Assembly: GCF_013761175.1 (NCBI RefSeq)
Contig: NZ_JACDUR010000009.1
Location: forward strand, 310,001-374,000
Origin: Nonomuraea soli
GTDB lineage: Bacteria > Actinomycetota > Actinomycetes > Streptosporangiales > Streptosporangiaceae
DNA: 64,000 bases
Reading direction: 5' to 3'
Within the stretch, counting starts at the first letter, position 1. Every line of letters starts with the position of its first letter. Below the pieces are notes generated by a model, which was not told where the DNA came from, ran no database searches, and saw only the letters and a list, made by a program, of their open reading frames with translations. The position numbers and the translations under genes are program-made. Positions 1-64,000 of this stretch are shown piece by piece.

Positions 1-1519
1 CCAGGAAGGGCTTGGTGCTCTGCGGGAACGACAGGTCGAAGACGTGCGAGTCGTAGACGGGGTCGAAGACCCGCTCCGACAGGAAGACCAGGTGCTTGCC
101 GTCCAGCGTGAACGACGGGCTGGTGTCGGCGAAGCGGCGCGGGGTGACCTCGATGGTCGAGCTGCCGTCGACGCGGCCGAGCTTGATCTGGCGCAGGAAG
201 TACCCGAAGTGCGGGTAGGTCCAGGTCAGCCAGGCGGAGTCGGGCGAGAAGGCGGGCTCGCGGATGTCGCCGTCGGTGGCTCTGTCGATCTCGCGGAGGT
301 CGCCGGTCTCCAGGTCGGCCACGAGCAGGCGGCCGTCGTGCGTGGTGAGCGCGACGCGCTTGCCGTCGGGCGCGACCCGCAGGTCGAGTACGCGGCCGAG
401 CTCGCCGGCGGCCAGGGTGCGGATCTCGCCGCCCGGGGTGCCGATCTCCAGGGCGTCCTCGCCGGTGGCGTCGGAGATCCACACGGCCTTGCCCTCGGCG
501 TCGAGCGGGCGCGGGAGCCGTACGCGGACCCCGTGCTCGGCCCGCAGCACGCCGGCGGGTCCGTCGCGGTGGGTGACCCAGTGGGCGGTGCCGCGGATCT
601 CCACGACGCTCGCGCGGCCGCTCTTGTCGGGCGCGAAGTCGGCGACGCGCGAGGGGGCGGGGCGCTGGGCGCGGGCCGGGCGCGGGCCGCTGAGCCTGAT
701 GTCGAGCTTGTACGGCTCGGCGTCGAGGCCGGTGGCCAGCCACAGGTCCCCGCCGTGGCTGTAGATCACCCGCTGCCCGTCGGTGGAGGCGTGGCGCGCG
801 TAGAAGTCGTCGTGCGTGGTGTGCTGCCGCAGGTCGGAGCCGTCGGGCAGGGAGGAGTAGAGGTTGCCGGTGCCGTCGGTGTCGGACAGGAAGGCCAGGC
901 GCCCGCCGACCCACATGACGGCCCAGTGCTGGGCGAGGTTGTCGGCGAACAGCCGGGTGAACTCGCCGTCGCCGGTGTCGTCGACCCAGATCTTGGTGGC
1001 GGTGCCGCCGCGGTACCTCTTCCACATGGAGGGTTCGCGCCACACGGCCGAGACGGTGGCGACCTTCGGGCCGCCGCCGGAACCCGTGCCGGAGCGGTCG
1101 ACCTCCGCCTCGCTGACCCAGCCGTACGGCAGGCGGCTGGAGGGCCCGGCGTCGAGCGGCACGGCGTGTGCCCAGAGCCTGCTGCGGTTGGCCTCGCCGC
1201 CGGAGGTCACCGCGATGATGCGGCCGTCGGGGTGCCACCCGCGTACGGCGGTCAGTCCGTTGCCCCAGAACGACAGGCGCTCTCCCGTGCCGCCGTCGAG
1301 TTCCGCAGTGAAGACCTCGGGGGCGCCTTCGCGGGTGCTGGTCCAAGCGATCTTGGTGCCGTCCGGGGAGAATCGAGGGTTGTTCACCGCGACCCTGTCC
1401 GCGGTGAATCGCCAGGCCCGGCCGCCGTCCAGCGGGGCCACCCAGACGTCGTCGTCGGCCACGAAAGTGACCAGATCTCCGTGCAGATGCGGATATCTCA
1501 GGTAAGCGCCATTTGTCAC
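1..1519 (-). CDS. Tricorn protease homolog, copy 1 (C-terminal part beyond window)
   Basis: This is the N-terminal half (about 506 residues) of a tricorn-type protein, a cytosolic S41-family protease that degrades peptides released by the proteasome or other ATP-dependent proteases. Only the beta-propeller part is present, with repeated WD-like units (for example FSPDSAWLTW and FTLDGKHLVFLSER). The start is GTG at 1519, reading MTNGAYLRYPHLHG, identical to the first residues of the complete paralog at 1683-4781. A -10-like TAGGGT lies exactly six bases upstream, so the mRNA is probably leaderless. The two copies are clearly paralogous along the visible length. The catalytic PDZ and S41 domains would lie left of base 1, so activity cannot be judged. 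Confidence 0.9.
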   Translation of the reverse strand, partial: MTNGAYLRYPHLHGDLVTFVADDDVWVAPLDGGRAWRFTADRVAVNNPRFSPDGTKIAWTSTREGAPEVFTAELDGGTGERLSFWGNGLTAVRGWHPDGRIIAVTSGGEANRSRLWAHAVPLDAGPSSRLPYGWVSEAEVDRSGTGSGGGPKVATVSAVWREPSMWKRYRGGTATKIWVDDTGDGEFTRLFADNLAQHWAVMWVGGRLAFLSDTDGTGNLYSSLPDGSDLRQHTTHDDFYARHASTDGQRVIYSHGGDLWLATGLDAEPYKLDIRLSGPRPARAQRPAPSRVADFAPDKSGRASVVEIRGTAHWVTHRDGPAGVLRAEHGVRVRLPRPLDAEGKAVWISDATGEDALEIGTPGGEIRTLAAGELGRVLDLRVAPDGKRVALTTHDGRLLVADLETGDLREIDRATDGDIREPAFSPDSAWLTWTYPHFGYFLRQIKLGRVDGSSTIEVTPRRFADTSPSFTLDGKHLVFLSERVFDPVYDSHVFDLSFPQSTKPFL

Positions 1520-1525
1520 ACTCGC

Positions 1526-1531
1526 ACCCTA
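1526..1531 (-). promoter_or_regulatory. -10 hexamer of tricorn copy 1, leaderless start
   Basis: On the minus strand TAGGGT is followed by six bases and then the GTG start. This geometry places transcription start at or next to the start codon. The same arrangement precedes tricorn copy 2 (TAGTGT). No good -35 box is visible. Confidence 0.5.
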
Positions 1532-1631
1532 GTGCGACAAAGGCCGCTCTGGGCTGGGGATTTTCGGCCGCCGGGCACGGATCGGCCGGTGACGACGCAC
1601 GTCGGGACCGGGCTGCGCTGCGAGCGAACAC

Positions 1632-1663
1632 CGGCCCCGCCCGTCCCACGACGAGCGGGGCCG
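1632..1663 (-). terminator. Hairpin after tricorn copy 2
   Basis: A perfect 9-bp inverted repeat (CGGCCCCGC and GCGGGGCCG, 14-base loop) lies just past the stop codon of the second tricorn gene. There is no T run, as is usual for actinomycete terminators. Confidence 0.5.
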
Positions 1664-1682
1664 TACGCGCCGCGAGGAGCGG

Positions 1683-4600
1683 TCAGGACGAGCGTGGCGC
1701 GGGCAGCTCGGGCGGGACGGCCGCGGGCCGTTCGGCCAGGGCCGCGAGAGCCAGCTCCACCGCCTTCTCCAGTTGCGGGTCACGCCCGGCCACCCGGTCC
1801 TGCGGGGTGATCACCACCTCCACGTCCGGCTCCACGCCGTAGTTCTCCACCTCCCACCCGTGGTCCTTCAGCCACAGGCCGTAGCGCGGCTGGGTGACCA
1901 TGAGGCCGTCGACCAGCGCGTACCTCATGTCGATGCCGACGACCCCGCCCCACGTCCTGGTGCCGACGAGCGGCCCGATGGCGCGGTTCTTGATCCCGGC
2001 GCTGACGATGTCGCCGTCGGAGGCGGCGTACTCGTCGGTCACCGCCACGACGGGCCCGCGCGGCGAGTGCTCCGGCTCGCGGATCGCCGTATACCCGCGC
2101 GAGTGCGCCCATCCGGTGATGGGCCGCGCGATCTTCTCCAGCACGAGGGTCGACAGGTGCCCGCCCCGGTTCTCCCGCACGTCGACGATCAGGCCCTCCA
2201 GCCGCATCTCCACGTGGATGTCGCGATGGAAGTTCGCCCACCCGTTGGCCATCATGTCGGGGACGTGCAGGTAGCCCAGCCGCCCGCCGGACAGCTCCCT
2301 GACCAGGGCGCGCCGGTTCCTGACCCAGTCGTGGTAGCGCAGCGGCCGGTCGTCGCCGAGCGGCGTCACCACCACCCTGCGGGCCTCGCCCCCTGCCGCC
2401 GGGCGCACGGTGAGCTCGACCGCCCGCCCCGCCGTACCGGACAGTGACGCGGCGGGCCCGCGCACGGGGTCGACCGTGCGGCCGTTGACCGCGACGATCT
2501 CGTCTCCTTCGCGCACGGCGACGCCGGGCGCGAGCAGCGGCGAGCGGGCCGAGTGGTCGGACGACTCGCCCGGCAGGATGCGGGCGATCCGCCAGGCGTC
2601 GCCGTCGCGGACCAGATCGGCGCCGAGCTTGCCCTGACGTCCCGTGGCCTGCGGTTCGATCACGTAGGCGTGCGAGGTGGCCAGCTCCCCCTGCACCTCC
2701 CACAGCAGGTCCATCAGCTCGGAGCGGCACCCGATCCGCTCCACCAGCGGCGCGTAGCGTTCCACGGCGGCCTGCCAGTCGACGCCGTCCATGTCGTCGC
2801 GCCAGAAGTGGTCGCGCATCAGCCGGGCGGCCTCGTGGTACATCTGCCGCCACTCGGCGACGGGGTCCACGACGATCGTGATCCGGTCGAGCTCGACCGT
2901 GACCACGTCGTCGCCCTCGCCCGCCGGCCTGACCTGCAGGCCGTTCCTGCCGCGCATGACGACGCGGTCGCCGCCGACCTCGAAGGAGGTGACCTCCTTG
3001 GCCAGCTCGCTCTTGGAGCGTTTGGCCAGGTCGTAGCGCTCCAGCGCCGGCCGCTCCTGGTCGGTGCCGTTGCCGAGCTCGCCGTTGAGCGGCAGCCGCA
3101 GCCACAGCAGGGCGTCCTTGGCGGCCCGCAGGTTGCCGTAGCGCCCCGCGGGCACCGGCAGGGCGACCACCCGCTGGTCCAGCCCCTCGGCGTCGACCTC
3201 GACCCGCACGGGCTCGTCGCCGCTCTCCTCGGGCTCCCAGCCGCGTCCGAGCAGCGACGGGTCCAGGGGCGAGGGCGTGGTGGCCCTCAGCGGCACCAGG
3301 TACGGCTTGCAGCTGTTGGCGAAGCTCACGTCGAAGACCTGCGAGTCGTAGACCGGGTCGAACGTGCGCTCCGACAGGAAGGCCAGGTACCTGCCGTCCA
3401 GCGTGAAGGCGGGGCTGTGGTCGTTGAAGCGCACCGGCGTGACGTCGATCGGGTCGCCGCCCTCGACGCGGGCCATCCTGATCTGTTTGAGCCAGTCGTC
3501 GTGCGGGTGCACCCAGGCCAGCCAGGCCGAATCGGGCGAGAAGGTCAGACCGGAGACGTCGCCGTAGGCGGTGCGGTCGACCTCGCGGATCTCCCCGGTG
3601 TCGACGGTGACGAGCAGCAGCCGTCCGTCGTGGGCGGCCAGCGCGACATGCTTGCCGTCGGGCGCGGCCCTGAGCGCCAGGACCCGGCCGAAATCGCCGC
3701 CGATCGTGCGCCGCGGGCCGCCGGGGGCGCCGATCTCCAGCGTGTCCTCGCCGCTCGCGTCGGAGACCCAGACGGCCTTCGCCTCGCCGTCGAGCGGCTG
3801 CGGCAGCCGTACACGCACACCCGGCTCGGCACGCAACGCACCGGCCGGGCCGTCGCGGTGGGTGAGCCAGTGGGCGGTGCCCCGGATCTCGACCGTGCTC
3901 GCGCGGCCCGCGGAGTCGGGCGCGAACGACTCGATCGTGTTGGGCACGGGCGCGGGCGCCCGCCCGGGACGCGGCCCGGCGAGCGTGATGTCCAGCTTGC
4001 GAGGTTCGCCGCCGAGCTCGGTGAGCCAGAGGTCGCCCGCGTGGCTGTAGACGACCCGCCGGCCGTCGGTGGTCGCGTGACGGGCGTAGAACTGCTCGTG
4101 GAAGGTGTGCTTGCGCAGGTCGGAGCCGTCGGGCAGGACCGAGTAGAGGTTGCCGACGCCCTCGCGGTCGGCCAGGAAGGCCAGCCGCTCCCCCACCCAG
4201 CGGGCGGACCAGTGCTGCGCGGTGCTGTCGGCGAACAGCCGCGTGAACACGCCGTCGCCGCTCGCGTCGACCCACAGCTTGTGCGCCCGGCCGCCGCGAT
4301 AACGCTTCCAGTGCGACGCCTCGGTGTTGATCGCCGAGACGACCGCGGTCCTGGCGCCGCTGACCGACACGTCGCCGACCCAGCCGTACGGCAGGCGCTC
4401 GGCCGCTCCGCCGTCGAGCGGCACGGCATGAGCCCAGGTGCGGTTGCGCGCCGACTGCCCGGTGGAGCTGATGGCGATGACCCTGCCGTCCTCGGTCCAG
4501 CCGCGCACGCCGGTGACCTCGTCGCCCCAGTGGGTCAGCCGTTCCCCCGCGCCTGCGTCGAGGTCGGCGACGAAGACCTCGGGAGCACCCTCACGGGTAC

Positions 4601-4781
4601 TGGTCCAGGCGATCCTGCTGCCGTCGGACGAGAAGAACGGGTGCGAGACGGGCACCCGGTCGGCGGTGAAGCGCCATGCCCTGCCGCCCTCCAGCGGCGC
4701 CACCCAGACGTCGTCGTCGGCCACGAAGGTGACCAGCTCGCCGTGCAGATGCGGATATCTCAGATATGCACCATTCGTCAC
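1683..4781 (-). CDS. Tricorn protease homolog, copy 2 (S41 peptidase, 1032 aa)
   Basis: Full-length tricorn-type serine protease. The first ~600 residues form beta-propeller repeats that in the archaeal enzyme gate substrate. A PDZ-like segment (GVAVREGDEIVAVNG) and the C-terminal S41 catalytic domain follow. The catalytic residues appear present: His in TSHAY (about residue 704), the nucleophile Ser in ASDGD (about 921) and Glu in NYGVEPD (about 984). There is no signal peptide, consistent with a cytosolic peptidase. The GTG start at 4781 is preceded by TAGTGT at six bases, indicating a leaderless mRNA. A truncated paralog lies immediately downstream in the same orientation, so this is a tandem duplication. 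The usual length is about 1050-1100 residues, so the protein is complete. Confidence 0.93.
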   Translation of the reverse strand: MTNGAYLRYPHLHGELVTFVADDDVWVAPLEGGRAWRFTADRVPVSHPFFSSDGSRIAWTSTREGAPEVFVADLDAGAGERLTHWGDEVTGVRGWTEDGRVIAISSTGQSARNRTWAHAVPLDGGAAERLPYGWVGDVSVSGARTAVVSAINTEASHWKRYRGGRAHKLWVDASGDGVFTRLFADSTAQHWSARWVGERLAFLADREGVGNLYSVLPDGSDLRKHTFHEQFYARHATTDGRRVVYSHAGDLWLTELGGEPRKLDITLAGPRPGRAPAPVPNTIESFAPDSAGRASTVEIRGTAHWLTHRDGPAGALRAEPGVRVRLPQPLDGEAKAVWVSDASGEDTLEIGAPGGPRRTIGGDFGRVLALRAAPDGKHVALAAHDGRLLLVTVDTGEIREVDRTAYGDVSGLTFSPDSAWLAWVHPHDDWLKQIRMARVEGGDPIDVTPVRFNDHSPAFTLDGRYLAFLSERTFDPVYDSQVFDVSFANSCKPYLVPLRATTPSPLDPSLLGRGWEPEESGDEPVRVEVDAEGLDQRVVALPVPAGRYGNLRAAKDALLWLRLPLNGELGNGTDQERPALERYDLAKRSKSELAKEVTSFEVGGDRVVMRGRNGLQVRPAGEGDDVVTVELDRITIVVDPVAEWRQMYHEAARLMRDHFWRDDMDGVDWQAAVERYAPLVERIGCRSELMDLLWEVQGELATSHAYVIEPQATGRQGKLGADLVRDGDAWRIARILPGESSDHSARSPLLAPGVAVREGDEIVAVNGRTVDPVRGPAASLSGTAGRAVELTVRPAAGGEARRVVVTPLGDDRPLRYHDWVRNRRALVRELSGGRLGYLHVPDMMANGWANFHRDIHVEMRLEGLIVDVRENRGGHLSTLVLEKIARPITGWAHSRGYTAIREPEHSPRGPVVAVTDEYAASDGDIVSAGIKNRAIGPLVGTRTWGGVVGIDMRYALVDGLMVTQPRYGLWLKDHGWEVENYGVEPDVEVVITPQDRVAGRDPQLEKAVELALAALAERPAAVPPELPAPRSS

Positions 4782-4787
4782 AGACGC

Positions 4788-4793
4788 ACACTA
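4788..4793 (-). promoter_or_regulatory. -10 hexamer of tricorn copy 2, leaderless start
   Basis: TAGTGT lies exactly six bases before the GTG start on the minus strand, the same layout as copy 1 (TAGGGT). Confidence 0.5.
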
Positions 4794-4864
4794 ATGCGGA
4801 TCTCCTCCCAAGAGGGTGGCGCTACGTCACGTGGCGCAAGCCGACCGACCGCCAGAGATGACGA

Positions 4865-4890
4865 CGGCGGCCCGGTGACCCGGACCGCCG
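4865..4890 (-). terminator. Hairpin after leuS
   Basis: Inverted repeat with 11-base arms and one mismatch (CGGCGGCCCGG / CCGGACCGCCG, 4-base loop) lies about 20 bases after the leuS stop codon. No T run follows. Confidence 0.5.
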
Positions 4891-4909
4891 TGCCGTACCT
4901 CGGAGAACC

Positions 4910-7357
<2,448 letters not shown>

Positions 7358-7408
7358 GGCGGTCTATTCCTTCGGTTGACTGGTGCCCTGGGTGTCCCCA
7401 CAAGAAAA

Positions 7409-7431
7409 CCCCCCGTTGGAGCAACGAGGGG
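7409..7431 (-). terminator. Attenuator terminator in the leuS leader
   Basis: On the minus strand CCCCTCGTTG, a three-base loop and CAACGGGGGG form a stem followed by TTTTCTTG. This is an intrinsic terminator located inside the 5' leader, between the Leu leader peptide and leuS. A second, perfect 10-bp stem (7435-7444 with 7460-7469) lies just before it and overlaps the end of the leader peptide. This second stem could extend through GGG into the terminator's C-rich arm, which gives alternative folds. Confidence 0.75.
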
Positions 7432-7434
7432 CAG

Positions 7435-7469
7435 CCGCGACGGCGGAGGACTTCCTAAGGCCGTCGCGG
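7435..7469 (-). promoter_or_regulatory. Pause/anti-terminator stem of the leuS leader
   Basis: Perfect 10-bp inverted repeat, CCGCGACGGC against GCCGTCGCGG. One arm lies in the last codons of the leader peptide, so a translating or stalled ribosome would control its folding. Confidence 0.6.
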
Positions 7470-7499
7470 CCCACTAAGAAGCAGGGTCGCGGTGCGCAT
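7455..7499 (-). CDS. Leucine leader peptide of leuS (14 aa)
   Basis: A short ORF, MRTATLLLSGPRRP, starts with ATG at 7499 and contains three successive Leu codons (CTG CTT CTT at 7476-7484). It is followed by mutually exclusive-looking stems and a T-tailed terminator before leuS. This is the classic layout of ribosome-mediated attenuation: scarcity of charged tRNA-Leu stalls the ribosome at the Leu codons and changes leader folding. TAGGCT lies exactly six bases before the ATG, so translation is probably leaderless. Leucine attenuators are known for actinobacterial leucine biosynthesis genes; control of leuS by this one is inferred from position. Confidence 0.8.
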   Translation of the reverse strand: MRTATLLLSGPRRP

Positions 7500-7505
7500 A
7501 CGTCA

Positions 7506-7511
7506 AGCCTA
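7506..7511 (-). promoter_or_regulatory. -10 hexamer of the leuS leader transcript
   Basis: TAGGCT is placed six bases upstream of the leader peptide ATG on the minus strand. No clear -35 element is seen. Confidence 0.5.
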
Positions 7512-7826
7512 GCGCACCTCTTCAAGTGAATACCGGAACTCGATCGAGGCCGCCCGGCACAATGGGGTCATCGGGTCCCGTGAGACCTGATGGTGATGTA
7601 TCCGTTGTGACCTCTTCTGTCCCTTTAGATTACTCTCGTCGCCGTGACCCAGCCGTATGACCCCGGAGCGTCGGAGGCCGACCTGCCCTTGCAGGATCCG
7701 CCAACCGACCCCTCTGGCCTGCGGGTTCACGATATTTTCCCCCGTTTTGCCGCGGATGCCGGGGTTTCGCATGAGATCATGACCAACGCGGCATTGCCGG
7801 ACGATCACTCGGGAGGTACGGCAGCG
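7512..7826 (+). other. Divergent intergenic region before the proline-rich membrane protein
   Basis: About 315 bases between the leuS leader promoter and the preferred start of the next gene. It reads open in frame with that gene from a GTG at 7644. However, about a quarter of those codons end in A or T, unlike the almost pure G/C third positions after 7827, and a strong ribosome binding site sits at 7811-7816. I therefore read it mainly as 5' untranslated or promoter DNA. TTGTGA (7605) and TAGATT (7626) are possible promoter boxes with a short 15-base spacer. I see nothing else in it. Confidence 0.4.
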
Positions 7827-9878
7827 ATGGCGGTGGACAAATCCGACGGGGGCCACCTCCCACCGGCCTGGCCGGAACTCCCCCCTCAGGACGTGCCCCT
7901 TTCGTGGCCCGAGGTGCCCTCACGCGCCTCAGGCCCGCGAGGCGGCCGGCAGGAGCCCGACCCGGCCGGCGGCCAGGAGTCGTGGGCGGAGATGACCATG
8001 CAGCAGGACGCGGTGCCGCTGTCGTGGCCCGAGGTCTCGCGCCAGGACCCGGCCGCGTGGTCGTCGGGCCCGGGGGCGGGCGAGCAGCCGGGAGGGTCGT
8101 GGACGACGACCCCGGCGGTCGACCAGCCCGCCCCGTGGACCCCCGCCGCCGACGGCGCCGCGGCCTGGGCCTCGACTCCGGGGCCTGACGCCGGCGCACC
8201 CTGGGCTTCCGCTGCGGGGGTCTCGGGTCTGGGAGGCTCGCAGCCCGCGGGCGGCGCCCAGCCGACGCCGTGGGCCTCCGCTCCGGCCGATCAGGCCGCC
8301 CCCTGGGCCTCCGGTGCGGCCTCCGCCTCGCCGACGTCGACGCCGTCGCCGTCGCCGTCGCCGTCGCCCTCGGCCGACCCGGGTGCGCCGTGGGCCTCCG
8401 CCCCCTCGGCGTCCGGCTCGTGGCCGCCCGCCGAGGCGCCCAAGCAGGACCCCGTTCCCGCCTGGGCCGAGCCGCCCAGGCCCGCCGACAACGCCGAGGC
8501 CGCGTGGGCGAACCTGTCCACCCCGGCGCCGTGGCCGCGCAAGGACGCTCCGTCAACGCCGTGGCCGCCCCAGAACGACGCCCAGTCGCCTTGGCCTCCC
8601 CAGGGCGACATCCCCCCGTCCCCGCCCTGGCAGAGCGACGCCCCCCAGGCGGCCCGCCTCCCCCAGAACGACGCCCCGTCCGCCCCGTGGCCGCCCCAGA
8701 ACGACGCCCCGTGGCCGCCCCAGGCCCCGAACCCGTCGACCCCCTGGACCCCCCAGCACGACGCCGCCCCGCTCCACCACGACCCGGAGCGCACGGTCGC
8801 CGCCTCCTCCCTCGACCAGCACGGCGTCGCGGCTCCGCCGTACCACCAGAACCCTCCCCAGGGCGACCCGCTGGAGCGCACGATCACCCAGAGCGGCCCC
8901 CTGGGCCAGCCCCAGGCCCCGGCCGGCGGCCCCATGGAGCAGACCGTGACCCACGGCCACCTCCCGACGCCGGTGCCCGACCACGGGCGGCCGGGCGCCG
9001 ACCTGGGCCGTGACCCGTCCGACCCCGACAAGCCGTTCGTCACGGCGGGCCAGATCAGCGGCTCCCGAACCCCGCCCCCCGAGCGGCAGCAGGAGCTGTG
9101 GGACGCCGTCTTCGCCGGCGGCGAGGACTACCACGAGTCCCTCGACGACGAACCCGGCAAGCCGATCTGGATCTACGCCCTGTCGGGCTCGGTCGCCGTC
9201 GGCCTGGTCGCCGCCCTGCTGTGGGCCTTCCTCGCCGGCCCGCTGGCCAGCGAGACGCCGTCCGCGGCGGTGGCCGCCAACACGCCCGCGCCGTCGAAGA
9301 GCACCCCTGCGGCGGGCAAGGGCAACACCACCACGCCGCGCCTGCCGACGTACCCGGGGGCCAAGTCCCCGGTGCTCGGCGTCGTGACCGACACCGCCGC
9401 CGGCCTGACCGTGCCGCATCTGGGCGGCAAGTGGCTGCTCGACCAGCGCGCCGTCGTGCCCTCGACGTACGGCTACACGACGAGGCAGTACGTCCAGACG
9501 GGCAACGACGCGACAGGCAAGCCGGTCTTCGCCCAGATCCTGACCGGTCTGCTGCCCGCCAAGCTCTCGGCCGCCTACACCGCTCCCGACAACCTGGAGC
9601 CGGTGATCAAGCGGGTCGTGCTCGACGCCCGCAAGCGGTTCTTCCCGCAGCCGAACACGGTGCGCACCATCGCCAGGCAGAAGCTGAGGGTGGGCGGCCA
9701 GCTCATCGCCTACGAGCTCACCTCGGGCGAGTTCAAGGCGACGATCGTCGCCGCGGCCATCCCGGCCGGCGGCGACCTGCCCTCGATCGTCTACATGGCC
9801 GTGCCGGGCGACGCCGAGACGCTGATGCCCGACATCAACCGGATCTACAACGGCATCAAGCTCACGGCGGCCGGCTGA
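7827..9878 (+). CDS. Proline/tryptophan-rich single-pass membrane protein, unknown function
   Basis: A 683-residue protein. Residues 1 to about 440 are low complexity, rich in Pro, Ala, Ser and Trp, with repeated PWPPQND-like units and a PSPSPS run encoded by a GTCGCC repeat near 8340-8370. One membrane segment follows (WIYALSGSVAVGLVAALLWA, about 450-470), then a Thr/Pro linker and a folded C-terminal domain of about 180 residues containing TRQYVQTG and FPQPNTVRTIAR. The topology suggests a cytoplasmic N-terminal tail and an extracellular C-terminal domain. I do not recognise the family. The start is ATG at 7827 because GGGAGG lies ten bases upstream; an in-frame GTG at 7644 would add 61 residues of atypical codon use. 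Confidence 0.7.
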   Translation: MAVDKSDGGHLPPAWPELPPQDVPLSWPEVPSRASGPRGGRQEPDPAGGQESWAEMTMQQDAVPLSWPEVSRQDPAAWSSGPGAGEQPGGSWTTTPAVDQPAPWTPAADGAAAWASTPGPDAGAPWASAAGVSGLGGSQPAGGAQPTPWASAPADQAAPWASGAASASPTSTPSPSPSPSPSADPGAPWASAPSASGSWPPAEAPKQDPVPAWAEPPRPADNAEAAWANLSTPAPWPRKDAPSTPWPPQNDAQSPWPPQGDIPPSPPWQSDAPQAARLPQNDAPSAPWPPQNDAPWPPQAPNPSTPWTPQHDAAPLHHDPERTVAASSLDQHGVAAPPYHQNPPQGDPLERTITQSGPLGQPQAPAGGPMEQTVTHGHLPTPVPDHGRPGADLGRDPSDPDKPFVTAGQISGSRTPPPERQQELWDAVFAGGEDYHESLDDEPGKPIWIYALSGSVAVGLVAALLWAFLAGPLASETPSAAVAANTPAPSKSTPAAGKGNTTTPRLPTYPGAKSPVLGVVTDTAAGLTVPHLGGKWLLDQRAVVPSTYGYTTRQYVQTGNDATGKPVFAQILTGLLPAKLSAAYTAPDNLEPVIKRVVLDARKRFFPQPNTVRTIARQKLRVGGQLIAYELTSGEFKATIVAAAIPAGGDLPSIVYMAVPGDAETLMPDINRIYNGIKLTAAG

Positions 9879-9888
9879 CCGTAGCCGG

Positions 9889-11112
9889 TCAGAACGTGCA
9901 CTCCATGTGCTTGATGCCGTTGATGAAGCTCGAATGCAGCCGGTCCGGCCTGCCGCCCTCGATCTGCGGCAGCCGGGTCAGCAGCTCGCGGAACATGACG
10001 GTGATCTCCCTGCGGGCCAGGTGGGCTCCCAGGCAGAAGTGCGGTCCCGGACCTCCGAAGCCGACGTGGGGGTTCGGGTCGCGGGTGATGTCGAACGCCA
10101 GGGAGTCGGCGAAGACGGTCTCGTCGCGGTTGGCCGACCAGTAGAAGAGCACCACCTTCTCCCCCGCCCGGTACTGGTTGCCGTTCATCTCGCAGTCGCG
10201 GGTGACCTTGCGGCGCATGTAGTTGACCGGGGCGGCCAGGCGGACGATCTCCTCGACGGCGCCCGGCAGGTGGCGGTCGAGGTCCGACAGGAGCAGGGCG
10301 CGCTGTTCGGGGTTGCGGGTGAGCAGGCGCAGGCCGTACGAGATGGCGTTGCGGGTGGTCTCGTTGCCGGCGACCACGAGCAGGATGAAGAACGACCCGA
10401 GCTCCTGCGGGGTGAGCTGCTCGCCGTCGATGTTGGCGCTGGTGAGCGAGGCGATGAGGCCGGGCGGCGGGTCGGCGGCGAGCTCCTGGACTAGCTGCTG
10501 GAGTTCGAGGCCGGCGTTGAGCAGGTTGGCCGCGACGTTGTCGAGGTCGGTGTACTCCGGGTCGAAGCCGCCGAGGATGATGTTGGAGCGCTCGAAGATG
10601 AAGCCGTAGTGCTGCTCGGGGATGCCCATCATGTCGCAGATGATCTTCAGGGGCAGCCGGGCGGCGACCTGGGTGACGAAGTCGACCCCGGGTCCCGCGG
10701 CGATCAGGTCGTCGACGATGCGGGTGGCGGCCAGGGCCACGTCGTCCTCGAACTGCTTGATCATGCGCGGGGTGAAGGCCCGGGAGACGATGCGGCGCAG
10801 CCGGGCGTGGCGGGGGTCGTCCATGTTGATCATGGAGCCGAAGTACTCGGTGAACTCCGCCGGCATGTCGGGGATGTTGGTCGCGCCGCCGTCGCCCGAG
10901 CAGAACAGCTCGGGGTGGCGGCTGGCTTCCAGGATGTCCGCGTGCCGTACCAGCGCGTGGTAGCCGGGCCCGCGCGGGGCGAAGGAGATCTCCATCTCCT
11001 CGAAGAATGCGGGTTTGTCCAGCTCGCGCAGGCGGCGGAAGGCCTCTTCCCTGTCGTTCATGGGCAGCGCCCAGAACTCCGCGGCGGAGAGATCGAAGTC
11101 GATCACGCTCAT
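9889..11112 (-). CDS. Cytochrome P450, CYP124-like (copy 1)
   Basis: A 407-residue soluble bacterial P450 that needs a ferredoxin and reductase, not encoded nearby. Features: heme-binding FGGPGPHFCLG with Cys360, I-helix VAGNETTRNA with the acid-alcohol pair, and YFGSMINMDDPRHARLRRIVSRAFTPR. These long motifs and MMGIPE match my memory of mycobacterial CYP124, an omega-hydroxylase of methyl-branched lipids and sterols, so a similar substrate is inferred. A paralog with the same Cys position lies at 14872-16098. The ATG is at 11112 with TAGAAT nine bases upstream and a perfect 18-bp palindrome farther up, so the gene is probably under a dedicated repressor. Confidence 0.9.
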   Translation of the reverse strand: MSVIDFDLSAAEFWALPMNDREEAFRRLRELDKPAFFEEMEISFAPRGPGYHALVRHADILEASRHPELFCSGDGGATNIPDMPAEFTEYFGSMINMDDPRHARLRRIVSRAFTPRMIKQFEDDVALAATRIVDDLIAAGPGVDFVTQVAARLPLKIICDMMGIPEQHYGFIFERSNIILGGFDPEYTDLDNVAANLLNAGLELQQLVQELAADPPPGLIASLTSANIDGEQLTPQELGSFFILLVVAGNETTRNAISYGLRLLTRNPEQRALLLSDLDRHLPGAVEEIVRLAAPVNYMRRKVTRDCEMNGNQYRAGEKVVLFYWSANRDETVFADSLAFDITRDPNPHVGFGGPGPHFCLGAHLARREITVMFRELLTRLPQIEGGRPDRLHSSFINGIKHMECTF

Positions 11113-11121
11113 ACGAACAGG

Positions 11122-11127
11122 ATTCTA
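11122..11127 (-). promoter_or_regulatory. -10 hexamer of the CYP124-like gene
   Basis: TAGAAT on the minus strand, nine bases before the ATG at 11112, matches the consensus at five of six positions. The leader would be only a few bases long. Confidence 0.5.
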
Positions 11128-11137
11128 GAACGGCCCC

Positions 11138-11155
11138 CGTAAGTCCAGACTTACG
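11138..11155. promoter_or_regulatory. 18-bp palindromic operator upstream of the P450
   Basis: CGTAAGTCCAGACTTACG has perfect 8-base arms around a 2-base centre. It lies just upstream of the P450 -10 box, where a TetR- or GntR-type repressor would block polymerase. No regulator gene is adjacent. Confidence 0.6.
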
Positions 11156-11189
11156 AAACGGGCAAGCGAAAACCGGTGGACGGCATCGT

Positions 11190-11195
11190 TACCGT
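11190..11195 (+). promoter_or_regulatory. -10 hexamer of the Phe-rich uORF
   Basis: TACCGT lies exactly six bases before the ATG at 11202, the same spacing as other predicted leaderless starts in the window. Confidence 0.45.
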
Positions 11196-11201
11196 GGACC
11201 C

Positions 11202-11225
11202 ATGACGTTCTTCTTCCGACGCTAG
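11202..11225 (+). CDS. Phe-rich upstream ORF, MTFFFRR (candidate attenuator peptide)
   Basis: A seven-codon ORF with three successive TTC codons followed by two Arg codons and TAG. It lies about 90 bases upstream of an RNA methyltransferase gene. The stop codon directly abuts GCGACC, one strand of a multi-branch RNA stem. The layout resembles translational attenuators of antibiotic-resistance rRNA methyltransferases, in which a stalled ribosome on a short peptide exposes the downstream ribosome binding site, or amino-acid leader peptides. I do not know this peptide from a described system. A seven-codon ORF can occur by chance; the promoter spacing, the codon run and the adjacent RNA structure together make it worth keeping. 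Confidence 0.5.
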   Translation: MTFFFRR

Positions 11226-11296
11226 GCGACCGCCGGCGAGCCGAGGCACAGCCCGCTGCCGGTGATGCGGGAGGGCTACCTGCCCTCCCGGGTCGC
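11226..11296 (+). promoter_or_regulatory. Structured leader of the RNA methyltransferase gene
   Basis: A 9-bp perfect hairpin (CGGGAGGGC at 11268 with GCCCTCCCG at 11282) is flanked by GCGACC (11226-11231) and GGTCGC (11291-11296), which can pair and close a three-way structure. The CTCCC of the 3' arm could instead pair with the downstream ribosome binding site GGGAG at 11302-11306. There is no T run, so translational rather than transcriptional control is more likely. Confidence 0.5.
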
Positions 11297-11313
11297 AGCG
11301 TGGGAGAAAACAC

Positions 11314-12279
11314 GTGTTCCTACTGGCCCGGACCATCCGGGGGCTGGAAGATCTGGCGTGCGCGGAGATCGGCTCCCCGGTCGCCAGGGTGCGTCACAGG
11401 GAGGTCTGGTTCGAGGCGGCCAGGCCGCCCGGGCTGCGGATCGCCGACGACCTGTTCGAGATCATGGCGGTCGTGCGCGACGTCGGACCGCACAGGACGG
11501 CGCTCACCAGGCTCGGCGAGGCCGCGGCTCCGTTGAGGAGCGGCGAGGCCGTCGATGTCACCGCCTCCTTCCTGGGCAGGCGCACCTACAACCGTTACGA
11601 CGTCGAGGACGCCGTCGGCACGCGGCTCTCGCCCGCCTACCACTCCAGACGGTCAGGGCACCGGCCGCCGCCGGGGACCACGTCGTGGCGGGTGACGATC
11701 GAGGGAGACGAGGCCGTCATCGCACGCAGGCTCGGCGAGCGCCCGTTGCACCGCCGGCCGTACAAGACCGGGTCCGTGCCCGGCTCGCTCCACCCGCCGG
11801 TCGCGGCGGCGATGGCGCGGCTGGCCGGGCCGCGCGGCGTCGTGCTCGACCCGTGCTGCGGGGCCGGCACGCTACTCATCGAAGCGCACGCCCTCCGGCC
11901 CGGGGCCCGCTACCTCGGCCTGGACCTGCGCAAGGAGTCGATCGCGGCCGCCAGGTCCAACGCGCCGTCGCTCGCCTGGCTGGCCTCCGACGCCGGGCGG
12001 CTGCCGGTCGCCACGGGCGGCGTCGACCGGGTGCTGGTCAACCCGCCGTGGAACCGGCAGGTGCCGGGCGAAGGCCTGATCGCCGGGCTGTGGCGCGAGC
12101 TGGCCAGGGTGCTCGCGCCAGGCGGCAGGATCGTGGCGCTGCTGCACGAGCCGTTCCGCGAAAGGTACGGCCTGCGTGCCGTCAGGGCGCTGCCGCTCAG
12201 CCTGGCCGGCAGTCACCCGACGATCTACGAGATCCAGCCGAGGACGAGCTCGTTGACCTCGCGGGGCCGTTCGAGGTGA
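11314..12279 (+). CDS. RNA methyltransferase, THUMP/UPF0020 (RlmKL/TrmN-like) family
   Basis: A 321-residue SAM-dependent methyltransferase of the family that modifies guanine N2 in rRNA or tRNA. The N-terminal half (ARTIRGLEDLACAEI, GRRTYNRYDVEDAVG) looks like a degenerate ferredoxin-like/THUMP RNA-binding module. The C-terminal half is a Rossmann methyltransferase with DPCCGAGTLLIEA (motif I) and the catalytic VNPPW (NPPW motif). The start is GTG at 11314 with GGGAGA seven bases upstream. The 5' leader carries a Phe-rich micro-ORF and stem-loops, so expression may be translation-controlled. The 3' end overlaps the convergent hydrolase gene by 55 bases. The exact RNA target cannot be told from sequence. 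Confidence 0.85.
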   Translation: MFLLARTIRGLEDLACAEIGSPVARVRHREVWFEAARPPGLRIADDLFEIMAVVRDVGPHRTALTRLGEAAAPLRSGEAVDVTASFLGRRTYNRYDVEDAVGTRLSPAYHSRRSGHRPPPGTTSWRVTIEGDEAVIARRLGERPLHRRPYKTGSVPGSLHPPVAAAMARLAGPRGVVLDPCCGAGTLLIEAHALRPGARYLGLDLRKESIAAARSNAPSLAWLASDAGRLPVATGGVDRVLVNPPWNRQVPGEGLIAGLWRELARVLAPGGRIVALLHEPFRERYGLRAVRALPLSLAGSHPTIYEIQPRTSSLTSRGRSR

Positions 12280-13055
12280 AGGAAGTGACCCGCGTCGGGC
12301 AGCAGCTCGACGCGGGAACCCTCCGGCAGGCTCATGTCCTTCGTCAGCTCGGCGCCCATGCAGCCGTCGCGCTCACCGTGCAGGTAGAGCAGCGGCGCCG
12401 TGGGACCCGCGTCGGCGGCCGCCTGCTCGGCGGTGAAACGCCCCGTGGGCGGCTCGGCGCCGAGCCTGGCGCGGTAGTACTCCAGCGCGGCCTTGAGGTT
12501 GGCGGGCTCGCCCAGGCTGCGCCTGACGAACTCCAGGTCGGCCGTGGCGTCGTAGCCGGGCGACCAGTCGGCCCAGATGCCCGGCAGGAAGTCGGGCTGG
12601 CTCGCGGCGATCTCGGCGAGCCCGGTCTGGAAGAGGAAGACGTAGAAGGAACGCTTCAGCTGCGCGTAGCTGAAGAATCCAGGCACCAGGGCGGCGGGCG
12701 GAGGCGCGGCCATGGCCACCGAGCGCCTGAAGCGGTCCGCCGCGCCGTACACGGCCAGCGCGCCCCAGTCGTGCCCGATCAGGACCGCGTCGGAGTCGCC
12801 CCCGAGCTCCTCGTGCAGCGCGTGCACGTCGGCCACCAGCGCGCCCACCTCGAAACCGACGGGCACCTCGGTCGGCGCGTAGCCCCGCATGAACGGCGCC
12901 ACCGCGCGATATCCCCGCGCGGCCAGCTCTGGCATGAGATGCCGCCAGGTGTGCGCGGTGTCCGGAAAGCCGTGCAAGCAGAGCGCGAGCGGGCCGTCGC
13001 CTAACGAGAGGTAGGCGAACTCCACTCCGTTCGCGTGCACTGTCCTGATCTCCAT
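12225..13055 (-). CDS. Alpha/beta-hydrolase, epoxide hydrolase/dehalogenase-like
   Basis: A 276-residue alpha/beta-hydrolase. The oxyanion-hole HGFPD is near residue 28, the nucleophile Asp lies in GHDWG, and the catalytic His in DAGHFLHLERP. Asp as nucleophile and the WG after it fit the epoxide hydrolase/haloalkane dehalogenase branch; the substrate is unknown. ATG at 13055 was chosen because upstream residues of the open frame (rich in Arg and Thr) are not family-like; TAGGTT eight bases upstream could be a -10 box. It diverges from the MFS gene with only 40 bases between starts, so the two promoters overlap or touch. Confidence 0.85.
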   Translation of the reverse strand: MEIRTVHANGVEFAYLSLGDGPLALCLHGFPDTAHTWRHLMPELAARGYRAVAPFMRGYAPTEVPVGFEVGALVADVHALHEELGGDSDAVLIGHDWGALAVYGAADRFRRSVAMAAPPPAALVPGFFSYAQLKRSFYVFLFQTGLAEIAASQPDFLPGIWADWSPGYDATADLEFVRRSLGEPANLKAALEYYRARLGAEPPTGRFTAEQAAADAGPTAPLLYLHGERDGCMGAELTKDMSLPEGSRVELLPDAGHFLHLERPREVNELVLGWIS

Positions 13056-13095
13056 AGCGCCGAAACCTAGCATCAGGCGTCTCCAACGCCTACAA

Positions 13096-14379
13096 ATGAG
13101 GCTTATGCGACGGGGATGGGTTCTCGCTCTATCCTGCTTGACCATCGTCCTGGTGGTCGTGGACCTCACGGCGGTGACCATCGCACTGCCTGACATCCGG
13201 CGTGATCTCGACGCCAGCCTGGAACAGATCCAATGGGTCGTCGACGCCTACGCCCTCACGCTCGCGGTCGCACTGCTGCCCGCGGGCATCCTGGCCGACA
13301 GGTACGGCAGGCGCAGGCTCCTGGCCGCCGGCGTGACGGTGTTCACCCTGGCCTCGCTCGGCTGCGCGCTGTCGAGCTCCGCGCTCATGCTCGACCTCTT
13401 CCGCGGCCTGCAGGGCCTGGGGGCCTCCGCGCTGTACGGCACGACGACTCCGCTCATCGGCGCCGTCTACCCCGACGGGCCGGAACGCGGCAGGGCCCTG
13501 GGGATCTTCAGCGCCGTCTCCGGCCTGGCCATGACACTCGGGCCGGTGGTGGGCGGGGTGCTGACCACACTGTTCGACTGGCGCGCGATCTTCCTGATCA
13601 ACCTGCCCATCGGCGTCTTCGTGCTCATCATGCTGCGCGCCAGGGTGCCGGAGTCGCTCGGCTCCGGACGCATCAACCCGCTGGGCACGCTCCTGCTCGC
13701 CGCCGGGCTCTTCGCGATCGTGCCCGCCCTCATCCACGGCCTGTGGTGGCTGCTGGCCATCGGAGTGGTGGCGCTGGCCGGATTCGCCTGGCTCGACCGC
13801 GACACCGTACGGCTGTTCTCCGCCCGCACCTTCGCCGTGGGTACGGCCAGCACGTTCCTCATCATGGCCGCCCTCCTCGGCGCGGCCACCTACCTCGCCC
13901 TCTACGTCCAGGGCCCGCTGCACGCCAGCGCCATGGAGGCGGGGTTGCGGTTCCTGGCCTTCAGCGCGGCCGCCGTCATCGGGCCCATCGCGATCGGGCG
14001 GGTGCTGCACCGGTGGCCGATGTGGCTGCTGATCGCCACAGGCCCGGCCCTCATCGCGGTCGCGCTGCTGGTCATGGCCATCCCGGCGGGCTGGACGTCG
14101 ATCATGCCAGGCCTGTTCCTGTCGGGGCTCGGGCTCGGCGCGGGGAACGTGGTGGCCAACCAGGTCGGCCTGCTCGCACCGCCGGACCGGCTGGGGCTGG
14201 CCACGGGGGTGGTCAACACGGCCAAGCAGGTGGGGACGGCGTTCGGGGTGGCGCTGCTGGCGCTGCCGTACGGCACGTCGATCACGCTCGCCCTGGTCGT
14301 GGCAGCAGGCCTGTCGTTCACCGGCGCCCTGCTGCCGGTCGCCCTGCGGGTCAGCCGAGCGCCGCAGCCCCAAGGGTGA
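13096..14379 (+). CDS. MFS drug/H+ antiporter, DHA2-like
   Basis: A 427-residue integral membrane exporter with about 12 hydrophobic segments. The loop 2-3 signature ADRYGRRRL and motif C-like SGLAMTLGPVVGGVL (drug antiporter signature) are present, as is a conserved IQWVVDAYALT in the first helices. It is shorter than typical 14-helix DHA2 proteins. ATG at 13096 and a second in-frame ATG at 13105 are both possible; GAGG lies very close to the second. The gene may be co-regulated with the divergent hydrolase. The 3' end overlaps the convergent unknown gene by 29 bases. The substrate is unknown. Confidence 0.88.
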   Translation: MRLMRRGWVLALSCLTIVLVVVDLTAVTIALPDIRRDLDASLEQIQWVVDAYALTLAVALLPAGILADRYGRRRLLAAGVTVFTLASLGCALSSSALMLDLFRGLQGLGASALYGTTTPLIGAVYPDGPERGRALGIFSAVSGLAMTLGPVVGGVLTTLFDWRAIFLINLPIGVFVLIMLRARVPESLGSGRINPLGTLLLAAGLFAIVPALIHGLWWLLAIGVVALAGFAWLDRDTVRLFSARTFAVGTASTFLIMAALLGAATYLALYVQGPLHASAMEAGLRFLAFSAAAVIGPIAIGRVLHRWPMWLLIATGPALIAVALLVMAIPAGWTSIMPGLFLSGLGLGAGNVVANQVGLLAPPDRLGLATGVVNTAKQVGTAFGVALLALPYGTSITLALVVAAGLSFTGALLPVALRVSRAPQPQG

Positions 14380-14878
14380 TCGGGCGGATGTGCAGGAAGT
14401 AGCCCTCCTGGTCGGTCCGGGGCCGCTGGCGCCCGTAGACCCGCAGGGCGTAGCGGCCCGCACCTTGGAAGGTGAGGTTCAGTTCGAACTCGGCGCCCAG
14501 CGGCCGCATGATGCCCGTGGTGGTGACGAACTCGAGCTCCTCGCTCTCCGGCCAGGCACTGCGGCGCAGCTGCCATGGGTCCTGCTGCCAGTCGGCCCAC
14601 AGGTTGACGGGGCCCGTGGCGCGCAGGGTGCGGATGACGACGCAGTCCGGGACGGCGGCGGCCAGGCCCGGGGGCATCGCTGGTGTCGAGGCTGGTTCCT
14701 GGAACGGGTTGGTGATGCGGACGAGGTGGTCACGAGCGAAGCCCACACCGTGCCAGGCCGGAGGGAGCTCGGCCATCCGCTCGTCGAGAGGGGGGCCGGG
14801 ACGTCCCGGCTCCCTAGCGGGGTCGATGTTCCGGAGCGCCCATTCCTGGATTTCGCGGGATTTGTCCGAGGTCACCAC
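14351..14878 (-). CDS. Unknown protein translationally coupled to the second P450 (175 aa)
   Basis: Last gene of the GMC oxidoreductase-P450 operon. Its GTG start (14878, or GTG 14875) overlaps the P450 stop codon, so translation is likely coupled. The protein is soluble. Its C-terminal half, with alternating hydrophobic residues (EFELNLTFQGAGRYALRVYG), looks like an all-beta domain; the N-terminal half is Pro-rich (WHGVGFARDHLVRITNPF). No Cys-rich, redox or nucleotide motif is visible and I do not recognise the family. Its place suggests an accessory role for the P450 or its product. Confidence 0.7.
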   Translation of the reverse strand: MVTSDKSREIQEWALRNIDPAREPGRPGPPLDERMAELPPAWHGVGFARDHLVRITNPFQEPASTPAMPPGLAAAVPDCVVIRTLRATGPVNLWADWQQDPWQLRRSAWPESEELEFVTTTGIMRPLGAEFELNLTFQGAGRYALRVYGRQRPRTDQEGYFLHIRPITLGAAALG

Positions 14879-16098
14879 TCATACCGTAGGTGCTTCACCC
14901 CGTTGATGAAGTTCGACAGCAGGAAATCCGGCTCCCCCACCGACCTGATGTCCGGCATGCGGGTGAGCAGTTCGCGGAACATCACCGTCATCTCCCGGCG
15001 GGCCAGGTGCGCGCCCAGGCAGTAGTGCGGTCCCGGCCCGCCGAATCCCACGTGGGGGTTGGGGTCGCGGGTGATGTCGAAGACGTCGGGGTCCTTGAAG
15101 ACGCTCTCGTCCCGGTTGGCCGAGTTGTAGAACAGCAGGACCTTGTCGCCCTTCTTGTAGATGCCGTGGTCCCGGGTGAGCGTGCGCCGGAACTGGATCA
15201 CCGGGGTGGCGTAGCGCACGATCTCCTCGCACGCCCGCCCGATGTGCTTGTCGAAGTCGTCGGCGAGCAGTTGCCGCTGCTCGGGGTGGTCGGTGAGCAG
15301 TTTGAGCCCGTAGGCGATGGCGTTGCGGGTGGTCTCGCTCCCGGCCACGACGAGCAGGATGAAGAACGAGCCGAGCTCCTGCGGCGTGAGCGACTCCTCG
15401 CCGTTGACGAGGAGGGAGACCAGGTCTCCCGTGGGCTGCCTGCGGCGCTGGGCGCCGAGCCTGGCCGCCATGCGGTTGAGCGAGTGGCCCGCGTGCAGCA
15501 GCTTCACCAGGCCCCTGCCGACGTTGAGGCGGCTGAAGTCGGGGTCGATCCCGGTGTACTCCTTGTCGGCGTTGCCGAGGATGACGTTCGTACGGCGCAG
15601 CACGGTGTCGTGATGTCTGGCGGGGATGCCCATCATGTCGCAGATCACCCGCACCGGCAGCCGGGCGGCGACCTGCCGCACGAAGTCGCCTGGTCCGGCG
15701 CGCAGCGCCTCGTCGACGATCTCGGAGGCGGCGAGCGCCAGGTCCTCCTCCATCTTCGACAGGACGCGGGGGGTGAAGGCGCGCGAGACGATGCGCCGCA
15801 GCCTGGCGTGCCGCGGATCGTCCATGTTGATCATCGAGCCGAAGTAGACGGCCAGCCATCTGGGCATGTCGGGGATGCTGTTGGAGCACGGCTCGCTGCT
15901 GAAGATCCCGGCGTTGCGGCTGGCCTCGGTGACGTCGGCGTGCCGTACGAGCGCGTAGTAGCCCGGCCCGCCCCCGATGAAGGGCACGTGGTTCTCCCGC
16001 ACGAACACGGGCCGCTCCAGCTGGCGCATCTCGCGGAAGGCGGCCATGCGCTCGTGCTGGGGCAGCCCCCAGAACGGGATCTCGGAGATGTCGGGCAT
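14872..16098 (-). CDS. Cytochrome P450, CYP124-like (copy 2)
   Basis: A 408-residue P450 paralogous to the one at 9889-11112: both have the heme Cys at residue 360 (FGGPGPHYCLG), the same GSMINMDDPRHARLRRIVSRAFTPR block and an FILLVVAGSETTRNA I-helix. By resemblance to mycobacterial CYP124, hydroxylation of a methyl-branched fatty acid, isoprenoid or sterol side chain is inferred. The ATG (16096-16098) overlaps the stop codon of the GMC oxidoreductase by one base (TGATG). The operon order oxidoreductase, P450, unknown suggests hydroxylation followed by alcohol oxidation of the same substrate. Confidence 0.92.
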   Translation of the reverse strand: MPDISEIPFWGLPQHERMAAFREMRQLERPVFVRENHVPFIGGGPGYYALVRHADVTEASRNAGIFSSEPCSNSIPDMPRWLAVYFGSMINMDDPRHARLRRIVSRAFTPRVLSKMEEDLALAASEIVDEALRAGPGDFVRQVAARLPVRVICDMMGIPARHHDTVLRRTNVILGNADKEYTGIDPDFSRLNVGRGLVKLLHAGHSLNRMAARLGAQRRRQPTGDLVSLLVNGEESLTPQELGSFFILLVVAGSETTRNAIAYGLKLLTDHPEQRQLLADDFDKHIGRACEEIVRYATPVIQFRRTLTRDHGIYKKGDKVLLFYNSANRDESVFKDPDVFDITRDPNPHVGFGGPGPHYCLGAHLARREMTVMFRELLTRMPDIRSVGEPDFLLSNFINGVKHLRYEW

Positions 16099-17639
16099 CA
16101 CGTTCCCTTCACCAGGTCCGCGCCCTTCTCGCCGATCATGATGGCGGGCGCGTGGGTGTGCCCGCGGTTGAGGGTCGGCATGATCGAGGCGTCGATGACC
16201 CGCAGCCCCTCCAGCCCGCGCACCTTCAGCTCGGGGTCGACGACGGCTTCGGGGTCGGTGCCCATGCGGCAGGTGCCGACCGGGTGGTAGAGGGTCTCGC
16301 CCTTCTCCCGCACCCACTGCGCGAGTTCGGCGTCGCTCTCCGGACCCCAGTAGGGCTCGTACGGCTCGCCGGCGTAGGGCTGCATGGCCGTGGTGGCCAT
16401 CACCTGCTTGGCGACCTTGAGCCCGGCGACGAGCCGCTGCACGTCGGCGGGGCTGCTCAGGTAGGCGGGGTCGATCGTCGCCTCGCGCCCGGCCAGCGAG
16501 ACGCGGCCGCGGCTCTCGGGCTGGAGCAGGATCACGCCGACGGTCATGCCGTGGGAGTGCGGCTTGTCCAGGCCGTGGTTGACGAACGGGCCCGGCGCGA
16601 AGATCAGCTCGATGTCGGGCGCGGGCTCGGCGGGCGTGGTGCGGATGAAGGCGACGGCCTCGCCGACGTTGGTCGTGAAGGGCCCGGTGCGCATGACGAT
16701 GTAGCGCAGCAGGTTGACGAGGGAGTCGGCGAAGGCGATCGAGACCGGCGCCGGGGTGGTGAGCGTGACGCCGCTGGCCAGGTGGTCTTGCAGGTTGCGT
16801 CCGACCTCCGGGCGGTCGAGGAGCACCTCGACGCCTTCCTCGCGCAGTTCGTCGGCGGCGCCGACGCCGCTGCGCAGCAGCAGATGCGGCGAGCCGATGG
16901 CTCCCGCCGCCAGCAGCACCTCGCGCCTGGCCCTGATCTGGGCGCCTCCGCCGTGCTCGATGCCGACGGCCCTGGTGCCTTCGAAGACGACGCGTTCGAC
17001 CGTGGTGTCGGTGATGACCGTCAGGTTGGGCCGCTTGAGCGCGGGACGCAGGTAGGCGTCGGCGGCGCTCCACCGCCTGCCGCGGTTCTGGGTAACGGGT
17101 GTCTGGCAGTAGCCCTCGTTGGAGGGTTCGTTCAGCTCGGCCAGGCGCTTGAAGCCCATCTCCTCGCAGGCGCGCAGGAACGCCCCGGTCATGACGTTGG
17201 GGCTGCGCTGCTCGGAGATGTAGAGGGGGCCCGCCTCGCCGTACACCCCGCCGTGGTTGCTGCCGACGCGGCGCTCGGCCTTCTGGAAGTACGGCAGGAC
17301 CTCGTCGTAGCCCCAGCCGGGGATGTCCCACTGGTCGTAGTCGAGGCGGTGGCCGCGCACCCACATCTGGGCGTTCAGGGAGGAGGAGCCGCCCAGGGTG
17401 CGCCCGCGGGGCCAGTACAGCTCGCGCCCCTCCATCTCGGCCTGCTTGGCGGTGGTGAAGTTCCAGTCGTAGGGGGTCTTGAAGAGCTTGGGGAAGCCCG
17501 CCGGGATGCGTATCTCCAGCTTGTCGTCCTGACCGCCGGCTTCGACCAGCGCCACCGAGACATCCGGATCGGCGGTTAGCCTGTTGGCCAGGACGCACCC
17601 CGCCGAGCCCGCTCCGACGATCACGTAGTCGTACTCCAT
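16098..17639 (-). CDS. GMC-family FAD-dependent alcohol/choline-type dehydrogenase
   Basis: A 513-residue flavoprotein of the glucose-methanol-choline family that oxidises primary alcohols to aldehydes. The N-terminal FAD-binding motif is VIVGAGSAGCVLANRL; the PROSITE-like GRTLGGSSSLNAQMWVRG and the C-terminal HPVGTCRMG and GHTHAPAIMIGEKGADL regions with the active-site His are present. The ATG at 17639 was preferred over an upstream start because GGAGG lies five bases before it and the FAD motif follows at once. It leads an operon with a CYP124-like P450, making it a candidate for oxidising the hydroxylated lipid. A palindrome lies between it and the divergent acyl-CoA ligase. Confidence 0.92.
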   Translation of the reverse strand: MEYDYVIVGAGSAGCVLANRLTADPDVSVALVEAGGQDDKLEIRIPAGFPKLFKTPYDWNFTTAKQAEMEGRELYWPRGRTLGGSSSLNAQMWVRGHRLDYDQWDIPGWGYDEVLPYFQKAERRVGSNHGGVYGEAGPLYISEQRSPNVMTGAFLRACEEMGFKRLAELNEPSNEGYCQTPVTQNRGRRWSAADAYLRPALKRPNLTVITDTTVERVVFEGTRAVGIEHGGGAQIRARREVLLAAGAIGSPHLLLRSGVGAADELREEGVEVLLDRPEVGRNLQDHLASGVTLTTPAPVSIAFADSLVNLLRYIVMRTGPFTTNVGEAVAFIRTTPAEPAPDIELIFAPGPFVNHGLDKPHSHGMTVGVILLQPESRGRVSLAGREATIDPAYLSSPADVQRLVAGLKVAKQVMATTAMQPYAGEPYEPYWGPESDAELAQWVREKGETLYHPVGTCRMGTDPEAVVDPELKVRGLEGLRVIDASIMPTLNRGHTHAPAIMIGEKGADLVKGT

Positions 17640-17719
17640 GACTTCCTCCCGGAGGCGGTAACTAGCTACTTGCATACGCCCAGACAGGCAAGACGTCCAT
17701 ACGCTTTCGTGACCTTTGT

Positions 17720-17735
17720 TACCTACCGGTCAGTA
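17720..17735. promoter_or_regulatory. Palindromic operator shared by the P450 operon and the acyl-CoA ligase
   Basis: TACCTACCGGTCAGTA reads TAC-NN-ACCGGT-NN-GTA, a symmetric site of the type bound by TetR-family repressors. It lies between the divergent starts at 17639 and 17789 and could control both. No regulator gene is next to it. Confidence 0.55.
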
Positions 17736-17788
17736 TGGCTGGCTGCGAAAATGTGCTCCGAAGCACTACCAGCGGAAAGGCTCCCTCC

Positions 17789-19324
17789 ATGCTCAACCTG
17801 TCGATCGTCCTGGAAGACAGCGCACGCAACGCCCCTGACCGCGCCGCGCTGGTCTTCGGCGACATGCGCCTGCCGTACTCGATGGTCAACACCGTTGCCA
17901 ACCAGGTCGCCAACCTGCTGGTGTCGCGCGGTGTGGGCAAGGGCGACAAGGTCGCGGTGATGAGCCCGAACGTGCCCTACTTCCCCTTCGTCTACTTCGG
18001 CGCGCTGAAGGTGGGCGCGACCGTGGTGCCGCTGAACGTGCTCCTGCAGCCGCGCGAGATCGCCTACCACCTGACCGACAGCGACGCCAAGGTGCTGTTC
18101 GCCTTCGAGGGCACTCCCGAGCTGCCGCTGGGCGAGCGCGGCAAGGCCGGGTTCGAGGAGGTGCCGGGCTGCGAGCACTTCATCGTGCTGCCCGCCACCC
18201 CGCTGGCCACCGAGTCGGCGCTGGGCGAGACGTTCTGGGCGGCCCTGGGCGGCATGTCGGGCGAGTTCGAGACGGTGCAGACCTCCCCCGACGACACCGC
18301 GGTGATCATCTACACCTCGGGCACCACCGGCCAGCCCAAGGGCGCCGAGCTGACCCACCAGAACCTCCTGATCAACGCCATGGTCAGCGACGAGATGTTC
18401 CCGCGCACCGAGGGCGGCGACGTCTACCTGACCGTGCTGCCGCTCTTCCACATCTTCGGCCTGACCGTCATGCTCAACGCCGGTTTCCGCCGCCGCGCCT
18501 CCCTGGTGCTGATGCCGCGCTTCGAGCCCGGCGAGGCGCTCGGGCTCATGCACAAGGAGGGCGTCACGCTCTTCGCGGGCGTGCCGACGATGTACTGGGG
18601 CCTGCTCACCAAGATCCACGCTGAGGGCGTCGAGGCTCCCAAGGAGCTGCGCGTGGCCGTCGCGGGCGGCGCCGCCTCCCCCGTCGAGGTGCTCAAGGAC
18701 TGGGAGAAGACCTTCGGCTTCGGCATCCTGGAGGGCTACGGCCTGTCGGAGACCTCGCCGGTGGCCAGCTTCAACCAGCTCGAGCGGCCCACCAAGCCCG
18801 GTTCGATCGGCTTCCCGATCTGGGGTGTGGAGATGAAGCTCGTCGACGCCGACTGGCAGACCGTCGAGGGCGAGGGACCCGGCGAGATCGCCATCCGCGG
18901 CCACAACATCATGAAGGGCTACTACAAGCGGCCCGAGGCCACCGCCGAGGTGATGAACGACGGCTGGTTCCGCACCGGTGACATCGCCACCCGCGACGAC
19001 GAGGGCTACTACTACATCATCGACCGCGCCAAGGACATGATCATCCGGGGTGGCTTCAACGTCTACCCGCGCGAGCTCGAAGAGGTGCTCATGACGCACC
19101 CGGCGGTTTCGCTGGCCGCCGTCGTGGGCGTGCCGCACGACTCGCACGGCGAGGAGATCAAGGCCTACGTCATCCCGGCCGCGGGCGTCTCGGTCTCCGA
19201 GGAGGAGCTCATCGCCTGGGCCAGGGAGAACATGGCGGCCTACAAGTACCCGCGCCAGGTGGAGTTCCGCGAGTCGTTCCCGATGACCGCCAGCGGCAAG
19301 ATCCTCAAGCGCGAGCTGCGCTGA
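17789..19324 (+). CDS. Long-chain-fatty-acid--CoA ligase (FadD-type)
   Basis: A 511-residue ANL-superfamily ligase that adenylates a carboxylic acid and transfers it to CoA. Core motifs: P-loop-like YTSGTTGQPKGAELTH (about 170-185), EGYGLSETSP, RTGDIATRDDEGYYY with the hinge, and the C-terminal catalytic Lys in TASGKILKREL. The ATG at 17789 has GGAAAGG upstream and starts with the usual LEDSARNAPDRAALVF. It is divergent from the GMC oxidoreductase/P450 operon and shares a palindrome with it. This is consistent with CoA activation of the acid made by those enzymes. A strong terminator follows. Confidence 0.92.
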   Translation: MLNLSIVLEDSARNAPDRAALVFGDMRLPYSMVNTVANQVANLLVSRGVGKGDKVAVMSPNVPYFPFVYFGALKVGATVVPLNVLLQPREIAYHLTDSDAKVLFAFEGTPELPLGERGKAGFEEVPGCEHFIVLPATPLATESALGETFWAALGGMSGEFETVQTSPDDTAVIIYTSGTTGQPKGAELTHQNLLINAMVSDEMFPRTEGGDVYLTVLPLFHIFGLTVMLNAGFRRRASLVLMPRFEPGEALGLMHKEGVTLFAGVPTMYWGLLTKIHAEGVEAPKELRVAVAGGAASPVEVLKDWEKTFGFGILEGYGLSETSPVASFNQLERPTKPGSIGFPIWGVEMKLVDADWQTVEGEGPGEIAIRGHNIMKGYYKRPEATAEVMNDGWFRTGDIATRDDEGYYYIIDRAKDMIIRGGFNVYPRELEEVLMTHPAVSLAAVVGVPHDSHGEEIKAYVIPAAGVSVSEEELIAWARENMAAYKYPRQVEFRESFPMTASGKILKRELR

Positions 19325-19337
19325 CCTGATTCCCGGA

Positions 19338-19370
19338 GGAAGGGGCCGCTTCGGCGGTCCCTTCCTTTTT
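19338..19370 (+). terminator. Intrinsic terminator after the acyl-CoA ligase
   Basis: GGAAGGGGCCGC, a TTCG tetraloop and GCGGTCCCTTCC form a 12-bp stem (one G-U pair) followed by five T residues. It is among the few T-tailed terminators in the window. Confidence 0.9.
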
Positions 19371-19454
19371 GCTTTCCGCCCTCTTGGTTGCGAGCTCACT
19401 CATCTCAGGGTTGAATAAGTTTTGAAGAGGTTATCTCATGAGGGGGCGATCCCG

Positions 19455-19922
19455 ATGGAACAGCTCGCCGAGTGCTACCGCACGCACGCCGCGCTGGTCC
19501 GGTCGTATCTGCGCAGGCTGGTGCCGCCGCAGGACATCGACGACGTGACGCAGGTGGTCTTCACCGAGGCATGGCGCTCGCGCGAGCGGTACGACGCCGC
19601 CCGCAGCCTGGAGGCCTGGCTGCTGGGCATCGCGCACAAGCGCGCCGTCGACTTCCTGCGCGCGCGCCGCCCGGCCACCGTCTCCCTGGAGGCCGTGCCC
19701 GATCCGGCCGTCAGCGACGGCGACGGGGTGGCCGACCGCGACGAGCTGAGCCGCGCGCTGGCCGAGCTGCCCGACGCGCAGCGGCAGGCCATCGAGCTGG
19801 CCTACTTCGCCGACCTCAGCCAGCGCGAGATCGCCGAGCGCCTGAAGGTGCCCCTGGGCACCGTCAAGGCCCGTACGGCACGCGGCCTGCACCGGCTGCA
19901 CACCCTCCTGGCGGCGGCATGA
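19455..19922 (+). CDS. ECF-type RNA polymerase sigma factor
   Basis: A 155-residue sigma factor with only regions 2 (DIDDVTQVVFTEAWRSRERY, AWLLGIAHKRAVDFLR) and 4 (LPDAQRQAIELAYFADLSQREIAERL, VPLGTVKARTARGLHRL). The start is ATG at 19455, with AGGGGG ten bases upstream. Its stop overlaps the next gene (ATGA), so it is co-translated with the DUF523-DUF1722 protein, and no anti-sigma gene is adjacent. A MerR regulator with a B12-binding domain is encoded 3 kb away. In light-responsive loci of actinomycetes and proteobacteria, ECF factors, LitR/CarH regulators and DUF523-DUF1722 genes occur together; a photo- or oxidative-stress role here is inferred. Confidence 0.9.
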   Translation: MEQLAECYRTHAALVRSYLRRLVPPQDIDDVTQVVFTEAWRSRERYDAARSLEAWLLGIAHKRAVDFLRARRPATVSLEAVPDPAVSDGDGVADRDELSRALAELPDAQRQAIELAYFADLSQREIAERLKVPLGTVKARTARGLHRLHTLLAAA

Positions 19923-20860
19923 CCAGGCCCAGGATCGCCGTCTCCAGCTGCCTGCTGGGCGAGCCGGTCAGGTTCAACGGCGGCCACAGCCGCGACCGGT
20001 TCCTGTCGGGCGCGCTCGGCGACCACGTCGACTGGGTGCCGATCTGCCCGGAGATGGAGGCCGGGCTGGGCACGCCGCGCGAGACGCTGCGTCTGGAGAC
20101 CACCGGCGACGACACCCGGCTGATGACACGCAAGACTCGCACCGACCTGACCGGGCCGATGACCGAGCTCGCCGAGCGCCGCGCGGCCGGACTCGACGTC
20201 GACGGCTACGTGTTCAAGGCCAAGAGCCCCAGCTGCGGCGTGCACGGCATCCCGCGCTACCGGCCGGAGGGCCCCGCGATCGACCGGCGCAACACCGGAG
20301 TGTTCTCGGGTGTGATCATGCGCTCGCATCCGCTGCTGCCGGTCGAGGACGAAGGACGGCTCAACGACGCGGTCCTGCGCGAGTCGTTCGTCGAGCGGGT
20401 CTTCGCCCACGCTCGGCTGCGCGAGCTGCTGGCCGGGCCATGGCGTCCCCGCGACCTGGTCGCCTTCCACGCCCGGCACAAGATGCAGATCCTCGCGCAC
20501 GACCCGGCGTTGTACCGGGAGGCGGGCCGCGTCGTGGCCGAGGCGGGCGTTCGCCCGCGCGCTGAGCTATCCGCGGAGTACGCGGATCTGTTCCGCCGGG
20601 CGCTGGCGCGCCGCGCCACCGCCGGGCGCAACGTCAACGTGCTGCAGCACTGCCTCGGCATGCTGGACCTCGATCCGGTACGGCGGGCGGACCTGCTCGC
20701 GGTCATCGGCTCCTACCGGTCGGGCCAGGTGCCGCTCAGCGTGCCGGTGACGCTGCTGCGCCACCACGCGCACGGCGACGCGGCCGTCTACGTCGAGGAG
20801 CAGACCTACTTCGACCCCTACCCCGGTGAGCTGCGTCTGCGCAACCACGTGCCCGCCTGA
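19919..20860 (+). CDS. DUF523-DUF1722 protein (YbgA/TudS-like iron-sulfur protein)
   Basis: A 313-residue fusion. Residues 1 to about 150 are DUF523 with three Cys in the expected places: C11 (SSCLLGEPVRFNGG), C43 (ICPEMEAGLGTPRE) and C106 (SPSCGV). In TudS, the thiouracil desulfidase of this family, such cysteines hold a 4Fe-4S cluster. The C-terminal half is DUF1722 (HKMQILAHDP, YADLFRRAL, NVLQHCLGML), known from E. coli YbgA, encoded beside the photolyase gene phr. The actual reaction of the fusion is not established; a role in nucleobase or RNA thio-chemistry is an inference. The ATG at 19919 overlaps the sigma factor stop, so the two are expressed together. Confidence 0.88.
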   Translation: MTRPRIAVSSCLLGEPVRFNGGHSRDRFLSGALGDHVDWVPICPEMEAGLGTPRETLRLETTGDDTRLMTRKTRTDLTGPMTELAERRAAGLDVDGYVFKAKSPSCGVHGIPRYRPEGPAIDRRNTGVFSGVIMRSHPLLPVEDEGRLNDAVLRESFVERVFAHARLRELLAGPWRPRDLVAFHARHKMQILAHDPALYREAGRVVAEAGVRPRAELSAEYADLFRRALARRATAGRNVNVLQHCLGMLDLDPVRRADLLAVIGSYRSGQVPLSVPVTLLRHHAHGDAAVYVEEQTYFDPYPGELRLRNHVPA

Positions 20861-20882
20861 CGCAGCCCCCCTCCCCCCTGGG

Positions 20883-21008
20883 TCAGCGGACGCGCATCCG
20901 CAGCTCGCCCTCCCTGAGCTGGGTGCGAACGATCTTCACGAGGCTGACGGACATCCCGGTGACGATCAGGGTTCCGATGGCCAGCAGGACGATGAACCAG
21001 ATTCCCAT
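20883..21008 (-). CDS. Small single-pass membrane protein (41 aa), unknown
   Basis: ATG at 21008 is preceded by a strong ribosome binding site, AGGGGAG, six bases upstream. The product begins MGIWFIVLLAIGTLIVTGMS, one membrane helix, followed by a short basic tail (KIVRTQLREGELRMRVR). It is convergent with the DUF523-DUF1722 gene, with stops 22 bases apart. The function is unknown. The clean start signal and codon use support a real gene. Confidence 0.6.
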   Translation of the reverse strand: MGIWFIVLLAIGTLIVTGMSVSLVKIVRTQLREGELRMRVR

Positions 21009-21172
21009 GATCTCTCCCCTTTCTTCCTGCCTGTTCCTTCGCGCCGGCCAGGGAAAGGGGTCCCCTCGAAAAGGGACTAATCTCCTTTTCTCTCGTATCA
21101 GCCCTACGACCGTCATGCCTGCCGTACCGTCATGGTCACAAAATGCGATCAAACGGCTACACAAAGCGAGGC

Positions 21173-22855
21173 ATGATGCGCCGGTCGATTAGGGGCAACC
21201 GGATCCTGGCCCAGCCGTACCGCGAGCTGGTCTGGCTCGGCTACCTGACCCTGCCGCCGGAGGCGGGCGAGGACCGGCGGCTGGTGTGGGCGCATCGGCT
21301 GGCCGCGGCCGTGTTGTCACGAGTGGGACCGCAGGACGAGCTCGAGCTGCGCCGCGTGTTCCTGCGCCGGGCCCTGCGCGTCAGGCTCATGCCGTGGACG
21401 GGACGGCTCAGCCCGGTCGAGGCGATGCCCGCCGTGATCAGCGCGGCCGACCTGGAGTTCACCAGGGAGCTGAACACCCTGTCGGCCCCCGGACGTGCCG
21501 CCTACGCGTTGACGATGCTGGAGAACCGCCCCTCTGGGCAGGCGGTCGAGATCCTGGCGGGCGCGGGCGTCACCGACCCGGTCGCCGCCGTCCGCGAGGT
21601 GCGCGAGCTGGAGAAGCGGCTCACCCTGGAAGGCCGAGCCATGCGGCGACCCGCGGTCGACCCGACGCTGGCGCGCATCTACGGCCGCCCGCTGTACCGC
21701 CTGCGGCTCCTGGGCATCGCCGCCCTGACCGCGTGCACGGCGGTCGTGGTGGTGCAGCAGCTCGACGTCGACCGCCCGGTGGTCGCCAACGTGCCCGCCC
21801 AGGACACCGTGGCGCGCGCACGCGCCGGGTCCTGGCGGGCGGGCACCGAGCTGGACCTGACCACGTGGGCGCCGCGCGGATCGCTGGTCGGCGACGAGGA
21901 CCTCATCCGGCGGGCGCAGCGGGCCTGGGGTCCCGGCCGGGTCCAGCTGGTCTTCGCCGGGCAGATCGACCAGGCCCGGGTGGTGCTGCTGGCCCGCCCC
22001 GGCCAGGTGGCACGCTTCACCTCGGCCGAGGGGGCCGACAAGCTGGAGGTCTTCGCCGCCCCGCGCACCAAGCCCGACGGCACCAGCCCGCTGAAGCTCA
22101 GCGACGACCGTTATCTGCTGCCGCCGTGGGTGCGCGAGGCCTCCGTCGCCTCCCTGTCCGGCGCTGCGCCGCGATGGCGGGCGCTGAAGATCAGGGACGG
22201 GGTGACCGAGCGGGTGGCCGCGGCGGGGAGCGGGAGGTGCTGGCAGGGGCCGGTCCTGCGGCTGCGGGCGCCGGAGATCGCGCACGGCATGCCGTACACG
22301 ATGATCGACTTCGGCCGCCTGACGCTCGCCAACGCCTACTACCAGCCGCCTCCCCCCGCCGAGATCAACAGGTACGGCCCGCACGAGCTCGACTCCCTGC
22401 CCCAGGGCTTCAGCGCCTGGAAGGCGCTGGGCTGCGCGGTCAAGCGGCCCGCGGGGGAGATCGAGTCGGCCATGGCGTGGGAGTTCTGGGCCGGCGCGCT
22501 GCCCGAGGGCGTCGACGGGCGCTGGATCTGCCTGCGGCTGGCCGACACCGGCGGCGGCAGTTCGGTGCAGGGAGTCCTGCTCGGCACCCGCAAGGGCCGG
22601 GTCACCTCCACCGTCACCGCCTCGCGCCCCGGCGGCTGGGACTGCAGCAGGCTGCGCCGCGACGTGGTCGCCGGGGTGAGCTGGAAGGCCCCCTCGGGCA
22701 AGAGGTACTTCGTGGCAGGGGGCAGCAGGCGCGTGGTGGAGATCTCGCTCGACGGCCGGGAGTCGGACGGCCGGCTGGTCACCAGGACCACCGGGCGCAC
22801 GCCCAGGCTCGCGGGGGTCAACGAGCTGGGTGAGAAGGTGCCCGTGTTGCGCTGA
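21173..22855 (+). CDS. Unknown membrane-anchored protein with sigma-factor-like N terminus
   Basis: About 560 residues. The N-terminal ~150 are helical (LVWAHRLAAAVLSRVG; LNTLSAPGRAAYALTMLENRPSGQAVEILAGAG) and vaguely recall ECF sigma regions 2 and 4, without a convincing DNA-binding helix. One membrane segment follows (LLGIAALTACTAVVVVQQLD, about 180), then a large, probably extracellular, mostly beta domain. Several Cys and Trp residues lie in it (GRCWQGPVLRL, WICLRLADTGGG, GGWDCSRL), which might form disulfides. I do not recognise the family. Start choice is uncertain: ATG 21173 or 21176 after GCGAGG, or ATG 21143. The 3' end overlaps the convergent MerR gene by 38 bases. Confidence 0.7.
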   Translation: MMRRSIRGNRILAQPYRELVWLGYLTLPPEAGEDRRLVWAHRLAAAVLSRVGPQDELELRRVFLRRALRVRLMPWTGRLSPVEAMPAVISAADLEFTRELNTLSAPGRAAYALTMLENRPSGQAVEILAGAGVTDPVAAVREVRELEKRLTLEGRAMRRPAVDPTLARIYGRPLYRLRLLGIAALTACTAVVVVQQLDVDRPVVANVPAQDTVARARAGSWRAGTELDLTTWAPRGSLVGDEDLIRRAQRAWGPGRVQLVFAGQIDQARVVLLARPGQVARFTSAEGADKLEVFAAPRTKPDGTSPLKLSDDRYLLPPWVREASVASLSGAAPRWRALKIRDGVTERVAAAGSGRCWQGPVLRLRAPEIAHGMPYTMIDFGRLTLANAYYQPPPPAEINRYGPHELDSLPQGFSAWKALGCAVKRPAGEIESAMAWEFWAGALPEGVDGRWICLRLADTGGGSSVQGVLLGTRKGRVTSTVTASRPGGWDCSRLRRDVVAGVSWKAPSGKRYFVAGGSRRVVEISLDGRESDGRLVTRTTGRTPRLAGVNELGEKVPVLR

Positions 22856-23735
22856 GTGCCTGGATGACGGCGGCGACCGCCTCGCCGAGCGAGGCGACCC
22901 GGCGCTGCTCCGGCCACCAGCCGGGTCCGCCGGCGATGATCGTGCACGGCGGCCGGAGCGAAGGCAGCGCCGCCAGCGGGGCGGGGTCGCCGGTCGCCTC
23001 CAGCTGCGACCAGACGAACAGCACCGGCGGCCGGACCGCGCGCATCGCGTCGGCCAGGGCGGAGTACGGGGTCCGGGCGCCGAGCACACGGGTGTCGACG
23101 CCCGACTCGCTGGCGAGCACGGCCGCCAGCGCGTAGAGCGGCAGGCTGTGCTGCTCGTCCTCGGCGCAGGCCAGCAGGACCGGGCGGGAGTCGCCGCGCC
23201 TCTCGATCAGGGGGTGGAGGGCTGCCACCACCCGGTCGGAGAACAGGTGCTCGATCTCGACGCCCGTGCCGGTCTGGACCTGCCTGGAGACGATCGCGGC
23301 GAAGACGGGGCGCACCAGGTGTTCCCAGGTCCACGCCACCCCGTGCCTGGTGAACGCCGCGTCGAGGGCGGGGTCGAGGGCGCGGCTGTCAAGGCGCGCC
23401 GCGGCCCTGGCGAGCATCGCGACGGTCGGCACGGGTGACGAAGGAGCGACGTCGGCGATCGGTTCCGATGGCGGCTTCTGCGGTTGCTTCGGTGGCGGCG
23501 GGAGGGTGCGCAGCTCCAGCGCCGCACGCGCCGCCTCCGCCGCCGGCAGCCCGGCGTTGATCAGCCGGTTCATCTCGGCCAGGCGCCTCAGGTCGTTCTG
23601 GTCGTAGCGACGGTGCCCGCCCTCGCTGCGCCTGCTCGGCCCGATGCCGTAGCGCAGGTTCCAGGTGCGCAGGGTCGCCGCCGGCACGCCGAGCAGCCGG
23701 GAAACGGCGCCGATGCCGTATCCGGGTTCGTCCAC
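22818..23735 (-). CDS. MerR-family regulator with cobalamin-binding domain (LitR/CarH-like)
   Basis: A 305-residue regulator. Residues 1-75 are a MerR winged helix (YGIGAVSRLLGVPAATLRTWNLRYG, GGHRRY). A Pro-rich linker, a four-helix segment and a B12-binding Rossmann domain follow (VLLACAEDEQHSLPLYALAAVLASES; GARTPYSALADAM). In CarH the lower B12 ligand is the His of ExHxxG; here EQHSLP keeps E and H but has Pro for Gly. The Wx9EH motif of the helical cap appears as Q...EH, lacking the Trp that shields adenosylcobalamin. Light sensing is therefore possible but not assured. GTG at 23735 has GGAGGGGAG upstream. It lies close to an ECF sigma/DUF523 pair typical of LitR-type regulons. Confidence 0.88.
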   Translation of the reverse strand: MDEPGYGIGAVSRLLGVPAATLRTWNLRYGIGPSRRSEGGHRRYDQNDLRRLAEMNRLINAGLPAAEAARAALELRTLPPPPKQPQKPPSEPIADVAPSSPVPTVAMLARAAARLDSRALDPALDAAFTRHGVAWTWEHLVRPVFAAIVSRQVQTGTGVEIEHLFSDRVVAALHPLIERRGDSRPVLLACAEDEQHSLPLYALAAVLASESGVDTRVLGARTPYSALADAMRAVRPPVLFVWSQLEATGDPAPLAALPSLRPPCTIIAGGPGWWPEQRRVASLGEAVAAVIQALSATRAPSHPAR

Positions 23736-23797
23736 CGCACTCCCCTCCACTAGTTCATTCTTTCGGATGTGGAGGCCTGGAGGTTGCATCTGGGCTG

Positions 23798-24415
23798 TCA
23801 GTACGCCACGTCGACGACACGCCGGTGGGTGGCCGGGTCGGGCAGCACGCGCAGCACGGCGTCGGCCAGATCCTCGCGCCCGATGCTGAACCCGTTGCGC
23901 ACCCCGTCGCCCATCGCCGTGCGGTAGCCCCGTGCGGGCTGGTCGAGCAGCCGGGGCGGGCGCACCAGCGTCCACGCCTCGGGCGAGCGTGACAGCAGCG
24001 CCGTCAGCCGGGTGCTCTCCTGGAACGGCTGGCGCAGGAACGTGCGCTGGAGCAGGAACTTGACGGCATGCTGCCGGAGGCTGTCGTTCTTGCAGTACTC
24101 CGTCGCGGTGCTCACCGCCACGAGGCGGTCGACGCCCGCGTCGGCCATGGCCCGGAGCACGTTCGGCACGCCGCGAGAGTAGACCAGGTGCGGCCCGGAG
24201 CCCGTCGGCCCGGCCAGGAAGACCACGGCGTCGGTGTCGCGCTCGATCTTCAGCGGTTCGAAGACGTCTCCCTTGACGACCGTCAGTCCCGGATGGTCCT
24301 CGGTGACGGCCTCCGGCCGGCGGACCACGGCCGTGACCACGTGACCTTCGGCGAGAGCGCGGCGGACGAACAGCTTGCCGGTCTGTCCCGTCGCTCCGAA
24401 GACGGTGAGTCTCAT
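23798..24415 (-). CDS. NAD(P)-binding NmrA/SDR-like oxidoreductase
   Basis: A 205-residue atypical short-chain dehydrogenase with the dinucleotide-binding motif VFGATGQTGKLFVRRAL at the very N terminus, followed by VVKGDVFEP and AVVFLAGPTG. It belongs to the NmrA/TMR-like group, which often senses or reduces quinones, flavins or NADPH status. ATG at 24415 has GGGAGGGC upstream. It is divergent from a TetR regulator with a palindrome in the 51-base gap, so it is the likely target of that repressor. The substrate is unknown. Confidence 0.85.
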   Translation of the reverse strand: MRLTVFGATGQTGKLFVRRALAEGHVVTAVVRRPEAVTEDHPGLTVVKGDVFEPLKIERDTDAVVFLAGPTGSGPHLVYSRGVPNVLRAMADAGVDRLVAVSTATEYCKNDSLRQHAVKFLLQRTFLRQPFQESTRLTALLSRSPEAWTLVRPPRLLDQPARGYRTAMGDGVRNGFSIGREDLADAVLRVLPDPATHRRVVDVAY

Positions 24416-24445
24416 CGTTGCCCTCCCGTGGGTTAGTAAGTGCTC

Positions 24446-24464
24446 ACTCACCACTATAGTGAGT
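24446..24464. promoter_or_regulatory. Palindromic operator over the TetR -10 box
   Basis: ACTCAC and GTGAGT form 6-base arms around seven bases and cover the TATAGT -10 box. A repressor bound here would block its own promoter and probably the divergent oxidoreductase promoter. Confidence 0.6.
24455..24460 (+). promoter_or_regulatory. -10 hexamer of the TetR gene, leaderless start
   Basis: TATAGT matches the -10 consensus at five of six positions and is followed by exactly six bases and the GTG start at 24467. Confidence 0.6.
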
Positions 24465-24466
24465 AA

Positions 24467-25066
24467 GTGACCACCACGCGTCAAGCCGGCACCCGCGCCC
24501 GCATCCTCACCGCGGCCGTCGAGGTGATCGCCGCGCACGGCGTCTCCGGCGCCACCACCAAGCGCATCGCCGCCTCGGCGGGCTGCTCGGAGGCGCTGAT
24601 CTACAAACACTTCACCGGCAAGGAGGAGCTCTTCCTCGCGGTGATCCTCGAAGTCATGCCCGGCCTGGCCCACGCACTCGACCGGCTGCGCTCCGACCTC
24701 GACGAGCGCCCGCTGGCCGAGGCCCTCACCGCCTTCGCAGAATCCGCCGTGGAGTTCTACCGGCAGGCAGCCCCGATCGCCTCCGGGCTGCTGACCGATC
24801 CCGCGCTGCTCGGCGCCTTCCGCGCCATGCTGGCCGTACGGCAGGCGGGCCCGCACATCCCGATCGCGGTGCTGGCCGGGATCCTGCGCGCCCAGCAGGC
24901 GGCGGGCCGCATCCGCGCCGACGCCGACTGCGACGGAGCCGCGGCGCTGCTGATGGGCGCGTGCTACCAGCGGGCCGACCACAGCCTGCTCGTGGAGCTG
25001 CCGACGGAGCCCGCGAGCTTCGCCGGATCGGCGGTGTCGGCGCTGCTGACCGGACTGAGTGCCTGA
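24467..25066 (+). CDS. TetR-family regulator
   Basis: A 199-residue repressor. The N-terminal helix-turn-helix domain (RARILTAAVEVIAAHGVSGATTKRIA, AGCSEALIYKHFTGKEELF) is canonical. The C-terminal ligand domain is unassigned. GTG at 24467 sits six bases after TATAGT, so the message is probably leaderless. It most likely represses itself and the divergent NmrA-like oxidoreductase through the palindrome at 24446-24464. The 3' end nearly abuts the convergent ECF41 sigma gene. Confidence 0.9.
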   Translation: MTTTRQAGTRARILTAAVEVIAAHGVSGATTKRIAASAGCSEALIYKHFTGKEELFLAVILEVMPGLAHALDRLRSDLDERPLAEALTAFAESAVEFYRQAAPIASGLLTDPALLGAFRAMLAVRQAGPHIPIAVLAGILRAQQAAGRIRADADCDGAAALLMGACYQRADHSLLVELPTEPASFAGSAVSALLTGLSA

Positions 25067-25068
25067 GC

Positions 25069-25950
25069 TCAGCGGGTCACGGCGGTCTCCCGCTCCACGC
25101 GCGACAACTTCTCGGGATTGCGCACGTGATAGGCCCCGGTGACCAGGCCGTTCTCCACACGCACCGCGACCACGCCGTCGATCTCGCCGTCGACCCGCAC
25201 GAGCAGCCCGGGACCGCCGTTGATCTGGACCGGCTCGACCGACCTGCGGGCTTCGTGCCGCCACCACCCGACGGCCAGCAGGCGCGCCACGTTCTCGACC
25301 CCCACCACGGGCCGCAGCAGGGCGTGCCTGACCCCGCCGCCGTCGCTCAATGCGACCACGTCGGGTGCGAGGACGTCGAGCAGCCCCTGCACGTCCCCGG
25401 TCTCGACCGCGCGCTGGAAGGCCCGGAGCGCGGCCCGATGTTCGGCGGGCGAGCCCGCTGCGCGCGGGCGGCGCGCGGAGACGTGTGAGCGTGCCCGGTG
25501 GGCGATCTGGCGCACCGCGGCCGCGCTCTTGCCGACGGCCCCGGCGATCTCCTCGTAGTCCAGGGCGAACACCTCGCGCAGCACGAACACCGCCCGCTCC
25601 GTGGGGCCGAGCGTCTCCATGACCAGCAACATGGCCATCGAGACGTTGTCGGCCAGCTCGACGTCGTCGGCCACGTCCGGCGCGGTCAGCAGCGGCTCGG
25701 GCAGCCACGGCCCGACGTACGACTCCTTGCGGCGGCCCAGCGTACGCAGCCGCTTCAGCGCCTGCCTGGTGGTGATCCTCATCAGGTACGCGCGCTGGTC
25801 CAGCACCAGGCCCAGGTCGACGCCCGCCCATCGCAGCCAGGTCTCCTGCAGCACGTCCTCGGCGTCGGCAGCCGAGCCGAGCATCTCGTAGGCGAGGGTG
25901 AACAGCAGGTTGCGGTGCGCGACGAACGCCTCGGTATGGCTCATGTCCAT
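25069..25950 (-). CDS. ECF41-family sigma factor with C-terminal SnoaL-like domain (SigJ-like)
   Basis: A 293-residue sigma factor with regions 2 (HRNLLFTLAYEMLGSAADAEDVLQ) and 4 (LGPTERAVFVLREVFALDYEEIAGAVG) plus a fused NTF2/SnoaL-like regulatory domain in place of a separate anti-sigma factor. All three signatures I recall for group ECF41 are visible: WLPEP in the linker, DGGG in the C-terminal domain and NPEKL (NPDKL) near the end. As usual for ECF41 it is next to genes of the COE type, here a carboxymuconolactone decarboxylase-like and an NmrA-like epimerase gene, in divergent orientation. The start is uncertain: ATG 25950 or upstream ATG 25998. Confidence 0.9.
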   Translation of the reverse strand: MDMSHTEAFVAHRNLLFTLAYEMLGSAADAEDVLQETWLRWAGVDLGLVLDQRAYLMRITTRQALKRLRTLGRRKESYVGPWLPEPLLTAPDVADDVELADNVSMAMLLVMETLGPTERAVFVLREVFALDYEEIAGAVGKSAAAVRQIAHRARSHVSARRPRAAGSPAEHRAALRAFQRAVETGDVQGLLDVLAPDVVALSDGGGVRHALLRPVVGVENVARLLAVGWWRHEARRSVEPVQINGGPGLLVRVDGEIDGVVAVRVENGLVTGAYHVRNPEKLSRVERETAVTR

Positions 25951-25997
25951 ACGATCCCGGTCGTCGGCGCTCTGTGACGCATCCGGGCGGTGGTCCA

Positions 25998-26021
25998 TGT
26001 CACACCGTCCCCGCTGTCACA
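25998..26021 (+). promoter_or_regulatory. Two TGTCACA repeats, ECF41-type -35 motif
   Basis: TGTCACA occurs at 25998-26004 and again at 26015-26021 in front of the ECF41 partner genes. TGTCACA is the -35 sequence described for ECF41 target promoters. The expected CGTC -10 element is not at the usual distance from either copy, so which copy is functional is unclear. Confidence 0.5.
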
Positions 26022-26049
26022 ACGAGCGGACCGCCGGGATCTCCTGGTC

Positions 26050-26523
26050 ATGAAATCGCGCATGCCCAATCCCCTCCCCTTCCTCCCCGAACTGGCCGAG
26101 GTCGCCGGAGCGATGCACCGGACCATCACGGACGGCCCGATCCCTCCGGCGACCGTCCACCTGCTGCAACTGCGTGCCGGTCAGCTCCTCGGCAGCACCT
26201 ACTTCACCGTCCGCGAGACCGGCAACCTGCGCACCGCCGGGGAGCCGGAGGAACGTATCACCGCCGTGGCCACCTGGCACGACGCCACCTGCTTCACCCC
26301 TGGGGAACGGATCGCCTTCGAACTCGTGGAGGCGGTCCTCACCCCGAACCCGTCCGGAGAGCGGGTCGGCGACGATCTGTACGCCAGGGCGAGCGCGCAC
26401 TACGACGACCGGGCGATGTGGGCCCTCGTCATGGCCATCGCCCACATCGGTTTCTTCACCCCCGCCGCGCTGATCGCCAAACCGATCCCCGGCATGCCGC
26501 CCGGCCAGAACTACACCGACTAG
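26050..26523 (+). CDS. Carboxymuconolactone decarboxylase-like protein lacking the CxxC motif
   Basis: A 157-residue all-helical AhpD/CMD-like protein (LQLRAGQLLGSTYFTVRETGNLRTAGEPEERI). In active AhpD-like reductases the helix carries Cys-x-x-Cys and a nearby His; here the aligned stretch is GSTYFTVRE, so both cysteines and the His appear to be lost. It may be a binding or structural partner instead of a peroxidase. CMD-like genes are standard neighbours of ECF41 sigma factors. The start is ATG at 26050 (ATG 26062 possible). The next gene begins 12 bases after its stop, in the same operon. Confidence 0.8.
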   Translation: MKSRMPNPLPFLPELAEVAGAMHRTITDGPIPPATVHLLQLRAGQLLGSTYFTVRETGNLRTAGEPEERITAVATWHDATCFTPGERIAFELVEAVLTPNPSGERVGDDLYARASAHYDDRAMWALVMAIAHIGFFTPAALIAKPIPGMPPGQNYTD

Positions 26524-26535
26524 GAAGGCACCCGC

Positions 26536-27300
26536 ATGAGCAAGATCGCAGTGGCCGGAGCGACCGGCCGCCTCGGCCGCCACGTCGTCGATGTCCTGAC
26601 CGAGCGGGGACACGTGGTCGTACGGATGTCCCGCGCCACCGGCGTGGACATCATCACCGGCGAGGGCCTGGCCGAGGCCCTCACCGGGGCGGAGATCGTC
26701 ATCGACGTCGCCTCCTGGCACTCCTCCGACGAGGAGGCCGCCACGGCGTTCTTCCGCACCTCGGCCCGCACCCTGCACGCGGCGGGACAGGAGGCGGGGG
26801 TCACCCTGATCGCCATGGCGTCCATCATCGGCGCCGACAAGGCCACCGCCGGGTTCCTCGCCGCCAAGAAGGTGCACGAGGAGGTCCTCCTGGCCGGTCC
26901 GCTTCCCGTCAGAATCCTGCGGGCGGCGCAGTTCCACGAGTTCGTCGGCAGCCTCCTGGACTGGCAGCAGGGCCAGGTGGCCTACCTGCCGGCGCTTCCC
27001 AGCCAGCTCGTGGCCTGCCGTACGGTGGCCGAGGCCCTGGTCGACCTGGCCCTCGACCCCGTCGGCCCGGCCCACGGAGCGCCCGTCCCCGAGATCGCCG
27101 GACCCCGCACGGAGCTCCTGTCCGAGGCGGGCCGGCTTCTCGGGGCACGCCGAGGCGTCGAGGTCGTCGCCGTCGACGGCTCCGGCATGCCCGATGCCGC
27201 ACTCGCCGCCGACGGCGCGTTCCTGCCCGGTCCGCACGCCACGCTCGCGGGACCGGGCTTCCGCGAATGGCTGGACGGCCAGGACTCAGAGGCGCGCTAG
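26536..27300 (+). CDS. NmrA-like NAD(P)-binding epimerase/reductase, ECF41 partner
   Basis: A 254-residue atypical SDR. The N-terminal motif is VAGATGRLGRHVVDVL and the fold continues with AEIVIDVASWHSSDEEAA and VTLIAMASIIGADKA. ATG at 26536 has GGAAGGC upstream. It is the second gene of the operon facing the ECF41 sigma factor, thus a second COE-type partner. The substrate is unknown. Its last 15 bases overlap the convergent DUF885 gene. Confidence 0.87.
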   Translation: MSKIAVAGATGRLGRHVVDVLTERGHVVVRMSRATGVDIITGEGLAEALTGAEIVIDVASWHSSDEEAATAFFRTSARTLHAAGQEAGVTLIAMASIIGADKATAGFLAAKKVHEEVLLAGPLPVRILRAAQFHEFVGSLLDWQQGQVAYLPALPSQLVACRTVAEALVDLALDPVGPAHGAPVPEIAGPRTELLSEAGRLLGARRGVEVVAVDGSGMPDAALAADGAFLPGPHATLAGPGFREWLDGQDSEAR

Positions 27301-28896
27301 TGCCTGCTTGAGGGTGCCGAGGCCGAGGGGCCCCAGGTCGAGCGCGGCGGTGTGCCACGCCTTGAGGTCGAAGCCCGGCTTGGCCTGCGCCTCGGCGCGG
27401 GCCTCCAGCCAGGCCCGCTCGCCCAGCTTGTAGGTGATGGCCTGGGCGGGCCAGCCGAAGTACCTCAGCACCTCGGCGTGCACGGTGTGCGCCTCGGCCC
27501 TGCCGCGCTCGCGCAGCACGGCGCAGGCCTTCTCGAAGGTCCAGCGGGAGCCGTCGGGCAGCGGCAGGTCCAGGTGCACACCGATGTCGATGACGACGCG
27601 CGCCGCGCGCAACGCCTGGGCGGCCAGCATGCCGAGCCGGGTACCGGGGGCGCTGAACCAGCCCAGCTCGTCGCCCAGCCGTTCTGCGTACAGCGCCCAG
27701 CCCTCGCCGTGGCCGCTGATCCAGGAGAAGCGCGAGAAGCGCGAGAGCTTCTCCCCCGCCACGGCGACCGCGCCGAGCTGCAGGTGGTGGCCTGGCACGC
27801 CCTCGTGGAAGACGGTGGTCAGGTCGCTCCAGGTGGCGAACTTCTCCCGACCGCCCAGCGGCCACCAGGTACGGCCGGGGCGCGACAGGTCCTCGCTGGG
27901 CGAGGTGTAGTACGGCGAGCCGGCGGTCGAGCCGGGGTTCAGCACGACGTCCACGGTCCGCAACTGCTCGGGGATGTCGAACAGCACCCCGTCGAGCTGC
28001 TCGATGGCACGGTCGTGCTGCTCGCGCAGCCAGGCCAGGTAGGCCTCGGGACCGGCCACGAACTGGGTGGCGTCGAGGTGGGCGGAGACCTCGTCGAGGC
28101 TCGCGCCCGGCAGGATCGCCGCCGACTCCACGGCCATCTCGCCCTCGATGCGCTCCAGCTCGGCCCAGCCCCAGGCGTAGGCGTCGTGGGGGTCGACGTC
28201 GTCGCCGAGCATGTCGCGCATGGCGACGGCGTACCGCTCGGGCCCGACGCCGTCGGCCTCGGCGGCCCGCGGCGCGTACTGCTCGCGCAGGTAGCGGGCG
28301 GTCTCGGCGTAGGCCTGGTGGGCGGCGGCAGCGGCCCGCCCGAGCTCCTGCGCCACCGGGCCGTCCCCGTAGCCGGCGACGAGCTCGTCGTGCGTGCCCA
28401 CGTACTTGTCGGCCTGGTCGGCGACGCCGAGCGCCTGCCTGCGGGCGACGGGCAGGCCCCTGTCCAGCCCGGCGGAGAGCGTCGTGCGCCAGCCGGCGAG
28501 CTGCTCGGGCAGGGCCGCCAGGTGGGCGGCGACCTTGCGCCAGGCGTCGTCGCCGCTCCGCGGGAGCAGGTCGATGCTGTCACGCAGGCTCGCGATCAGG
28601 CCGAAGGGGGCGCTCAGCTCGCGGTACGGCTCGCCGATGGCGTAGTAGGCGGCCTGCGCCTCGAGCCGTTCGCGCAGGTGGTCGGCGGCGGCCCGGTCGG
28701 CCTCCGAGGTGGGTTCGAGCGTGGCGAGCTCGGCGAGCGTGGAGCGGGTGAGCTCCTCGCGGGCGGCATGGCCGTCGGGGCTGTAGTCCGTGGCCACGCC
28801 GAAGTCGCCGGAGAGGCCCTGGTAAACGGCGCTGACCGGGTCGAGCGCGGCCGACCTGGTGATGTAGTCGTCGCACAGACGGAAGATAGGCGTCAC
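27286..28896 (-). CDS. DUF885 zinc-peptidase-like protein
   Basis: A 536-residue DUF885 protein. The metal-binding motif HEGVPGHHLQ (HExxxGHH type) and the downstream GHGEGWALYAERLGDE with the third ligand Glu are intact, so hydrolase or peptidase activity is likely. There is no signal peptide. GTG at 28896 follows TAGGGT by exactly six bases, indicating a leaderless mRNA. It overlaps the convergent NmrA-like gene by 15 bases. Confidence 0.9.
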   Translation of the reverse strand: MTPIFRLCDDYITRSAALDPVSAVYQGLSGDFGVATDYSPDGHAAREELTRSTLAELATLEPTSEADRAAADHLRERLEAQAAYYAIGEPYRELSAPFGLIASLRDSIDLLPRSGDDAWRKVAAHLAALPEQLAGWRTTLSAGLDRGLPVARRQALGVADQADKYVGTHDELVAGYGDGPVAQELGRAAAAAHQAYAETARYLREQYAPRAAEADGVGPERYAVAMRDMLGDDVDPHDAYAWGWAELERIEGEMAVESAAILPGASLDEVSAHLDATQFVAGPEAYLAWLREQHDRAIEQLDGVLFDIPEQLRTVDVVLNPGSTAGSPYYTSPSEDLSRPGRTWWPLGGREKFATWSDLTTVFHEGVPGHHLQLGAVAVAGEKLSRFSRFSWISGHGEGWALYAERLGDELGWFSAPGTRLGMLAAQALRAARVVIDIGVHLDLPLPDGSRWTFEKACAVLRERGRAEAHTVHAEVLRYFGWPAQAITYKLGERAWLEARAEAQAKPGFDLKAWHTAALDLGPLGLGTLKQALARL

Positions 28897-28902
28897 GCAG
28901 GC

Positions 28903-28908
28903 ACCCTA
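28903..28908 (-). promoter_or_regulatory. -10 hexamer of the DUF885 gene, leaderless start
   Basis: TAGGGT on the minus strand is six bases before the GTG at 28896, identical to the tricorn copy 1 promoter. Confidence 0.5.
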
Positions 28909-28949
28909 GCCGGGGTGACTTGGGGACAAAACACGATATTGTGCCGCAC

Positions 28950-29011
28950 ATGTCCAAGCTCCCGGATTAATCGGCATCTCAGACGTTCTGTCGTGAGATT
29001 TCCCGGTTTTT
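28950..29011 (+). promoter_or_regulatory. Possible attenuator: micro-ORF MSKLPD and hairpin with T run
   Basis: ATG at 28950 opens a six-codon ORF ending in TAA at 28970. A GTGACT/TATTGT promoter-like pair with a 16-base spacer ends seven bases before it. An 8-bp stem with a 2-base bulge (28976-28999) and five T residues (29007-29011) follow before the MFS start. The region is unusually AT-rich for the window. Alternatively the stem is an operator half-site pair. Confidence 0.35.
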
Positions 29012-29029
29012 CACCTTTGGAGCTTCGTC

Positions 29030-30451
29030 ATGTCTTCAACGGGCTATCGCGCTGTCCTGCGCACGCCCGGCGTCCCGTACGCCTTCCTCTTCTCCGCCCT
29101 CGGCCGCCTCTCCTACGCCACCATCGGGCTCGGCCTGCTCTTCACCACCCAGCGGGCCACCGGCTCGTTCGCCGCCGCCGGGCTCGCGCTCGGCGCCTTC
29201 GGCGGCGTGACCGTCACCGCGCCCTTCAAGTCGCGCCTCGTGGACCGGCTCGGGCGCCGCCGTACCCTGCCCGTCCTCGCGGTCGTCTACGCGCTCGCCC
29301 TGCTCACGGCCGGGCTGTCCGACTCCCGTACGGCAGGCCTCTACATCGGCGCCGCGGCGGTGGCGGGACTGACCGCGCCGCCGCTGGGCGCCACCATGCG
29401 GGCGATCTGGGCGGCGCTCTTCCCCGATCCGGTGATCCGTCAGCGCGTGTACGGGCTGGATTCGGCCACCGAGGAGGTGCTGCACACGGTCGGGCCGCTC
29501 CTGGTGGGGGCGCTGCTGCTGTGGGCCGACGCGGGGGCGGCGCTGGTGCTTTCTGCGACGCTCGCGGTCGTGGGGACGGTGGGGCTCGTCAGCTCGCGCG
29601 CCTGCCGCTTCGCCGAACGGCGGCCGCGCCTCCAGGGAGCCTCTGCCCTGGCCTCGGACGGCTCCGCCGCAGCCGTACAGGCGTCTGGCCTGGCCTTGGA
29701 CGACTCCGCCGCAGCCGTACAGGCGTCTGGCCTGGCCTTGGACGACTCCGCCGCAGCCGTACAGGCGTCTGCCCTCGACGCGCAGGCACCCCTTCGCCCT
29801 GCCGCTCCGACGCCGCCCGGCACGAGCCGCCCTTCGGCCGGTGGCGCGAGGAAGGCGGTCGGCGCGGGAGCGTGGTGGCGGCGGCTGGCCGGGCCGCTGC
29901 ACCGACCGGGCTTCTCCGTGCTGGTCCTGCTCTGCTTCGGCCTGGGCCTGGGCGCCGGTCCCCTCGACGTCGCCATCGCCGCCAGGGCCGACCAGGCGGG
30001 CCAGCCGGCCGCGGCCGGATACCTGCTGGCCGCGATGGCCCTGGGAAGCGCCGCCGGCGGCCTGCTCTGGGGCCACCGCACCCGCACCGCCCGCACCTCC
30101 CGGGCCATGGCCGCGCTGCTGGGCGGCATCGCGATCGCGACGGCCCTCGCGGGCCTGGTCACCTCGCTTCCCCTGCTCGCACCGGTCCTGCTGCTGCTCG
30201 GCGCGGGTTCGTCGCCGCTGTTCGTGGTGGCCTGGCTGGCGACGGACACGCTCGTCCCCGACGAGGAACGCACCGAGGCGAGCACCTGGCTCGACACCGC
30301 AAGCAATCTCGGCCTGACCGCGGGCGCGGCGGTGGCCGGGGTCCTGGCCGAGCGCTCCGAACCAGGGCTGGCCCTGGTGGCCGGGGCGGGCGTCCTGGCG
30401 GTGACCGCGTTCATCGCCAGGTTGTCGGGCCGCGCGGTGGACCGGAACTGA
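29030..30451 (+). CDS. MFS transporter with repeat-expanded central loop
   Basis: A 473-residue 12-helix MFS protein. The first six helices end near residue 195 and the second six begin near residue 290. The central cytoplasmic loop contains three 14-residue units (ASGLALDDSAAAVQ type, residues 204-245) encoded by a 42-bp tandem repeat, then a Pro-rich stretch. ATG at 29030 has GGAG eight bases upstream. The family is exporter-like (RLGRRRTLPV in loop 2-3); the substrate is unknown. A possible attenuator precedes the gene. Confidence 0.88.
   Translation: MSSTGYRAVLRTPGVPYAFLFSALGRLSYATIGLGLLFTTQRATGSFAAAGLALGAFGGVTVTAPFKSRLVDRLGRRRTLPVLAVVYALALLTAGLSDSRTAGLYIGAAAVAGLTAPPLGATMRAIWAALFPDPVIRQRVYGLDSATEEVLHTVGPLLVGALLLWADAGAALVLSATLAVVGTVGLVSSRACRFAERRPRLQGASALASDGSAAAVQASGLALDDSAAAVQASGLALDDSAAAVQASALDAQAPLRPAAPTPPGTSRPSAGGARKAVGAGAWWRRLAGPLHRPGFSVLVLLCFGLGLGAGPLDVAIAARADQAGQPAAAGYLLAAMALGSAAGGLLWGHRTRTARTSRAMAALLGGIAIATALAGLVTSLPLLAPVLLLLGAGSSPLFVVAWLATDTLVPDEERTEASTWLDTASNLGLTAGAAVAGVLAERSEPGLALVAGAGVLAVTAFIARLSGRAVDRN
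29639..29764 (+). repeat. 42-bp in-frame tandem repeat (three units)
   Basis: Units at 29639-29680, 29681-29722 and 29723-29764, the last two identical and the first diverged at a few bases; a partial fourth begins at 29765. Each unit equals 14 codons, so copy-number change keeps the reading frame. Confidence 0.9.
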
Positions 30452-30466
30452 GCCTGGCGGCGTCAC

Positions 30467-31222
30467 TCAGGGCCGGGTGGCCTCGATCAGAAACCGCGTG
30501 GTGGTGGCGACGAAGGGACCCTCGGCACGGATCCGGTCATCGAGCTCCCGCAGCCGGTCCAGGTACTGCTCCACGGTGAAGCCGGGGACCATCCAGATGA
30601 CCTTGCGCAGGAAGTAGATCACCGCGCCGATGTCGAAGAACTCCGTGCGCAGTTCCTCGTAACGCAGATCGACCACGGCCAGCCCGGCCAGCTCCGCATC
30701 GCGCACCGCGTCGTCGGGATGCCTGCTGCGGCGCGACTCCTCGGGCCGCGGGCCGAGGAAGAACTCCACGAGCTCGAAGACGCTGGCCGGGCCGACCTGC
30801 TGCGACAGGTAGGTGCCGCCCGGACGCAGCACGCGGGCGATCTCCTGCCACCACACGGTCACCGGGTGGCGGCTGACGACCAGGTCGAAGGCGCCGTCGC
30901 CGAACGGCAGCGGCGGCTCGTCCTCGTCGACCACGACGACGGCGCCCAGCGGGTGCAGCAACCGCGTGGCCTTGGCCACGTTGGGCGGCCACGACTCGGT
31001 GGCGACCATGACCGGCGGCAGTTTCCGCGCGCCCGCCAGCACCTCGCCGCCGCCGGTCTGGATGTCGAGCGCCGCCGAGGCACGGGCCAGCCGCTCGCTC
31101 ATCTGCCGCTGGTACCCCCACGAGGGGCGCTGCTCGGTGGCGCGCCCGTCGAGCCAGGAAAAGTCCCACCCGGCCACCGAGACGCTCTCCGCCTCGGCGA
31201 CCAGTTCCTCGAACGATCTCAT
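30467..31222 (-). CDS. SAM-dependent methyltransferase-like protein
   Basis: A 251-residue class I methyltransferase-like protein. The post-I and IV regions are clear (PLPFGDGAFDLVVSRHPV and IARVLRPGGTYLSQQVGP). The motif I region (PVMVATESWPPNVAKA) lacks the usual GxGxG, which is odd for an active enzyme but occurs in this subfamily. The ATG at 31222 overlaps the stop of the upstream serine hydrolase (ATGA), so the two are co-translated. The substrate is unknown. Confidence 0.8.
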   Translation of the reverse strand: MRSFEELVAEAESVSVAGWDFSWLDGRATEQRPSWGYQRQMSERLARASAALDIQTGGGEVLAGARKLPPVMVATESWPPNVAKATRLLHPLGAVVVVDEDEPPLPFGDGAFDLVVSRHPVTVWWQEIARVLRPGGTYLSQQVGPASVFELVEFFLGPRPEESRRSRHPDDAVRDAELAGLAVVDLRYEELRTEFFDIGAVIYFLRKVIWMVPGFTVEQYLDRLRELDDRIRAEGPFVATTTRFLIEATRP

Positions 31223-32172
31223 GCGTCGATGTTGTCCAAGGTCAACGCGCGGAGCAACTTCATTCCGATCGGATCGGCGCTGCGCGTGGAGTTGGCCAGC
31301 ACGATCACCCCCACGCGCCGCTCCGGCACGATCGCCATGAACGACCGGAACCCGCCGGTGCCCCCGTTGTGCCACAGGAGCGTCTGCTTCCCGCTGGGGG
31401 CGGTCATGCGCAACCAGGCCAGGCCCATGGACAGCCTCGGGTTGACCGTGACGTGCTCCCGGTGGGTGAGCTCCACGGCCGCGCCGCCGTCGAGCTGGTG
31501 GCGTACGAACGTGGCCAGGTCGGCCGCCGTCGAGCGCAGCCCGCCCGCGCCCGCGAGGGCCGCCAGGTTCCAGTACGGCCTGCGCCTGCCCCATCGGTTG
31601 TGGCCGGGGACCGTACGGCGGGCCTGTTCGGGAGTCGGGGTGACGACGGTGTCGCCCATGCCCAGCGGTCCCGTGACGCGCTTCCTGATCAGCCCCTCGA
31701 AGTCGGTCCCCGCGTGCTCGGCCAGCGCCAGCCCGAGCAGCCCGGTGCCCAGGTTGGAGTACTTCCAGCCCCGGCTCTCCTTCGGCCGCGGCAGGTCGGC
31801 CAGGAGCACGTCACGGGTGAACCGCGCGTAGGGGTCGTCCATCGGCAGGAACGCTCGCGGCATGAGCCCCTTGGGCAGGCGAGGCAGGCCCGAGGTGTGG
31901 GTGGCAAGCTGCCCGAGCGTGACACCGTCGAGCCGCGCCCCGGGGAGCAGGTCGTTCAGAGGGGTGTCGACGGTGAGCTCACCCCTGGTGACGGCCGTGG
32001 CGAGGGCCAGAGAGGTGAAGACCTTGGTCAGGGAGCCGATCTCGAACAGCGCCGTCTCGTCGGCGGCCTGGCCGGTGGCACGGTGGTCGGCGCCGGAGTC
32101 GGTCACCACCGTGACGACGGCGCCCGGGGAGCGCTTGGCCAGGGAGGAGGCGGCCTGGTCGATGGGGGTCAC
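31219..32172 (-). CDS. Beta-lactamase-family serine hydrolase (class C-like)
   Basis: A 317-residue penicillin-binding-protein-like hydrolase. Motifs: SLTK (SxxK nucleophile, about residue 47), YSN (KYSNLGTG) and HNGGTGG in place of KTG. There is no obvious signal peptide, so it may act in the cytoplasm as an esterase or peptidase instead of degrading beta-lactams. GTG at 32172 follows TAGGCT by six bases, another leaderless start. It heads a two-gene operon with the methyltransferase. Confidence 0.88.
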   Translation of the reverse strand: MTPIDQAASSLAKRSPGAVVTVVTDSGADHRATGQAADETALFEIGSLTKVFTSLALATAVTRGELTVDTPLNDLLPGARLDGVTLGQLATHTSGLPRLPKGLMPRAFLPMDDPYARFTRDVLLADLPRPKESRGWKYSNLGTGLLGLALAEHAGTDFEGLIRKRVTGPLGMGDTVVTPTPEQARRTVPGHNRWGRRRPYWNLAALAGAGGLRSTAADLATFVRHQLDGGAAVELTHREHVTVNPRLSMGLAWLRMTAPSGKQTLLWHNGGTGGFRSFMAIVPERRVGVIVLANSTRSADPIGMKLLRALTLDNIDA

Positions 32173-32178
32173 GGGTCC

Positions 32179-32184
32179 AGCCTA
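32179..32184 (-). promoter_or_regulatory. -10 hexamer of the serine hydrolase operon
   Basis: TAGGCT is six bases upstream of the GTG at 32172 on the minus strand, as for the leuS leader. Confidence 0.5.
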
Positions 32185-32298
32185 GGCAGGCGCGAGGGGG
32201 GTGACCTCCCACTGGAGGAGGAGGGCGGTCTCGGGCCAGAGTCGGACAGACCTGCCGCCGGGACCCCGGCCTGGATCCATGACCGTGTCAGCGCGTCC

Positions 32299-32655
32299 TC
32301 ATGCCGCCACCATCGACGTGGTCTGGGCCAGCGCGATCCGCCAGCGCCCCTCCTCCTTCACCCACGAACGTCAGCGCCCCCTTGCGTCCGTCGTTGACGT
32401 GCTTGACGAGGCTGGCCAGCGCCACGTCCGGGCGCGGGAACGTGACGCCGAGCAACTCGTTCGTGGTCAGCACGTCCTTCAACGGGGTGCGCACGGCCCT
32501 GGCCATGACCTCCTTGACCTGGGCACGTCCACGCAGGCGGATGCCGGTGAAGTTCACCAGCGACACCTCGTCGGTCAGCAGTCCGGTGAACCCGTCGACG
32601 TCGTTCTGCGACCAGACGATGCCGGAGCGAATCGCTCCGCAAGTGGTTGGGCCAG
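32299..32655 (-). pseudogene. Frameshifted SnoaL-like (SgcJ/EcaC type) gene remnant
   Basis: The minus strand encodes SGIVWSQNDVDGFTG, LLTDEVSLVNFTG and DVALASLVKHV, typical of SnoaL-like SgcJ/EcaC proteins. Near 32360-32365 one extra G shifts the frame: after ALTFV the expected VKEEGRWRIALAQTTS continues in another frame to a stop at 32299. The N terminus lacks a start codon and roughly 20 residues, and the divergent TetR gene now occupies that space. The open frame as read would end in unrelated sequence. A sequencing error could explain the frameshift but not the missing start. Confidence 0.6.
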
Positions 32656-32660
32656 CGACG

Positions 32661-33302
32661 ATGACCACACGCAAGGACACCGCCGAGCGCAACGACCGCG
32701 CCCTGCTCCAGGCCGCCCGCGACGTGCTCGCCGAAGACGGCGCCCACGCCTCCGTCGCCGCCATCGCCCACCGGGCCGGAGTCGGCATCGGGAGCCTGTA
32801 CCGGCGCTACAAGACCAAGGAGGAGCTGTTCCAGCGGCTCAGCCTGATGTCGCTGGAACACTGGAACCAGGCCGCCGAACAGGGCCTGGCCGACCCCGAC
32901 CCGTGGGCGGGGCTGGCGGGGTTCGTGCGCGGATGCGTCGAGTTCGGGCAGGGCTCGCTGGCGCCCGTGGCGGGGATCATCGAGGTGACGGAGCAGATGC
33001 GGGCCCGGTCGCGGCGAGGGGACGAGCTGCTGGAGGAGCTCGTACGGCGGGCGCAGGGGGCGGGGGTGTTGCGGGTGGACGTGACGGCGGTGGACATCGC
33101 GCTGCTGATCGAGCAGCTGGGGAGGTCACCTGTGGTGGACCAGCTTCGCAAGCAGGGGCGGGAGGATCTGCTACCGGCGGCCACCCGGGCTCGGCGGAGG
33201 TTGATCGCGATTGCACTGGACGGGTTGCGGCCGGGACACGCCCCGCTGCCGGAAGCGGCGCCCGGGGAGGAGTTGTGCAGCGGGCGCTGGTCGCGGGAGT
33301 AG
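32661..33302 (+). CDS. TetR-family regulator
   Basis: A 213-residue repressor with a canonical N-terminal helix-turn-helix (RALLQAARDVLAEDGAHASVAAIA, AGVGIGSLYRRYKTKEELF). ATG at 32661 was chosen from the family start, although no ribosome binding site is visible. The C terminus is Pro- and Gly-rich (HAPLPEAAPGEE). It diverges from the decayed SnoaL-like gene, which was probably its original target. The second half shows more G/C runs than its neighbours. Confidence 0.85.
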   Translation: MTTRKDTAERNDRALLQAARDVLAEDGAHASVAAIAHRAGVGIGSLYRRYKTKEELFQRLSLMSLEHWNQAAEQGLADPDPWAGLAGFVRGCVEFGQGSLAPVAGIIEVTEQMRARSRRGDELLEELVRRAQGAGVLRVDVTAVDIALLIEQLGRSPVVDQLRKQGREDLLPAATRARRRLIAIALDGLRPGHAPLPEAAPGEELCSGRWSRE

Positions 33303-33321
33303 CTACACGTTCCTGGCGGGT

Positions 33322-33348
33322 CGTAGCATCTGCGTAGTACATGCGTAG
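33322..33348. promoter_or_regulatory. Three CGTAG iterons upstream of the toxin-antitoxin operon
   Basis: CGTAG occurs at 33322, 33333 and 33344, exactly 11 bases apart, on one face of the helix, just upstream of the antitoxin -10 box. This fits cooperative autorepression by the antitoxin or toxin-antitoxin complex. Confidence 0.5.
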
Positions 33349-33357
33349 CCCTTGGCG

Positions 33358-33363
33358 TATTCT
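33358..33363 (+). promoter_or_regulatory. -10 hexamer of the antitoxin gene, leaderless start
   Basis: TATTCT is followed by six bases and the GTG at 33370. Confidence 0.55.
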
Positions 33364-33369
33364 CGAATC

Positions 33370-33672
33370 GTGACCGCTTCCGGAGAGCTCCCCGAGATAC
33401 CGCAACGGGAACTGCGCAACCACGCCAGCAAGGTGCTTCGCGAGGTGCGCCAAGGATCCTCTTTCGTGATCACGGTCGATGGTGTGGCCGTCGCCGATCT
33501 GATCCCCCACCGCCACCGCAACCGCCGCGTCGCCGTCCCTAGAGAAGAGGTGGTGGAAGCCTTCCGCGGACTCACCCCCACCTCTGTCGAGAGCGAGCAC
33601 AGGGTCGACGACTCCCTCTACGACCCCTACGACCGCGCATGGCGGCGCGGCGAGTTCACGGGTGAAGAGTGA
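33370..33672 (+). CDS. Phd/YefM-type (VapB-like) antitoxin
   Basis: A 100-residue antitoxin. The N-terminal part (PQRELRNHASKVLREVRQGSSFVITVDGVAVADLIPH) is a typical Phd/YefM DNA-binding domain. The acidic, flexible C terminus (DDSLYDPYDRAWRRGEFTGEE) would neutralise the toxin. GTG at 33370 follows TATTCT by six bases, so it is probably leaderless. The last bases overlap the toxin start (GTGA), giving coupled translation. Codon use is less GC-extreme than surrounding genes, consistent with a mobile module. Confidence 0.9.
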   Translation: MTASGELPEIPQRELRNHASKVLREVRQGSSFVITVDGVAVADLIPHRHRNRRVAVPREEVVEAFRGLTPTSVESEHRVDDSLYDPYDRAWRRGEFTGEE

Positions 33673-34094
33673 CTCCGGTCGAGGTCGCCCCGGCTCGCGG
33701 GGTGGTCGACACAAACGTGATCATCCTCATGGAGCACATCGACGCGACACAACTGCCTGAGGAGATCGTTCTGACAACGATCACCATGGCCGAACTCGCG
33801 GCCGGACCGCACTACACCGACGACCCGGTGGAGCGCGCAGCCAGGATCGAGCGCATCCATGTCGCGGAGGCGCTCTTCGAGACGTTGCCCTTCGACGGCA
33901 GGGCCGCTCGCCGCTACGGGCAGATCACCGCAGCAGTCCTGGGCGCTGGGCGCAATCCTCGGCCGCGGAGGGTCGACCTGCTCATCGCGGCCATCGCCTC
34001 GGTCAACCGGCTCCCGCTCTACACGGTCAACCCGAAGGACTTCACGGGCCTGGAGGCGCTTGTGAGCGTCTTCCCCGTCACCCATCCCGGGTGA
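33669..34094 (+). CDS. vapC: VapC-type PIN-domain ribonuclease toxin
   Basis: A 141-residue PIN-domain protein. The acidic metal-binding residues are present: D14 (VVDTNV), E42 (MAELAAG), D103 (RVDLLIAAIA) and D124 (NPKDF). VapC toxins cut tRNA or rRNA at specific sites. The GTG at 33669 overlaps the antitoxin stop. Both genes should be repressed from the CGTAG iteron region. Two hairpins follow the gene. Confidence 0.92.
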   Translation: MTPVEVAPARGVVDTNVIILMEHIDATQLPEEIVLTTITMAELAAGPHYTDDPVERAARIERIHVAEALFETLPFDGRAARRYGQITAAVLGAGRNPRPRRVDLLIAAIASVNRLPLYTVNPKDFTGLEALVSVFPVTHPG

Positions 34095-34181
34095 CAGGGA
34101 CAGCGTTCCGCGCTGCACCGCTCGAACACAAGCTCGTAGCCGCGCTGCGCACCACCCCGAACCACGGCGACGACCCGGGGG

Positions 34182-34248
34182 TCCGGGGGCCGGCAGGCCC
34201 CCGGATGGGGGGGTCTTGGGGGGCTGGGCTCTCCGATGAGGGGAGCCC
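34182..34248. terminator. Two hairpins between vapC and tmsB
   Basis: TCCGGGGGCC with GGCCCCCGGA (34182-34205, perfect 10 bp, 4-base loop) and GGGCTCTCC with GGGGAGCCC (34226-34248, one G-U pair). They lie between convergent genes and can terminate both. No T run is present. Confidence 0.6.
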
Positions 34249-34295
34249 GAAGGCGCCTGGCGCGCAGCGCCCCGCCCCCGCAGGCCCGTGCTCTG

Positions 34296-35555
34296 TCAGG
34301 GCCAGGAGGTGGAGGGCCTGAGCGGCACCCCGGAGCGCCCTCCGGCGTCGAGCTTGACCGCCAGCACCTGGTGGAGCTGGATCTTGTTGCGCTCGAACCC
34401 CACGATGCATCCCGCCATGTACAGCCGCCACACCCGGGCGATGCCGTGGCCGACTTCCTGGAGGGCGTCCTCCCAGTTGGCGTCGAGGTTGTCGCACCAG
34501 GCCTTCAGCGTCTTGGCGTAGTGCTCCCGCAGGTTCTCCTCGTGGCGGATCTCGAAGCCGAGGTCCTCCATCTGCCGGATGAGCCAGCCGACGGATTCCA
34601 GTTCGCCGTCGGGGAAGACGTAGCGGTTGATGAAGCCGCCCTTGTTGAAGGTCTTCTCCGAGCCGGTGGGCCGGGTGATGCAGTGGTTGAGCAGCCGCCC
34701 GCCCGGCTTGAGCTTGCCGTACAGGAACGAGAAGTAGGACGGCACGTTGGCTTTGCCGATGTGCTCGGTGAGGCCGATGGAGCTGACGGCGTCGAAGTCG
34801 GTCTCGACGACGTCGCGGTAGTCCATGTGCCGGACTTCCGCGAGGTGCTCCAGTCCGGCTTCCTTGATGGCGGCCTGGGCCCATTCGGCCTGTTGTTTGG
34901 ACAACGTCACGCCGAGCGCCTTGACGCCGTATTCGCGGGCGGCGTGGATGACCATGCCGCCCCAGCCGCAGCCGACGTCGAGCAGGCGCATGCCGGGCTG
35001 GAGGCCGAGCTTGCGCGCCACGAGGTCGAACTTGGCGTACTGGGCCTCTTCGAGGGTGGCGTCCTCGGTGGGGTAGCAGGCGCAGGTGTAGGCCATGGAG
35101 GGGCCGAGCACCCACCGGTAGAACGTGTTGGACACGTCGTAGTGGTGGTGGATCGCCTCGGCGTCACGCTGCTTGGCGTGGCGGGAGCCGAGCCTGGCCA
35201 GCGTGCTGTGCCGTACCTCTTGCGGAGGCGGCGGGACGCGCATCATCAGCGGCTTGACGCCGAGGGCGCGCACCGCTTCGATCTTCTCGCTGACGGTGAG
35301 GTCGTTCGTGGTGATGTTCCACATTTTGTCGAGCAGCGCGTACATGTCGCCGTGCACGTCGAGGTGCCCGGAGACGTAGGCCCGCGCGAGGCCCAGTTCC
35401 CCCGGTGCCTGCGCGAGGTAGGCGACCGCGATCGGGGACTTCACCTCGATGCGGACGTCCGCGCTGTCCGGTCCGGCCTTGCTGCCGTCGTAGGCCATGA
35501 AAGCCACGCCGGAGTCTCGGCCGACGATTTTCTCGAAGATGGACGCCAATGCCAT
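34296..35555 (-). CDS. tmsB: SAM-dependent fatty-acid methyltransferase (10-methyl fatty acid synthesis)
   Basis: A 419-residue member of the cyclopropane-fatty-acid synthase family. The SAM motif LLDVGCGWGGMVIHAA, the preceding HYDVSNTFYRWVLGPSMAYTCA and TEHIGKANVPSYFSFLYGKLKPGG are diagnostic. Paired with the adjacent FAD protein it matches TmsB/BfaB, which methylates the C10 of oleoyl phospholipid to a 10-methylene intermediate. The ATG at 35555 begins four bases after the tmsA stop and has GGAAGGTG upstream. A plain cyclopropane synthase is the alternative, but the partner argues for 10-methyl fatty acids. Confidence 0.88.
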   Translation of the reverse strand: MALASIFEKIVGRDSGVAFMAYDGSKAGPDSADVRIEVKSPIAVAYLAQAPGELGLARAYVSGHLDVHGDMYALLDKMWNITTNDLTVSEKIEAVRALGVKPLMMRVPPPPQEVRHSTLARLGSRHAKQRDAEAIHHHYDVSNTFYRWVLGPSMAYTCACYPTEDATLEEAQYAKFDLVARKLGLQPGMRLLDVGCGWGGMVIHAAREYGVKALGVTLSKQQAEWAQAAIKEAGLEHLAEVRHMDYRDVVETDFDAVSSIGLTEHIGKANVPSYFSFLYGKLKPGGRLLNHCITRPTGSEKTFNKGGFINRYVFPDGELESVGWLIRQMEDLGFEIRHEENLREHYAKTLKAWCDNLDANWEDALQEVGHGIARVWRLYMAGCIVGFERNKIQLHQVLAVKLDAGGRSGVPLRPSTSWP

Positions 35556-35559
35556 CTGT

Positions 35560-36930
35560 TCACCTTCCCCCAACACACTTTTCATAGAGATCCAGCAGGC
35601 GACCGCCAGGGTCGTAGGCCTGCTTGACCGGCCAGTAGGCGTCCCCGTTGTAGAGCTGCCAGAACTGGTCCCGGCGATAGAAAGAGGTCGAGTAGAGCGA
35701 TTTATGCCCGTCCAGTTCGTGGACGGCGTTCTCGATGAGCCGGTTGTAGTAGCCGTCGAACTGCCCTCTCGGCAGCGGGACCATGCCCCAGAAGCCGAAG
35801 TTGACGTAGAGCTTGCCCGTCTCCAGGGGGTACAGCGGCCAGGACGAACCCGATTTCAGCGGGCACATCCAGACCGGCGTCATGCCGACCTTGTCCTGGA
35901 AGAAGGAGAGGAATTCCGCGCCGTGCTCGATGGGCACCTCGACGTCCTGGATGACCGATTCGCTCACCGGCTGGTTGCGCCAGCGGTCGACGCGCGCGGT
36001 CACGCCGTGCTTGCGGTCGAGGGCCACGAGCTTGCGGTAGACGTCGGAGCGCAGCCAGCGCCGCGGCACGAGTGAGCGCACGACGGGCTGCTGCACGCCG
36101 AAGGCGCGCGAGCACCAGAACCAGTCGGTGTCCCAGCGCCACAGGTAGTCGCGGATGGTCAGCCAGTCGCGCTTGCGCTTCTGGATGGACTGGTAGTAAA
36201 TGCGCATCCCGGTGTAGTCCGAGACGTACGGCGCGCGGTCGGAGAAGCGGCCGAGCGTGATGTAGAGCTCGTCGGGCGAGAAGTAGACGCCGTCGATGAA
36301 GTCGACGTCCTCGCCGTCGTGGTGCATGCTCTCGCAGATCTCCTGCATGGCCAGCATGCATTTGCCCGCGTCGGTGAACTTCAGGTGGGTGAGGTGCACG
36401 TACGGCTGGACGGGCTTGAGCTTGATGCGCAGGCGCAGCGCGTAGCCGAGCGTGCCGTAGGAGTTGGGGAAGGCCCGGAACAGCTCGCGGTGCTCGTTGT
36501 CGTCGCGTGCGACGACGATGCGCCCGTCGCCGGTGAGGATCTCCATCTCCTCGACCGACTCGTGCGGCAGCCCGTCGCGGAAGCTGGTGGACTCGATGCC
36601 GAGCCCGGTCACGGCGCCGCCGAGCGTGATGGTCTTCAGCTGCGGGACCACGTACGGCATGAGCCCGTGCGGCAGCGTCGCGTCCACCAGATGCTCGTAC
36701 GTCGTCATCCCCTGGACCTCGGCGGTCATGGTGACCGGGTCGACGGAGATGACTTCGTCGAGATCGCGGGCCGAGAGCTGTGCCGATCTTTGGGCGGCCT
36801 TGCCCCCGTCCCTGAACCTGAAGAGGTTCGAGGTCGCCTTGGCCAGCCTCGGCTTCGCACCTTCCGGAAGGTCGGTGTAGGTCTGCCTGATCTGCTCAAC
36901 GGCCCTGTGGTGTGTCGACATTTTGGTCAT
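35560..36930 (-). CDS. tmsA: FAD-binding reductase of 10-methyl fatty acid synthesis
   Basis: A 456-residue FAD-linked oxidoreductase of the PCMH/VAO fold. The flavin-binding region includes TYEHLVDATLPHGLMPYVVPQLKTITLGGAVTG type sequence and FRDGLPHESVEEMEILTGDG. The C terminus (FYRRDQFWQLYNGDAYWPVKQ) resembles DWARF1/DHCR24-like reductases. In characterised actinobacterial pairs (TmsA/BfaA) this protein reduces the 10-methylene lipid to the 10-methyl form (tuberculostearic type). ATG at 36930 is preceded by GGAGGC. It is the first gene of a tight two-gene operon. Confidence 0.88.
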   Translation of the reverse strand: MTKMSTHHRAVEQIRQTYTDLPEGAKPRLAKATSNLFRFRDGGKAAQRSAQLSARDLDEVISVDPVTMTAEVQGMTTYEHLVDATLPHGLMPYVVPQLKTITLGGAVTGLGIESTSFRDGLPHESVEEMEILTGDGRIVVARDDNEHRELFRAFPNSYGTLGYALRLRIKLKPVQPYVHLTHLKFTDAGKCMLAMQEICESMHHDGEDVDFIDGVYFSPDELYITLGRFSDRAPYVSDYTGMRIYYQSIQKRKRDWLTIRDYLWRWDTDWFWCSRAFGVQQPVVRSLVPRRWLRSDVYRKLVALDRKHGVTARVDRWRNQPVSESVIQDVEVPIEHGAEFLSFFQDKVGMTPVWMCPLKSGSSWPLYPLETGKLYVNFGFWGMVPLPRGQFDGYYNRLIENAVHELDGHKSLYSTSFYRRDQFWQLYNGDAYWPVKQAYDPGGRLLDLYEKCVGGR

Positions 36931-37024
36931 GAAGCCTCCACCCCCAAGAGATCGTCCGTCTGACCGTATCTCTCCGAACCACCATGGAACAGACCGGGGT
37001 CGTTAAACCGGCGAAAACATCGCG

Positions 37025-37963
37025 TCAGCGGCGTTCGACCTGCGGTGAGGCACCATTGACCACATGGGACACCGGGCGTCCCTCCAGTGCCGCGGCCAGG
37101 TTGTCGAGGACGGTGGCGAACAGCCGCATGGTCGCCTGCGGGGTGACGCCCGCGACGTGCGGCGAGAGCAGGGTGTTGGGCAGCAGGGTGAGCGGGTGGC
37201 CGGCGGGCAGCGGCTCGGTCTCGAAGACGTCCATGGCGGCTCCGCCGAGGTGTTCCATGCCGCTCTCCTTGACGACGCCGCCGCGGGCGACGTTGACGAG
37301 GATCGCGCCCGGCTTCATCGCGGCGGGGTCGACGAGTCCGCGGGTCTGGTCGGACAGGGCGATGGCCGCGATGACGACGTCGCTGGTGGCGATCAGTTCG
37401 CCGAGTGGCCGGAAGTGGTCGCGCGGGGTGCGGCTCCAGTAGGAGACGGTGCAGCCGAAGGCCTCGAAGAGCCTGCCCGCCTCGCGGGCGATCGGGCCGT
37501 AGCCGACGATGCCCACCGCGGAGCCGGACAGCTCGCGCGGCTGGAGGGTGAGCTGGGGCCACTCCCCGTTCCTGACGGCCGCGTCGGCCTGGACGAGCTT
37601 GCGGGTGAGCGCCAGGGTGGCGGCCAGGGCCCATTCGGCGACCGAGACGGCGCTCACCCCGGCGGTGTTGGCGAGCGGTACGCCCGCCTCGCGCAGCGCG
37701 TCGAGGTCGTGGCCGTCGACGCCGACACTGGGCTGCTGCACGAAGGCGAGTTTCGGCGCGGCCTTGACGGCCTCGGCGTCCAGGACGAGCTCGCCGGAGT
37801 AGTCGCCGAGGACGATCTCGGCCTCGGCGAGCGCCTGCAGCAGTCCTGCCTTGTCGCGGGCGGGCGGGGCGGTGATCGTGATCCGGCCGGCCAGCGGGGC
37901 CGTCACGTTCCGCAGCATCTCCAGCGGCAGGGCGGGCAGGGCGAGCACATTCCACGGCTTCAT
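37025..37963 (-). CDS. D-isomer-specific 2-hydroxyacid dehydrogenase
   Basis: A 312-residue NAD-dependent dehydrogenase. The Rossmann motif is VGIVGYGPIAREAGRLFEAFG. The catalytic Arg (NVARGGVV), Glu (DVFETEPLP) and His (LSPHVAG) are all present. The N-terminal substrate domain has the usual VGVDGHDLDALREAGVPLANTAG. Specific substrate is not evident (lactate-, glycerate- or phosphoglycerate-like acids). ATG at 37963 was taken from homology. Confidence 0.92.
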   Translation of the reverse strand: MKPWNVLALPALPLEMLRNVTAPLAGRITITAPPARDKAGLLQALAEAEIVLGDYSGELVLDAEAVKAAPKLAFVQQPSVGVDGHDLDALREAGVPLANTAGVSAVSVAEWALAATLALTRKLVQADAAVRNGEWPQLTLQPRELSGSAVGIVGYGPIAREAGRLFEAFGCTVSYWSRTPRDHFRPLGELIATSDVVIAAIALSDQTRGLVDPAAMKPGAILVNVARGGVVKESGMEHLGGAAMDVFETEPLPAGHPLTLLPNTLLSPHVAGVTPQATMRLFATVLDNLAAALEGRPVSHVVNGASPQVERR

Positions 37964-38005
37964 CCGGCCATAGTGCCAGGGGCCGCGGATCAGGTGAAAT
38001 GCCGG

Positions 38006-38332
38006 TTATTTGGCGACGGTCAGCAGCACGGCCGAGTCTTCCAGGGCCTCCAGGCCGTGCAGCTCGTCCGGCACCACGAGGAAGTCGCCGTCGCGGCCTT
38101 CCCAGGCGTCGGCGCCCGTGGTGAGCCTGACCCTGCCGCGCAGGACGAACACGGTCGCCTCGCCGGGGTTGGCGTGTTCCGAGAGGGCCTGGCCCGCCAT
38201 GAGGGCGATGACGGTCTGCCTCAGCCGGTGCTCGTGCCCGCCGTACACCGTGGTGCTCGCCCGGCCCGCGGCGCTGCCGGCCGCGGCGGTCAACTGCTCG
38301 CGCGCGGTCGCTTCAAGTGAGATCTTCTGCAC
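38006..38332 (-). CDS. Small cupin-domain protein
   Basis: A 108-residue single-domain cupin: TVIALMAGQALSEHANPGEATVFVLRGRVRLTTG carries motif 1 with His and Glu, and DGDFLVVPDELHGLEALEDS carries motif 2 with His. Such proteins bind a metal and act as small-molecule sensors, isomerases or detoxifiers. GTG at 38332 is inferred from the family start. It diverges from the nitronate monooxygenase gene with 63 bases between starts. Confidence 0.85.
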   Translation of the reverse strand: MQKISLEATAREQLTAAAGSAAGRASTTVYGGHEHRLRQTVIALMAGQALSEHANPGEATVFVLRGRVRLTTGADAWEGRDGDFLVVPDELHGLEALEDSAVLLTVAK

Positions 38333-38383
38333 ACTTCGTAGTCTCTCAAGCGGCCGGGTGCGTCGTGACGGCGCCTGCCCGTC

Positions 38384-38389
38384 TACATT
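38384..38389 (+). promoter_or_regulatory. -10 hexamer of the nitronate monooxygenase gene
   Basis: TACATT lies exactly six bases before the GTG at 38396. Confidence 0.5.
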
Positions 38390-38395
38390 GGTGCG

Positions 38396-39403
38396 GTGCC
38401 GACCTTCGCTCCCGATGTGCCGATCGTGCAGGCGCCCATGGCGGGCGGGGCGTCCACGCCCGAGCTCGCGGCGGCCGTGTGCGAGGCGGGCGCGCTGGGC
38501 TTCCTGGCCGCCGGGTACAAGAGCACCGCCCAGATGCGCCAGGAGATCGAGCGTACGCGCGCGCTGACCTCGCGCCCGTTCGGGATGAACCTGTTCGTGC
38601 CCACGGCCGACACGCCGGATCAGGCCGAGCTCGGCGCCTACGCGGAGGCCGTCGGCGCCGAGGCGCGTCGGCTGGGCGTCAGCCTGGGCCGGCCCGAGGG
38701 CGGCGACGACGACTTCGACGCCAAGGTCGCCGACCTTCTGGCCGATCCGCCCGCGGTGGTGAGCTTCACGTTCGGATTCCCCGACGCCGGGCTGATCCGG
38801 GCCTTGCGCGACCAGGGGGTCACCGTGGTGGCCACGGTGACGTCGGCGCAGGAGGCGCGGCAGGCGTCGGCGGCCGACGTGTTGTGCGTGCAGGGGCAGG
38901 AGGCGGGTGGCCACCGGGGGTCCTTCACCAATGCCGACGCCGGCGATGTCGGTCTCGACGAGCTGGTGGCGCGGGTGCGCGCGGTGTCGCGGCTGCCGGT
39001 GATCGCCGCGGGCGGCCTGGCCACGGCGGCCGACGTGGCCAGGGTACTGGCGGCAGGGGCGGTCGCGGCGGTGGCGGGCACCGCGTTCCTGCTGGCGCGC
39101 GAGGCGGGCACGTCCGCGACGCACCGGGCCGCGCTGTCTGATCCCCGGTTCACGGAGACGGCGGTGACGAGGGCGTTCACGGGACGGCCCGCGCGCGGGC
39201 TGGTCAACACGTTCATGTCGCGCTACTCGGCGCAGGCGCCCGCGGCCTACCCGCACGTGCACCACCTGACCGCTCCGCTACGGCGGGCCGCCGCGGCGAG
39301 CGGCGACGCCGAGACGCTGCACCTGTGGGCCGGGGCCTCGTGGCGCCTGGCACGCGAGGCCCCGGCCGCCGAGATCGTCGCCGAGCTGGCCCGGAGAATT
39401 TAG
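38396..39403 (+). CDS. Nitronate monooxygenase (FMN-dependent)
   Basis: A 335-residue TIM-barrel flavoprotein that oxidises nitronates such as propionate 3-nitronate. FMN contacts IVQAPMAGGAS at the start, the catalytic His region QGQEAGGHRG and the phosphate-binding VIAAGGLATAADVARVLAAGA are present. GTG at 38396 follows TACATT by six bases, so the mRNA is probably leaderless. The stop overlaps that of the convergent kinase gene by four bases. Confidence 0.93.
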   Translation: MPTFAPDVPIVQAPMAGGASTPELAAAVCEAGALGFLAAGYKSTAQMRQEIERTRALTSRPFGMNLFVPTADTPDQAELGAYAEAVGAEARRLGVSLGRPEGGDDDFDAKVADLLADPPAVVSFTFGFPDAGLIRALRDQGVTVVATVTSAQEARQASAADVLCVQGQEAGGHRGSFTNADAGDVGLDELVARVRAVSRLPVIAAGGLATAADVARVLAAGAVAAVAGTAFLLAREAGTSATHRAALSDPRFTETAVTRAFTGRPARGLVNTFMSRYSAQAPAAYPHVHHLTAPLRRAAAASGDAETLHLWAGASWRLAREAPAAEIVAELARRI

Positions 39404-40875
39404 CCGCCGGGCGGCGTGAAGCTCGACAGGACCTGGCGCCCCAGCGACAGGTGCTTCGACCAGACGTCCTCGGGCGCCGTCCACGACAGGACGTACAGGG
39501 TGTCGCCGCTGACCACGGCCCGGCTGAGCTGACGGTAGGTCTCCCCCGAGCGCGCCCAGGCGGCGGTCTCCAGCGGGGCCTTCCAGCGCGACTCCCACTC
39601 GACGCCGCCGCCGGGGAGCCTGCGGCTGCGCAGGATCCCGTCGGGCATGACGGTCTCGGCGTCCTGGAGCACCTGGTTGACGTTGAGCGTGGAGTACTGC
39701 TCCTGGACGCTGAAGTGTCCGGTCCTGTCCTGCTTCAGCCATTCGGTATAGGCCATCTTGCGAGTGCCGTCCCAGCCCACGGGACGCTCGACGGACCAGC
39801 CTTCCGGTGAGGTCCAGGCACGCAGCGGCGAGCGGGTACGCGTGGGTGTGGGGGTCGGGGTGGGCGTGGCCGACGGGGTGGGCGCCGGGGTGTCGGCCAG
39901 CACGGGCAGCGGGGAGACGGAGGCCCGCTGGGCGACCGCGGTGCCGGTGCCGGGCGCGGGCTGGAGCAGCACGAAGGCGAGGGTGGCGACCACGGCCGTC
40001 ATGAGGGCTCCGGCGATCACAAGGGTGGTACGGCCCAGCCCCCGGCTCGACGGCCTGGGCGGCGCGGAGGTGCCGATGGCGGCCAGCAGGCGGTCGGCCT
40101 CGGCGCCGGTGAGACGGGTCTGCGGGTCCTTGACCAGTAACCCTTGGAGCACGGGGTGCATCGCCGGCGGGATGCGACGGTAGTCGGGCTCCTCCGAGAG
40201 CAGGGCGGTGATGGTCGCCATGGGCTCGCCCCGCTCGAACGGCGAGCGCCCCAGCAGCGAGGCGTAGAGGGTGGCGCCGAGCGACCACAGGTCGGAGGCG
40301 GGCCCCGCCTCGGCGGCGCGCACCCGCTCGGGTGCCAGGAAGGCGGGCGAGCCGGTGACCATGCCGGTGGAGGTGAGGGAGGCGTCGCCTTCGGCGGTGG
40401 CGATGCCGAAGTCGGTCAGGACCGCCCGGCCCTCCGAGGTGAGCAGGATGTTGCTGGGCTTGACGTCGCGGTGCAGGATGCCGAGGGCGTGGGCGGCGCG
40501 CAGGGCGGCGAGCACCTGGCGGCCCACGTCGGCCGCCTGCCGTACGGGAAGGGCCCCGGTGGTGGCGACGACCTCCTCGATGGAGCGGCCCTGGACACGC
40601 TCCATGATGATCCAGGGGCGGCCGTCCTCCTCGACGACGTCGAAGATCGCCACGACGGCGGAGTGGTTGAGCTTGGCGGCGTTGCGCGCCTCGCGGGCCG
40701 TACGCAGCAGCTGGCGCTCGCGGTCGAGGTCGGACGACCCTGCGGGCAGGAGCACCTCCTTGACGGCGATGGAACGGTTGAGGAGCGTGTCGTGGCCTTC
40801 CCACACCACGCCCATACCGCCTCTGCCGAGCTCGTCACCCAGTTGGTAACGCCCGGCGACAAGCCGTCCACCCAT
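39400..40875 (-). CDS. Membrane Ser/Thr protein kinase, PknB-type
   Basis: A 491-residue receptor-like kinase. Residues 1 to about 265 form an intact Hanks-type kinase domain: Gly-rich loop LGRGGMGVVWEG, catalytic Lys in IAVKEV, HRDVKPSN and DFG (LTDFGIA). One membrane helix (LVIAGALMTAVVATLAFVLL, about 280-300) and a Pro/Thr linker follow. The extracellular C-terminal domain of about 150 residues (SPEGWSVERPVGWDG) contains no PASTA repeats, so it senses something other than muropeptides. ATG at 40875 with GGAGG upstream was preferred over an upstream start. Confidence 0.92.
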   Translation of the reverse strand: MGGRLVAGRYQLGDELGRGGMGVVWEGHDTLLNRSIAVKEVLLPAGSSDLDRERQLLRTAREARNAAKLNHSAVVAIFDVVEEDGRPWIIMERVQGRSIEEVVATTGALPVRQAADVGRQVLAALRAAHALGILHRDVKPSNILLTSEGRAVLTDFGIATAEGDASLTSTGMVTGSPAFLAPERVRAAEAGPASDLWSLGATLYASLLGRSPFERGEPMATITALLSEEPDYRRIPPAMHPVLQGLLVKDPQTRLTGAEADRLLAAIGTSAPPRPSSRGLGRTTLVIAGALMTAVVATLAFVLLQPAPGTGTAVAQRASVSPLPVLADTPAPTPSATPTPTPTPTRTRSPLRAWTSPEGWSVERPVGWDGTRKMAYTEWLKQDRTGHFSVQEQYSTLNVNQVLQDAETVMPDGILRSRRLPGGGVEWESRWKAPLETAAWARSGETYRQLSRAVVSGDTLYVLSWTAPEDVWSKHLSLGRQVLSSFTPPGG

Positions 40876-41006
40876 CTCGAACCTCCGCGACAACAGGGAA
40901 AAGTTTCCCACACGCTCAGCGGGGCTGGACTCGATTCCGGGTTGAGTGGTGCTTTCCTCCCTTCATCGACGCGAATATTGTTCTGGTAAGGATCCACTTG
41001 CTTTTC

Positions 41007-41020
41007 ACCAAGCGCTTGCT
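41007..41020. promoter_or_regulatory. KstR2-like palindrome upstream of the sterol-type operon
   Basis: ACCAAGCGCTTGCT fits the KstR2 consensus AnCAAGnnCTTGnT, which controls late cholesterol-catabolism genes in mycobacteria and rhodococci. It lies 25 bases before the first start codon of a five-gene operon. No KstR2 homolog is encoded in the window. Confidence 0.6.
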
Positions 41021-41044
41021 TGTGATACCCGTAGGGAGATGCCG

Positions 41045-42160
41045 ATGACACGTCAGGGGCCGCTGGCCGGGGTGAAGGTGCTGGAGCTGGCGGGACTGGC
41101 GCCGGGACCGTTCGCCGGCATGATGCTGGCCGACCACGGCGCCGAGGTGCTGCGGATCGACCGCGTGCGTGCAGTGGGCGACAAGCCGCGCCGCGACGTG
41201 ATGGACAGGGGCAAACACTCCATCGGCCTCGACCTGAAGTCGCCCGAGGGCGTGGAGGCCTTCAAGAAGCTGGCCGCGACGGCCGACGTGGTGATCGAGG
41301 TCTTCCGCCCGGGCGTCGCGGAACGGCTCGGCATCGGGCCCGACGACCTGCACGCGGTCAACCCGGGACTCATCTACGGGCGCATGACCGGCTGGGGCCA
41401 GGAAGGACCCCTCGCACCCGCCGCCGGGCACGACATCGACTACATCGCGATCTCCGGTGTCCTGTCGATGCTCGGTCGCGAGGGCGACAAGCCCACGCCG
41501 CCGATCAACATCCTGGGCGACTTCGCCGGAGGCGGCCTCATGCTCGCCTACGGCGTGCTGCTGGCGCTGATCGAGCGGCAGCGCACCGGGCGTGGCCGGG
41601 TCATCGACGCGGCGATGGTCGACGGCGCCGCGATCCTGTTCGCGATGTTCTACCACGGCGTGCAGAGCGGATTCTGGGGCGAGCGCGGCACGAACCTGCT
41701 CGACACCGGCGCCCCGCAGTACGACACCTACGAGACCGCCGACGGCGGCCACGTGGCGGTCGGCTCGCTGGAGCCACAGTTCTGGGACGAGATGGTCCGC
41801 CTCATGGAGCTCGCAGACCTGCCCGACCGCAACGACAAGGCCCAGTGGCCCGCGCTGCGCGAGCGACTGGCGGCGGAGTTCAGGAAGCGCACCCGCGACG
41901 AGTGGGAGGACCTGTTCGCCGGGAGCGACGCCTGCGTCTCGCCGGTCCTGTCGATGGGCGAGGCCGTCGGCCACCCGCACAACGTGGCCCGCCAGTCGTT
42001 CGTGGAGGTCGACGGCATCCACCACCCCAGGCCCGCGCCCCGCCTGGTCGGCGAGCCGGTCCAGGACCTGTCCCCGGCCACCCGGCTGGCCGACCTGAGC
42101 GAGTGGGGCCTGAGCACCGAAGAGGCCGACAAGCTGCGCGCCCAGGGGGTGCTCGCCTGA
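41045..42160 (+). CDS. Alpha-methylacyl-CoA racemase-like CoA-transferase family III protein
   Basis: A 371-residue CaiB/BaiF-fold protein. The sequences GHDIDYIAISGVLSMLG and ILGDFAGGGLMLAYG carry the catalytic His and Asp of alpha-methylacyl-CoA racemase, the enzyme that inverts the C25 methyl of cholesterol side chains and other 2-methyl acyl-CoAs. ATG at 41045 has GGGAG six bases upstream. It begins a five-gene operon (1 base before the nitroreductase) and follows a KstR2-like palindrome. Confidence 0.9.
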   Translation: MTRQGPLAGVKVLELAGLAPGPFAGMMLADHGAEVLRIDRVRAVGDKPRRDVMDRGKHSIGLDLKSPEGVEAFKKLAATADVVIEVFRPGVAERLGIGPDDLHAVNPGLIYGRMTGWGQEGPLAPAAGHDIDYIAISGVLSMLGREGDKPTPPINILGDFAGGGLMLAYGVLLALIERQRTGRGRVIDAAMVDGAAILFAMFYHGVQSGFWGERGTNLLDTGAPQYDTYETADGGHVAVGSLEPQFWDEMVRLMELADLPDRNDKAQWPALRERLAAEFRKRTRDEWEDLFAGSDACVSPVLSMGEAVGHPHNVARQSFVEVDGIHHPRPAPRLVGEPVQDLSPATRLADLSEWGLSTEEADKLRAQGVLA

Positions 42161-42161
42161 C

Positions 42162-42803
42162 ATGGACGTCTTCGAGGCCCTCTACACCACACGAGCCATG
42201 CGCAGGGTCAAGCCCGACCCCGTCCCCGAGGAGGTCCAGCGGAGCCTGCTCGACGCCGCCGTCAGGGCCCCCAGCGGGGGCAACGCGCAGAACTGGCGAT
42301 TCCTGCTGGTCGACTCCCCCGAGATCAAGGCGAAGCTCGGCCCGCTCTACCGCGACGGCCTCCAGCAGCTGTGGGACGGCCACTACAAGGACCTGCGCGA
42401 CTCGTCCGACCCCCAGGCGCGCAAGGTGCGGGCCTCCGCCCAGCACCTGGCCGACCACTTCGAGTCGTACCCCCTGATGCTCTTCGCGTTCGCCAAGGAC
42501 GACCCGACGGGCGGCTCGATCTTCCCGGCGGTCTGGAGCGCGCAGCTCGCCGCCCGCGCCCACGGCGTCGGCAGCGCGCTGACCAGCATCCTGTCGATCT
42601 TCTACCCGAAACAGACCCTCGGGGTGCTCGGCGTGCCGTCCGGCCAGGGCTGGCGACTGGCCTGCACGGTCACCTTCGGCTACCCGCTCGGCCGGTGGGA
42701 CGTCGCTCCCCGGCGGCCCGCGCACGAGGTCAGCTACCGCAACCGGTGGGACGAACCCGTCGGATTCGAGATCGACCAACCTTTGTGGAGGCCATCGCCA
42801 TGA
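42162..42803 (+). CDS. Nitroreductase-family flavoprotein
   Basis: A 213-residue FMN-dependent nitroreductase-fold protein (TTRAMRRVKPDPVPEEVQRSLLDAAVRAPSGGNAQNWRF is the FMN-binding start; GWRLACTVTFGYPLGRWD near the end). ATG at 42162 is one base after the previous stop and its own stop overlaps the SDR start. Within this operon it may reduce an enone, quinone or acyl-CoA intermediate. Nitro compounds are not necessarily its substrate. Confidence 0.88.
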   Translation: MDVFEALYTTRAMRRVKPDPVPEEVQRSLLDAAVRAPSGGNAQNWRFLLVDSPEIKAKLGPLYRDGLQQLWDGHYKDLRDSSDPQARKVRASAQHLADHFESYPLMLFAFAKDDPTGGSIFPAVWSAQLAARAHGVGSALTSILSIFYPKQTLGVLGVPSGQGWRLACTVTFGYPLGRWDVAPRRPAHEVSYRNRWDEPVGFEIDQPLWRPSP

Positions 42804-43591
42804 GCGTGCTGGTGACCGGCGGCGGTAGCGGCATCGGACTGGCCATCGCCCAGCGGCTGTCGGCCGGGGGCACGCCGGTCACCATCTGCGGCAGGAACAA
42901 GGAACGCCTGGCCAAGACCGGGCTGCACCACGTCGTGGCGGACGTGGGCGACGAGCGGGCCGTGGCTCATGCCGTACGGCGGGCGGCCGAGCACGGCGGC
43001 GGCCGCCTCGACGGCGTGGTGGCCTCGGCGGGCGGCTCCGGCTGGCTGGGCCCGATCACCCAGCTCCCCGCCGTGCAGTGGGAGCAGGTGATCCACACCA
43101 ACCTCACCGGCACGATGCTCACCCTGAAGCACGCGGCGGCGCTGATGGCGGGGCAGGGCGGCGGCTCGTTCGTGGCCATCTCGTCGATCGCCTCGTCGAA
43201 CACCCACCGCTGGTTCGGCCCGTACGGCGTGGCCAAGGCGGGCGTCGACCACCTGTGCAGGCTGGCCGCCGACGAGCTGGGGCCGAGCGGGATCAGGGTC
43301 AACGCCATCAGACCCGGCCTGATCAGGACCGAGATGGTGTCGGTCATCACCGACTCCGACAACCCGGTGCTCGACGACTACCTGCGCTGCACGCCCCTGG
43401 CCCGGGTGGGCACCGTGGACGACGTGGCGGCGCTGGCGGCCTTCCTGCTGGGCCCCGACTCCTCGTGGATCACCGGCCAGGTGATCAACGTGGACGGCGG
43501 GCACTCGCTGAGGCGCGGCCCCGACTTCTCCCCCTGGCTGGAGGGCGCCTACGGCGCCGACGGGCTGCGGGGGGTGATCGGCACCCCCTGA
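42800..43591 (+). CDS. Short-chain dehydrogenase/reductase
   Basis: A 263-residue classical SDR. Cofactor motif VTGGGSGIGLAIA, catalytic Ser in ISSIASS and YxxxK in YGVAKAGVDHL, and the C-terminal DDVAALAAFLLGPDSSWITGQVINVDGG. ATG at 42800 overlaps the nitroreductase stop by four bases and has GGAGG upstream. In a sterol side-chain-type operon it could oxidise a hydroxyacyl-CoA or a ring hydroxyl. Confidence 0.92.
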   Translation: MSVLVTGGGSGIGLAIAQRLSAGGTPVTICGRNKERLAKTGLHHVVADVGDERAVAHAVRRAAEHGGGRLDGVVASAGGSGWLGPITQLPAVQWEQVIHTNLTGTMLTLKHAAALMAGQGGGSFVAISSIASSNTHRWFGPYGVAKAGVDHLCRLAADELGPSGIRVNAIRPGLIRTEMVSVITDSDNPVLDDYLRCTPLARVGTVDDVAALAAFLLGPDSSWITGQVINVDGGHSLRRGPDFSPWLEGAYGADGLRGVIGTP

Positions 43592-43647
43592 CCTCTTCAG
43601 ATCGTCGGCGCGAACGATCTTCCGGCTTCGTCGTGAGGAGTTCCGCC

Positions 43648-44820
43648 ATGCACGATCATCTCGACCTGCTCGACCTGCTCGACGGCGAGCTGTACGCCGG
43701 TGACCCGGGACCGGCCTACGCCTGGCTGCGCGAGCACTCCCCGGTGCACTTCGACACCGCCAACGGCCTGTGGGGCATCTCGCGCCACGCCGACATCTCC
43801 GCCATCGAACGCGACCCCAGGCTCTGGACCAACACCGGCGGCTACCGCCCTCAGCTGCCCAGCGACCCGTCCATGATCGGCATGGACGATCCCGAGCACG
43901 CCGAGCGCCGCCGCCTGGTCTACCGTCGCTTCACCCCTCGCTACGTGCACGACCGCTACGCCGAGCGCATCCGCGCGGTCGTGGTCGAGCAGATCACCCA
44001 GGCGCTGGAGCAGGGCACCGTGGACGCCGTGCCCGCGCTGGCCGCTCCCCTGCCCGCTCGGATGATCGGCTGGCTGCTCGGCTTCCCCGACTCCGAGTGG
44101 CCGCGGCTCATGCACTGGTCGGAGACGACCATCCCGGCAGGAGGCGGGCTGCGCTACGTCACCCACGAGGCGGCGGTCGCGGCCGGGGAGTACGGCCTGG
44201 CCGTCCTGGAACTGGCCGCGGAGCGGCGCAAGTGCCCGCACGACGACCTGCTCTCGCTCTGGGCGGGCCGCCCGGACTACGACGACGAACACCTGGCCAA
44301 CGAGGCGCTCCTGCTGCTCGACGGCGGCGCGGAGACGACCCGTACGGTGATCGCGACCGCCATCGACGCGCTCATCAGGCATCCGGATCAGTGGCGGCTG
44401 CTGCGCGAGGACCCTTCGCTGATCGAGAACGCCGTGGAGGAGTTCATCCGCTGGACCACGCCGATCCTCAACATGTGCCGCGCGGCCACCCGCGACACCG
44501 TGCTGCACGGCCAGGAGATCAGGCAGGGCCAGCAGGTGCTGCTCATGTACGGCTCGGCCAACCGCGACCCATCGGTCTTCACCGATCCCGACGTCTTCGA
44601 CCTCACCCGCAAGCCGGGCGGGCACATCGCCTTCGGCCTGGGCACCCACTTCTGCCTGGGCGCCGCGCTGGCCCGGCTGGAGCTGCGGATCTTCTTCGAG
44701 GAGTGGGTCGCGCGCGTCGCCTCCGCCTCGTGGGCCGACTCCGCGGGGCCGCGCATCCTGCCCAACGCCTTCGTGCGGGGCGTCACCTCGTTCCCGATCA
44801 CCCTGGAGGCGGCTCGATGA
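43648..44820 (+). CDS. Cytochrome P450, CYP142-like
   Basis: A 390-residue P450 with heme motif FGLGTHFCLGAALAR (Cys336), I-helix LLDGGAETTR and MIGMDDPEHAERRRLVYRRFTPR. From memory it resembles mycobacterial CYP142 (GGDETTR, DMDDPAH, ESANFDE regions), a cholesterol C26/27 hydroxylase, and is distinct from the two CYP124-like proteins in this window. ATG at 43648 has GAGGAG upstream. It is followed with a 4-base overlap by a FadD19-like ligase, matching hydroxylation and later CoA activation of a sterol side chain. No ferredoxin gene is nearby. Confidence 0.9.
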   Translation: MHDHLDLLDLLDGELYAGDPGPAYAWLREHSPVHFDTANGLWGISRHADISAIERDPRLWTNTGGYRPQLPSDPSMIGMDDPEHAERRRLVYRRFTPRYVHDRYAERIRAVVVEQITQALEQGTVDAVPALAAPLPARMIGWLLGFPDSEWPRLMHWSETTIPAGGGLRYVTHEAAVAAGEYGLAVLELAAERRKCPHDDLLSLWAGRPDYDDEHLANEALLLLDGGAETTRTVIATAIDALIRHPDQWRLLREDPSLIENAVEEFIRWTTPILNMCRAATRDTVLHGQEIRQGQQVLLMYGSANRDPSVFTDPDVFDLTRKPGGHIAFGLGTHFCLGAALARLELRIFFEEWVARVASASWADSAGPRILPNAFVRGVTSFPITLEAAR

Positions 44821-46292
44821 TCAACCCGGCGGACCTCTTCGAGCACGTCGCCGACGCCGTGCCCGACCGGCTCGCGCTGGTGGCGGGAGAGGTCAGGCTC
44901 ACCTACCGGGCGCTCGACGAGCGGGCCAACCGGGTCGCGCACTGGCTGCTGTCGCAGGGCGTACGGCGGGGCACGAACGTGGGCATCCTGTCGTGGAACC
45001 GGGCCGAGTGGCTGGAGTGCATGATCGGCTGCTTCAAGATCGGCGCTGCTCCGGTGAACCTGAACTACCGCTACACCGCGCGGGAGCTGGCGCACCTGCT
45101 GTCCGACTCCGGTTGCGCGCTCGTGCTGGGCGAGGCCGACCTGCTCGGCGCGGTCGAGGGGCCGCGCGCACCGGCCTTCGGCGAGCCGTACGAGAAGGCC
45201 CTGGCCCTCGCCTCGCCCGAGCGTGACTTCGGGCCGCGCTCGGGTGACGACCCCTACCTGCTCTACACCGGAGGCACCACCGGCCTGCCGAAGGGCGTCA
45301 TGTGGCGGCAGGAGGACATCTTCCTGGCGGCGATGTCCGTCTACTCGGGGCCCATCGGCTCGGTGGCGGAGCTGGCCGTCGGCGCCGAGGCGCTGAGATT
45401 CCAGGTGCACGCGCCTCTGATGCACGGCAACGGTCAGTGGAGCACCTGGATCTGCTTCTCGGCGGGCGGCACGGTCATCCTGTGGACCGAGCGGCACTTC
45501 GACGCCGTGCGGGTGCTGGAGCTGGCGGTGCGCGAACGTTCCCAGGTGCTCTCCTTCGCCGGCGACGGCATGGCCCATCCCGTCGCCGACGAGCTGGTGC
45601 GCAGGCCCTACCCGCTGGAGGTCTTCTCCATCGGCTCCGGCGGCTCGCCCCTGTCGGCGTCGGTCCAGGACAAGATCCGTACGGCGCTGCCCGGGGTGAT
45701 GATCGTCGACACCTTCGGAGGGTCGGAGACCGGGGCGCTCGGCGCGGCGGTCGAGGGACAGCGCTTCCGGCTGGCACCGGGGTTCGCCGTGCTCGGGCCG
45801 TCGTTCCTGCCGGTCGGGCCGGGCGAGAGCGGGGTCCTGGCCAGGTCGGGACACATCCCGATCGGGTACCTCAACGATCCCGAGAAGAGCGCGGCCACCT
45901 TCGTCACCGGGCCCGACGGAGTGCGGTGGGCCCTGCAGGGCGACCATGCCGCGGCCGGTGACGACGGGACCGCCGAGGTGCTGGGGCGCGGGTCGATGGT
46001 GATCAACACGGGGGCGGAGAAGGTCTTTCCCGAGGAGGTCGAGACGGTCGTCAGGGCGCACCCGGACGTCTACGACGCGCTCGTGATCGGCGCTCCGGAC
46101 CCCCGCTTCGGGCAGCGGGTCACCGCCGTCGTCGCAGCGACGCGGACCCTGACGCTGGAGGAGCTGGGGACGCACTGCCGGGCTTCGCTGGCCGGGTACA
46201 AGGTGCCGCGCGAGCTGATCCTGGTGCCGGAGATCAGGCGCACGCCCGTGGGCAAACTGGACTACGCCTGGGCACGGACGCTGCTGGAGTAG
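44817..46292 (+). CDS. Acyl-CoA synthetase, FadD19/FadD17-like
   Basis: A 491-residue ANL-superfamily ligase. The start NPADLFEHVADAVPDRLALV, the LNYRYTARELAHLLSDS block and YTGGTTGLPKGVMWRQEDIF are typical of the FadD19/FadD17 group that activates C24-branched or steroid side-chain acids. The catalytic Lys is in TPVGKLDYAWA at the end. ATG at 44817 overlaps the P450 stop. It is the last gene of the operon. Confidence 0.92.
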   Translation: MINPADLFEHVADAVPDRLALVAGEVRLTYRALDERANRVAHWLLSQGVRRGTNVGILSWNRAEWLECMIGCFKIGAAPVNLNYRYTARELAHLLSDSGCALVLGEADLLGAVEGPRAPAFGEPYEKALALASPERDFGPRSGDDPYLLYTGGTTGLPKGVMWRQEDIFLAAMSVYSGPIGSVAELAVGAEALRFQVHAPLMHGNGQWSTWICFSAGGTVILWTERHFDAVRVLELAVRERSQVLSFAGDGMAHPVADELVRRPYPLEVFSIGSGGSPLSASVQDKIRTALPGVMIVDTFGGSETGALGAAVEGQRFRLAPGFAVLGPSFLPVGPGESGVLARSGHIPIGYLNDPEKSAATFVTGPDGVRWALQGDHAAAGDDGTAEVLGRGSMVINTGAEKVFPEEVETVVRAHPDVYDALVIGAPDPRFGQRVTAVVAATRTLTLEELGTHCRASLAGYKVPRELILVPEIRRTPVGKLDYAWARTLLE

Positions 46293-46302
46293 GGCTTACG
46301 CG

Positions 46303-47490
46303 CTACGTCCCGGCGCGGACGCTGCTCGAATAGTCCTTGACCGTCATCGAGTCGTGCACGCGCAGGTTCCTGGTGGCCAGAGCCCTGCTCAGCGCCGGGG
46401 GAAGCACGCTCACCAGGCGCGCACCGCCCACCAGGACCGCGACACCGAGGCGGGAACCGGGGACCAGTGCCTTCGCCGCGCCCATGGCGAAGGCGCGGCT
46501 CCGCCGTACCAGCTCCCGGATCTCGTCGGCGTAGGCGGCGAAGGCCCGCTCGTGGTCGCCGGGCGTGCGGGCCAGCTCCCCCGCCAGCACGTACGCGCTG
46601 TAGACAGCCAGGCTGGTGCTGCCGCCGATCGCCGGACCAGGGCAGTAGCCGGCGTCGCCGACCAGCGCCACCCTGCCCTTCGACCAGGTGTCCAGCCTGA
46701 GCTGCGTGATGGCGTCGAAGTAGAAGGCCGGGGTGGCGCCGAGCTCGTCGAGCCAGCCGTCCACCTGCGGGTGGAGTCCGGCGAACCGCTCGAGCAACAC
46801 GCGCTTGTGGCTCGCGGTGTCGCGGTGGTGGATCTCGAGCGGCTCGGAGTGGAAGAAGAAGCCGGCCCTGGCCTCCCGGCCGCTGCGGTAGGCGACGGCG
46901 ACCCTGCCGGGGTCGAGGTGGGCGTAGGAGGTCGCGGGCTCCAGGGTGTCGGGCGAGACCGTGAAGACGGCCAGGCAGGCGCCGGTGAAGTGCTCCTCGA
47001 CCTGGCCGAAGAGCAGGCGCCTGGTGTTCGAGTGCAGCCCGTCGGCGCCGATGACCAGGTCGAACTCCCGGGAGGCCCCGCTCTCGAAGGTGACCGTGCG
47101 GTCGTCGATCGAGCTGATGGAGTCGCCGAAGAGGTATTCCACGTCGTCCATGGCGGCCTCGTAGAAGATCTCGCTGAGGTCGTCGCGCATAATCTCGACG
47201 TGGCGGGAGGAGGTGGCGCGGTAGATCTTGCCGAGGCCGACCGTCACGGGCCGCCTTCCGCGGCGGTGGGCGATCATCGTGGTGATGCCGGTGCGCCTGG
47301 CCTCGATCGCCTCCGCGACGCCCATGCGCTCGGCGATCTCCAGGGCCGGGCGGAACAGGTCCACCGCGTGGCCGCCCGTCTTGCGCAGCGTCGGTGCGCG
47401 CTCCACCACCGTCACCTCGAACCCGTGACGGGCCAGCCAGTACGCCGCGACCGGCCCCGCGATGCTCGCGCCGGAGATCAGCACTCTCAT
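46303..47490 (-). CDS. FAD-dependent monooxygenase (PHBH/UbiH-like)
   Basis: A 395-residue class A flavoprotein monooxygenase. FAD motif VLISGASIAGPVAAYWLARHGFEVTVVE at residues 2-30, the DG motif DLVIGADGLHSNTR and the GD motif RVALVGDAGYCPGP are intact. Members hydroxylate aromatics, quinones or antibiotics such as tetracyclines or rifamycins; the substrate here is unknown. ATG at 47490 has AAGGAC upstream. A TetR gene diverges from it with palindromes between, so it is likely substrate-inducible. Confidence 0.9.
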   Translation of the reverse strand: MRVLISGASIAGPVAAYWLARHGFEVTVVERAPTLRKTGGHAVDLFRPALEIAERMGVAEAIEARRTGITTMIAHRRGRRPVTVGLGKIYRATSSRHVEIMRDDLSEIFYEAAMDDVEYLFGDSISSIDDRTVTFESGASREFDLVIGADGLHSNTRRLLFGQVEEHFTGACLAVFTVSPDTLEPATSYAHLDPGRVAVAYRSGREARAGFFFHSEPLEIHHRDTASHKRVLLERFAGLHPQVDGWLDELGATPAFYFDAITQLRLDTWSKGRVALVGDAGYCPGPAIGGSTSLAVYSAYVLAGELARTPGDHERAFAAYADEIRELVRRSRAFAMGAAKALVPGSRLGVAVLVGGARLVSVLPPALSRALATRNLRVHDSMTVKDYSSSVRAGT

Positions 47491-47499
47491 GTCCGTGTC

Positions 47500-47542
47500 C
47501 TTACTTAACGTTAGGTAAGTTGCTGACTTAACGGATGGTAAG
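47500..47542. promoter_or_regulatory. TetR operators between the monooxygenase and its regulator
   Basis: A near-perfect 20-bp palindrome CTTACTTAACGTTAGGTAAG (47500-47519, one mismatched pair) is followed by a weaker copy CTTAACGGATGGTAAG (47527-47542). Together they fill the gap between divergent starts. Confidence 0.75.
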
Positions 47543-47556
47543 GGAGTCTTGGAGGC

Positions 47557-48087
47557 GTGACAAGCCCCACCAAGCAGCGCATCCAGGACGCCGCCCGCGA
47601 GCTGTTCGCGGCCAAGGGCGTACAGCGCACCACGCTCCAGGAGATCGCCGACGTGCTCGGCATCACCAAGCCGGCGCTCTACTACCACTTCGCCTCGCGC
47701 GAGGACCTGGTACGGAGCATCGTCCAGCCCATCGTCGACGGGGGCGAGGACTTCCTGGACCGCATGGAGGCCCTGGAGGGCATCGAACGGGGCGAGTTGC
47801 TCGGCGCCTTCTTCGACTTCCACTACGCCTACCGGCGCGACATCCTGCTGCTGCTCACCGAGCTGTCGACGCTCAGCGACCTGGGGCTCATCGAACTGGT
47901 GGTCCGGTGGCGGGAACGACTGACCGTGCTGCTGCTGGGGCCCGAGCCGACACTCGCCCAGCGGGCCAGGGCCGTCATGGCGCTGGGCGGGATGCAGGAC
48001 ATCTCGACGCAGTTCGCCGACGTGCCGGCCGAGGAACTGCGGCCGATCGCCGTGGAGGCGGCGCTGGACGTGCTGCGGACCGGTTGA
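47557..48087 (+). CDS. TetR-family regulator of the FAD monooxygenase
   Basis: A 176-residue repressor with a typical helix-turn-helix (RIQDAARELFAAKGVQRTTLQEIA, LGITKPALYYHFASREDLV). GTG at 47557 follows AGGGAG. The divergent flavin monooxygenase and the two palindromes between them make this a local substrate-sensing repressor that probably controls both genes. Confidence 0.92.
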   Translation: MTSPTKQRIQDAARELFAAKGVQRTTLQEIADVLGITKPALYYHFASREDLVRSIVQPIVDGGEDFLDRMEALEGIERGELLGAFFDFHYAYRRDILLLLTELSTLSDLGLIELVVRWRERLTVLLLGPEPTLAQRARAVMALGGMQDISTQFADVPAEELRPIAVEAALDVLRTG

Positions 48088-48119
48088 TCCGCGGCGTGCG
48101 GCGGGAGCAGAATGGCGCG

Positions 48120-48977
48120 ATGGCCGATGCTTCCGCCGATGCCGGAGCCCATCCCGGCGGGGCTCGTTCCGACAGGGCTCGCTTTGATGGGGCCGATCTT
48201 TCCCGGGCCCGCTTCACCGACACCGACATCACCGGCGCCCGCTTCACCCGTGCCGACCTCTCAGGGAGCAGCCTGCACGACTGCGACCTGCGCAAGGTCA
48301 GGATCTCCTCCTCCTGGCTCTCCGACGTCAGCCTGTCCGGGGTCATCGACAACCTCGTCGTCAACGACGTCGACGTGACCGCCTACGTCTCCGAGGAGCT
48401 CGACCGCCGCCACCCGGAGCGTGTCCACGTCCGCCAGGCCCACAGCGCCGACGAGCACCGGGCGGCGTGGCTCATGATCGAGCGCCTCTGGGCAGAGACC
48501 GTCGCCCGCGCCGAGGGGCTGCCGGACCTCGTGCACACCCGCGTCGACGACGAGTGGTCCTTCGCCGAGACGCTGCGCCATCTCGTCTTCGCGACCGACC
48601 TGTGGGCCGGGCACATGATCCTCGGCCTGCCCAGGCCGTTCCACCCCACCGGCCTGCCGCCCACCGACCATCCGCGCGACGAGACGGCGGCACTGGGCGT
48701 CGACCTCGACGCCCGGCCGTCCTTCGCCGAGACCCTCGCGGTCAGGGCCGAACGGCACGCGCTCGTGCGTGACTACATCGACGAGCTCACCGACGAGATG
48801 CTGGAGCACACGACGTCCCGGCTGTTGCCCTGGTCGTGGGCGAAGTCCGAGCCCACGGTCCGCACCTGCCTCGGTGTGATCATGAACGAGGAGGTCGAGC
48901 ACCGCCGCTTCGCGGAGCGCGACCTCACCCGCCTGGAAGCCGGCCGCCCGAGCCCGTCCTGCCCTTCCGCGGACTGA
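48120..48977 (+). CDS. Pentapeptide-repeat/DinB-like fusion protein
   Basis: A 285-residue protein. Residues about 17-65 are pentapeptide repeats (ARFDG ADLSR ARFTD TDITG ARFTR ADLSG), predicted to form a short quadrilateral beta helix. The rest is a DinB/YfiT-like four-helix domain (EWSFAETLRHLVFATDLWAGHMIL; NEEVEHRRFAERDL) with His residues that could bind a metal, as in bacillithiol- or mycothiol-dependent transferases. ATG at 48120 is the best in-frame start. The function is unknown; mycothiol-linked chemistry is a guess. Confidence 0.82.
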   Translation: MADASADAGAHPGGARSDRARFDGADLSRARFTDTDITGARFTRADLSGSSLHDCDLRKVRISSSWLSDVSLSGVIDNLVVNDVDVTAYVSEELDRRHPERVHVRQAHSADEHRAAWLMIERLWAETVARAEGLPDLVHTRVDDEWSFAETLRHLVFATDLWAGHMILGLPRPFHPTGLPPTDHPRDETAALGVDLDARPSFAETLAVRAERHALVRDYIDELTDEMLEHTTSRLLPWSWAKSEPTVRTCLGVIMNEEVEHRRFAERDLTRLEAGRPSPSCPSAD

Positions 48978-48996
48978 CCGCCGCGCCGCCCTGGGC

Positions 48997-49002
48997 GATA
49001 CT
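48997..49002 (+). promoter_or_regulatory. -10 hexamer of the AraC-type gene
   Basis: GATACT is six bases before the GTG at 49009. Confidence 0.45.
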
Positions 49003-49008
49003 GAGGGC

Positions 49009-49848
49009 GTGGAGTACGTGTCCAGAGTGCCGCGACCGCCACTGGACGGGCTGATCGACGACCTCTACTACCTGGAGGGCGCGCCGCCGTACGCCCGGCT
49101 GATGTTGCCGCCGATGCCGTCGGCGCTGCTCATCGTCAACCTCGGGCCGCCGTTCCGCATGCGCGCCGGCACCGACGTCGAGACGGCCGACTACGCCGAC
49201 GGCTGCGTCATCACCATGCCCACCCGCGCCTTCGAGTTCGGCTACCCGCCGGGAACCCGATCCGTCGGCGCGCACGTCAAGCCGTGGGGGCTGGCGCCGT
49301 TCCTGCCGATGCCCGCGGCCGAGCTGTGCGACCGGCCGGTGACGCTGGAGCAGGTCTGGGGCCGCTCCGCCATCGCGGAGCTGCGAGACCGGCTGGCCAC
49401 GGCGGCAGGTCCTCACGAGATGCTGACGCTGCTCGAACAGGAACTGATGCGACGGCTGGGCGAGAGCGCCGGCCTGGGGCTCGTCCGCCACACGAGCGGC
49501 GTCATCGCGGCGGCCGGCGGGGCGGTGCCGATCGGCGAGCTGAGCGTGGCGGCCGGTGTCAGCAGCACCCATCTGACCCAGCGGTTCAAGGAGCTCATCG
49601 GGGTCACACCGAAGCGGCTGGCCCGCGCCCACCGCTTCACCGCCGCCGTGTTCGCGATCGACCCCGCCGGACCGGTCGACTGGGGCGAGCTCGCCAACAC
49701 CGCGGGCTACTTCGACCAGGCCCACTTCGGGCACGAGTTCCGCGCCTTCACCGGGCTCACGCCGACCCAGTACGTCGAGGTCAGGCGGCGGTTCCAGCGC
49801 GAACACCCCGGCCACGTGCTCGACGGCTGGCCGCTGCCGGCCGATTGA
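49009..49848 (+). CDS. AraC-family transcriptional regulator
   Basis: A 279-residue regulator. The N-terminal ~150 residues are a sensor domain of the DUF6597 type (LMLPPMPSALLIVNLGPPF). The C-terminal AraC helix-turn-helix pair is clear: IGELSVAAGVSSTHLTQRFKELIGVTPKRLAR and DWGELANTAGYFDQAHFGHEFRAFTGLTPTQY. GTG at 49009 is six bases after GATACT. Its target may be the downstream DHFR-like gene, which starts 67 bases later. Confidence 0.9.
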   Translation: MEYVSRVPRPPLDGLIDDLYYLEGAPPYARLMLPPMPSALLIVNLGPPFRMRAGTDVETADYADGCVITMPTRAFEFGYPPGTRSVGAHVKPWGLAPFLPMPAAELCDRPVTLEQVWGRSAIAELRDRLATAAGPHEMLTLLEQELMRRLGESAGLGLVRHTSGVIAAAGGAVPIGELSVAAGVSSTHLTQRFKELIGVTPKRLARAHRFTAAVFAIDPAGPVDWGELANTAGYFDQAHFGHEFRAFTGLTPTQYVEVRRRFQREHPGHVLDGWPLPAD

Positions 49849-49915
49849 TTTCTTACAAGAGCGCCGGCTCACGAGACGTTAATTTGGGGGGCACCCTGAA
49901 GCAGAGGAGAGCGCC

Positions 49916-50497
49916 GTGGGCAAGGTCGTCATGTACAGCTCGGTGTCGGTGGACGGATTCATCGCCGACGGCAATGACCAGCCGGGACCGCTGTTCGACT
50001 GGTTGACCAGCGGCGACGTGCCGTTCGACGAGAGTGGTGTGCTGAAGGTGTCGCGGGCGTCCTACGACTACACCCGGGCGTACTGGGACCAGATCGGAGT
50101 CACGATCGCCGGACGCCGCGTCTTCGACCTGACGGACGGCTGGGACGGCAAGCCGCCGAGCGGCATCGACCACGTGGTCGTCGTATCGCACCGGCCGATG
50201 CCCGAGGGCTGGGACCCGGAGGCGCCGTTCCACTTCGTCGACGGCATCGAGCCGGCCGTCGCCAAGGCGCGGGAGCTCGCGGGTGACCGCATCGTGGAGG
50301 TCGCCGCCGGCGACGTCGGCGGCCAGGTGCTCGCCGCGGGCCTCGTCGACGAGGTGCGCATGGACGTCGTACCCGTCGTGCTCGGGTCCGGCAGGCGCTA
50401 CTTCGGGTCGGTCGACGCGCAGCACCTGCTGGACGATCCTGACGTGGTGATCCAGGGCGAGCGGGTGCTTCACCTGCGCTACCAGGTGCGCCGCTGA
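49916..50497 (+). CDS. Dihydrofolate reductase-like (RibD C-terminal family) protein
   Basis: A 193-residue RibD_C/DHFR-fold protein (VVMYSSVSVDGFIADGNDQPGPLFDWL; IVEVAAGDVGGQVLAAGLVDEVRMDVVPVVLGSGRRYFG). Such proteins bind NADPH and reduce unknown pterin- or flavin-like substrates. GTG at 49916 has GAGGAG six bases upstream. It is probably regulated by, or co-expressed with, the upstream AraC-type gene. Confidence 0.88.
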   Translation: MGKVVMYSSVSVDGFIADGNDQPGPLFDWLTSGDVPFDESGVLKVSRASYDYTRAYWDQIGVTIAGRRVFDLTDGWDGKPPSGIDHVVVVSHRPMPEGWDPEAPFHFVDGIEPAVAKARELAGDRIVEVAAGDVGGQVLAAGLVDEVRMDVVPVVLGSGRRYFGSVDAQHLLDDPDVVIQGERVLHLRYQVRR

Positions 50498-50564
50498 CCG
50501 ATCCGGGTCAGCGGCCTCACCACCCGCCCTGATCGCCCCGCCCTGACCGCCCTCGCCGCGGGCG

Positions 50565-50996
50565 TCACAGAGCGGCCGCGGGCCGTACCGCCCTCAGCGC
50601 CGTGACCACGGGCGCCAGCCCCTCGGCCTGCGCCCGGTCGAGCGCGTGCGTCAGCGCGGCCTCGTAGGTGTCGCTCGCCCCTGCCTTCCTGGCCCGGCCC
50701 TCCTCGGTGATCACCGAGTAGACCCCGCGCCGGTCGTCGGCGCACAGGTCCCGCCGCGTCAGGCCCGCCTGCTCCAGCCTGCTCACGAGCCGGGTCACCG
50801 AGCTCTGGTTCAGTCCGAGCAACTCGGCCAGCTCCTGCATCCGCAGCTCGCCCTTGCCGGCCTGCGACAGGTGGCACAACGCCCGATACTCCGACAACCC
50901 CAGGCCGTGCCGCTGCAGCGCGGTGGCCAGCGCGTGCTCGACCCTGGCGTGCAGCCGTACCACGCCCACCCACATGTCGTCGTCGAACGTCGTCAT
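50565..50996 (-). CDS. MarR-family regulator
   Basis: A 143-residue MarR repressor: winged helix with ELRMQELAELLGLNQSSVTRLVSRLEQAGL and the wing RRDLCADDRRGVYSVITEEG. ATG at 50996 has GGGAGGAA upstream. It diverges from two tandem SMR exporter genes, with repeated TGCATGTACA sites in the gap, so it is the probable drug- or guanidinium-responsive repressor of that pump. A Cys in the wing (LCADD) could be redox-sensitive. Confidence 0.92.
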   Translation of the reverse strand: MTTFDDDMWVGVVRLHARVEHALATALQRHGLGLSEYRALCHLSQAGKGELRMQELAELLGLNQSSVTRLVSRLEQAGLTRRDLCADDRRGVYSVITEEGRARKAGASDTYEAALTHALDRAQAEGLAPVVTALRAVRPAAAL

Positions 50997-51022
50997 CGTT
51001 CCTCCCGGATTGACATCCACTC

Positions 51023-51051
51023 TACATGCATGTACAGAATATGCATGTACA
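51023..51051. promoter_or_regulatory. MarR operator: repeated ATGCATGTACA
   Basis: TACATGCATGTA (51023-51034) is a perfect palindrome, and ATGCATGTACA occurs as a direct repeat at 51026 and 51041. Both lie between the divergent MarR and SMR starts. Confidence 0.75.
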
Positions 51052-51082
51052 AACAACTATCAACCTCTTGGAGCTCTTCCCC

Positions 51083-51415
51083 ATGGCCTGGATCCATCTC
51101 CTCATAGCCGCGGTCTTCGAGGTCGTCTTCGCCCTGGCCACCAACGCCAGCGAAGGCTTCACCCAGCTCGGCCCCTCGCTCCTGACCGTCGGCGCCGCCG
51201 CGGGAGGCATCTTCTTCCTCAGCCTCGCCCTCAGGACCCTCGACGTCGGCGTCGGCTACACCGTCTGGACCGGCATCGGCTCCGTCGGCACCGTCGTCTT
51301 CGGCACCCTGCTCTTCCAGGAACACGTCAACACCTGGAAAGTGCTCGCCTTCCTCCTGATCATCGGCGGCGTCCTGGGCCTCAAGCTCTCCGACCGCCCC
51401 GCCGCCGCAGCCTAA
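51083..51415 (+). CDS. Small multidrug resistance (SMR) protein, subunit 1
   Basis: A 110-residue four-helix SMR protein. The essential membrane Glu is in AAVFEVVFALATNASEGF (about residue 14). YTVWTGIGSVGTVVFG resembles the SugE/Gdx type. It pairs with a second SMR gene 11 bases downstream, so a heterodimeric transporter (YkkCD/EbrAB-like) is expected. The start at 51083 is set by family alignment, with GGAG upstream. Export of guanidinium or quaternary cations is inferred. Confidence 0.92.
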   Translation: MAWIHLLIAAVFEVVFALATNASEGFTQLGPSLLTVGAAAGGIFFLSLALRTLDVGVGYTVWTGIGSVGTVVFGTLLFQEHVNTWKVLAFLLIIGGVLGLKLSDRPAAAA

Positions 51416-51426
51416 GGAACCCCACC

Positions 51427-51747
51427 ATGGCCTGGATCTACCTCTCCATCGCGATCGTCTTCGAAATCGGCTTCGCCCTCGGCACCAACGCCACCAAGGG
51501 CTTCACCCGCCTGTGGCCCTCGATCTTCACCCTGCTGTCGGCCGCCGGCGGCATCTTCACCCTCAGCCTCGCCCTCAAGACCCTCGACGTGGGCGTCGGC
51601 TACACGATCTGGACCGGCATCGGCTCCATCGGCACCGTCATCCTGGGAGCGCTCATCTACAAGGAGAAGATCACCCCGGCCAAGCTCGTGTCCTTCGCCG
51701 CGATCATCGGCGGCGTCGTGCTCCTCAAGCTCGCCGCGGGCCTCTGA
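51427..51747 (+). CDS. Small multidrug resistance (SMR) protein, subunit 2
   Basis: A 106-residue SMR protein with four hydrophobic helices. The essential Glu is in IVFEIGFALGTNATKGF and the third helix contains YTIWTGIGSIGTVILG. It is closely similar to subunit 1 (MAWI start, shared LKTLDVGVGYT block), so the pair arose by tandem duplication and probably inserts in opposite orientations to form one pump. Control by the divergent MarR is inferred. Confidence 0.92.
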   Translation: MAWIYLSIAIVFEIGFALGTNATKGFTRLWPSIFTLLSAAGGIFTLSLALKTLDVGVGYTIWTGIGSIGTVILGALIYKEKITPAKLVSFAAIIGGVVLLKLAAGL

Positions 51748-51802
51748 AACGCTCGCCGCACCTCGTACCCTGGACCTCTCACGCGACGCAGAGGAGGCAG
51801 GG

Positions 51803-52471
51803 GTGACCGGGACGACCGTGGACGAGGTGATGGCCGAACTGGCCGCACTCGACGACCCGAGGGCGCGCAAGGTGAACGAGAGACACGGCGACGACCACGG
51901 CGTGAACCTCAGCAAGCTCCGCGCCCTCGCCAAGAGCCTCAAGACGCAGCAGGACCTCGCCCGGCAGCTGTGGGCCACCGACGACACCGCGGCCAAACTG
52001 CTGGCGCTCCTCATCTGCCGCCCGAAGGCCTTCCAACGCGACGAACTCGACACCATGCTCCGCCAGTCGCGCACCCCCAAGGTGCACGACTGGCTCGTGA
52101 ACTACGTGGTCAAGAAGAACCCCCACGTGGAAGAACTGCGCGTCGCCTGGTTCGCCGACCCCGACCCGGTGGTCGGCAGCGCCGGATGGGCGCTGACCAC
52201 CGACCGGGTCACCAACCGCCCGGACGGCCTCGACCTGGCCGGGCTGCTCGACACCATCGAGGCGGAGATGAAGGGAGCGCCGGAGCGGCTGCAGTGGGCG
52301 ATGAACCACTGCCTGGCGCAGATCGGCATCGACCACCCGCAGCACCGCGAGCGGGCCATCGGCATCGGGGAGCGGCTGGAGGTGCTGAAGGACTACCCGA
52401 CGTCCCCGGGCTGCACGTCGCCGTTCGCACCGACCTGGATCAACGAGATGGTGCGGCGCCAGGACGTGTGA
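51803..52471 (+). CDS. AlkD-like DNA alkylation repair (HEAT-repeat) protein
   Basis: A 222-residue all-helical HEAT-like repeat protein of the DNA alkylation repair family (GVNLSKLRALAKSLKTQQDLARQLWATDDTAAKLLALLI; WALTTDRVTNRP; QWAMNHCLAQIGIDHPQHRERAIGIGERLEVL). AlkD proteins excise alkylated bases without base flipping, but this branch is divergent and catalytic residues cannot be assigned with confidence. GTG at 51803 has GAGGAGG upstream. It stands alone after the SMR pair. Confidence 0.82.
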   Translation: MTGTTVDEVMAELAALDDPRARKVNERHGDDHGVNLSKLRALAKSLKTQQDLARQLWATDDTAAKLLALLICRPKAFQRDELDTMLRQSRTPKVHDWLVNYVVKKNPHVEELRVAWFADPDPVVGSAGWALTTDRVTNRPDGLDLAGLLDTIEAEMKGAPERLQWAMNHCLAQIGIDHPQHRERAIGIGERLEVLKDYPTSPGCTSPFAPTWINEMVRRQDV

Positions 52472-52503
52472 CCCCGGACGGATGGTGTCGGTAGGCCTTC
52501 GCC

Positions 52504-52602
52504 GTGGCGCGTGGACATCTCACCGATGAGGAGTGGTCCTTGATCGAGCCTCACTCGCTGCTGGGTGAGCGCGGCCGCGGACAGCGGATACGGGAGGGGT
52601 AG
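52504..52602 (+). pseudogene. IS5-family transposase N-terminal remnant
   Basis: GTG GCG CGT GGA opens a 32-codon frame beginning MARGHLTDEEWSLIEPH, the hallmark start of IS5-group (IS4/5-type) transposases. It runs into TAG at 52602, after LLGERGRGQRIREG, and no further transposase sequence follows. No inverted repeats were found. It marks an old insertion/deletion event beside the MerR/SDR pair. Confidence 0.75.
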
Positions 52603-52611
52603 TGCTCGCGG

Positions 52612-53028
52612 TTACGCCGAGGATGCCGGCGACCAGAGTCCGGCCGCGGTTCCCTCTTCGACGTGCTGACGATAAATCACGACCTTGCCATGGATGATCT
52701 CCAGGCTGGCCGTCAATTCGGCGACTTTGTCCCGAACGGCTCTTTCGTGCTCCTCCAAGAGTGCGAGCCGCTCCGCCTCATTGCCGGGACCAGATCGGAC
52801 AAGCGCAGCGAACCTCTTCAGGGTGGCGATGGGCATTCCGGACTCCCGCAGCCGGTTGCACAACAGAAGCCACTCCACGTCCGCCGGTTCGTAGACTCGC
52901 TGCCCTCCGGCCGTGCGCGGAATCGGACGGAGAAAGAGCTCCTCCCGTTCGAAGAACCGCAACGCGTGCACTCCCAGGCCGGTCACCTTCGCGACGTCTC
53001 CGATGGAAAGGCGGTCCGTGTCCGTCAT
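52612..53028 (-). CDS. MerR-family regulator
   Basis: A 138-residue MerR regulator: winged helix (LSIGDVAKVTGLGVHALRFFEREELFLRPI, GGQRVYEPADVEWLLLCNRLRESGM) and a coiled-coil dimer helix (EAERLALLEEHERAVRDKVAEL). There is no metal-binding Cys cluster, so it senses an organic ligand. It is divergent from an SDR gene with a MerR-type promoter between. The codon use contains more A/T third positions than the window average, and an IS remnant lies 10 bases past its stop, both consistent with acquisition. Confidence 0.92.
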   Translation of the reverse strand: MTDTDRLSIGDVAKVTGLGVHALRFFEREELFLRPIPRTAGGQRVYEPADVEWLLLCNRLRESGMPIATLKRFAALVRSGPGNEAERLALLEEHERAVRDKVAELTASLEIIHGKVVIYRQHVEEGTAAGLWSPASSA

Positions 53029-53047
53029 CGTCCTGCACCGCCATAGC

Positions 53048-53078
53048 TTGACCTAGATTGCACTCTAGATTTTAACCT
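53048..53078 (+). promoter_or_regulatory. MerR-type promoter/operator of the SDR gene
   Basis: TTGACC (53048) and TAACCT (53073) are 19 bases apart, the long spacer typical of MerR-activated promoters; TTTAAC at 53071 would give 17. Within the spacer CTAGATTGCACTCTAG (53053-53068) is an inverted repeat, CTAGA-N6-TCTAG. Confidence 0.65.
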
Positions 53079-53085
53079 CCAGCGC

Positions 53086-54042
53086 ATGGCAATCACGCAC
53101 CATAAGATCGGCTCGGGATTCGACGCGCACAGCACGGCAGACGAGGTCCTGGCCGGCATCGATCTATCCGGCAAGACCGTCCTGATCACCGGCGGCTACT
53201 CAGGTCTTGGACTAGCGGCCACGAGCGCGCTGGCCCGCGCCGGGGCACACGTCATCGTGCCCGCCCGCCGTCCTTCCGTGGCGACGGAGGCGCTGCGCGG
53301 CATTCCGCGGACGGAGGTGCGGGAACTCGACCTGGCGGACCCCGACAGTATCCGGAGGTTCAGCGACCGGTTCCTGGAGACCGGCCAGCCCCTCGACATC
53401 GTCATCGCCAACGCGGGTGTCATGGCCTACCCGGCCACGCTCATCGGTCCGGGTTGGGAAGCGCATCTCGCCATCAACCATCTCGGACACTACGCCCTGG
53501 TCAACCGCCTGCGCCCGGCCCTGGTCCCCACCGGGGCGCGAGTGGTATCCGTTGCTTCGGCAGGGCACTTCCTGTCGGACATCCGCTGGGACGACCCGCA
53601 CTTCCACCACGGCTACGACCACTGGCTCGCCTACGGGCAGTCCAAGACGGCCAACGCCCTGTTCGCCGTCCATCTCGACGCCCTCGGTGCGGCCAGTGGC
53701 GTGCATGGCTTCGCGGTGCACCCGGGCAGCATCCTCACTCCGCTGCAACGGCGCATCCCCCGCGAGCAGCAGATCGCCCAAGGCTGGATCACGCCGGATG
53801 GCAGCCAGGCCGACGGCTTCAAAACCCCGGAGCAGGGTGCGGCCACGGCCGTATGGGCGGCCACGTCACCTCTGCTCGACGATCACGGCGGCGCCTACTG
53901 CCAGGACTGCGACGTCGCCGAATCCGCGGTCTCCGACGACATGCTCGTGGGCGGTGTCAAGCCATGGGCGATCGATCCCGACTCCGCATCCCGGCTCTGG
54001 GCCCTCTCCGGTGAACTCACGGGGCTGGACGCCTTCTCCTGA
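53086..54042 (+). CDS. Short-chain dehydrogenase (retinol dehydrogenase-like)
   Basis: A 318-residue SDR of the light-dependent protochlorophyllide/retinol dehydrogenase-like group. Cofactor motif LITGGYSGLGLAATSALARAG, the NAG segment IVIANAGVMAYP, active-site Ser (SVASAG) and YGQSKTAN (YxxxK). ATG at 53086 follows the MerR-type promoter. The unusually mixed codon use and the adjacent IS fragment suggest it was gained together with its regulator. The substrate is unknown. Confidence 0.9.
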   Translation: MAITHHKIGSGFDAHSTADEVLAGIDLSGKTVLITGGYSGLGLAATSALARAGAHVIVPARRPSVATEALRGIPRTEVRELDLADPDSIRRFSDRFLETGQPLDIVIANAGVMAYPATLIGPGWEAHLAINHLGHYALVNRLRPALVPTGARVVSVASAGHFLSDIRWDDPHFHHGYDHWLAYGQSKTANALFAVHLDALGAASGVHGFAVHPGSILTPLQRRIPREQQIAQGWITPDGSQADGFKTPEQGAATAVWAATSPLLDDHGGAYCQDCDVAESAVSDDMLVGGVKPWAIDPDSASRLWALSGELTGLDAFS

Positions 54043-54205
54043 TTCGGGGTGAGGTCACGCGCCGCAACTCGGGTACTTGGACTGAAGAGCATCGCGCGGG
54101 GCGAGCCGCTGACCGCGGTGGGAGGCCGCACCCAGGACGGGGGCCTGCTGCCAGAGGTCGCCCGCGCCCCCAGGACCACGGGTGGGCGGGCGAGTGGAGA
54201 GGGAG

Positions 54206-55357
54206 TCAACCGGCAGGAAGCGCCGCAGGCAGTTCGACGGTGACGGTGAGGCCGCCCTCGTCCCGGGGCCGGACCGACACGTGGCCCCCGTGCGCCTCCA
54301 CCACCGTCTTGACGATCGACATCCCCAGCCCCGTCCCCCGGTCCGAGTTGAGCCGGTCCCCGTGCAGCCGCCTGAACGGCTGGAAGATGCTCTCGACCTC
54401 GTGCGGATGCACGAGCAGCCCGGTGTTGGCCACGACGAGCTCCACCCGGTCCGACCGTTGCCGGGTGGTGACCCACACGCCGCCGCCGGGTTCGTTGTGC
54501 CGCATGCCGTTCTCGACGAGGTTCTGGACGAGCCGTTCGATCAGCACGGGGTCGCCCGCGACGGGTGCGGAGTCGAGCAGCCGGTGGATGGCGATCTTGC
54601 GTGAGGCGGCCTCCTCGGCGGCCAGGTCGAGGGCGTGTTCGACCACGTCCGACAGGTCGAAGGCTCGCCGGTCGAGCACGATCTGTTCGCCTTCCGCGAG
54701 GGCGAGGAGGCCGGCGATGAGGCGTTCGTGGCGCTCGTTGACGACGAGGAGGGATTCGCCGAGCCTGCGCAGGTCGTCGGAGGCGTCGGGGCGGCGCACG
54801 GCGACGTCGACGAGGGTGCGGTTGATGGCCAGCGGCGTGCGTAGTTCGTGCGAGGCGTTGGCGACGAAGCGGCGCTGGCCGTCGAAGGCTCGCGAGAGCC
54901 GGTCGAGCATGGTGTCGAAGGTGTCGGCGAGTTCCTTGATCTCGTCGTCGGCGCGGTAGTCGAGCCGTTCGCGCAGGTCGTGGCTCTGGGCGACGCGGCG
55001 GGCGGTGAGGGTGGCCTGTTCGAGCGGCCGGTGGACGACGCGGGCCAGGCGCCAGCCGAGGAAGGCGGCCAGGGCGGTGCCGAGCGGCAGGACGAGGAGC
55101 CCGACGTTGCGGACGGAGTCGAGGGTTCCGGCCTGGTAGAGGCGGCGGATCTGGATGCCGCGCTGGTTGGCGACCTCCCATCCGGCCTGTCCCGGGTAGA
55201 ACTCGTATCCGGCGACGCGGATCACGTCGGGGTTGCGCCAGCCGGGGACGGGTTCGAGCTGGGCTCTGACGAGCAGGTAGAGGCCGATGAGCAGCAGGCC
55301 GGCCAGCACGAAGAAGATGGCGCCGCTGACGACGGCGAAGCGTACGCGCAGGGTCAT
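54206..55357 (-). CDS. Two-component sensor histidine kinase
   Basis: A 383-residue membrane kinase. Two membrane helices (about 8-30 and 84-103) flank a short ~50-residue extracellular loop (WRNPDVIRVAGYEFYPGQAGWEV). A HAMP domain, the HisKA box RFVANASHELRTPLAINR with the phospho-His, the N box NLVENGMRHNEPGGG and the G box DRGTGLGMSIVKTVVEAHGG follow. ATG at 55357 overlaps the response regulator stop (ATGA), so the pair is co-translated. The small sensor loop suggests it detects an envelope or antibiotic stress. Confidence 0.95.
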   Translation of the reverse strand: MTLRVRFAVVSGAIFFVLAGLLLIGLYLLVRAQLEPVPGWRNPDVIRVAGYEFYPGQAGWEVANQRGIQIRRLYQAGTLDSVRNVGLLVLPLGTALAAFLGWRLARVVHRPLEQATLTARRVAQSHDLRERLDYRADDEIKELADTFDTMLDRLSRAFDGQRRFVANASHELRTPLAINRTLVDVAVRRPDASDDLRRLGESLLVVNERHERLIAGLLALAEGEQIVLDRRAFDLSDVVEHALDLAAEEAASRKIAIHRLLDSAPVAGDPVLIERLVQNLVENGMRHNEPGGGVWVTTRQRSDRVELVVANTGLLVHPHEVESIFQPFRRLHGDRLNSDRGTGLGMSIVKTVVEAHGGHVSVRPRDEGGLTVTVELPAALPAG

Positions 55358-56007
55358 GGGATGCGGTACCCCGATCCTGCGACGGTCTCGATGACCGGCG
55401 GTTCGCCGAGCTTGCGTCGCAGCTTGACCATGGTGGTGCGCACGGTGTTGGTGAAGGGGTCGATGTGCTCGTCCCAGACCTTCTCGAGCAGGTCCTCGGC
55501 GGAGACGATGGAGCCGCGGGCGCGCATCAGCTCGTAGAGCACGCCGAACTCCTTGCGGGCCAGCGGCACGTAGCGTCCGTCGCGGAAGACCTGGCGCTGG
55601 CCGCGGTCGACGGTGATGCCGGCGTGTTCGAGCACGGGCGGGTCGGCGGGTCTGGCGCGGCGCCCGAGGGCGTGGACGCGGGCGAGGAGTTCCTCGAAGT
55701 CGAACGGTTTGGGCAGGTAGTCGTCGGCGCCGAGGGACAGGCCCGCGACCCGTGCCCGCACGTCGCCGGAGGCGGTGAGCATGAGGATGCGCAGCAGCCC
55801 GCCGCTGACCTGCCTGCAGACCTCGTCGCCGTGGACCTTGGGCAGGTCGCGGTCGAGGATGAGCACGTCGTAGTCGTGGACGGCCAGGCGTTCGAGCGCC
55901 GCCTCGCCGTCGTAGGCGATGTCCACCGCCAGCGCTTCGGCCCGCAGGCCTTCCCCCAGGGAGTCAGCGAGCATCCGCTCGTCCTCCGCAATCAGAATCC
56001 GCAACAC
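55354..56007 (-). CDS. OmpR-family response regulator
   Basis: A 217-residue regulator. Receiver domain with acidic pocket ILIAEDE, phospho-acceptor Asp in DVLILDRDLP, Thr/Ser MLTASG and Lys PKPFDF; then an OmpR/PhoB winged helix ending TVRTTMVKLRRKLGEPPVIETVAGSGYRIP. GTG at 56007 was taken from the family start. It is the first gene of the two-component operon. The gap to the divergent glycosyltransferase-like gene holds a GTAAC-N8-GTAAC direct repeat (56043-56060), a possible binding site. Confidence 0.95.
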   Translation of the reverse strand: MLRILIAEDERMLADSLGEGLRAEALAVDIAYDGEAALERLAVHDYDVLILDRDLPKVHGDEVCRQVSGGLLRILMLTASGDVRARVAGLSLGADDYLPKPFDFEELLARVHALGRRARPADPPVLEHAGITVDRGQRQVFRDGRYVPLARKEFGVLYELMRARGSIVSAEDLLEKVWDEHIDPFTNTVRTTMVKLRRKLGEPPVIETVAGSGYRIP

Positions 56008-56083
56008 ATCCCCCGAATCCTGGCGTTTCTGACCTAACGCGAGCGTAACCAGTTTTGGTAACGGCCGGGTTATCGATCGGCCG

Positions 56084-57466
56084 GTGAACTTGCTGGTCAT
56101 GCTGCTGAAGAGATCCGACCGGGTGTTCGCCGGCGTCCTGGCCGTCGCGGTGGTGCTGCGCGTGGCGGTGATGCTGGGCTACAACACCGCCCAGCTGTTC
56201 TGGTACGACTCCTTCACCTATCTGGACACCGCGCTGCACCCGAAGCCCTCTGGAGCGTTCCATCCGGTGGGCTATTCGCTGTTCCTGGCGTTGTTCCGCA
56301 GCGTGGAGCTGGTCGTGGCGGTGCAGCACGTGATGGGCCTGGGCATCGGGGTGATGATCTACGCCCTGCTCCGCCGTACCGGAGTGCCGGGGTGGGGAGC
56401 GGCGCTGGCGACGGTCCCCGTGCTGCTCAACCCGGCTTTCCTGCGCATCGAGCACGCGATCCTGTCGGAGACCCTGCTGATCCTGCTGATCGTCGGCGCG
56501 CTCACCGCGATGGCGGCCAGGCGGCCGGTCCTGGCCGGGCTGCTGATCGCGTCCGCCGGGCTGGTGCGCACGGCGGCGGTGCCCCTGCTGGCCGTCTTCG
56601 TGCTCTACCTGATCGTCAAGCGCGGCGGCCGACGCCCACTGGCCGCTTTGGTCGTGGCGGGCGCGCTGCCGCTGCTGGGTTATGCGGCCTGGTTCCAGCA
56701 GCACCACGGCAGGTTCGCGCTGAGCAACGCCGACGGGGTGTCGCTGTGGGCCCGCACGATGACCTTCGCCGACTGCGCGAAGATCAAGCCGAGCCCGGAC
56801 GTGGCCAGGCTCTGCCCGAACGGCACGGTGGTCGACGCGGCCTCGGAGTACGTCTGGGCCCCGGATGCCGCGCTCGCCCGGCTCGGCGGTGACCGGTTCG
56901 GCCACAACCAGCTCGCCAGGAGGTTCGCGGTGCAGGCGATCACGAGCCAGCCGCTCGACTACGTGGCCGACGTCGCGAGGGACGCCACGCTCCCCTGGTC
57001 GCTGAGGCCGGTCGCGCATCCGCGGCGGGTGCCGCACCTGACCGACCTGCCGGTCGGCTCCTGGGGGCTGCCCACAGAACACGGCCTGATCGGCAAGGTC
57101 AGGAAGGAGTACGACTCGAGCATCACGGGCCTGGCCAGCGTCGCGCCGTACGACAAGGTCTTCGAGGTCTGGAAGTACCCCTATCTCCTGCACGGGCCGC
57201 TCTTCCTGATCATGCTGCTCGTCTCGCTGCTCAGGCCCTCGCTCCCGGCCGCCGTGGCGTTCCTCCTCTATCTCGGCCCGATCGCCGCGATGGACTTCGA
57301 CCACCGCTACATGCTGCCCGCGGTGCCGTTCGCCTGCCTGGCGGGGGCGATCGCCCTTCACCACCTGGCCGGGCACGTCACGCGGCTCCGGGCCGGCGCG
57401 ACGACCGTCAGTACGGCACGCGCCGCGGGCGAGACCAGGGTCGTCGAGGACGCCTTGCGCAGGTAG
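56084..57466 (+). CDS. GT-C-type membrane glycosyltransferase-like protein
   Basis: A 460-residue polytopic protein with 9-11 hydrophobic segments. The first loop (LFWYDSFTYLDTALHPKPSGAFHPVGYSLFLALF) contains an Asp and the FHPVGY pattern of GT-C/dolichyl-phosphate-mannosyltransferase-like (ArnT/PMT) proteins. These use lipid-linked sugars to modify cell-envelope molecules. GTG at 56084 or ATG 56099 can be the start. The last 109 bases are antisense to the 3' end of the heparinase gene. The divergent two-component system may regulate it. Confidence 0.75.
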   Translation: MNLLVMLLKRSDRVFAGVLAVAVVLRVAVMLGYNTAQLFWYDSFTYLDTALHPKPSGAFHPVGYSLFLALFRSVELVVAVQHVMGLGIGVMIYALLRRTGVPGWGAALATVPVLLNPAFLRIEHAILSETLLILLIVGALTAMAARRPVLAGLLIASAGLVRTAAVPLLAVFVLYLIVKRGGRRPLAALVVAGALPLLGYAAWFQQHHGRFALSNADGVSLWARTMTFADCAKIKPSPDVARLCPNGTVVDAASEYVWAPDAALARLGGDRFGHNQLARRFAVQAITSQPLDYVADVARDATLPWSLRPVAHPRRVPHLTDLPVGSWGLPTEHGLIGKVRKEYDSSITGLASVAPYDKVFEVWKYPYLLHGPLFLIMLLVSLLRPSLPAAVAFLLYLGPIAAMDFDHRYMLPAVPFACLAGAIALHHLAGHVTRLRAGATTVSTARAAGETRVVEDALRR

Positions 57467-58866
57467 CCCACGGAGATCTCCTCGGTGCGCGCCGCCGGCT
57501 CCAGCGGCCGGCATCCCGGCATCCCGAACATCCGCACCGTCACCGACGAACCGGGCGCCAGGTGCCACAACGAGCGCACCGACGACCCGGCGGGCACCTC
57601 GTCGAGGACGGTCATGACCTCCCCTTCGACCATGACCTTCCTGGTACGGCTGACGCCGTACGCGTCGTCGGTGAGCTCGTAGACCTGCCGGGTGCGCCCG
57701 ATGGACGAGCTCACCAGCCGCGTGGCCGTACCGGGCCGGAACCGCGCGCCCTCGACGACGGGCACGTTGTGCGCGGTGGGCCCGACGGTCCAGGCCTGGT
57801 AGGCGGTCCGCTCGTAGGAGTGGAAACCCGCCTCGACGAGCTGGTCGCGCCCGCCGATCTGGAAGGTCACGCCCATGTGGTCCTCGTGGCCGTGCAACTG
57901 CCGCCCCGGCCCGAAGCGGATGGAGTAGAAGCTCGCCGACGGGTCCCATGAGCTGCGCCCGAACACGTAGCCGCCGTCGAAGACCTTGATGCGCTCCCGC
58001 GGCCGGGGGAAGCCGCGCGGGCGCAGGTCGGCGGGTCCGTCGCCGATCGCGACCAGCCGCCCGTCGGGCTGGGTGGCGTGGCCGACGTACCCCTCCAGCG
58101 CGGTGCGGCGGGCGGCCAGCTCGGGCGGCGGGCGCAGCCCGCACTCGCGCATGGCCTCGAAGGCGACGCCGAGCCGCTGGTGGACGTAGACGCCGTAGCG
58201 GGGCGCCTGCTCGCGCAGCACTCCCTGGTCGTCGACGGCCTGGCGGGCCGAGGAGGTCATGCGGGAGAGCGCCAGGTCGCGCCACTGGCCGACCTCCAGC
58301 CGGCAGCCCAGCCCGAGCAGGGCGATGTCCTGGTCGAGCCCGTGGTTGTGGCCGGCCCGGTAGAGGTCGGGGTCGCCCAGGACCTCGGCGTGCTCGACCA
58401 GGCTCGCCGACAGCCAGTCGGCGCGCACGTAGGCGCTCAGGCAGACCAGGGTCGGCGCGCGCAGCGCCACCGCGTGCTCGGCCCACGCCCATTCGCTCAC
58501 GCCGAACCCGGAGCGCGGGTTGTCGCGCACCCAGTCGCGGGTGATCTCCTCGGCCCGCTTCAGGTAGGCGTCGTCGCCCGTCTTCTCGTACTCGACGACG
58601 AGCCGCCCCATCCATCGCAGCGCGTGCAGGCTGAGCATCCACGACCGGTTGCGGTGGGGGTCCATGCGCCAGTCGACGTCGGGCCCGAGCCGTACGGCGG
58701 GCAGTCCGTGGAAGGAGACCGGCTCCTTGAGCGCGTCGGAGACGGCGAACTGGTCGCGGTCGCAGATGGGCCGCCCCTTGCTCGCCGCCAGCGAGGGCCC
58801 GCCCGGTTCGGCGAGCGAGATCAGCCCGGTGACGAGCACGAGAACGAGCAGCAGCCGCCTCCTCAC
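57358..58866 (-). CDS. Secreted heparinase II/III-like polysaccharide lyase
   Basis: A 502-residue exported protein with an N-terminal signal peptide (RRRLLLVLVLVTGLISLAEPGG). An alpha/alpha-barrel domain (residues about 60-290) precedes the beta-sandwich heparinase II/III domain, with SFYSIRFGPGRQLHGHEDHMGVTFQIGG carrying the conserved HGHEDH histidines. It may cleave uronic-acid polysaccharides. GTG at 58866 overlaps the stop of the CU044_5270 gene, making it the third gene of a sigma factor operon. It shares 109 bases tail to tail with the glycosyltransferase-like gene. Confidence 0.88.
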   Translation of the reverse strand: MRRRLLLVLVLVTGLISLAEPGGPSLAASKGRPICDRDQFAVSDALKEPVSFHGLPAVRLGPDVDWRMDPHRNRSWMLSLHALRWMGRLVVEYEKTGDDAYLKRAEEITRDWVRDNPRSGFGVSEWAWAEHAVALRAPTLVCLSAYVRADWLSASLVEHAEVLGDPDLYRAGHNHGLDQDIALLGLGCRLEVGQWRDLALSRMTSSARQAVDDQGVLREQAPRYGVYVHQRLGVAFEAMRECGLRPPPELAARRTALEGYVGHATQPDGRLVAIGDGPADLRPRGFPRPRERIKVFDGGYVFGRSSWDPSASFYSIRFGPGRQLHGHEDHMGVTFQIGGRDQLVEAGFHSYERTAYQAWTVGPTAHNVPVVEGARFRPGTATRLVSSSIGRTRQVYELTDDAYGVSRTRKVMVEGEVMTVLDEVPAGSSVRSLWHLAPGSSVTVRMFGMPGCRPLEPAARTEEISVGYLRKASSTTLVSPAARAVLTVVAPARSRVTCPARW

Positions 58867-59702
58867 GGGCGCGGCTCACGATCGGTCCAGCCGGCCTCCA
58901 GGACGAGCTCGGAGCCGCCGTCGGTGACCGAGGCGAGCACCTGGCCGTCGTCGGGGTCGATGATCAGTTCCCGGTGTGAGGCACGCGGCCAGCGCAGGTC
59001 GTAGGCGAAGCCCACGCCGGGCCTGCCCAGCGAGTCGACGGTCCTGCCGAGGTAGCGCACGTTGCCGAGGCCGGCCAGCGCCCGGTAGGCGGCGGCGCGC
59101 ACGCCTGGAGGCGCGGGCTTGCTCCACAGCAGGCCGCTCAGCGCGTCGGCCATCACCCCGTCGCGCGTGCCCTCGGGCAGCGCGGGCAGCAGCGCGGTCA
59201 CCGCGCTGAGCAGGCGCTCCGGGTCGTCGGGCAGCGCCTGGATCTCGGCCAGGCTCATGGACCGTCCCGCCAGGCTGAACGGCCGGTCGGTGCGGCTCAG
59301 CGCGCCGCCGGCCCCGCTCCAGGCACGGCCGTCGCGTGCGGCCCACAGCTCGGTGACGCGTCCCGCGCTCTGCCGTTTGACGTGCCAGAAGGCGCCGCCG
59401 GCCGTACCCGACTCGGCGCGTGTGGCGGCGGCCAGCAGGATCGACTCGCCGGAGACCGTCACCGCCTGCCCTGGCCGGCTGTCCGGTTCCGAGGTCAGCG
59501 CCGGGTAGGCGACGGCCAGCGCGGCGCCGGCTCCGGCCAGCAGAAGACCGCCGACGAGCCGCCGGCGAGCCGGATGAGGCGGGCGCGCCCGATGCGCGGC
59601 CGCGGGCCGAACCCTCTCCTGCTCCAGCCGCGCCCGCACCCGCTCGCGCGCGCCAGGATCGGCCGCGGGCTCGCCGTACAGGTCACGAATCAGCTCATCC
59701 AC
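58863..59702 (-). CDS. CU044_5270-family membrane protein, likely anti-sigma partner
   Basis: A 279-residue protein of the actinobacterial CU044_5270 family. A basic cytoplasmic N terminus (residues 1-48) is followed by one membrane helix (LVGGLLLAGAGAALAVAYPAL) and an extracellular domain (GGAFWHVKRQSAGRVTELWAARDG; ALPDDPERLLSAV). These genes usually follow ECF sigma genes and probably act as atypical anti-sigma factors or sensors. GTG at 59702 overlaps the sigma stop by eight bases and its stop overlaps the heparinase start. Confidence 0.88.
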   Translation of the reverse strand: MDELIRDLYGEPAADPGARERVRARLEQERVRPAAAHRARPPHPARRRLVGGLLLAGAGAALAVAYPALTSEPDSRPGQAVTVSGESILLAAATRAESGTAGGAFWHVKRQSAGRVTELWAARDGRAWSGAGGALSRTDRPFSLAGRSMSLAEIQALPDDPERLLSAVTALLPALPEGTRDGVMADALSGLLWSKPAPPGVRAAAYRALAGLGNVRYLGRTVDSLGRPGVGFAYDLRWPRASHRELIIDPDDGQVLASVTDGGSELVLEAGWTDREPRP

Positions 59703-60246
59703 GCGAGTCCTCCACCGGGTTGACGCCGCCCAGGGCGTCGCGCAGCTTGCGACGGGCCCGGCTGAGCCGGGAGCCGACCGTTCCGTACGGGATGCCGAGC
59801 GCCACGGCGATCTCCTCGTGGGAGAGCCCGGCCAGGGCGACGAGCAGCAGCACGTCTCGATCGCCCCGGTTGAGCCCGGCGATGGCCTTGGCCAGGTCGG
59901 GGCGCAGGGCCTGGGCGCTGACTCGGGCGGCGGCCTGCTCGTCGAAGTGACCGGAAAGATCGCCGTCCGCCACGCGCAGAGCCTTCAAAGCGCGGATCTC
60001 ACTGCGCCGGTGCTTGCCGATCAGCTTGGTCGCGATGCCATACAACCAGGTGCGCACCGAGGCCCGCGACGGGTCGTAGACGTCACGCCTGCGATAGGCG
60101 GCCAGGAAGGTCTCGGCGACCACGTCCTCGGCGTCGTCGGGCCCCAGCCGCTGCGCCACGTACCGATGGATCTCCCCGAAATACGCGTCGAACACCGCCT
60201 CGAAGGAGGCGGTCAGGTCATGCACCGCCGATGCGGTCCCCGTCAT
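59695..60246 (-). CDS. ECF-type RNA polymerase sigma factor
   Basis: A 183-residue ECF sigma factor: region 2 (FDAYFGEIHRYVAQRLGPDDAEDVVAETFLAAYRR, RTWLYGIATKLIGKHRR) and region 4 (LNRGDRDVLLLVALAGLSHEEIAVALGIPYGTVGSRLSRARRKLRD). ATG at 60246 has GGAAGGC five bases upstream. It starts a three-gene overlapping operon with a CU044_5270 protein and a secreted polysaccharide lyase, so it presumably responds to an envelope or extracellular polymer signal. Confidence 0.93.
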   Translation of the reverse strand: MTGTASAVHDLTASFEAVFDAYFGEIHRYVAQRLGPDDAEDVVAETFLAAYRRRDVYDPSRASVRTWLYGIATKLIGKHRRSEIRALKALRVADGDLSGHFDEQAAARVSAQALRPDLAKAIAGLNRGDRDVLLLVALAGLSHEEIAVALGIPYGTVGSRLSRARRKLRDALGGVNPVEDSRG

Positions 60247-60317
60247 CACGTGCCTTCCGAAAACAGAAGCGGTCGATCGGTATCACCCGTTCGACCGCTT
60301 CGCTTTCACGGAAGTTG

Positions 60318-60770
60318 CTAGACGGACAGATAGATCTCCGCGCCGTCGCCGTGGTGCACCTCGAGGTCGGTGCGGAAGGAGCGCGGCGGCTGCGCGCCCG
60401 CCTCGGTGTGCTTCCAGATCTGCTGCCAGGTCTCGATCAGCGCGCCGGGCATCGGCCCGCGCACCTCGATCTTGACCGAGGGACCCGCGGGAACGCGCAC
60501 GGCGACCATGCCCTCGGGCAGCTTCGGCACCGCCCGTACGGCGACGCCGACGACCTGGGTGTAGGCGCCGTGGTGGTCGCTCTCGTAGTCGGTCAGGACC
60601 GCGTAGAGGTTCTCGTCGAGCCGCCCGGGGACGTGCGCGAAGGCGCCGGGCGCCGACGCCCGCTGCCACAACCGGGCCAACCGGGCCCGCGCCGGATCGG
60701 CCTCCTCGGCGTTGGTGGTCCGTACGGCAAGGCCGACGACAGTGAGCTCGCCCCGCTCGATCACGTCCAT
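60318..60770 (-). CDS. GyrI-like/AraC effector-binding domain protein
   Basis: A 150-residue stand-alone SOUL/GyrI-like domain: VVGLAVRTTNAEEADPARARLARLWQRA, then DENLYAVLTDYESDHHGAYTQVVGVAV, RVPAGPSVKIEV and EAGAQPPRSFRTDLEVHH. This fold binds hydrophobic cations or drugs in BmrR and Rob and inhibits gyrase in GyrI. The ATG at 60770 follows TATGAT by seven bases; an ATG at 60782 would add four residues. The divergent guaB1 starts 73 bases away. Confidence 0.85.
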   Translation of the reverse strand: MDVIERGELTVVGLAVRTTNAEEADPARARLARLWQRASAPGAFAHVPGRLDENLYAVLTDYESDHHGAYTQVVGVAVRAVPKLPEGMVAVRVPAGPSVKIEVRGPMPGALIETWQQIWKHTEAGAQPPRSFRTDLEVHHGDGAEIYLSV

Positions 60771-60777
60771 GCGATCG

Positions 60778-60783
60778 ATCATA
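60778..60783 (-). promoter_or_regulatory. -10 hexamer of the GyrI-like gene
   Basis: TATGAT on the minus strand matches the consensus at five of six positions, seven bases before the ATG at 60770. Confidence 0.5.
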
Positions 60784-60794
60784 AGCCCAGATGA

Positions 60795-62282
<1,488 letters not shown>

Positions 62283-62316
62283 CTTGGAGGCTTCGCTCAT
62301 TTCTTAGGAGAAACAC

Positions 62317-62691
62317 GTGGCACTCGAGAAGCCGGAGATCGACTTCCCGGAGGGCAACCCGCCCGCTGACCTGGAGACCGTCGACATCTGGGAAGGCGAC
62401 GGCGAGGAGGCCAAGCCGGGTCACAACGTCAGCGTCCACTACGTGGGCGTGGCGTTCTCGTCGGGTGAGGAGTTCGACGCCTCCTGGAACCGCAACCAGG
62501 CCTTCGAGTTCCCGCTCGGTGGCGGCCGCGTCATCCAGGGCTGGGACCGTGGCGTGGCCGGCATGAAGGTCGGCGGCCGGCGCAAGCTGGTCATCCCGCC
62601 GCACCTGGGCTACGGCAACCGCGGCGCGGGCGCCGCCATCAAGCCGGGCGAGACGCTCATCTTCGTCGTCGACCTGCTCGGCGTTCGCTAG
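62317..62691 (+). CDS. FKBP-type peptidyl-prolyl cis-trans isomerase
   Basis: A 124-residue single-domain FKBP. The active-site pattern is intact: VHYVGVAFSSGEEFDASW, FEFPLGGGRVIQGWDRGVAGMKVGGRRKLVIPPHLGYG and ETLIFVVDLLGV. There is no signal peptide, so it acts in the cytoplasm as a folding catalyst. GTG at 62317 has TAGGAG six bases upstream. A long stem follows the gene. Confidence 0.95.
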   Translation: MALEKPEIDFPEGNPPADLETVDIWEGDGEEAKPGHNVSVHYVGVAFSSGEEFDASWNRNQAFEFPLGGGRVIQGWDRGVAGMKVGGRRKLVIPPHLGYGNRGAGAAIKPGETLIFVVDLLGVR

Positions 62692-62699
62692 ACATGTGA

Positions 62700-62743
62700 G
62701 TACGGCACCGCGGGGGCTCCTCTTCCTCACCGCGGTGCCGTAC
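62700..62743. terminator. Bidirectional terminator between FKBP and MFS genes
   Basis: Perfect 14-bp arms (GTACGGCACCGCGG at 62700 and CCGCGGTGCCGTAC at 62730) with a 16-base loop lie between convergent genes. No long T run follows on either strand. Confidence 0.8.
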
Positions 62744-62755
62744 ACGCTTGTTGTG

Positions 62756-64000
62756 TTAAGCGTTCACCAGCGCCTCCTTGTGCCTCTTGGCCCTGAGCAG
62801 CGTGAGCGACAGTGCCGCCGCTCCCAGGGCCAGCACCGCCGCCGCTCCCGACGCGACGTTCAGCCCGTCGGTGAAGGCGTCACGTGCCCGGGCGATCAGC
62901 GCCTCGTCGCCGCTGGTCAGGGCGTCGGTGAAGCTGGTCGACACCTGCGAGCCGTAGACCGCGGCGCCCACGCTGCCCAGGATCGCCACGCCGAGCGAGA
63001 CGCCCAGGTCGCTGGCGGTCGTGTTGACCGCCGAGGCCGCGCCGGCCTTCTCGGGAGGCGCGGAGCCGATGACCAGGTTCGTGGTCAGCGCCATGGTCGG
63101 GGCGATGCCCGGGTAGAGGATGTAGAAGCCGGTGATCAGCATCGGCAGCCCGGCGACGCTGCCGACCTGGGTCATCACCAGGTATCCGATCGCCGAGACC
63201 AGCAGGCCGCCGGCCACGACGTAGGCGGGCTGCACGCGCCGCGCCCAGATCGGCGACAGCGTCGAGACCGCCACCAGCGCCAGCGCCGCGGGCAGGATCC
63301 ACAGGCCCGACTCCAGCGGCGACAGGCCGGCCACGAGCTGCAGATACTGCGTGAACAGCAGGTAGACGCCGCCGAGCGCGATCGCGCCGAGCAGGAAGAC
63401 GGCCAGCGCGCCGCTGAAGACCTTGTTGGCGAACAACCGCACGTCCAGCAGCGGCTGCTCCAGGCGCAGCTGCCTGCGCACGAACGCCACCCCGAAGGCC
63501 AGGCCGGCCAGGATCGTCACCACCGCGGTGGGGGTGACGCCCGCCTTGGCCAGCTCCTTGACGCCGTAGACGATCGGCAGCAGCGCGGCCATCGACATCA
63601 GCACGCTGGCCACGTCGGGCCTGCCCGCCTCGGCGTTGCGGTACTCCGGCACCGCGAACGGCGCGGCGACCACCACCAGGGCCATCACCGGCACGCCGAT
63701 CAGCAGCGCGGCGCCCCACCAGAAGGACTCCAGCACCAGCCCGCCGACCAGCGGGCCGATGGCCACGCCCACCGAGATGGAGGCGGCCCAGACGCCGATC
63801 GCGGTGGCCCGCTCACGGGCGTCGGTGAACATGTTGCTGATCAGGCTCAGCGTCGACGGCATCACCGCGGCGGCGCCGATGCCCATCACCGCGCGGGCCG
63901 CGATCAGCGCCGACGCGCTCTCGGTGAAGGCGGCGAACGCCGAGGCCACACCGAAGGCCACCGCGCCGAACATGAGCACCTTGCGGCGCCCGATCCTGTC
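62756..64000 (-). CDS. MFS drug exporter, EmrB/QacA (DHA2) type, N terminus beyond window
   Basis: The visible 414 residues contain about 11 membrane segments. The sequence enters at the loop 2-3 motif DRIGRRKVLMFG, so roughly 70-100 N-terminal residues lie outside. Motif C-like AASISVGVAIGPLVGGLVLESFWW marks it as a drug/proton antiporter, and GSAPPEKAGAASAVNTTASDLGVSLGVAILG is typical of DHA2 members. The C terminus is short and basic (LLRAKRHKEALVNA). The substrate is unknown. Confidence 0.92.
   Translation of the reverse strand, partial: DRIGRRKVLMFGAVAFGVASAFAAFTESASALIAARAVMGIGAAAVMPSTLSLISNMFTDARERATAIGVWAASISVGVAIGPLVGGLVLESFWWGAALLIGVPVMALVVVAAPFAVPEYRNAEAGRPDVASVLMSMAALLPIVYGVKELAKAGVTPTAVVTILAGLAFGVAFVRRQLRLEQPLLDVRLFANKVFSGALAVFLLGAIALGGVYLLFTQYLQLVAGLSPLESGLWILPAALALVAVSTLSPIWARRVQPAYVVAGGLLVSAIGYLVMTQVGSVAGLPMLITGFYILYPGIAPTMALTTNLVIGSAPPEKAGAASAVNTTASDLGVSLGVAILGSVGAAVYGSQVSTSFTDALTSGDEALIARARDAFTDGLNVASGAAAVLALGAAALSLTLLRAKRHKEALVNA

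Follow-up and report, generated by a model that had tools for sequence, protein, structure and literature searches.

A conserved short upstream ORF and RNA structure that probably form a translational attenuator of an EmtA-like methyltransferase gene in actinobacteria

A short upstream ORF (uORF) and a set of RNA stems are conserved, beyond chance, in front of the gene for an EmtA-like RNA methyltransferase in Nonomuraea soli and many other actinobacteria. We consider it likely that this leader is a translational attenuator of the kind known from erm genes, in which a stalled ribosome would free the Shine-Dalgarno (SD) sequence of the methylase gene. The leader lies in a stretch of 64,000 nucleotides of the N. 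soli genome, referred to here as the window. All coordinates without a locus name are positions in the window, and the elements of the leader and its gene are on the plus strand.

The methylase gene (positions 11314 to 12279) starts with GTG and encodes a protein of 321 amino acids. The elements that an initial annotation had named upstream of it are all present in the sequence. A −10 box, TACCGT (11190 to 11195), is followed after six bases by the ATG at 11202 of a uORF reading ATG ACG TTC TTC TTC CGA CGC TAG (11202 to 11225), which encodes MTFFFRR and is probably leaderless, the transcript being predicted to start at the ATG or beside it. Directly 3' of its stop codon is GCGACC (11226 to 11231), the complement of GGTCGC at 11291 to 11296, and between these two elements lies a 9-bp hairpin (P3, 11268 to 11290) that contains CTCCC (11285 to 11289). 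The SD sequence, GGGAG, occupies positions 11302 to 11306. The methylase region is flanked by two cytochrome P450 reading frames (9889 to 11112 and 14872 to 17598), which resemble each other and are both on the minus strand.

If the uORF matters for expression of the methylase, its codons should be recognizable in orthologous loci, a test that the initial annotation had proposed together with conservation of the stems; both parts were run and passed. We compared 95 loci picked by protein similarity, with the methylase N terminus aligned and on the plus strand only; some genomes are represented twice. The uORF is present in 91 of these, across many actinobacterial genera. A strict rule, which required two aromatic residues side by side in a short uORF, recovered 88, and inspection added three loci whose uORF lacks the adjacent aromatic pair (L090, L093, and L097). 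The leader is decayed in L082 and absent from L044, L089, and L110. A larger count of 140 in 146 loci includes loci fetched by the leader model described below as well as repeated genomes, so that the protein-selected count is the fairer one. Among the best 80 of 101 relatives, the loci come from Nonomuraea, Sphaerisporangium, Phytohabitans, Actinomadura, Streptomyces, Herbidospora, Kribbella, Glycomyces, Saccharopolyspora, Micrococcales, and others. The decayed leader belongs to the second methylase copy of Glycomyces luteolus, in which part of the leader remains (L082:4854-4915) and the uORF is lost; the other copy (L106) keeps both.

The uORFs are 6 to 10 codons long and share the consensus F-F-x-L-(R/G)-stop. 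When the residues of 79 distinct leaders were counted from the C terminus, the last was R in 52 and G in 23, the second to last was L in 55, and the third to last was variable. The two phenylalanines are nearly fixed, with F in 78 and Y in 1 at position −4 and F in 75 and Y in 1 at position −5, while the third position of the aromatic run is F, R, H, P, Y, L, or another residue. Where an arginine directly follows F or Y, the uORFs use the rare codon CGA in 26 of 30 cases, including 11217 to 11219 in the window; CGA accounts for 4.8% of the arginine codons in the methylase genes. We considered CGA as a slow-codon signal and set this aside, since in uORFs with FRR its A pairs in stem P1, and the preference is thus at least partly structural. 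A second start codon within the leader (GATGCGGG) was ruled out as well; its T varies (A, G, or C).

The leader folds into a structure of three stems. The window leader is more stable than all of 200 dinucleotide shuffles (−79.9 kcal/mol against a mean of −60.8; z = −4.44). The initial annotation had paired GCGACC with GGTCGC, and this pairing is present in the minimum free energy (MFE) structure; it extends further than claimed, into the uORF codons and the SD sequence. TTCTTCC of the uORF (11211 to 11217) pairs with GGGAGAA (11302 to 11308), and ACGCT (11219 to 11223) pairs with AGCGT (11297 to 11301). The 5' arm of the resulting stem P1 (11211 to 11231) thus consists of uORF codons, the stop codon, and GCGACC, and its 3' arm (11291 to 11308) includes the SD sequence. 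P2 is a stem-loop (11231 to 11264, CGCCGGC with GCCGGTG) whose first base, 11231, can pair in either P1 or P2. According to these folding models, the anti-SD sequence is the uORF itself, through pairing of its last codons with the SD region of the methylase gene. The alternative pairing suggested initially, between the CTCCC arm of P3 and the SD sequence, can form; it is not the conserved pairing in the Arg-ending leaders, and the SD sequence is predicted to be masked by the uORF codons rather than mainly by that arm.

To examine covariation, we took 51 leaders chosen below 90% identity and used the 36 among them whose uORF ends in R, L, or V. Across these 36 leaders, 89.8% of the combinations at 34 pairs are standard, and 12 pairs show changes on both sides (4 in P1, 5 in P2, and 3 in P3). 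Cells with two-sided changes numbered 50, against 17.3 in shuffles, and none of 500 shuffles reached as high a number. Sliding the structure lowered pairing from 90% to 41 to 66%. P2 is paired in 97.5% of cells, with two-sided changes in 5 of its 9 pairs, and P3 in 96.9% of cells over 8 counted pairs, 3 of them with two-sided changes. Matched changes in P1 include GGTAGC with GCTACC in L052 and GAGCCCG with CGGGCTT in L096. When 79 leaders were aligned with MAFFT and folded with RNAalifold, P2 and a portion of P3 were recovered and P1, which is blurred by indels in that alignment, was missed. We therefore tested P1 with arm swaps in addition to the subset ending in R, L, or V. In 78 leaders, P1 formed from a leader's own arms had an energy of −25.6 kcal/mol versus −22.8 with swapped arms, and the own arms were better than the mean of arms from divergent species in 60. 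The 18 leaders that failed this test belong to Glycomyces, Kribbella, Micrococcales, Microbispora, Actinophytocola, Rhizohabitans, and Saccharopolyspora.

Leaders whose uORF ends in G or A share the architecture. In 16 of them (one row cut short), 86% of cells are paired; this alignment contains no P1 pair with a two-sided change, and 2 of 5 measures fail to beat shuffles. The P2 loop (11242 to 11254 in the window) has a CGNGG/GAGG motif and a CCC that are conserved in both leader classes, and in the G/A-ending leaders its CCCGC is able to pair with GCGGG of P3. The window had no Rfam match at the gathering score, with chance-level matches only at a relaxed threshold, and an Rfam search of 11 relatives returned a tRNA only.

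We then placed ribosomes on the uORF in the folding models. The median probability that the SD sequence is unpaired, over 79 leaders, was 0.01 in the free RNA versus 0.42 once a ribosome occupied the last sense codon, and the probability rose by more than 0.3 in 52 of the 79 when a ribosome sat on the uORF. The leader of the window went from 0.05 to 0.29 to 0.35. The models thus predict, in line with the initial proposal that uORF translation controls the methylase, that a uORF ribosome would free the SD sequence in most leaders. The effect depends on position along the leader: in the 55 R/L/V-ending leaders, a 30-nt block gave an unpaired probability of 0.47 to 0.48 when it lay over the uORF, 0.13 when it started 10 nt before the end of the stop codon, and 0.03 to 0.04 further on. 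One locus, L065, was left out of the block, swap, and synonymous-codon tests and of the counts of uORF response and T runs in 78 leaders, as its SD sequence was mis-assigned, and was kept among the 79 leaders of the SD-probability analysis. When the uORF codons were resampled among synonymous ones, the SD sequence opened slightly; native codons closed it more in 58 of 78 leaders and gave a lower fold energy in 65 of 78. Because the FF codons themselves sit in P1 in most leaders, selection on the peptide and selection on the RNA are not cleanly separable.

The response differs between leader classes and lineages. The mean rise in SD opening was 0.53 in the 55 R/L/V-ending leaders versus 0.27 in 23 G/A-ending leaders, in which a block over the uORF gave just 0.25 to 0.34. 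Placing the block over P3 instead (+50 to +79) opened the SD sequence about equally, to 0.29, in the 9 G/A-ending leaders where it fits, mainly from Herbidospora. Covering the uORF opened the SD sequence by at most 0.1 in 10 of 78 leaders (L067, L076, L078, L079, L080, L091, L101, L103, L107, and L108). Five Herbidospora leaders (L076, L078, L079, L080, and L103) have an SD sequence that is unresponsive to a uORF ribosome in the model, and the P3 block raises its opening in most of them. The switch may be wired differently in Herbidospora; more broadly, the mechanism may be different or mis-modeled in Herbidospora, Kribbella, and some others. Overall, Herbidospora, Kribbella, and Glycomyces are lineages for which the support is weaker.

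Two other explanations of the masked SD sequence have to be weighed here; the confidences that we attach to the rival explanations are not mutually exclusive. In the first, there is no drug sensing: ribosomes that finish the uORF open the SD sequence each time, by constitutive coupling, or the methylation state of the rRNA alters termination and provides autoregulation. The models fit this to the extent that each of the three ribosome positions tested on the uORF opened the SD sequence, and the uORF is probably leaderless and has its stop codon inside P1. The conservation of FFxL(R/G) right up to the stop codon, however, suggests a peptide-specific event over mere passage of ribosomes, and we regard this explanation as unlikely. 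In the second, the transcription terminator would be either P3 or a hairpin formed between its 3' arm and the SD region, with P1 or an alternative pairing as the antiterminator. P3 is strong and GC-rich, the CCCGC/GCGGG pairing that can be drawn in G/A-ending leaders would exclude it, and L101 has TTTT after such a hairpin. Against this, in the segment that reaches from 25 nt 5' to 14 nt 3' of the SD sequence, the longest T run measures 1 to 3 in 77 of the 78 leaders and 4 in the remaining one, and the conserved partner in P1 is the SD sequence itself, so that transcription attenuation seems to us very improbable.

The promoter region bears on how the uORF is read. A TANNNT box was found in 66 of 79 leaders and was absent from the range searched in the other 13; in 63 of the 66, the start codon lies 6 to 8 nt 3' of the box. 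Most WblC promoters are reported to start transcription 7 to 8 bp after the −10 box (PMC7157823). Given this published rule and the distance of 6 to 8 nt, the uORF is probably leaderless. The starts were in frame in 65 of 66 leaders, a test that is partly circular, as the stop codon came from the ORF search.

The WblC box published for Streptomyces coelicolor is GAAAWY-N3-TKGMNN (PMC7157823). Of 100 distinct leader strings, a set that includes close relatives, 44 scored at least 8 out of 10 for the full motif GAAAWY-N3-TKGMNN-N16-19-TANNNT, compared with 0.3% of shuffles; 17 of the 100 had no usable −10 box and hence a score of 0. The promoter region of the window (11168 to 11195) carries GAAAACCGGTGGACG, which fits the WblC box (GAAAAC at 11168 to 11173, CGG, and TGGACG at 11177 to 11182), but the spacer to TACCGT is only 7 nt. 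This spacer is 8 nt in L008, 18 nt in the closest relative, L007, and 16 to 19 nt in many relatives. The short spacers of the WblC/WhiB7-like boxes in the window and L008 look as though they were missing one turn of the helix. Use of the window's own promoter by WblC is doubtful, and the window and L008 probably do not use the WblC-type box in the usual way.

The sequence of the methylase suggests a probable role in resistance. The initial annotation had assigned it to the RlmKL/TrmN type; among the libraries searched (NCBIfam, a plasmid collection, and the PDB), its nearest characterized homolog by sequence is instead EmtA. EmtA confers orthosomycin resistance and methylates G2470 of 23S rRNA. 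The best NCBIfam model was NF033398 (EmtA), with an E value of 1.2e-25 and 90.6 bits, a score that does not reach the curated cutoff of 625, followed by TIGR01177 at 55 bits and then archaeal Trm14. The protein is 30% identical to EmtA of Enterococcus faecium over 94% of its length. The plasmid collection yielded four relatives, three of which are E. faecium emtA copies and the fourth a Nonomuraea record, and the best PDB structure was 3tma (1.1e-16). From these similarities, the methylase is EmtA-like and a probable resistance enzyme.

A covariance model was built on the R/L/V-ending leaders and searched with the stricter filters of Infernal, so that the counts for genus and class are lower bounds. 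The model matched one place in the N. soli genome itself and at least 47 of 54 genomes of the genus. A methylase match at an E value of 1e-20 was found in 46 of the 54, all of them among the 47 with the leader; the 47th (G020) has a weaker methylase match adjoining its leader. The seven genomes of the genus that lacked the leader also lacked a methylase match at 1e-20. Among 296 genomes sampled from the class, at least 8 were matched, N. soli included, and the methylase adjoined the leader in all 7 of the others.

With regard to the signal, the initial annotation had offered a shortage of Phe-tRNA or a ribosome-targeting compound. Under amino acid attenuation, scarcity of Phe-tRNA (or Tyr-tRNA) would stall the ribosome on the aromatic codons and free the SD sequence. 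Nearly all uORFs have runs of aromatic codons, and a ribosome halted on them would also cover P1. The run is short, however, with two aromatic codons nearly fixed, a variable third position, and Tyr in place of Phe in some leaders, and the choice of Phe codon is uninformative, as TTC dominates in the methylase genes as well as in the uORFs. The gene product, moreover, is an RNA methylase whose closest match is a resistance enzyme, and relatives carry the WblC-type box. We therefore find starvation sensing quite unlikely. The likeness to EmtA and the WblC-type box of relatives favor a ribosome-targeting drug, and we infer that the inducer is an antibiotic directed at the 50S subunit rather than Phe starvation. 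Orthosomycins are a reasonable guess.

The translational attenuator that we favor would work as follows; we infer the translation of the uORF, the stalling, the inducer, and the methylated base. Transcription would begin at the start codon of the uORF or immediately beside it. When the uORF is freely read and the ribosome released, P1 would form, enclosing P2 and P3, and the methylase would be off. If the ribosome stalls toward the 3' end of the uORF, during synthesis or termination of the F-F-x-L-(R/G) peptide, its footprint would cover the 5' arm of P1, leaving the SD sequence free and the methylase translated. The likely stalling signal is a large-subunit antibiotic, possibly an orthosomycin such as evernimicin or avilamycin, and the methylase would confer protection from it. 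We can imagine, more tentatively, a broader interpretation that is possible without being the one we would expect: an undescribed, ancient actinobacterial sensor with two locks, in which a WblC-type promoter is combined with a leaderless arrest ORF of 6 to 10 codons whose FFxL(R/G)-stop reports a specific large-subunit inhibitor, not necessarily an orthosomycin, and whose codons are the anti-SD sequence of an EmtA-like rRNA methylase.

Should the switch operate in this manner, many soil actinobacteria hold a ribosome-based sensor for a class of 50S inhibitors that is tied to a probable resistance methylase, and FFxL(R/G)-stop would be a compact arrest sequence for studies of drug-specific stalling. 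The covariance model describes an RNA family not found in Rfam, and the switch itself could supply a natural reporter part for antibiotic discovery.

This leader may have been described before. Mangano et al. (2022) reportedly found that orthosomycins direct stalling within a regulatory ORF, which may control an orthosomycin resistance gene in various bacteria. The methylase here is EmtA-like, and the chances that this leader is already described there are roughly even. Word searches of an open-licence library found no other description of it. E. faecium EmtA, with 30% identity over nearly its whole length, is a homologous methylase; the region upstream of E. faecium emtA gave no match to the actinobacterial leader model and has a possible uORF of its own, MILEKTP-stop (L122:958-981), whose start lies inside an inverted repeat.

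Ribosome-sensing uORFs upstream of actinobacterial resistance functions are known from whiB7, lmrC, and are5sc/tiaA (PMC8546547, PMC12421871, and PMC10727445). In those accounts, the WhiB7/WblC and ARE-ABCF attenuators are transcriptional and have terminators, whereas here the SD sequence is masked and a T-rich terminator was not seen. The closest parallel is with the inducible erm leaders, ermC and its kin. In the erm mechanism, a short leader ORF precedes an rRNA methylase whose SD sequence is hidden in RNA structure, and a ribosome on the leader frees it (PMC10219788 and PMC13410324). The leader studied here likewise has a conserved short upstream ORF; a sequestered SD sequence, with P1 weakly supported in G/A-ending leaders; and, in folding models only, release of that sequence by a ribosome on the uORF. 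It differs in that the methylase is UPF0020/EmtA-like and not Erm, and in that the uORF is probably leaderless, has 6 to 10 codons, and ends in FFxL(R/G). In ermC, the SD sequence pairs with a later stem; here, it is predicted to pair directly with the codons of the uORF.
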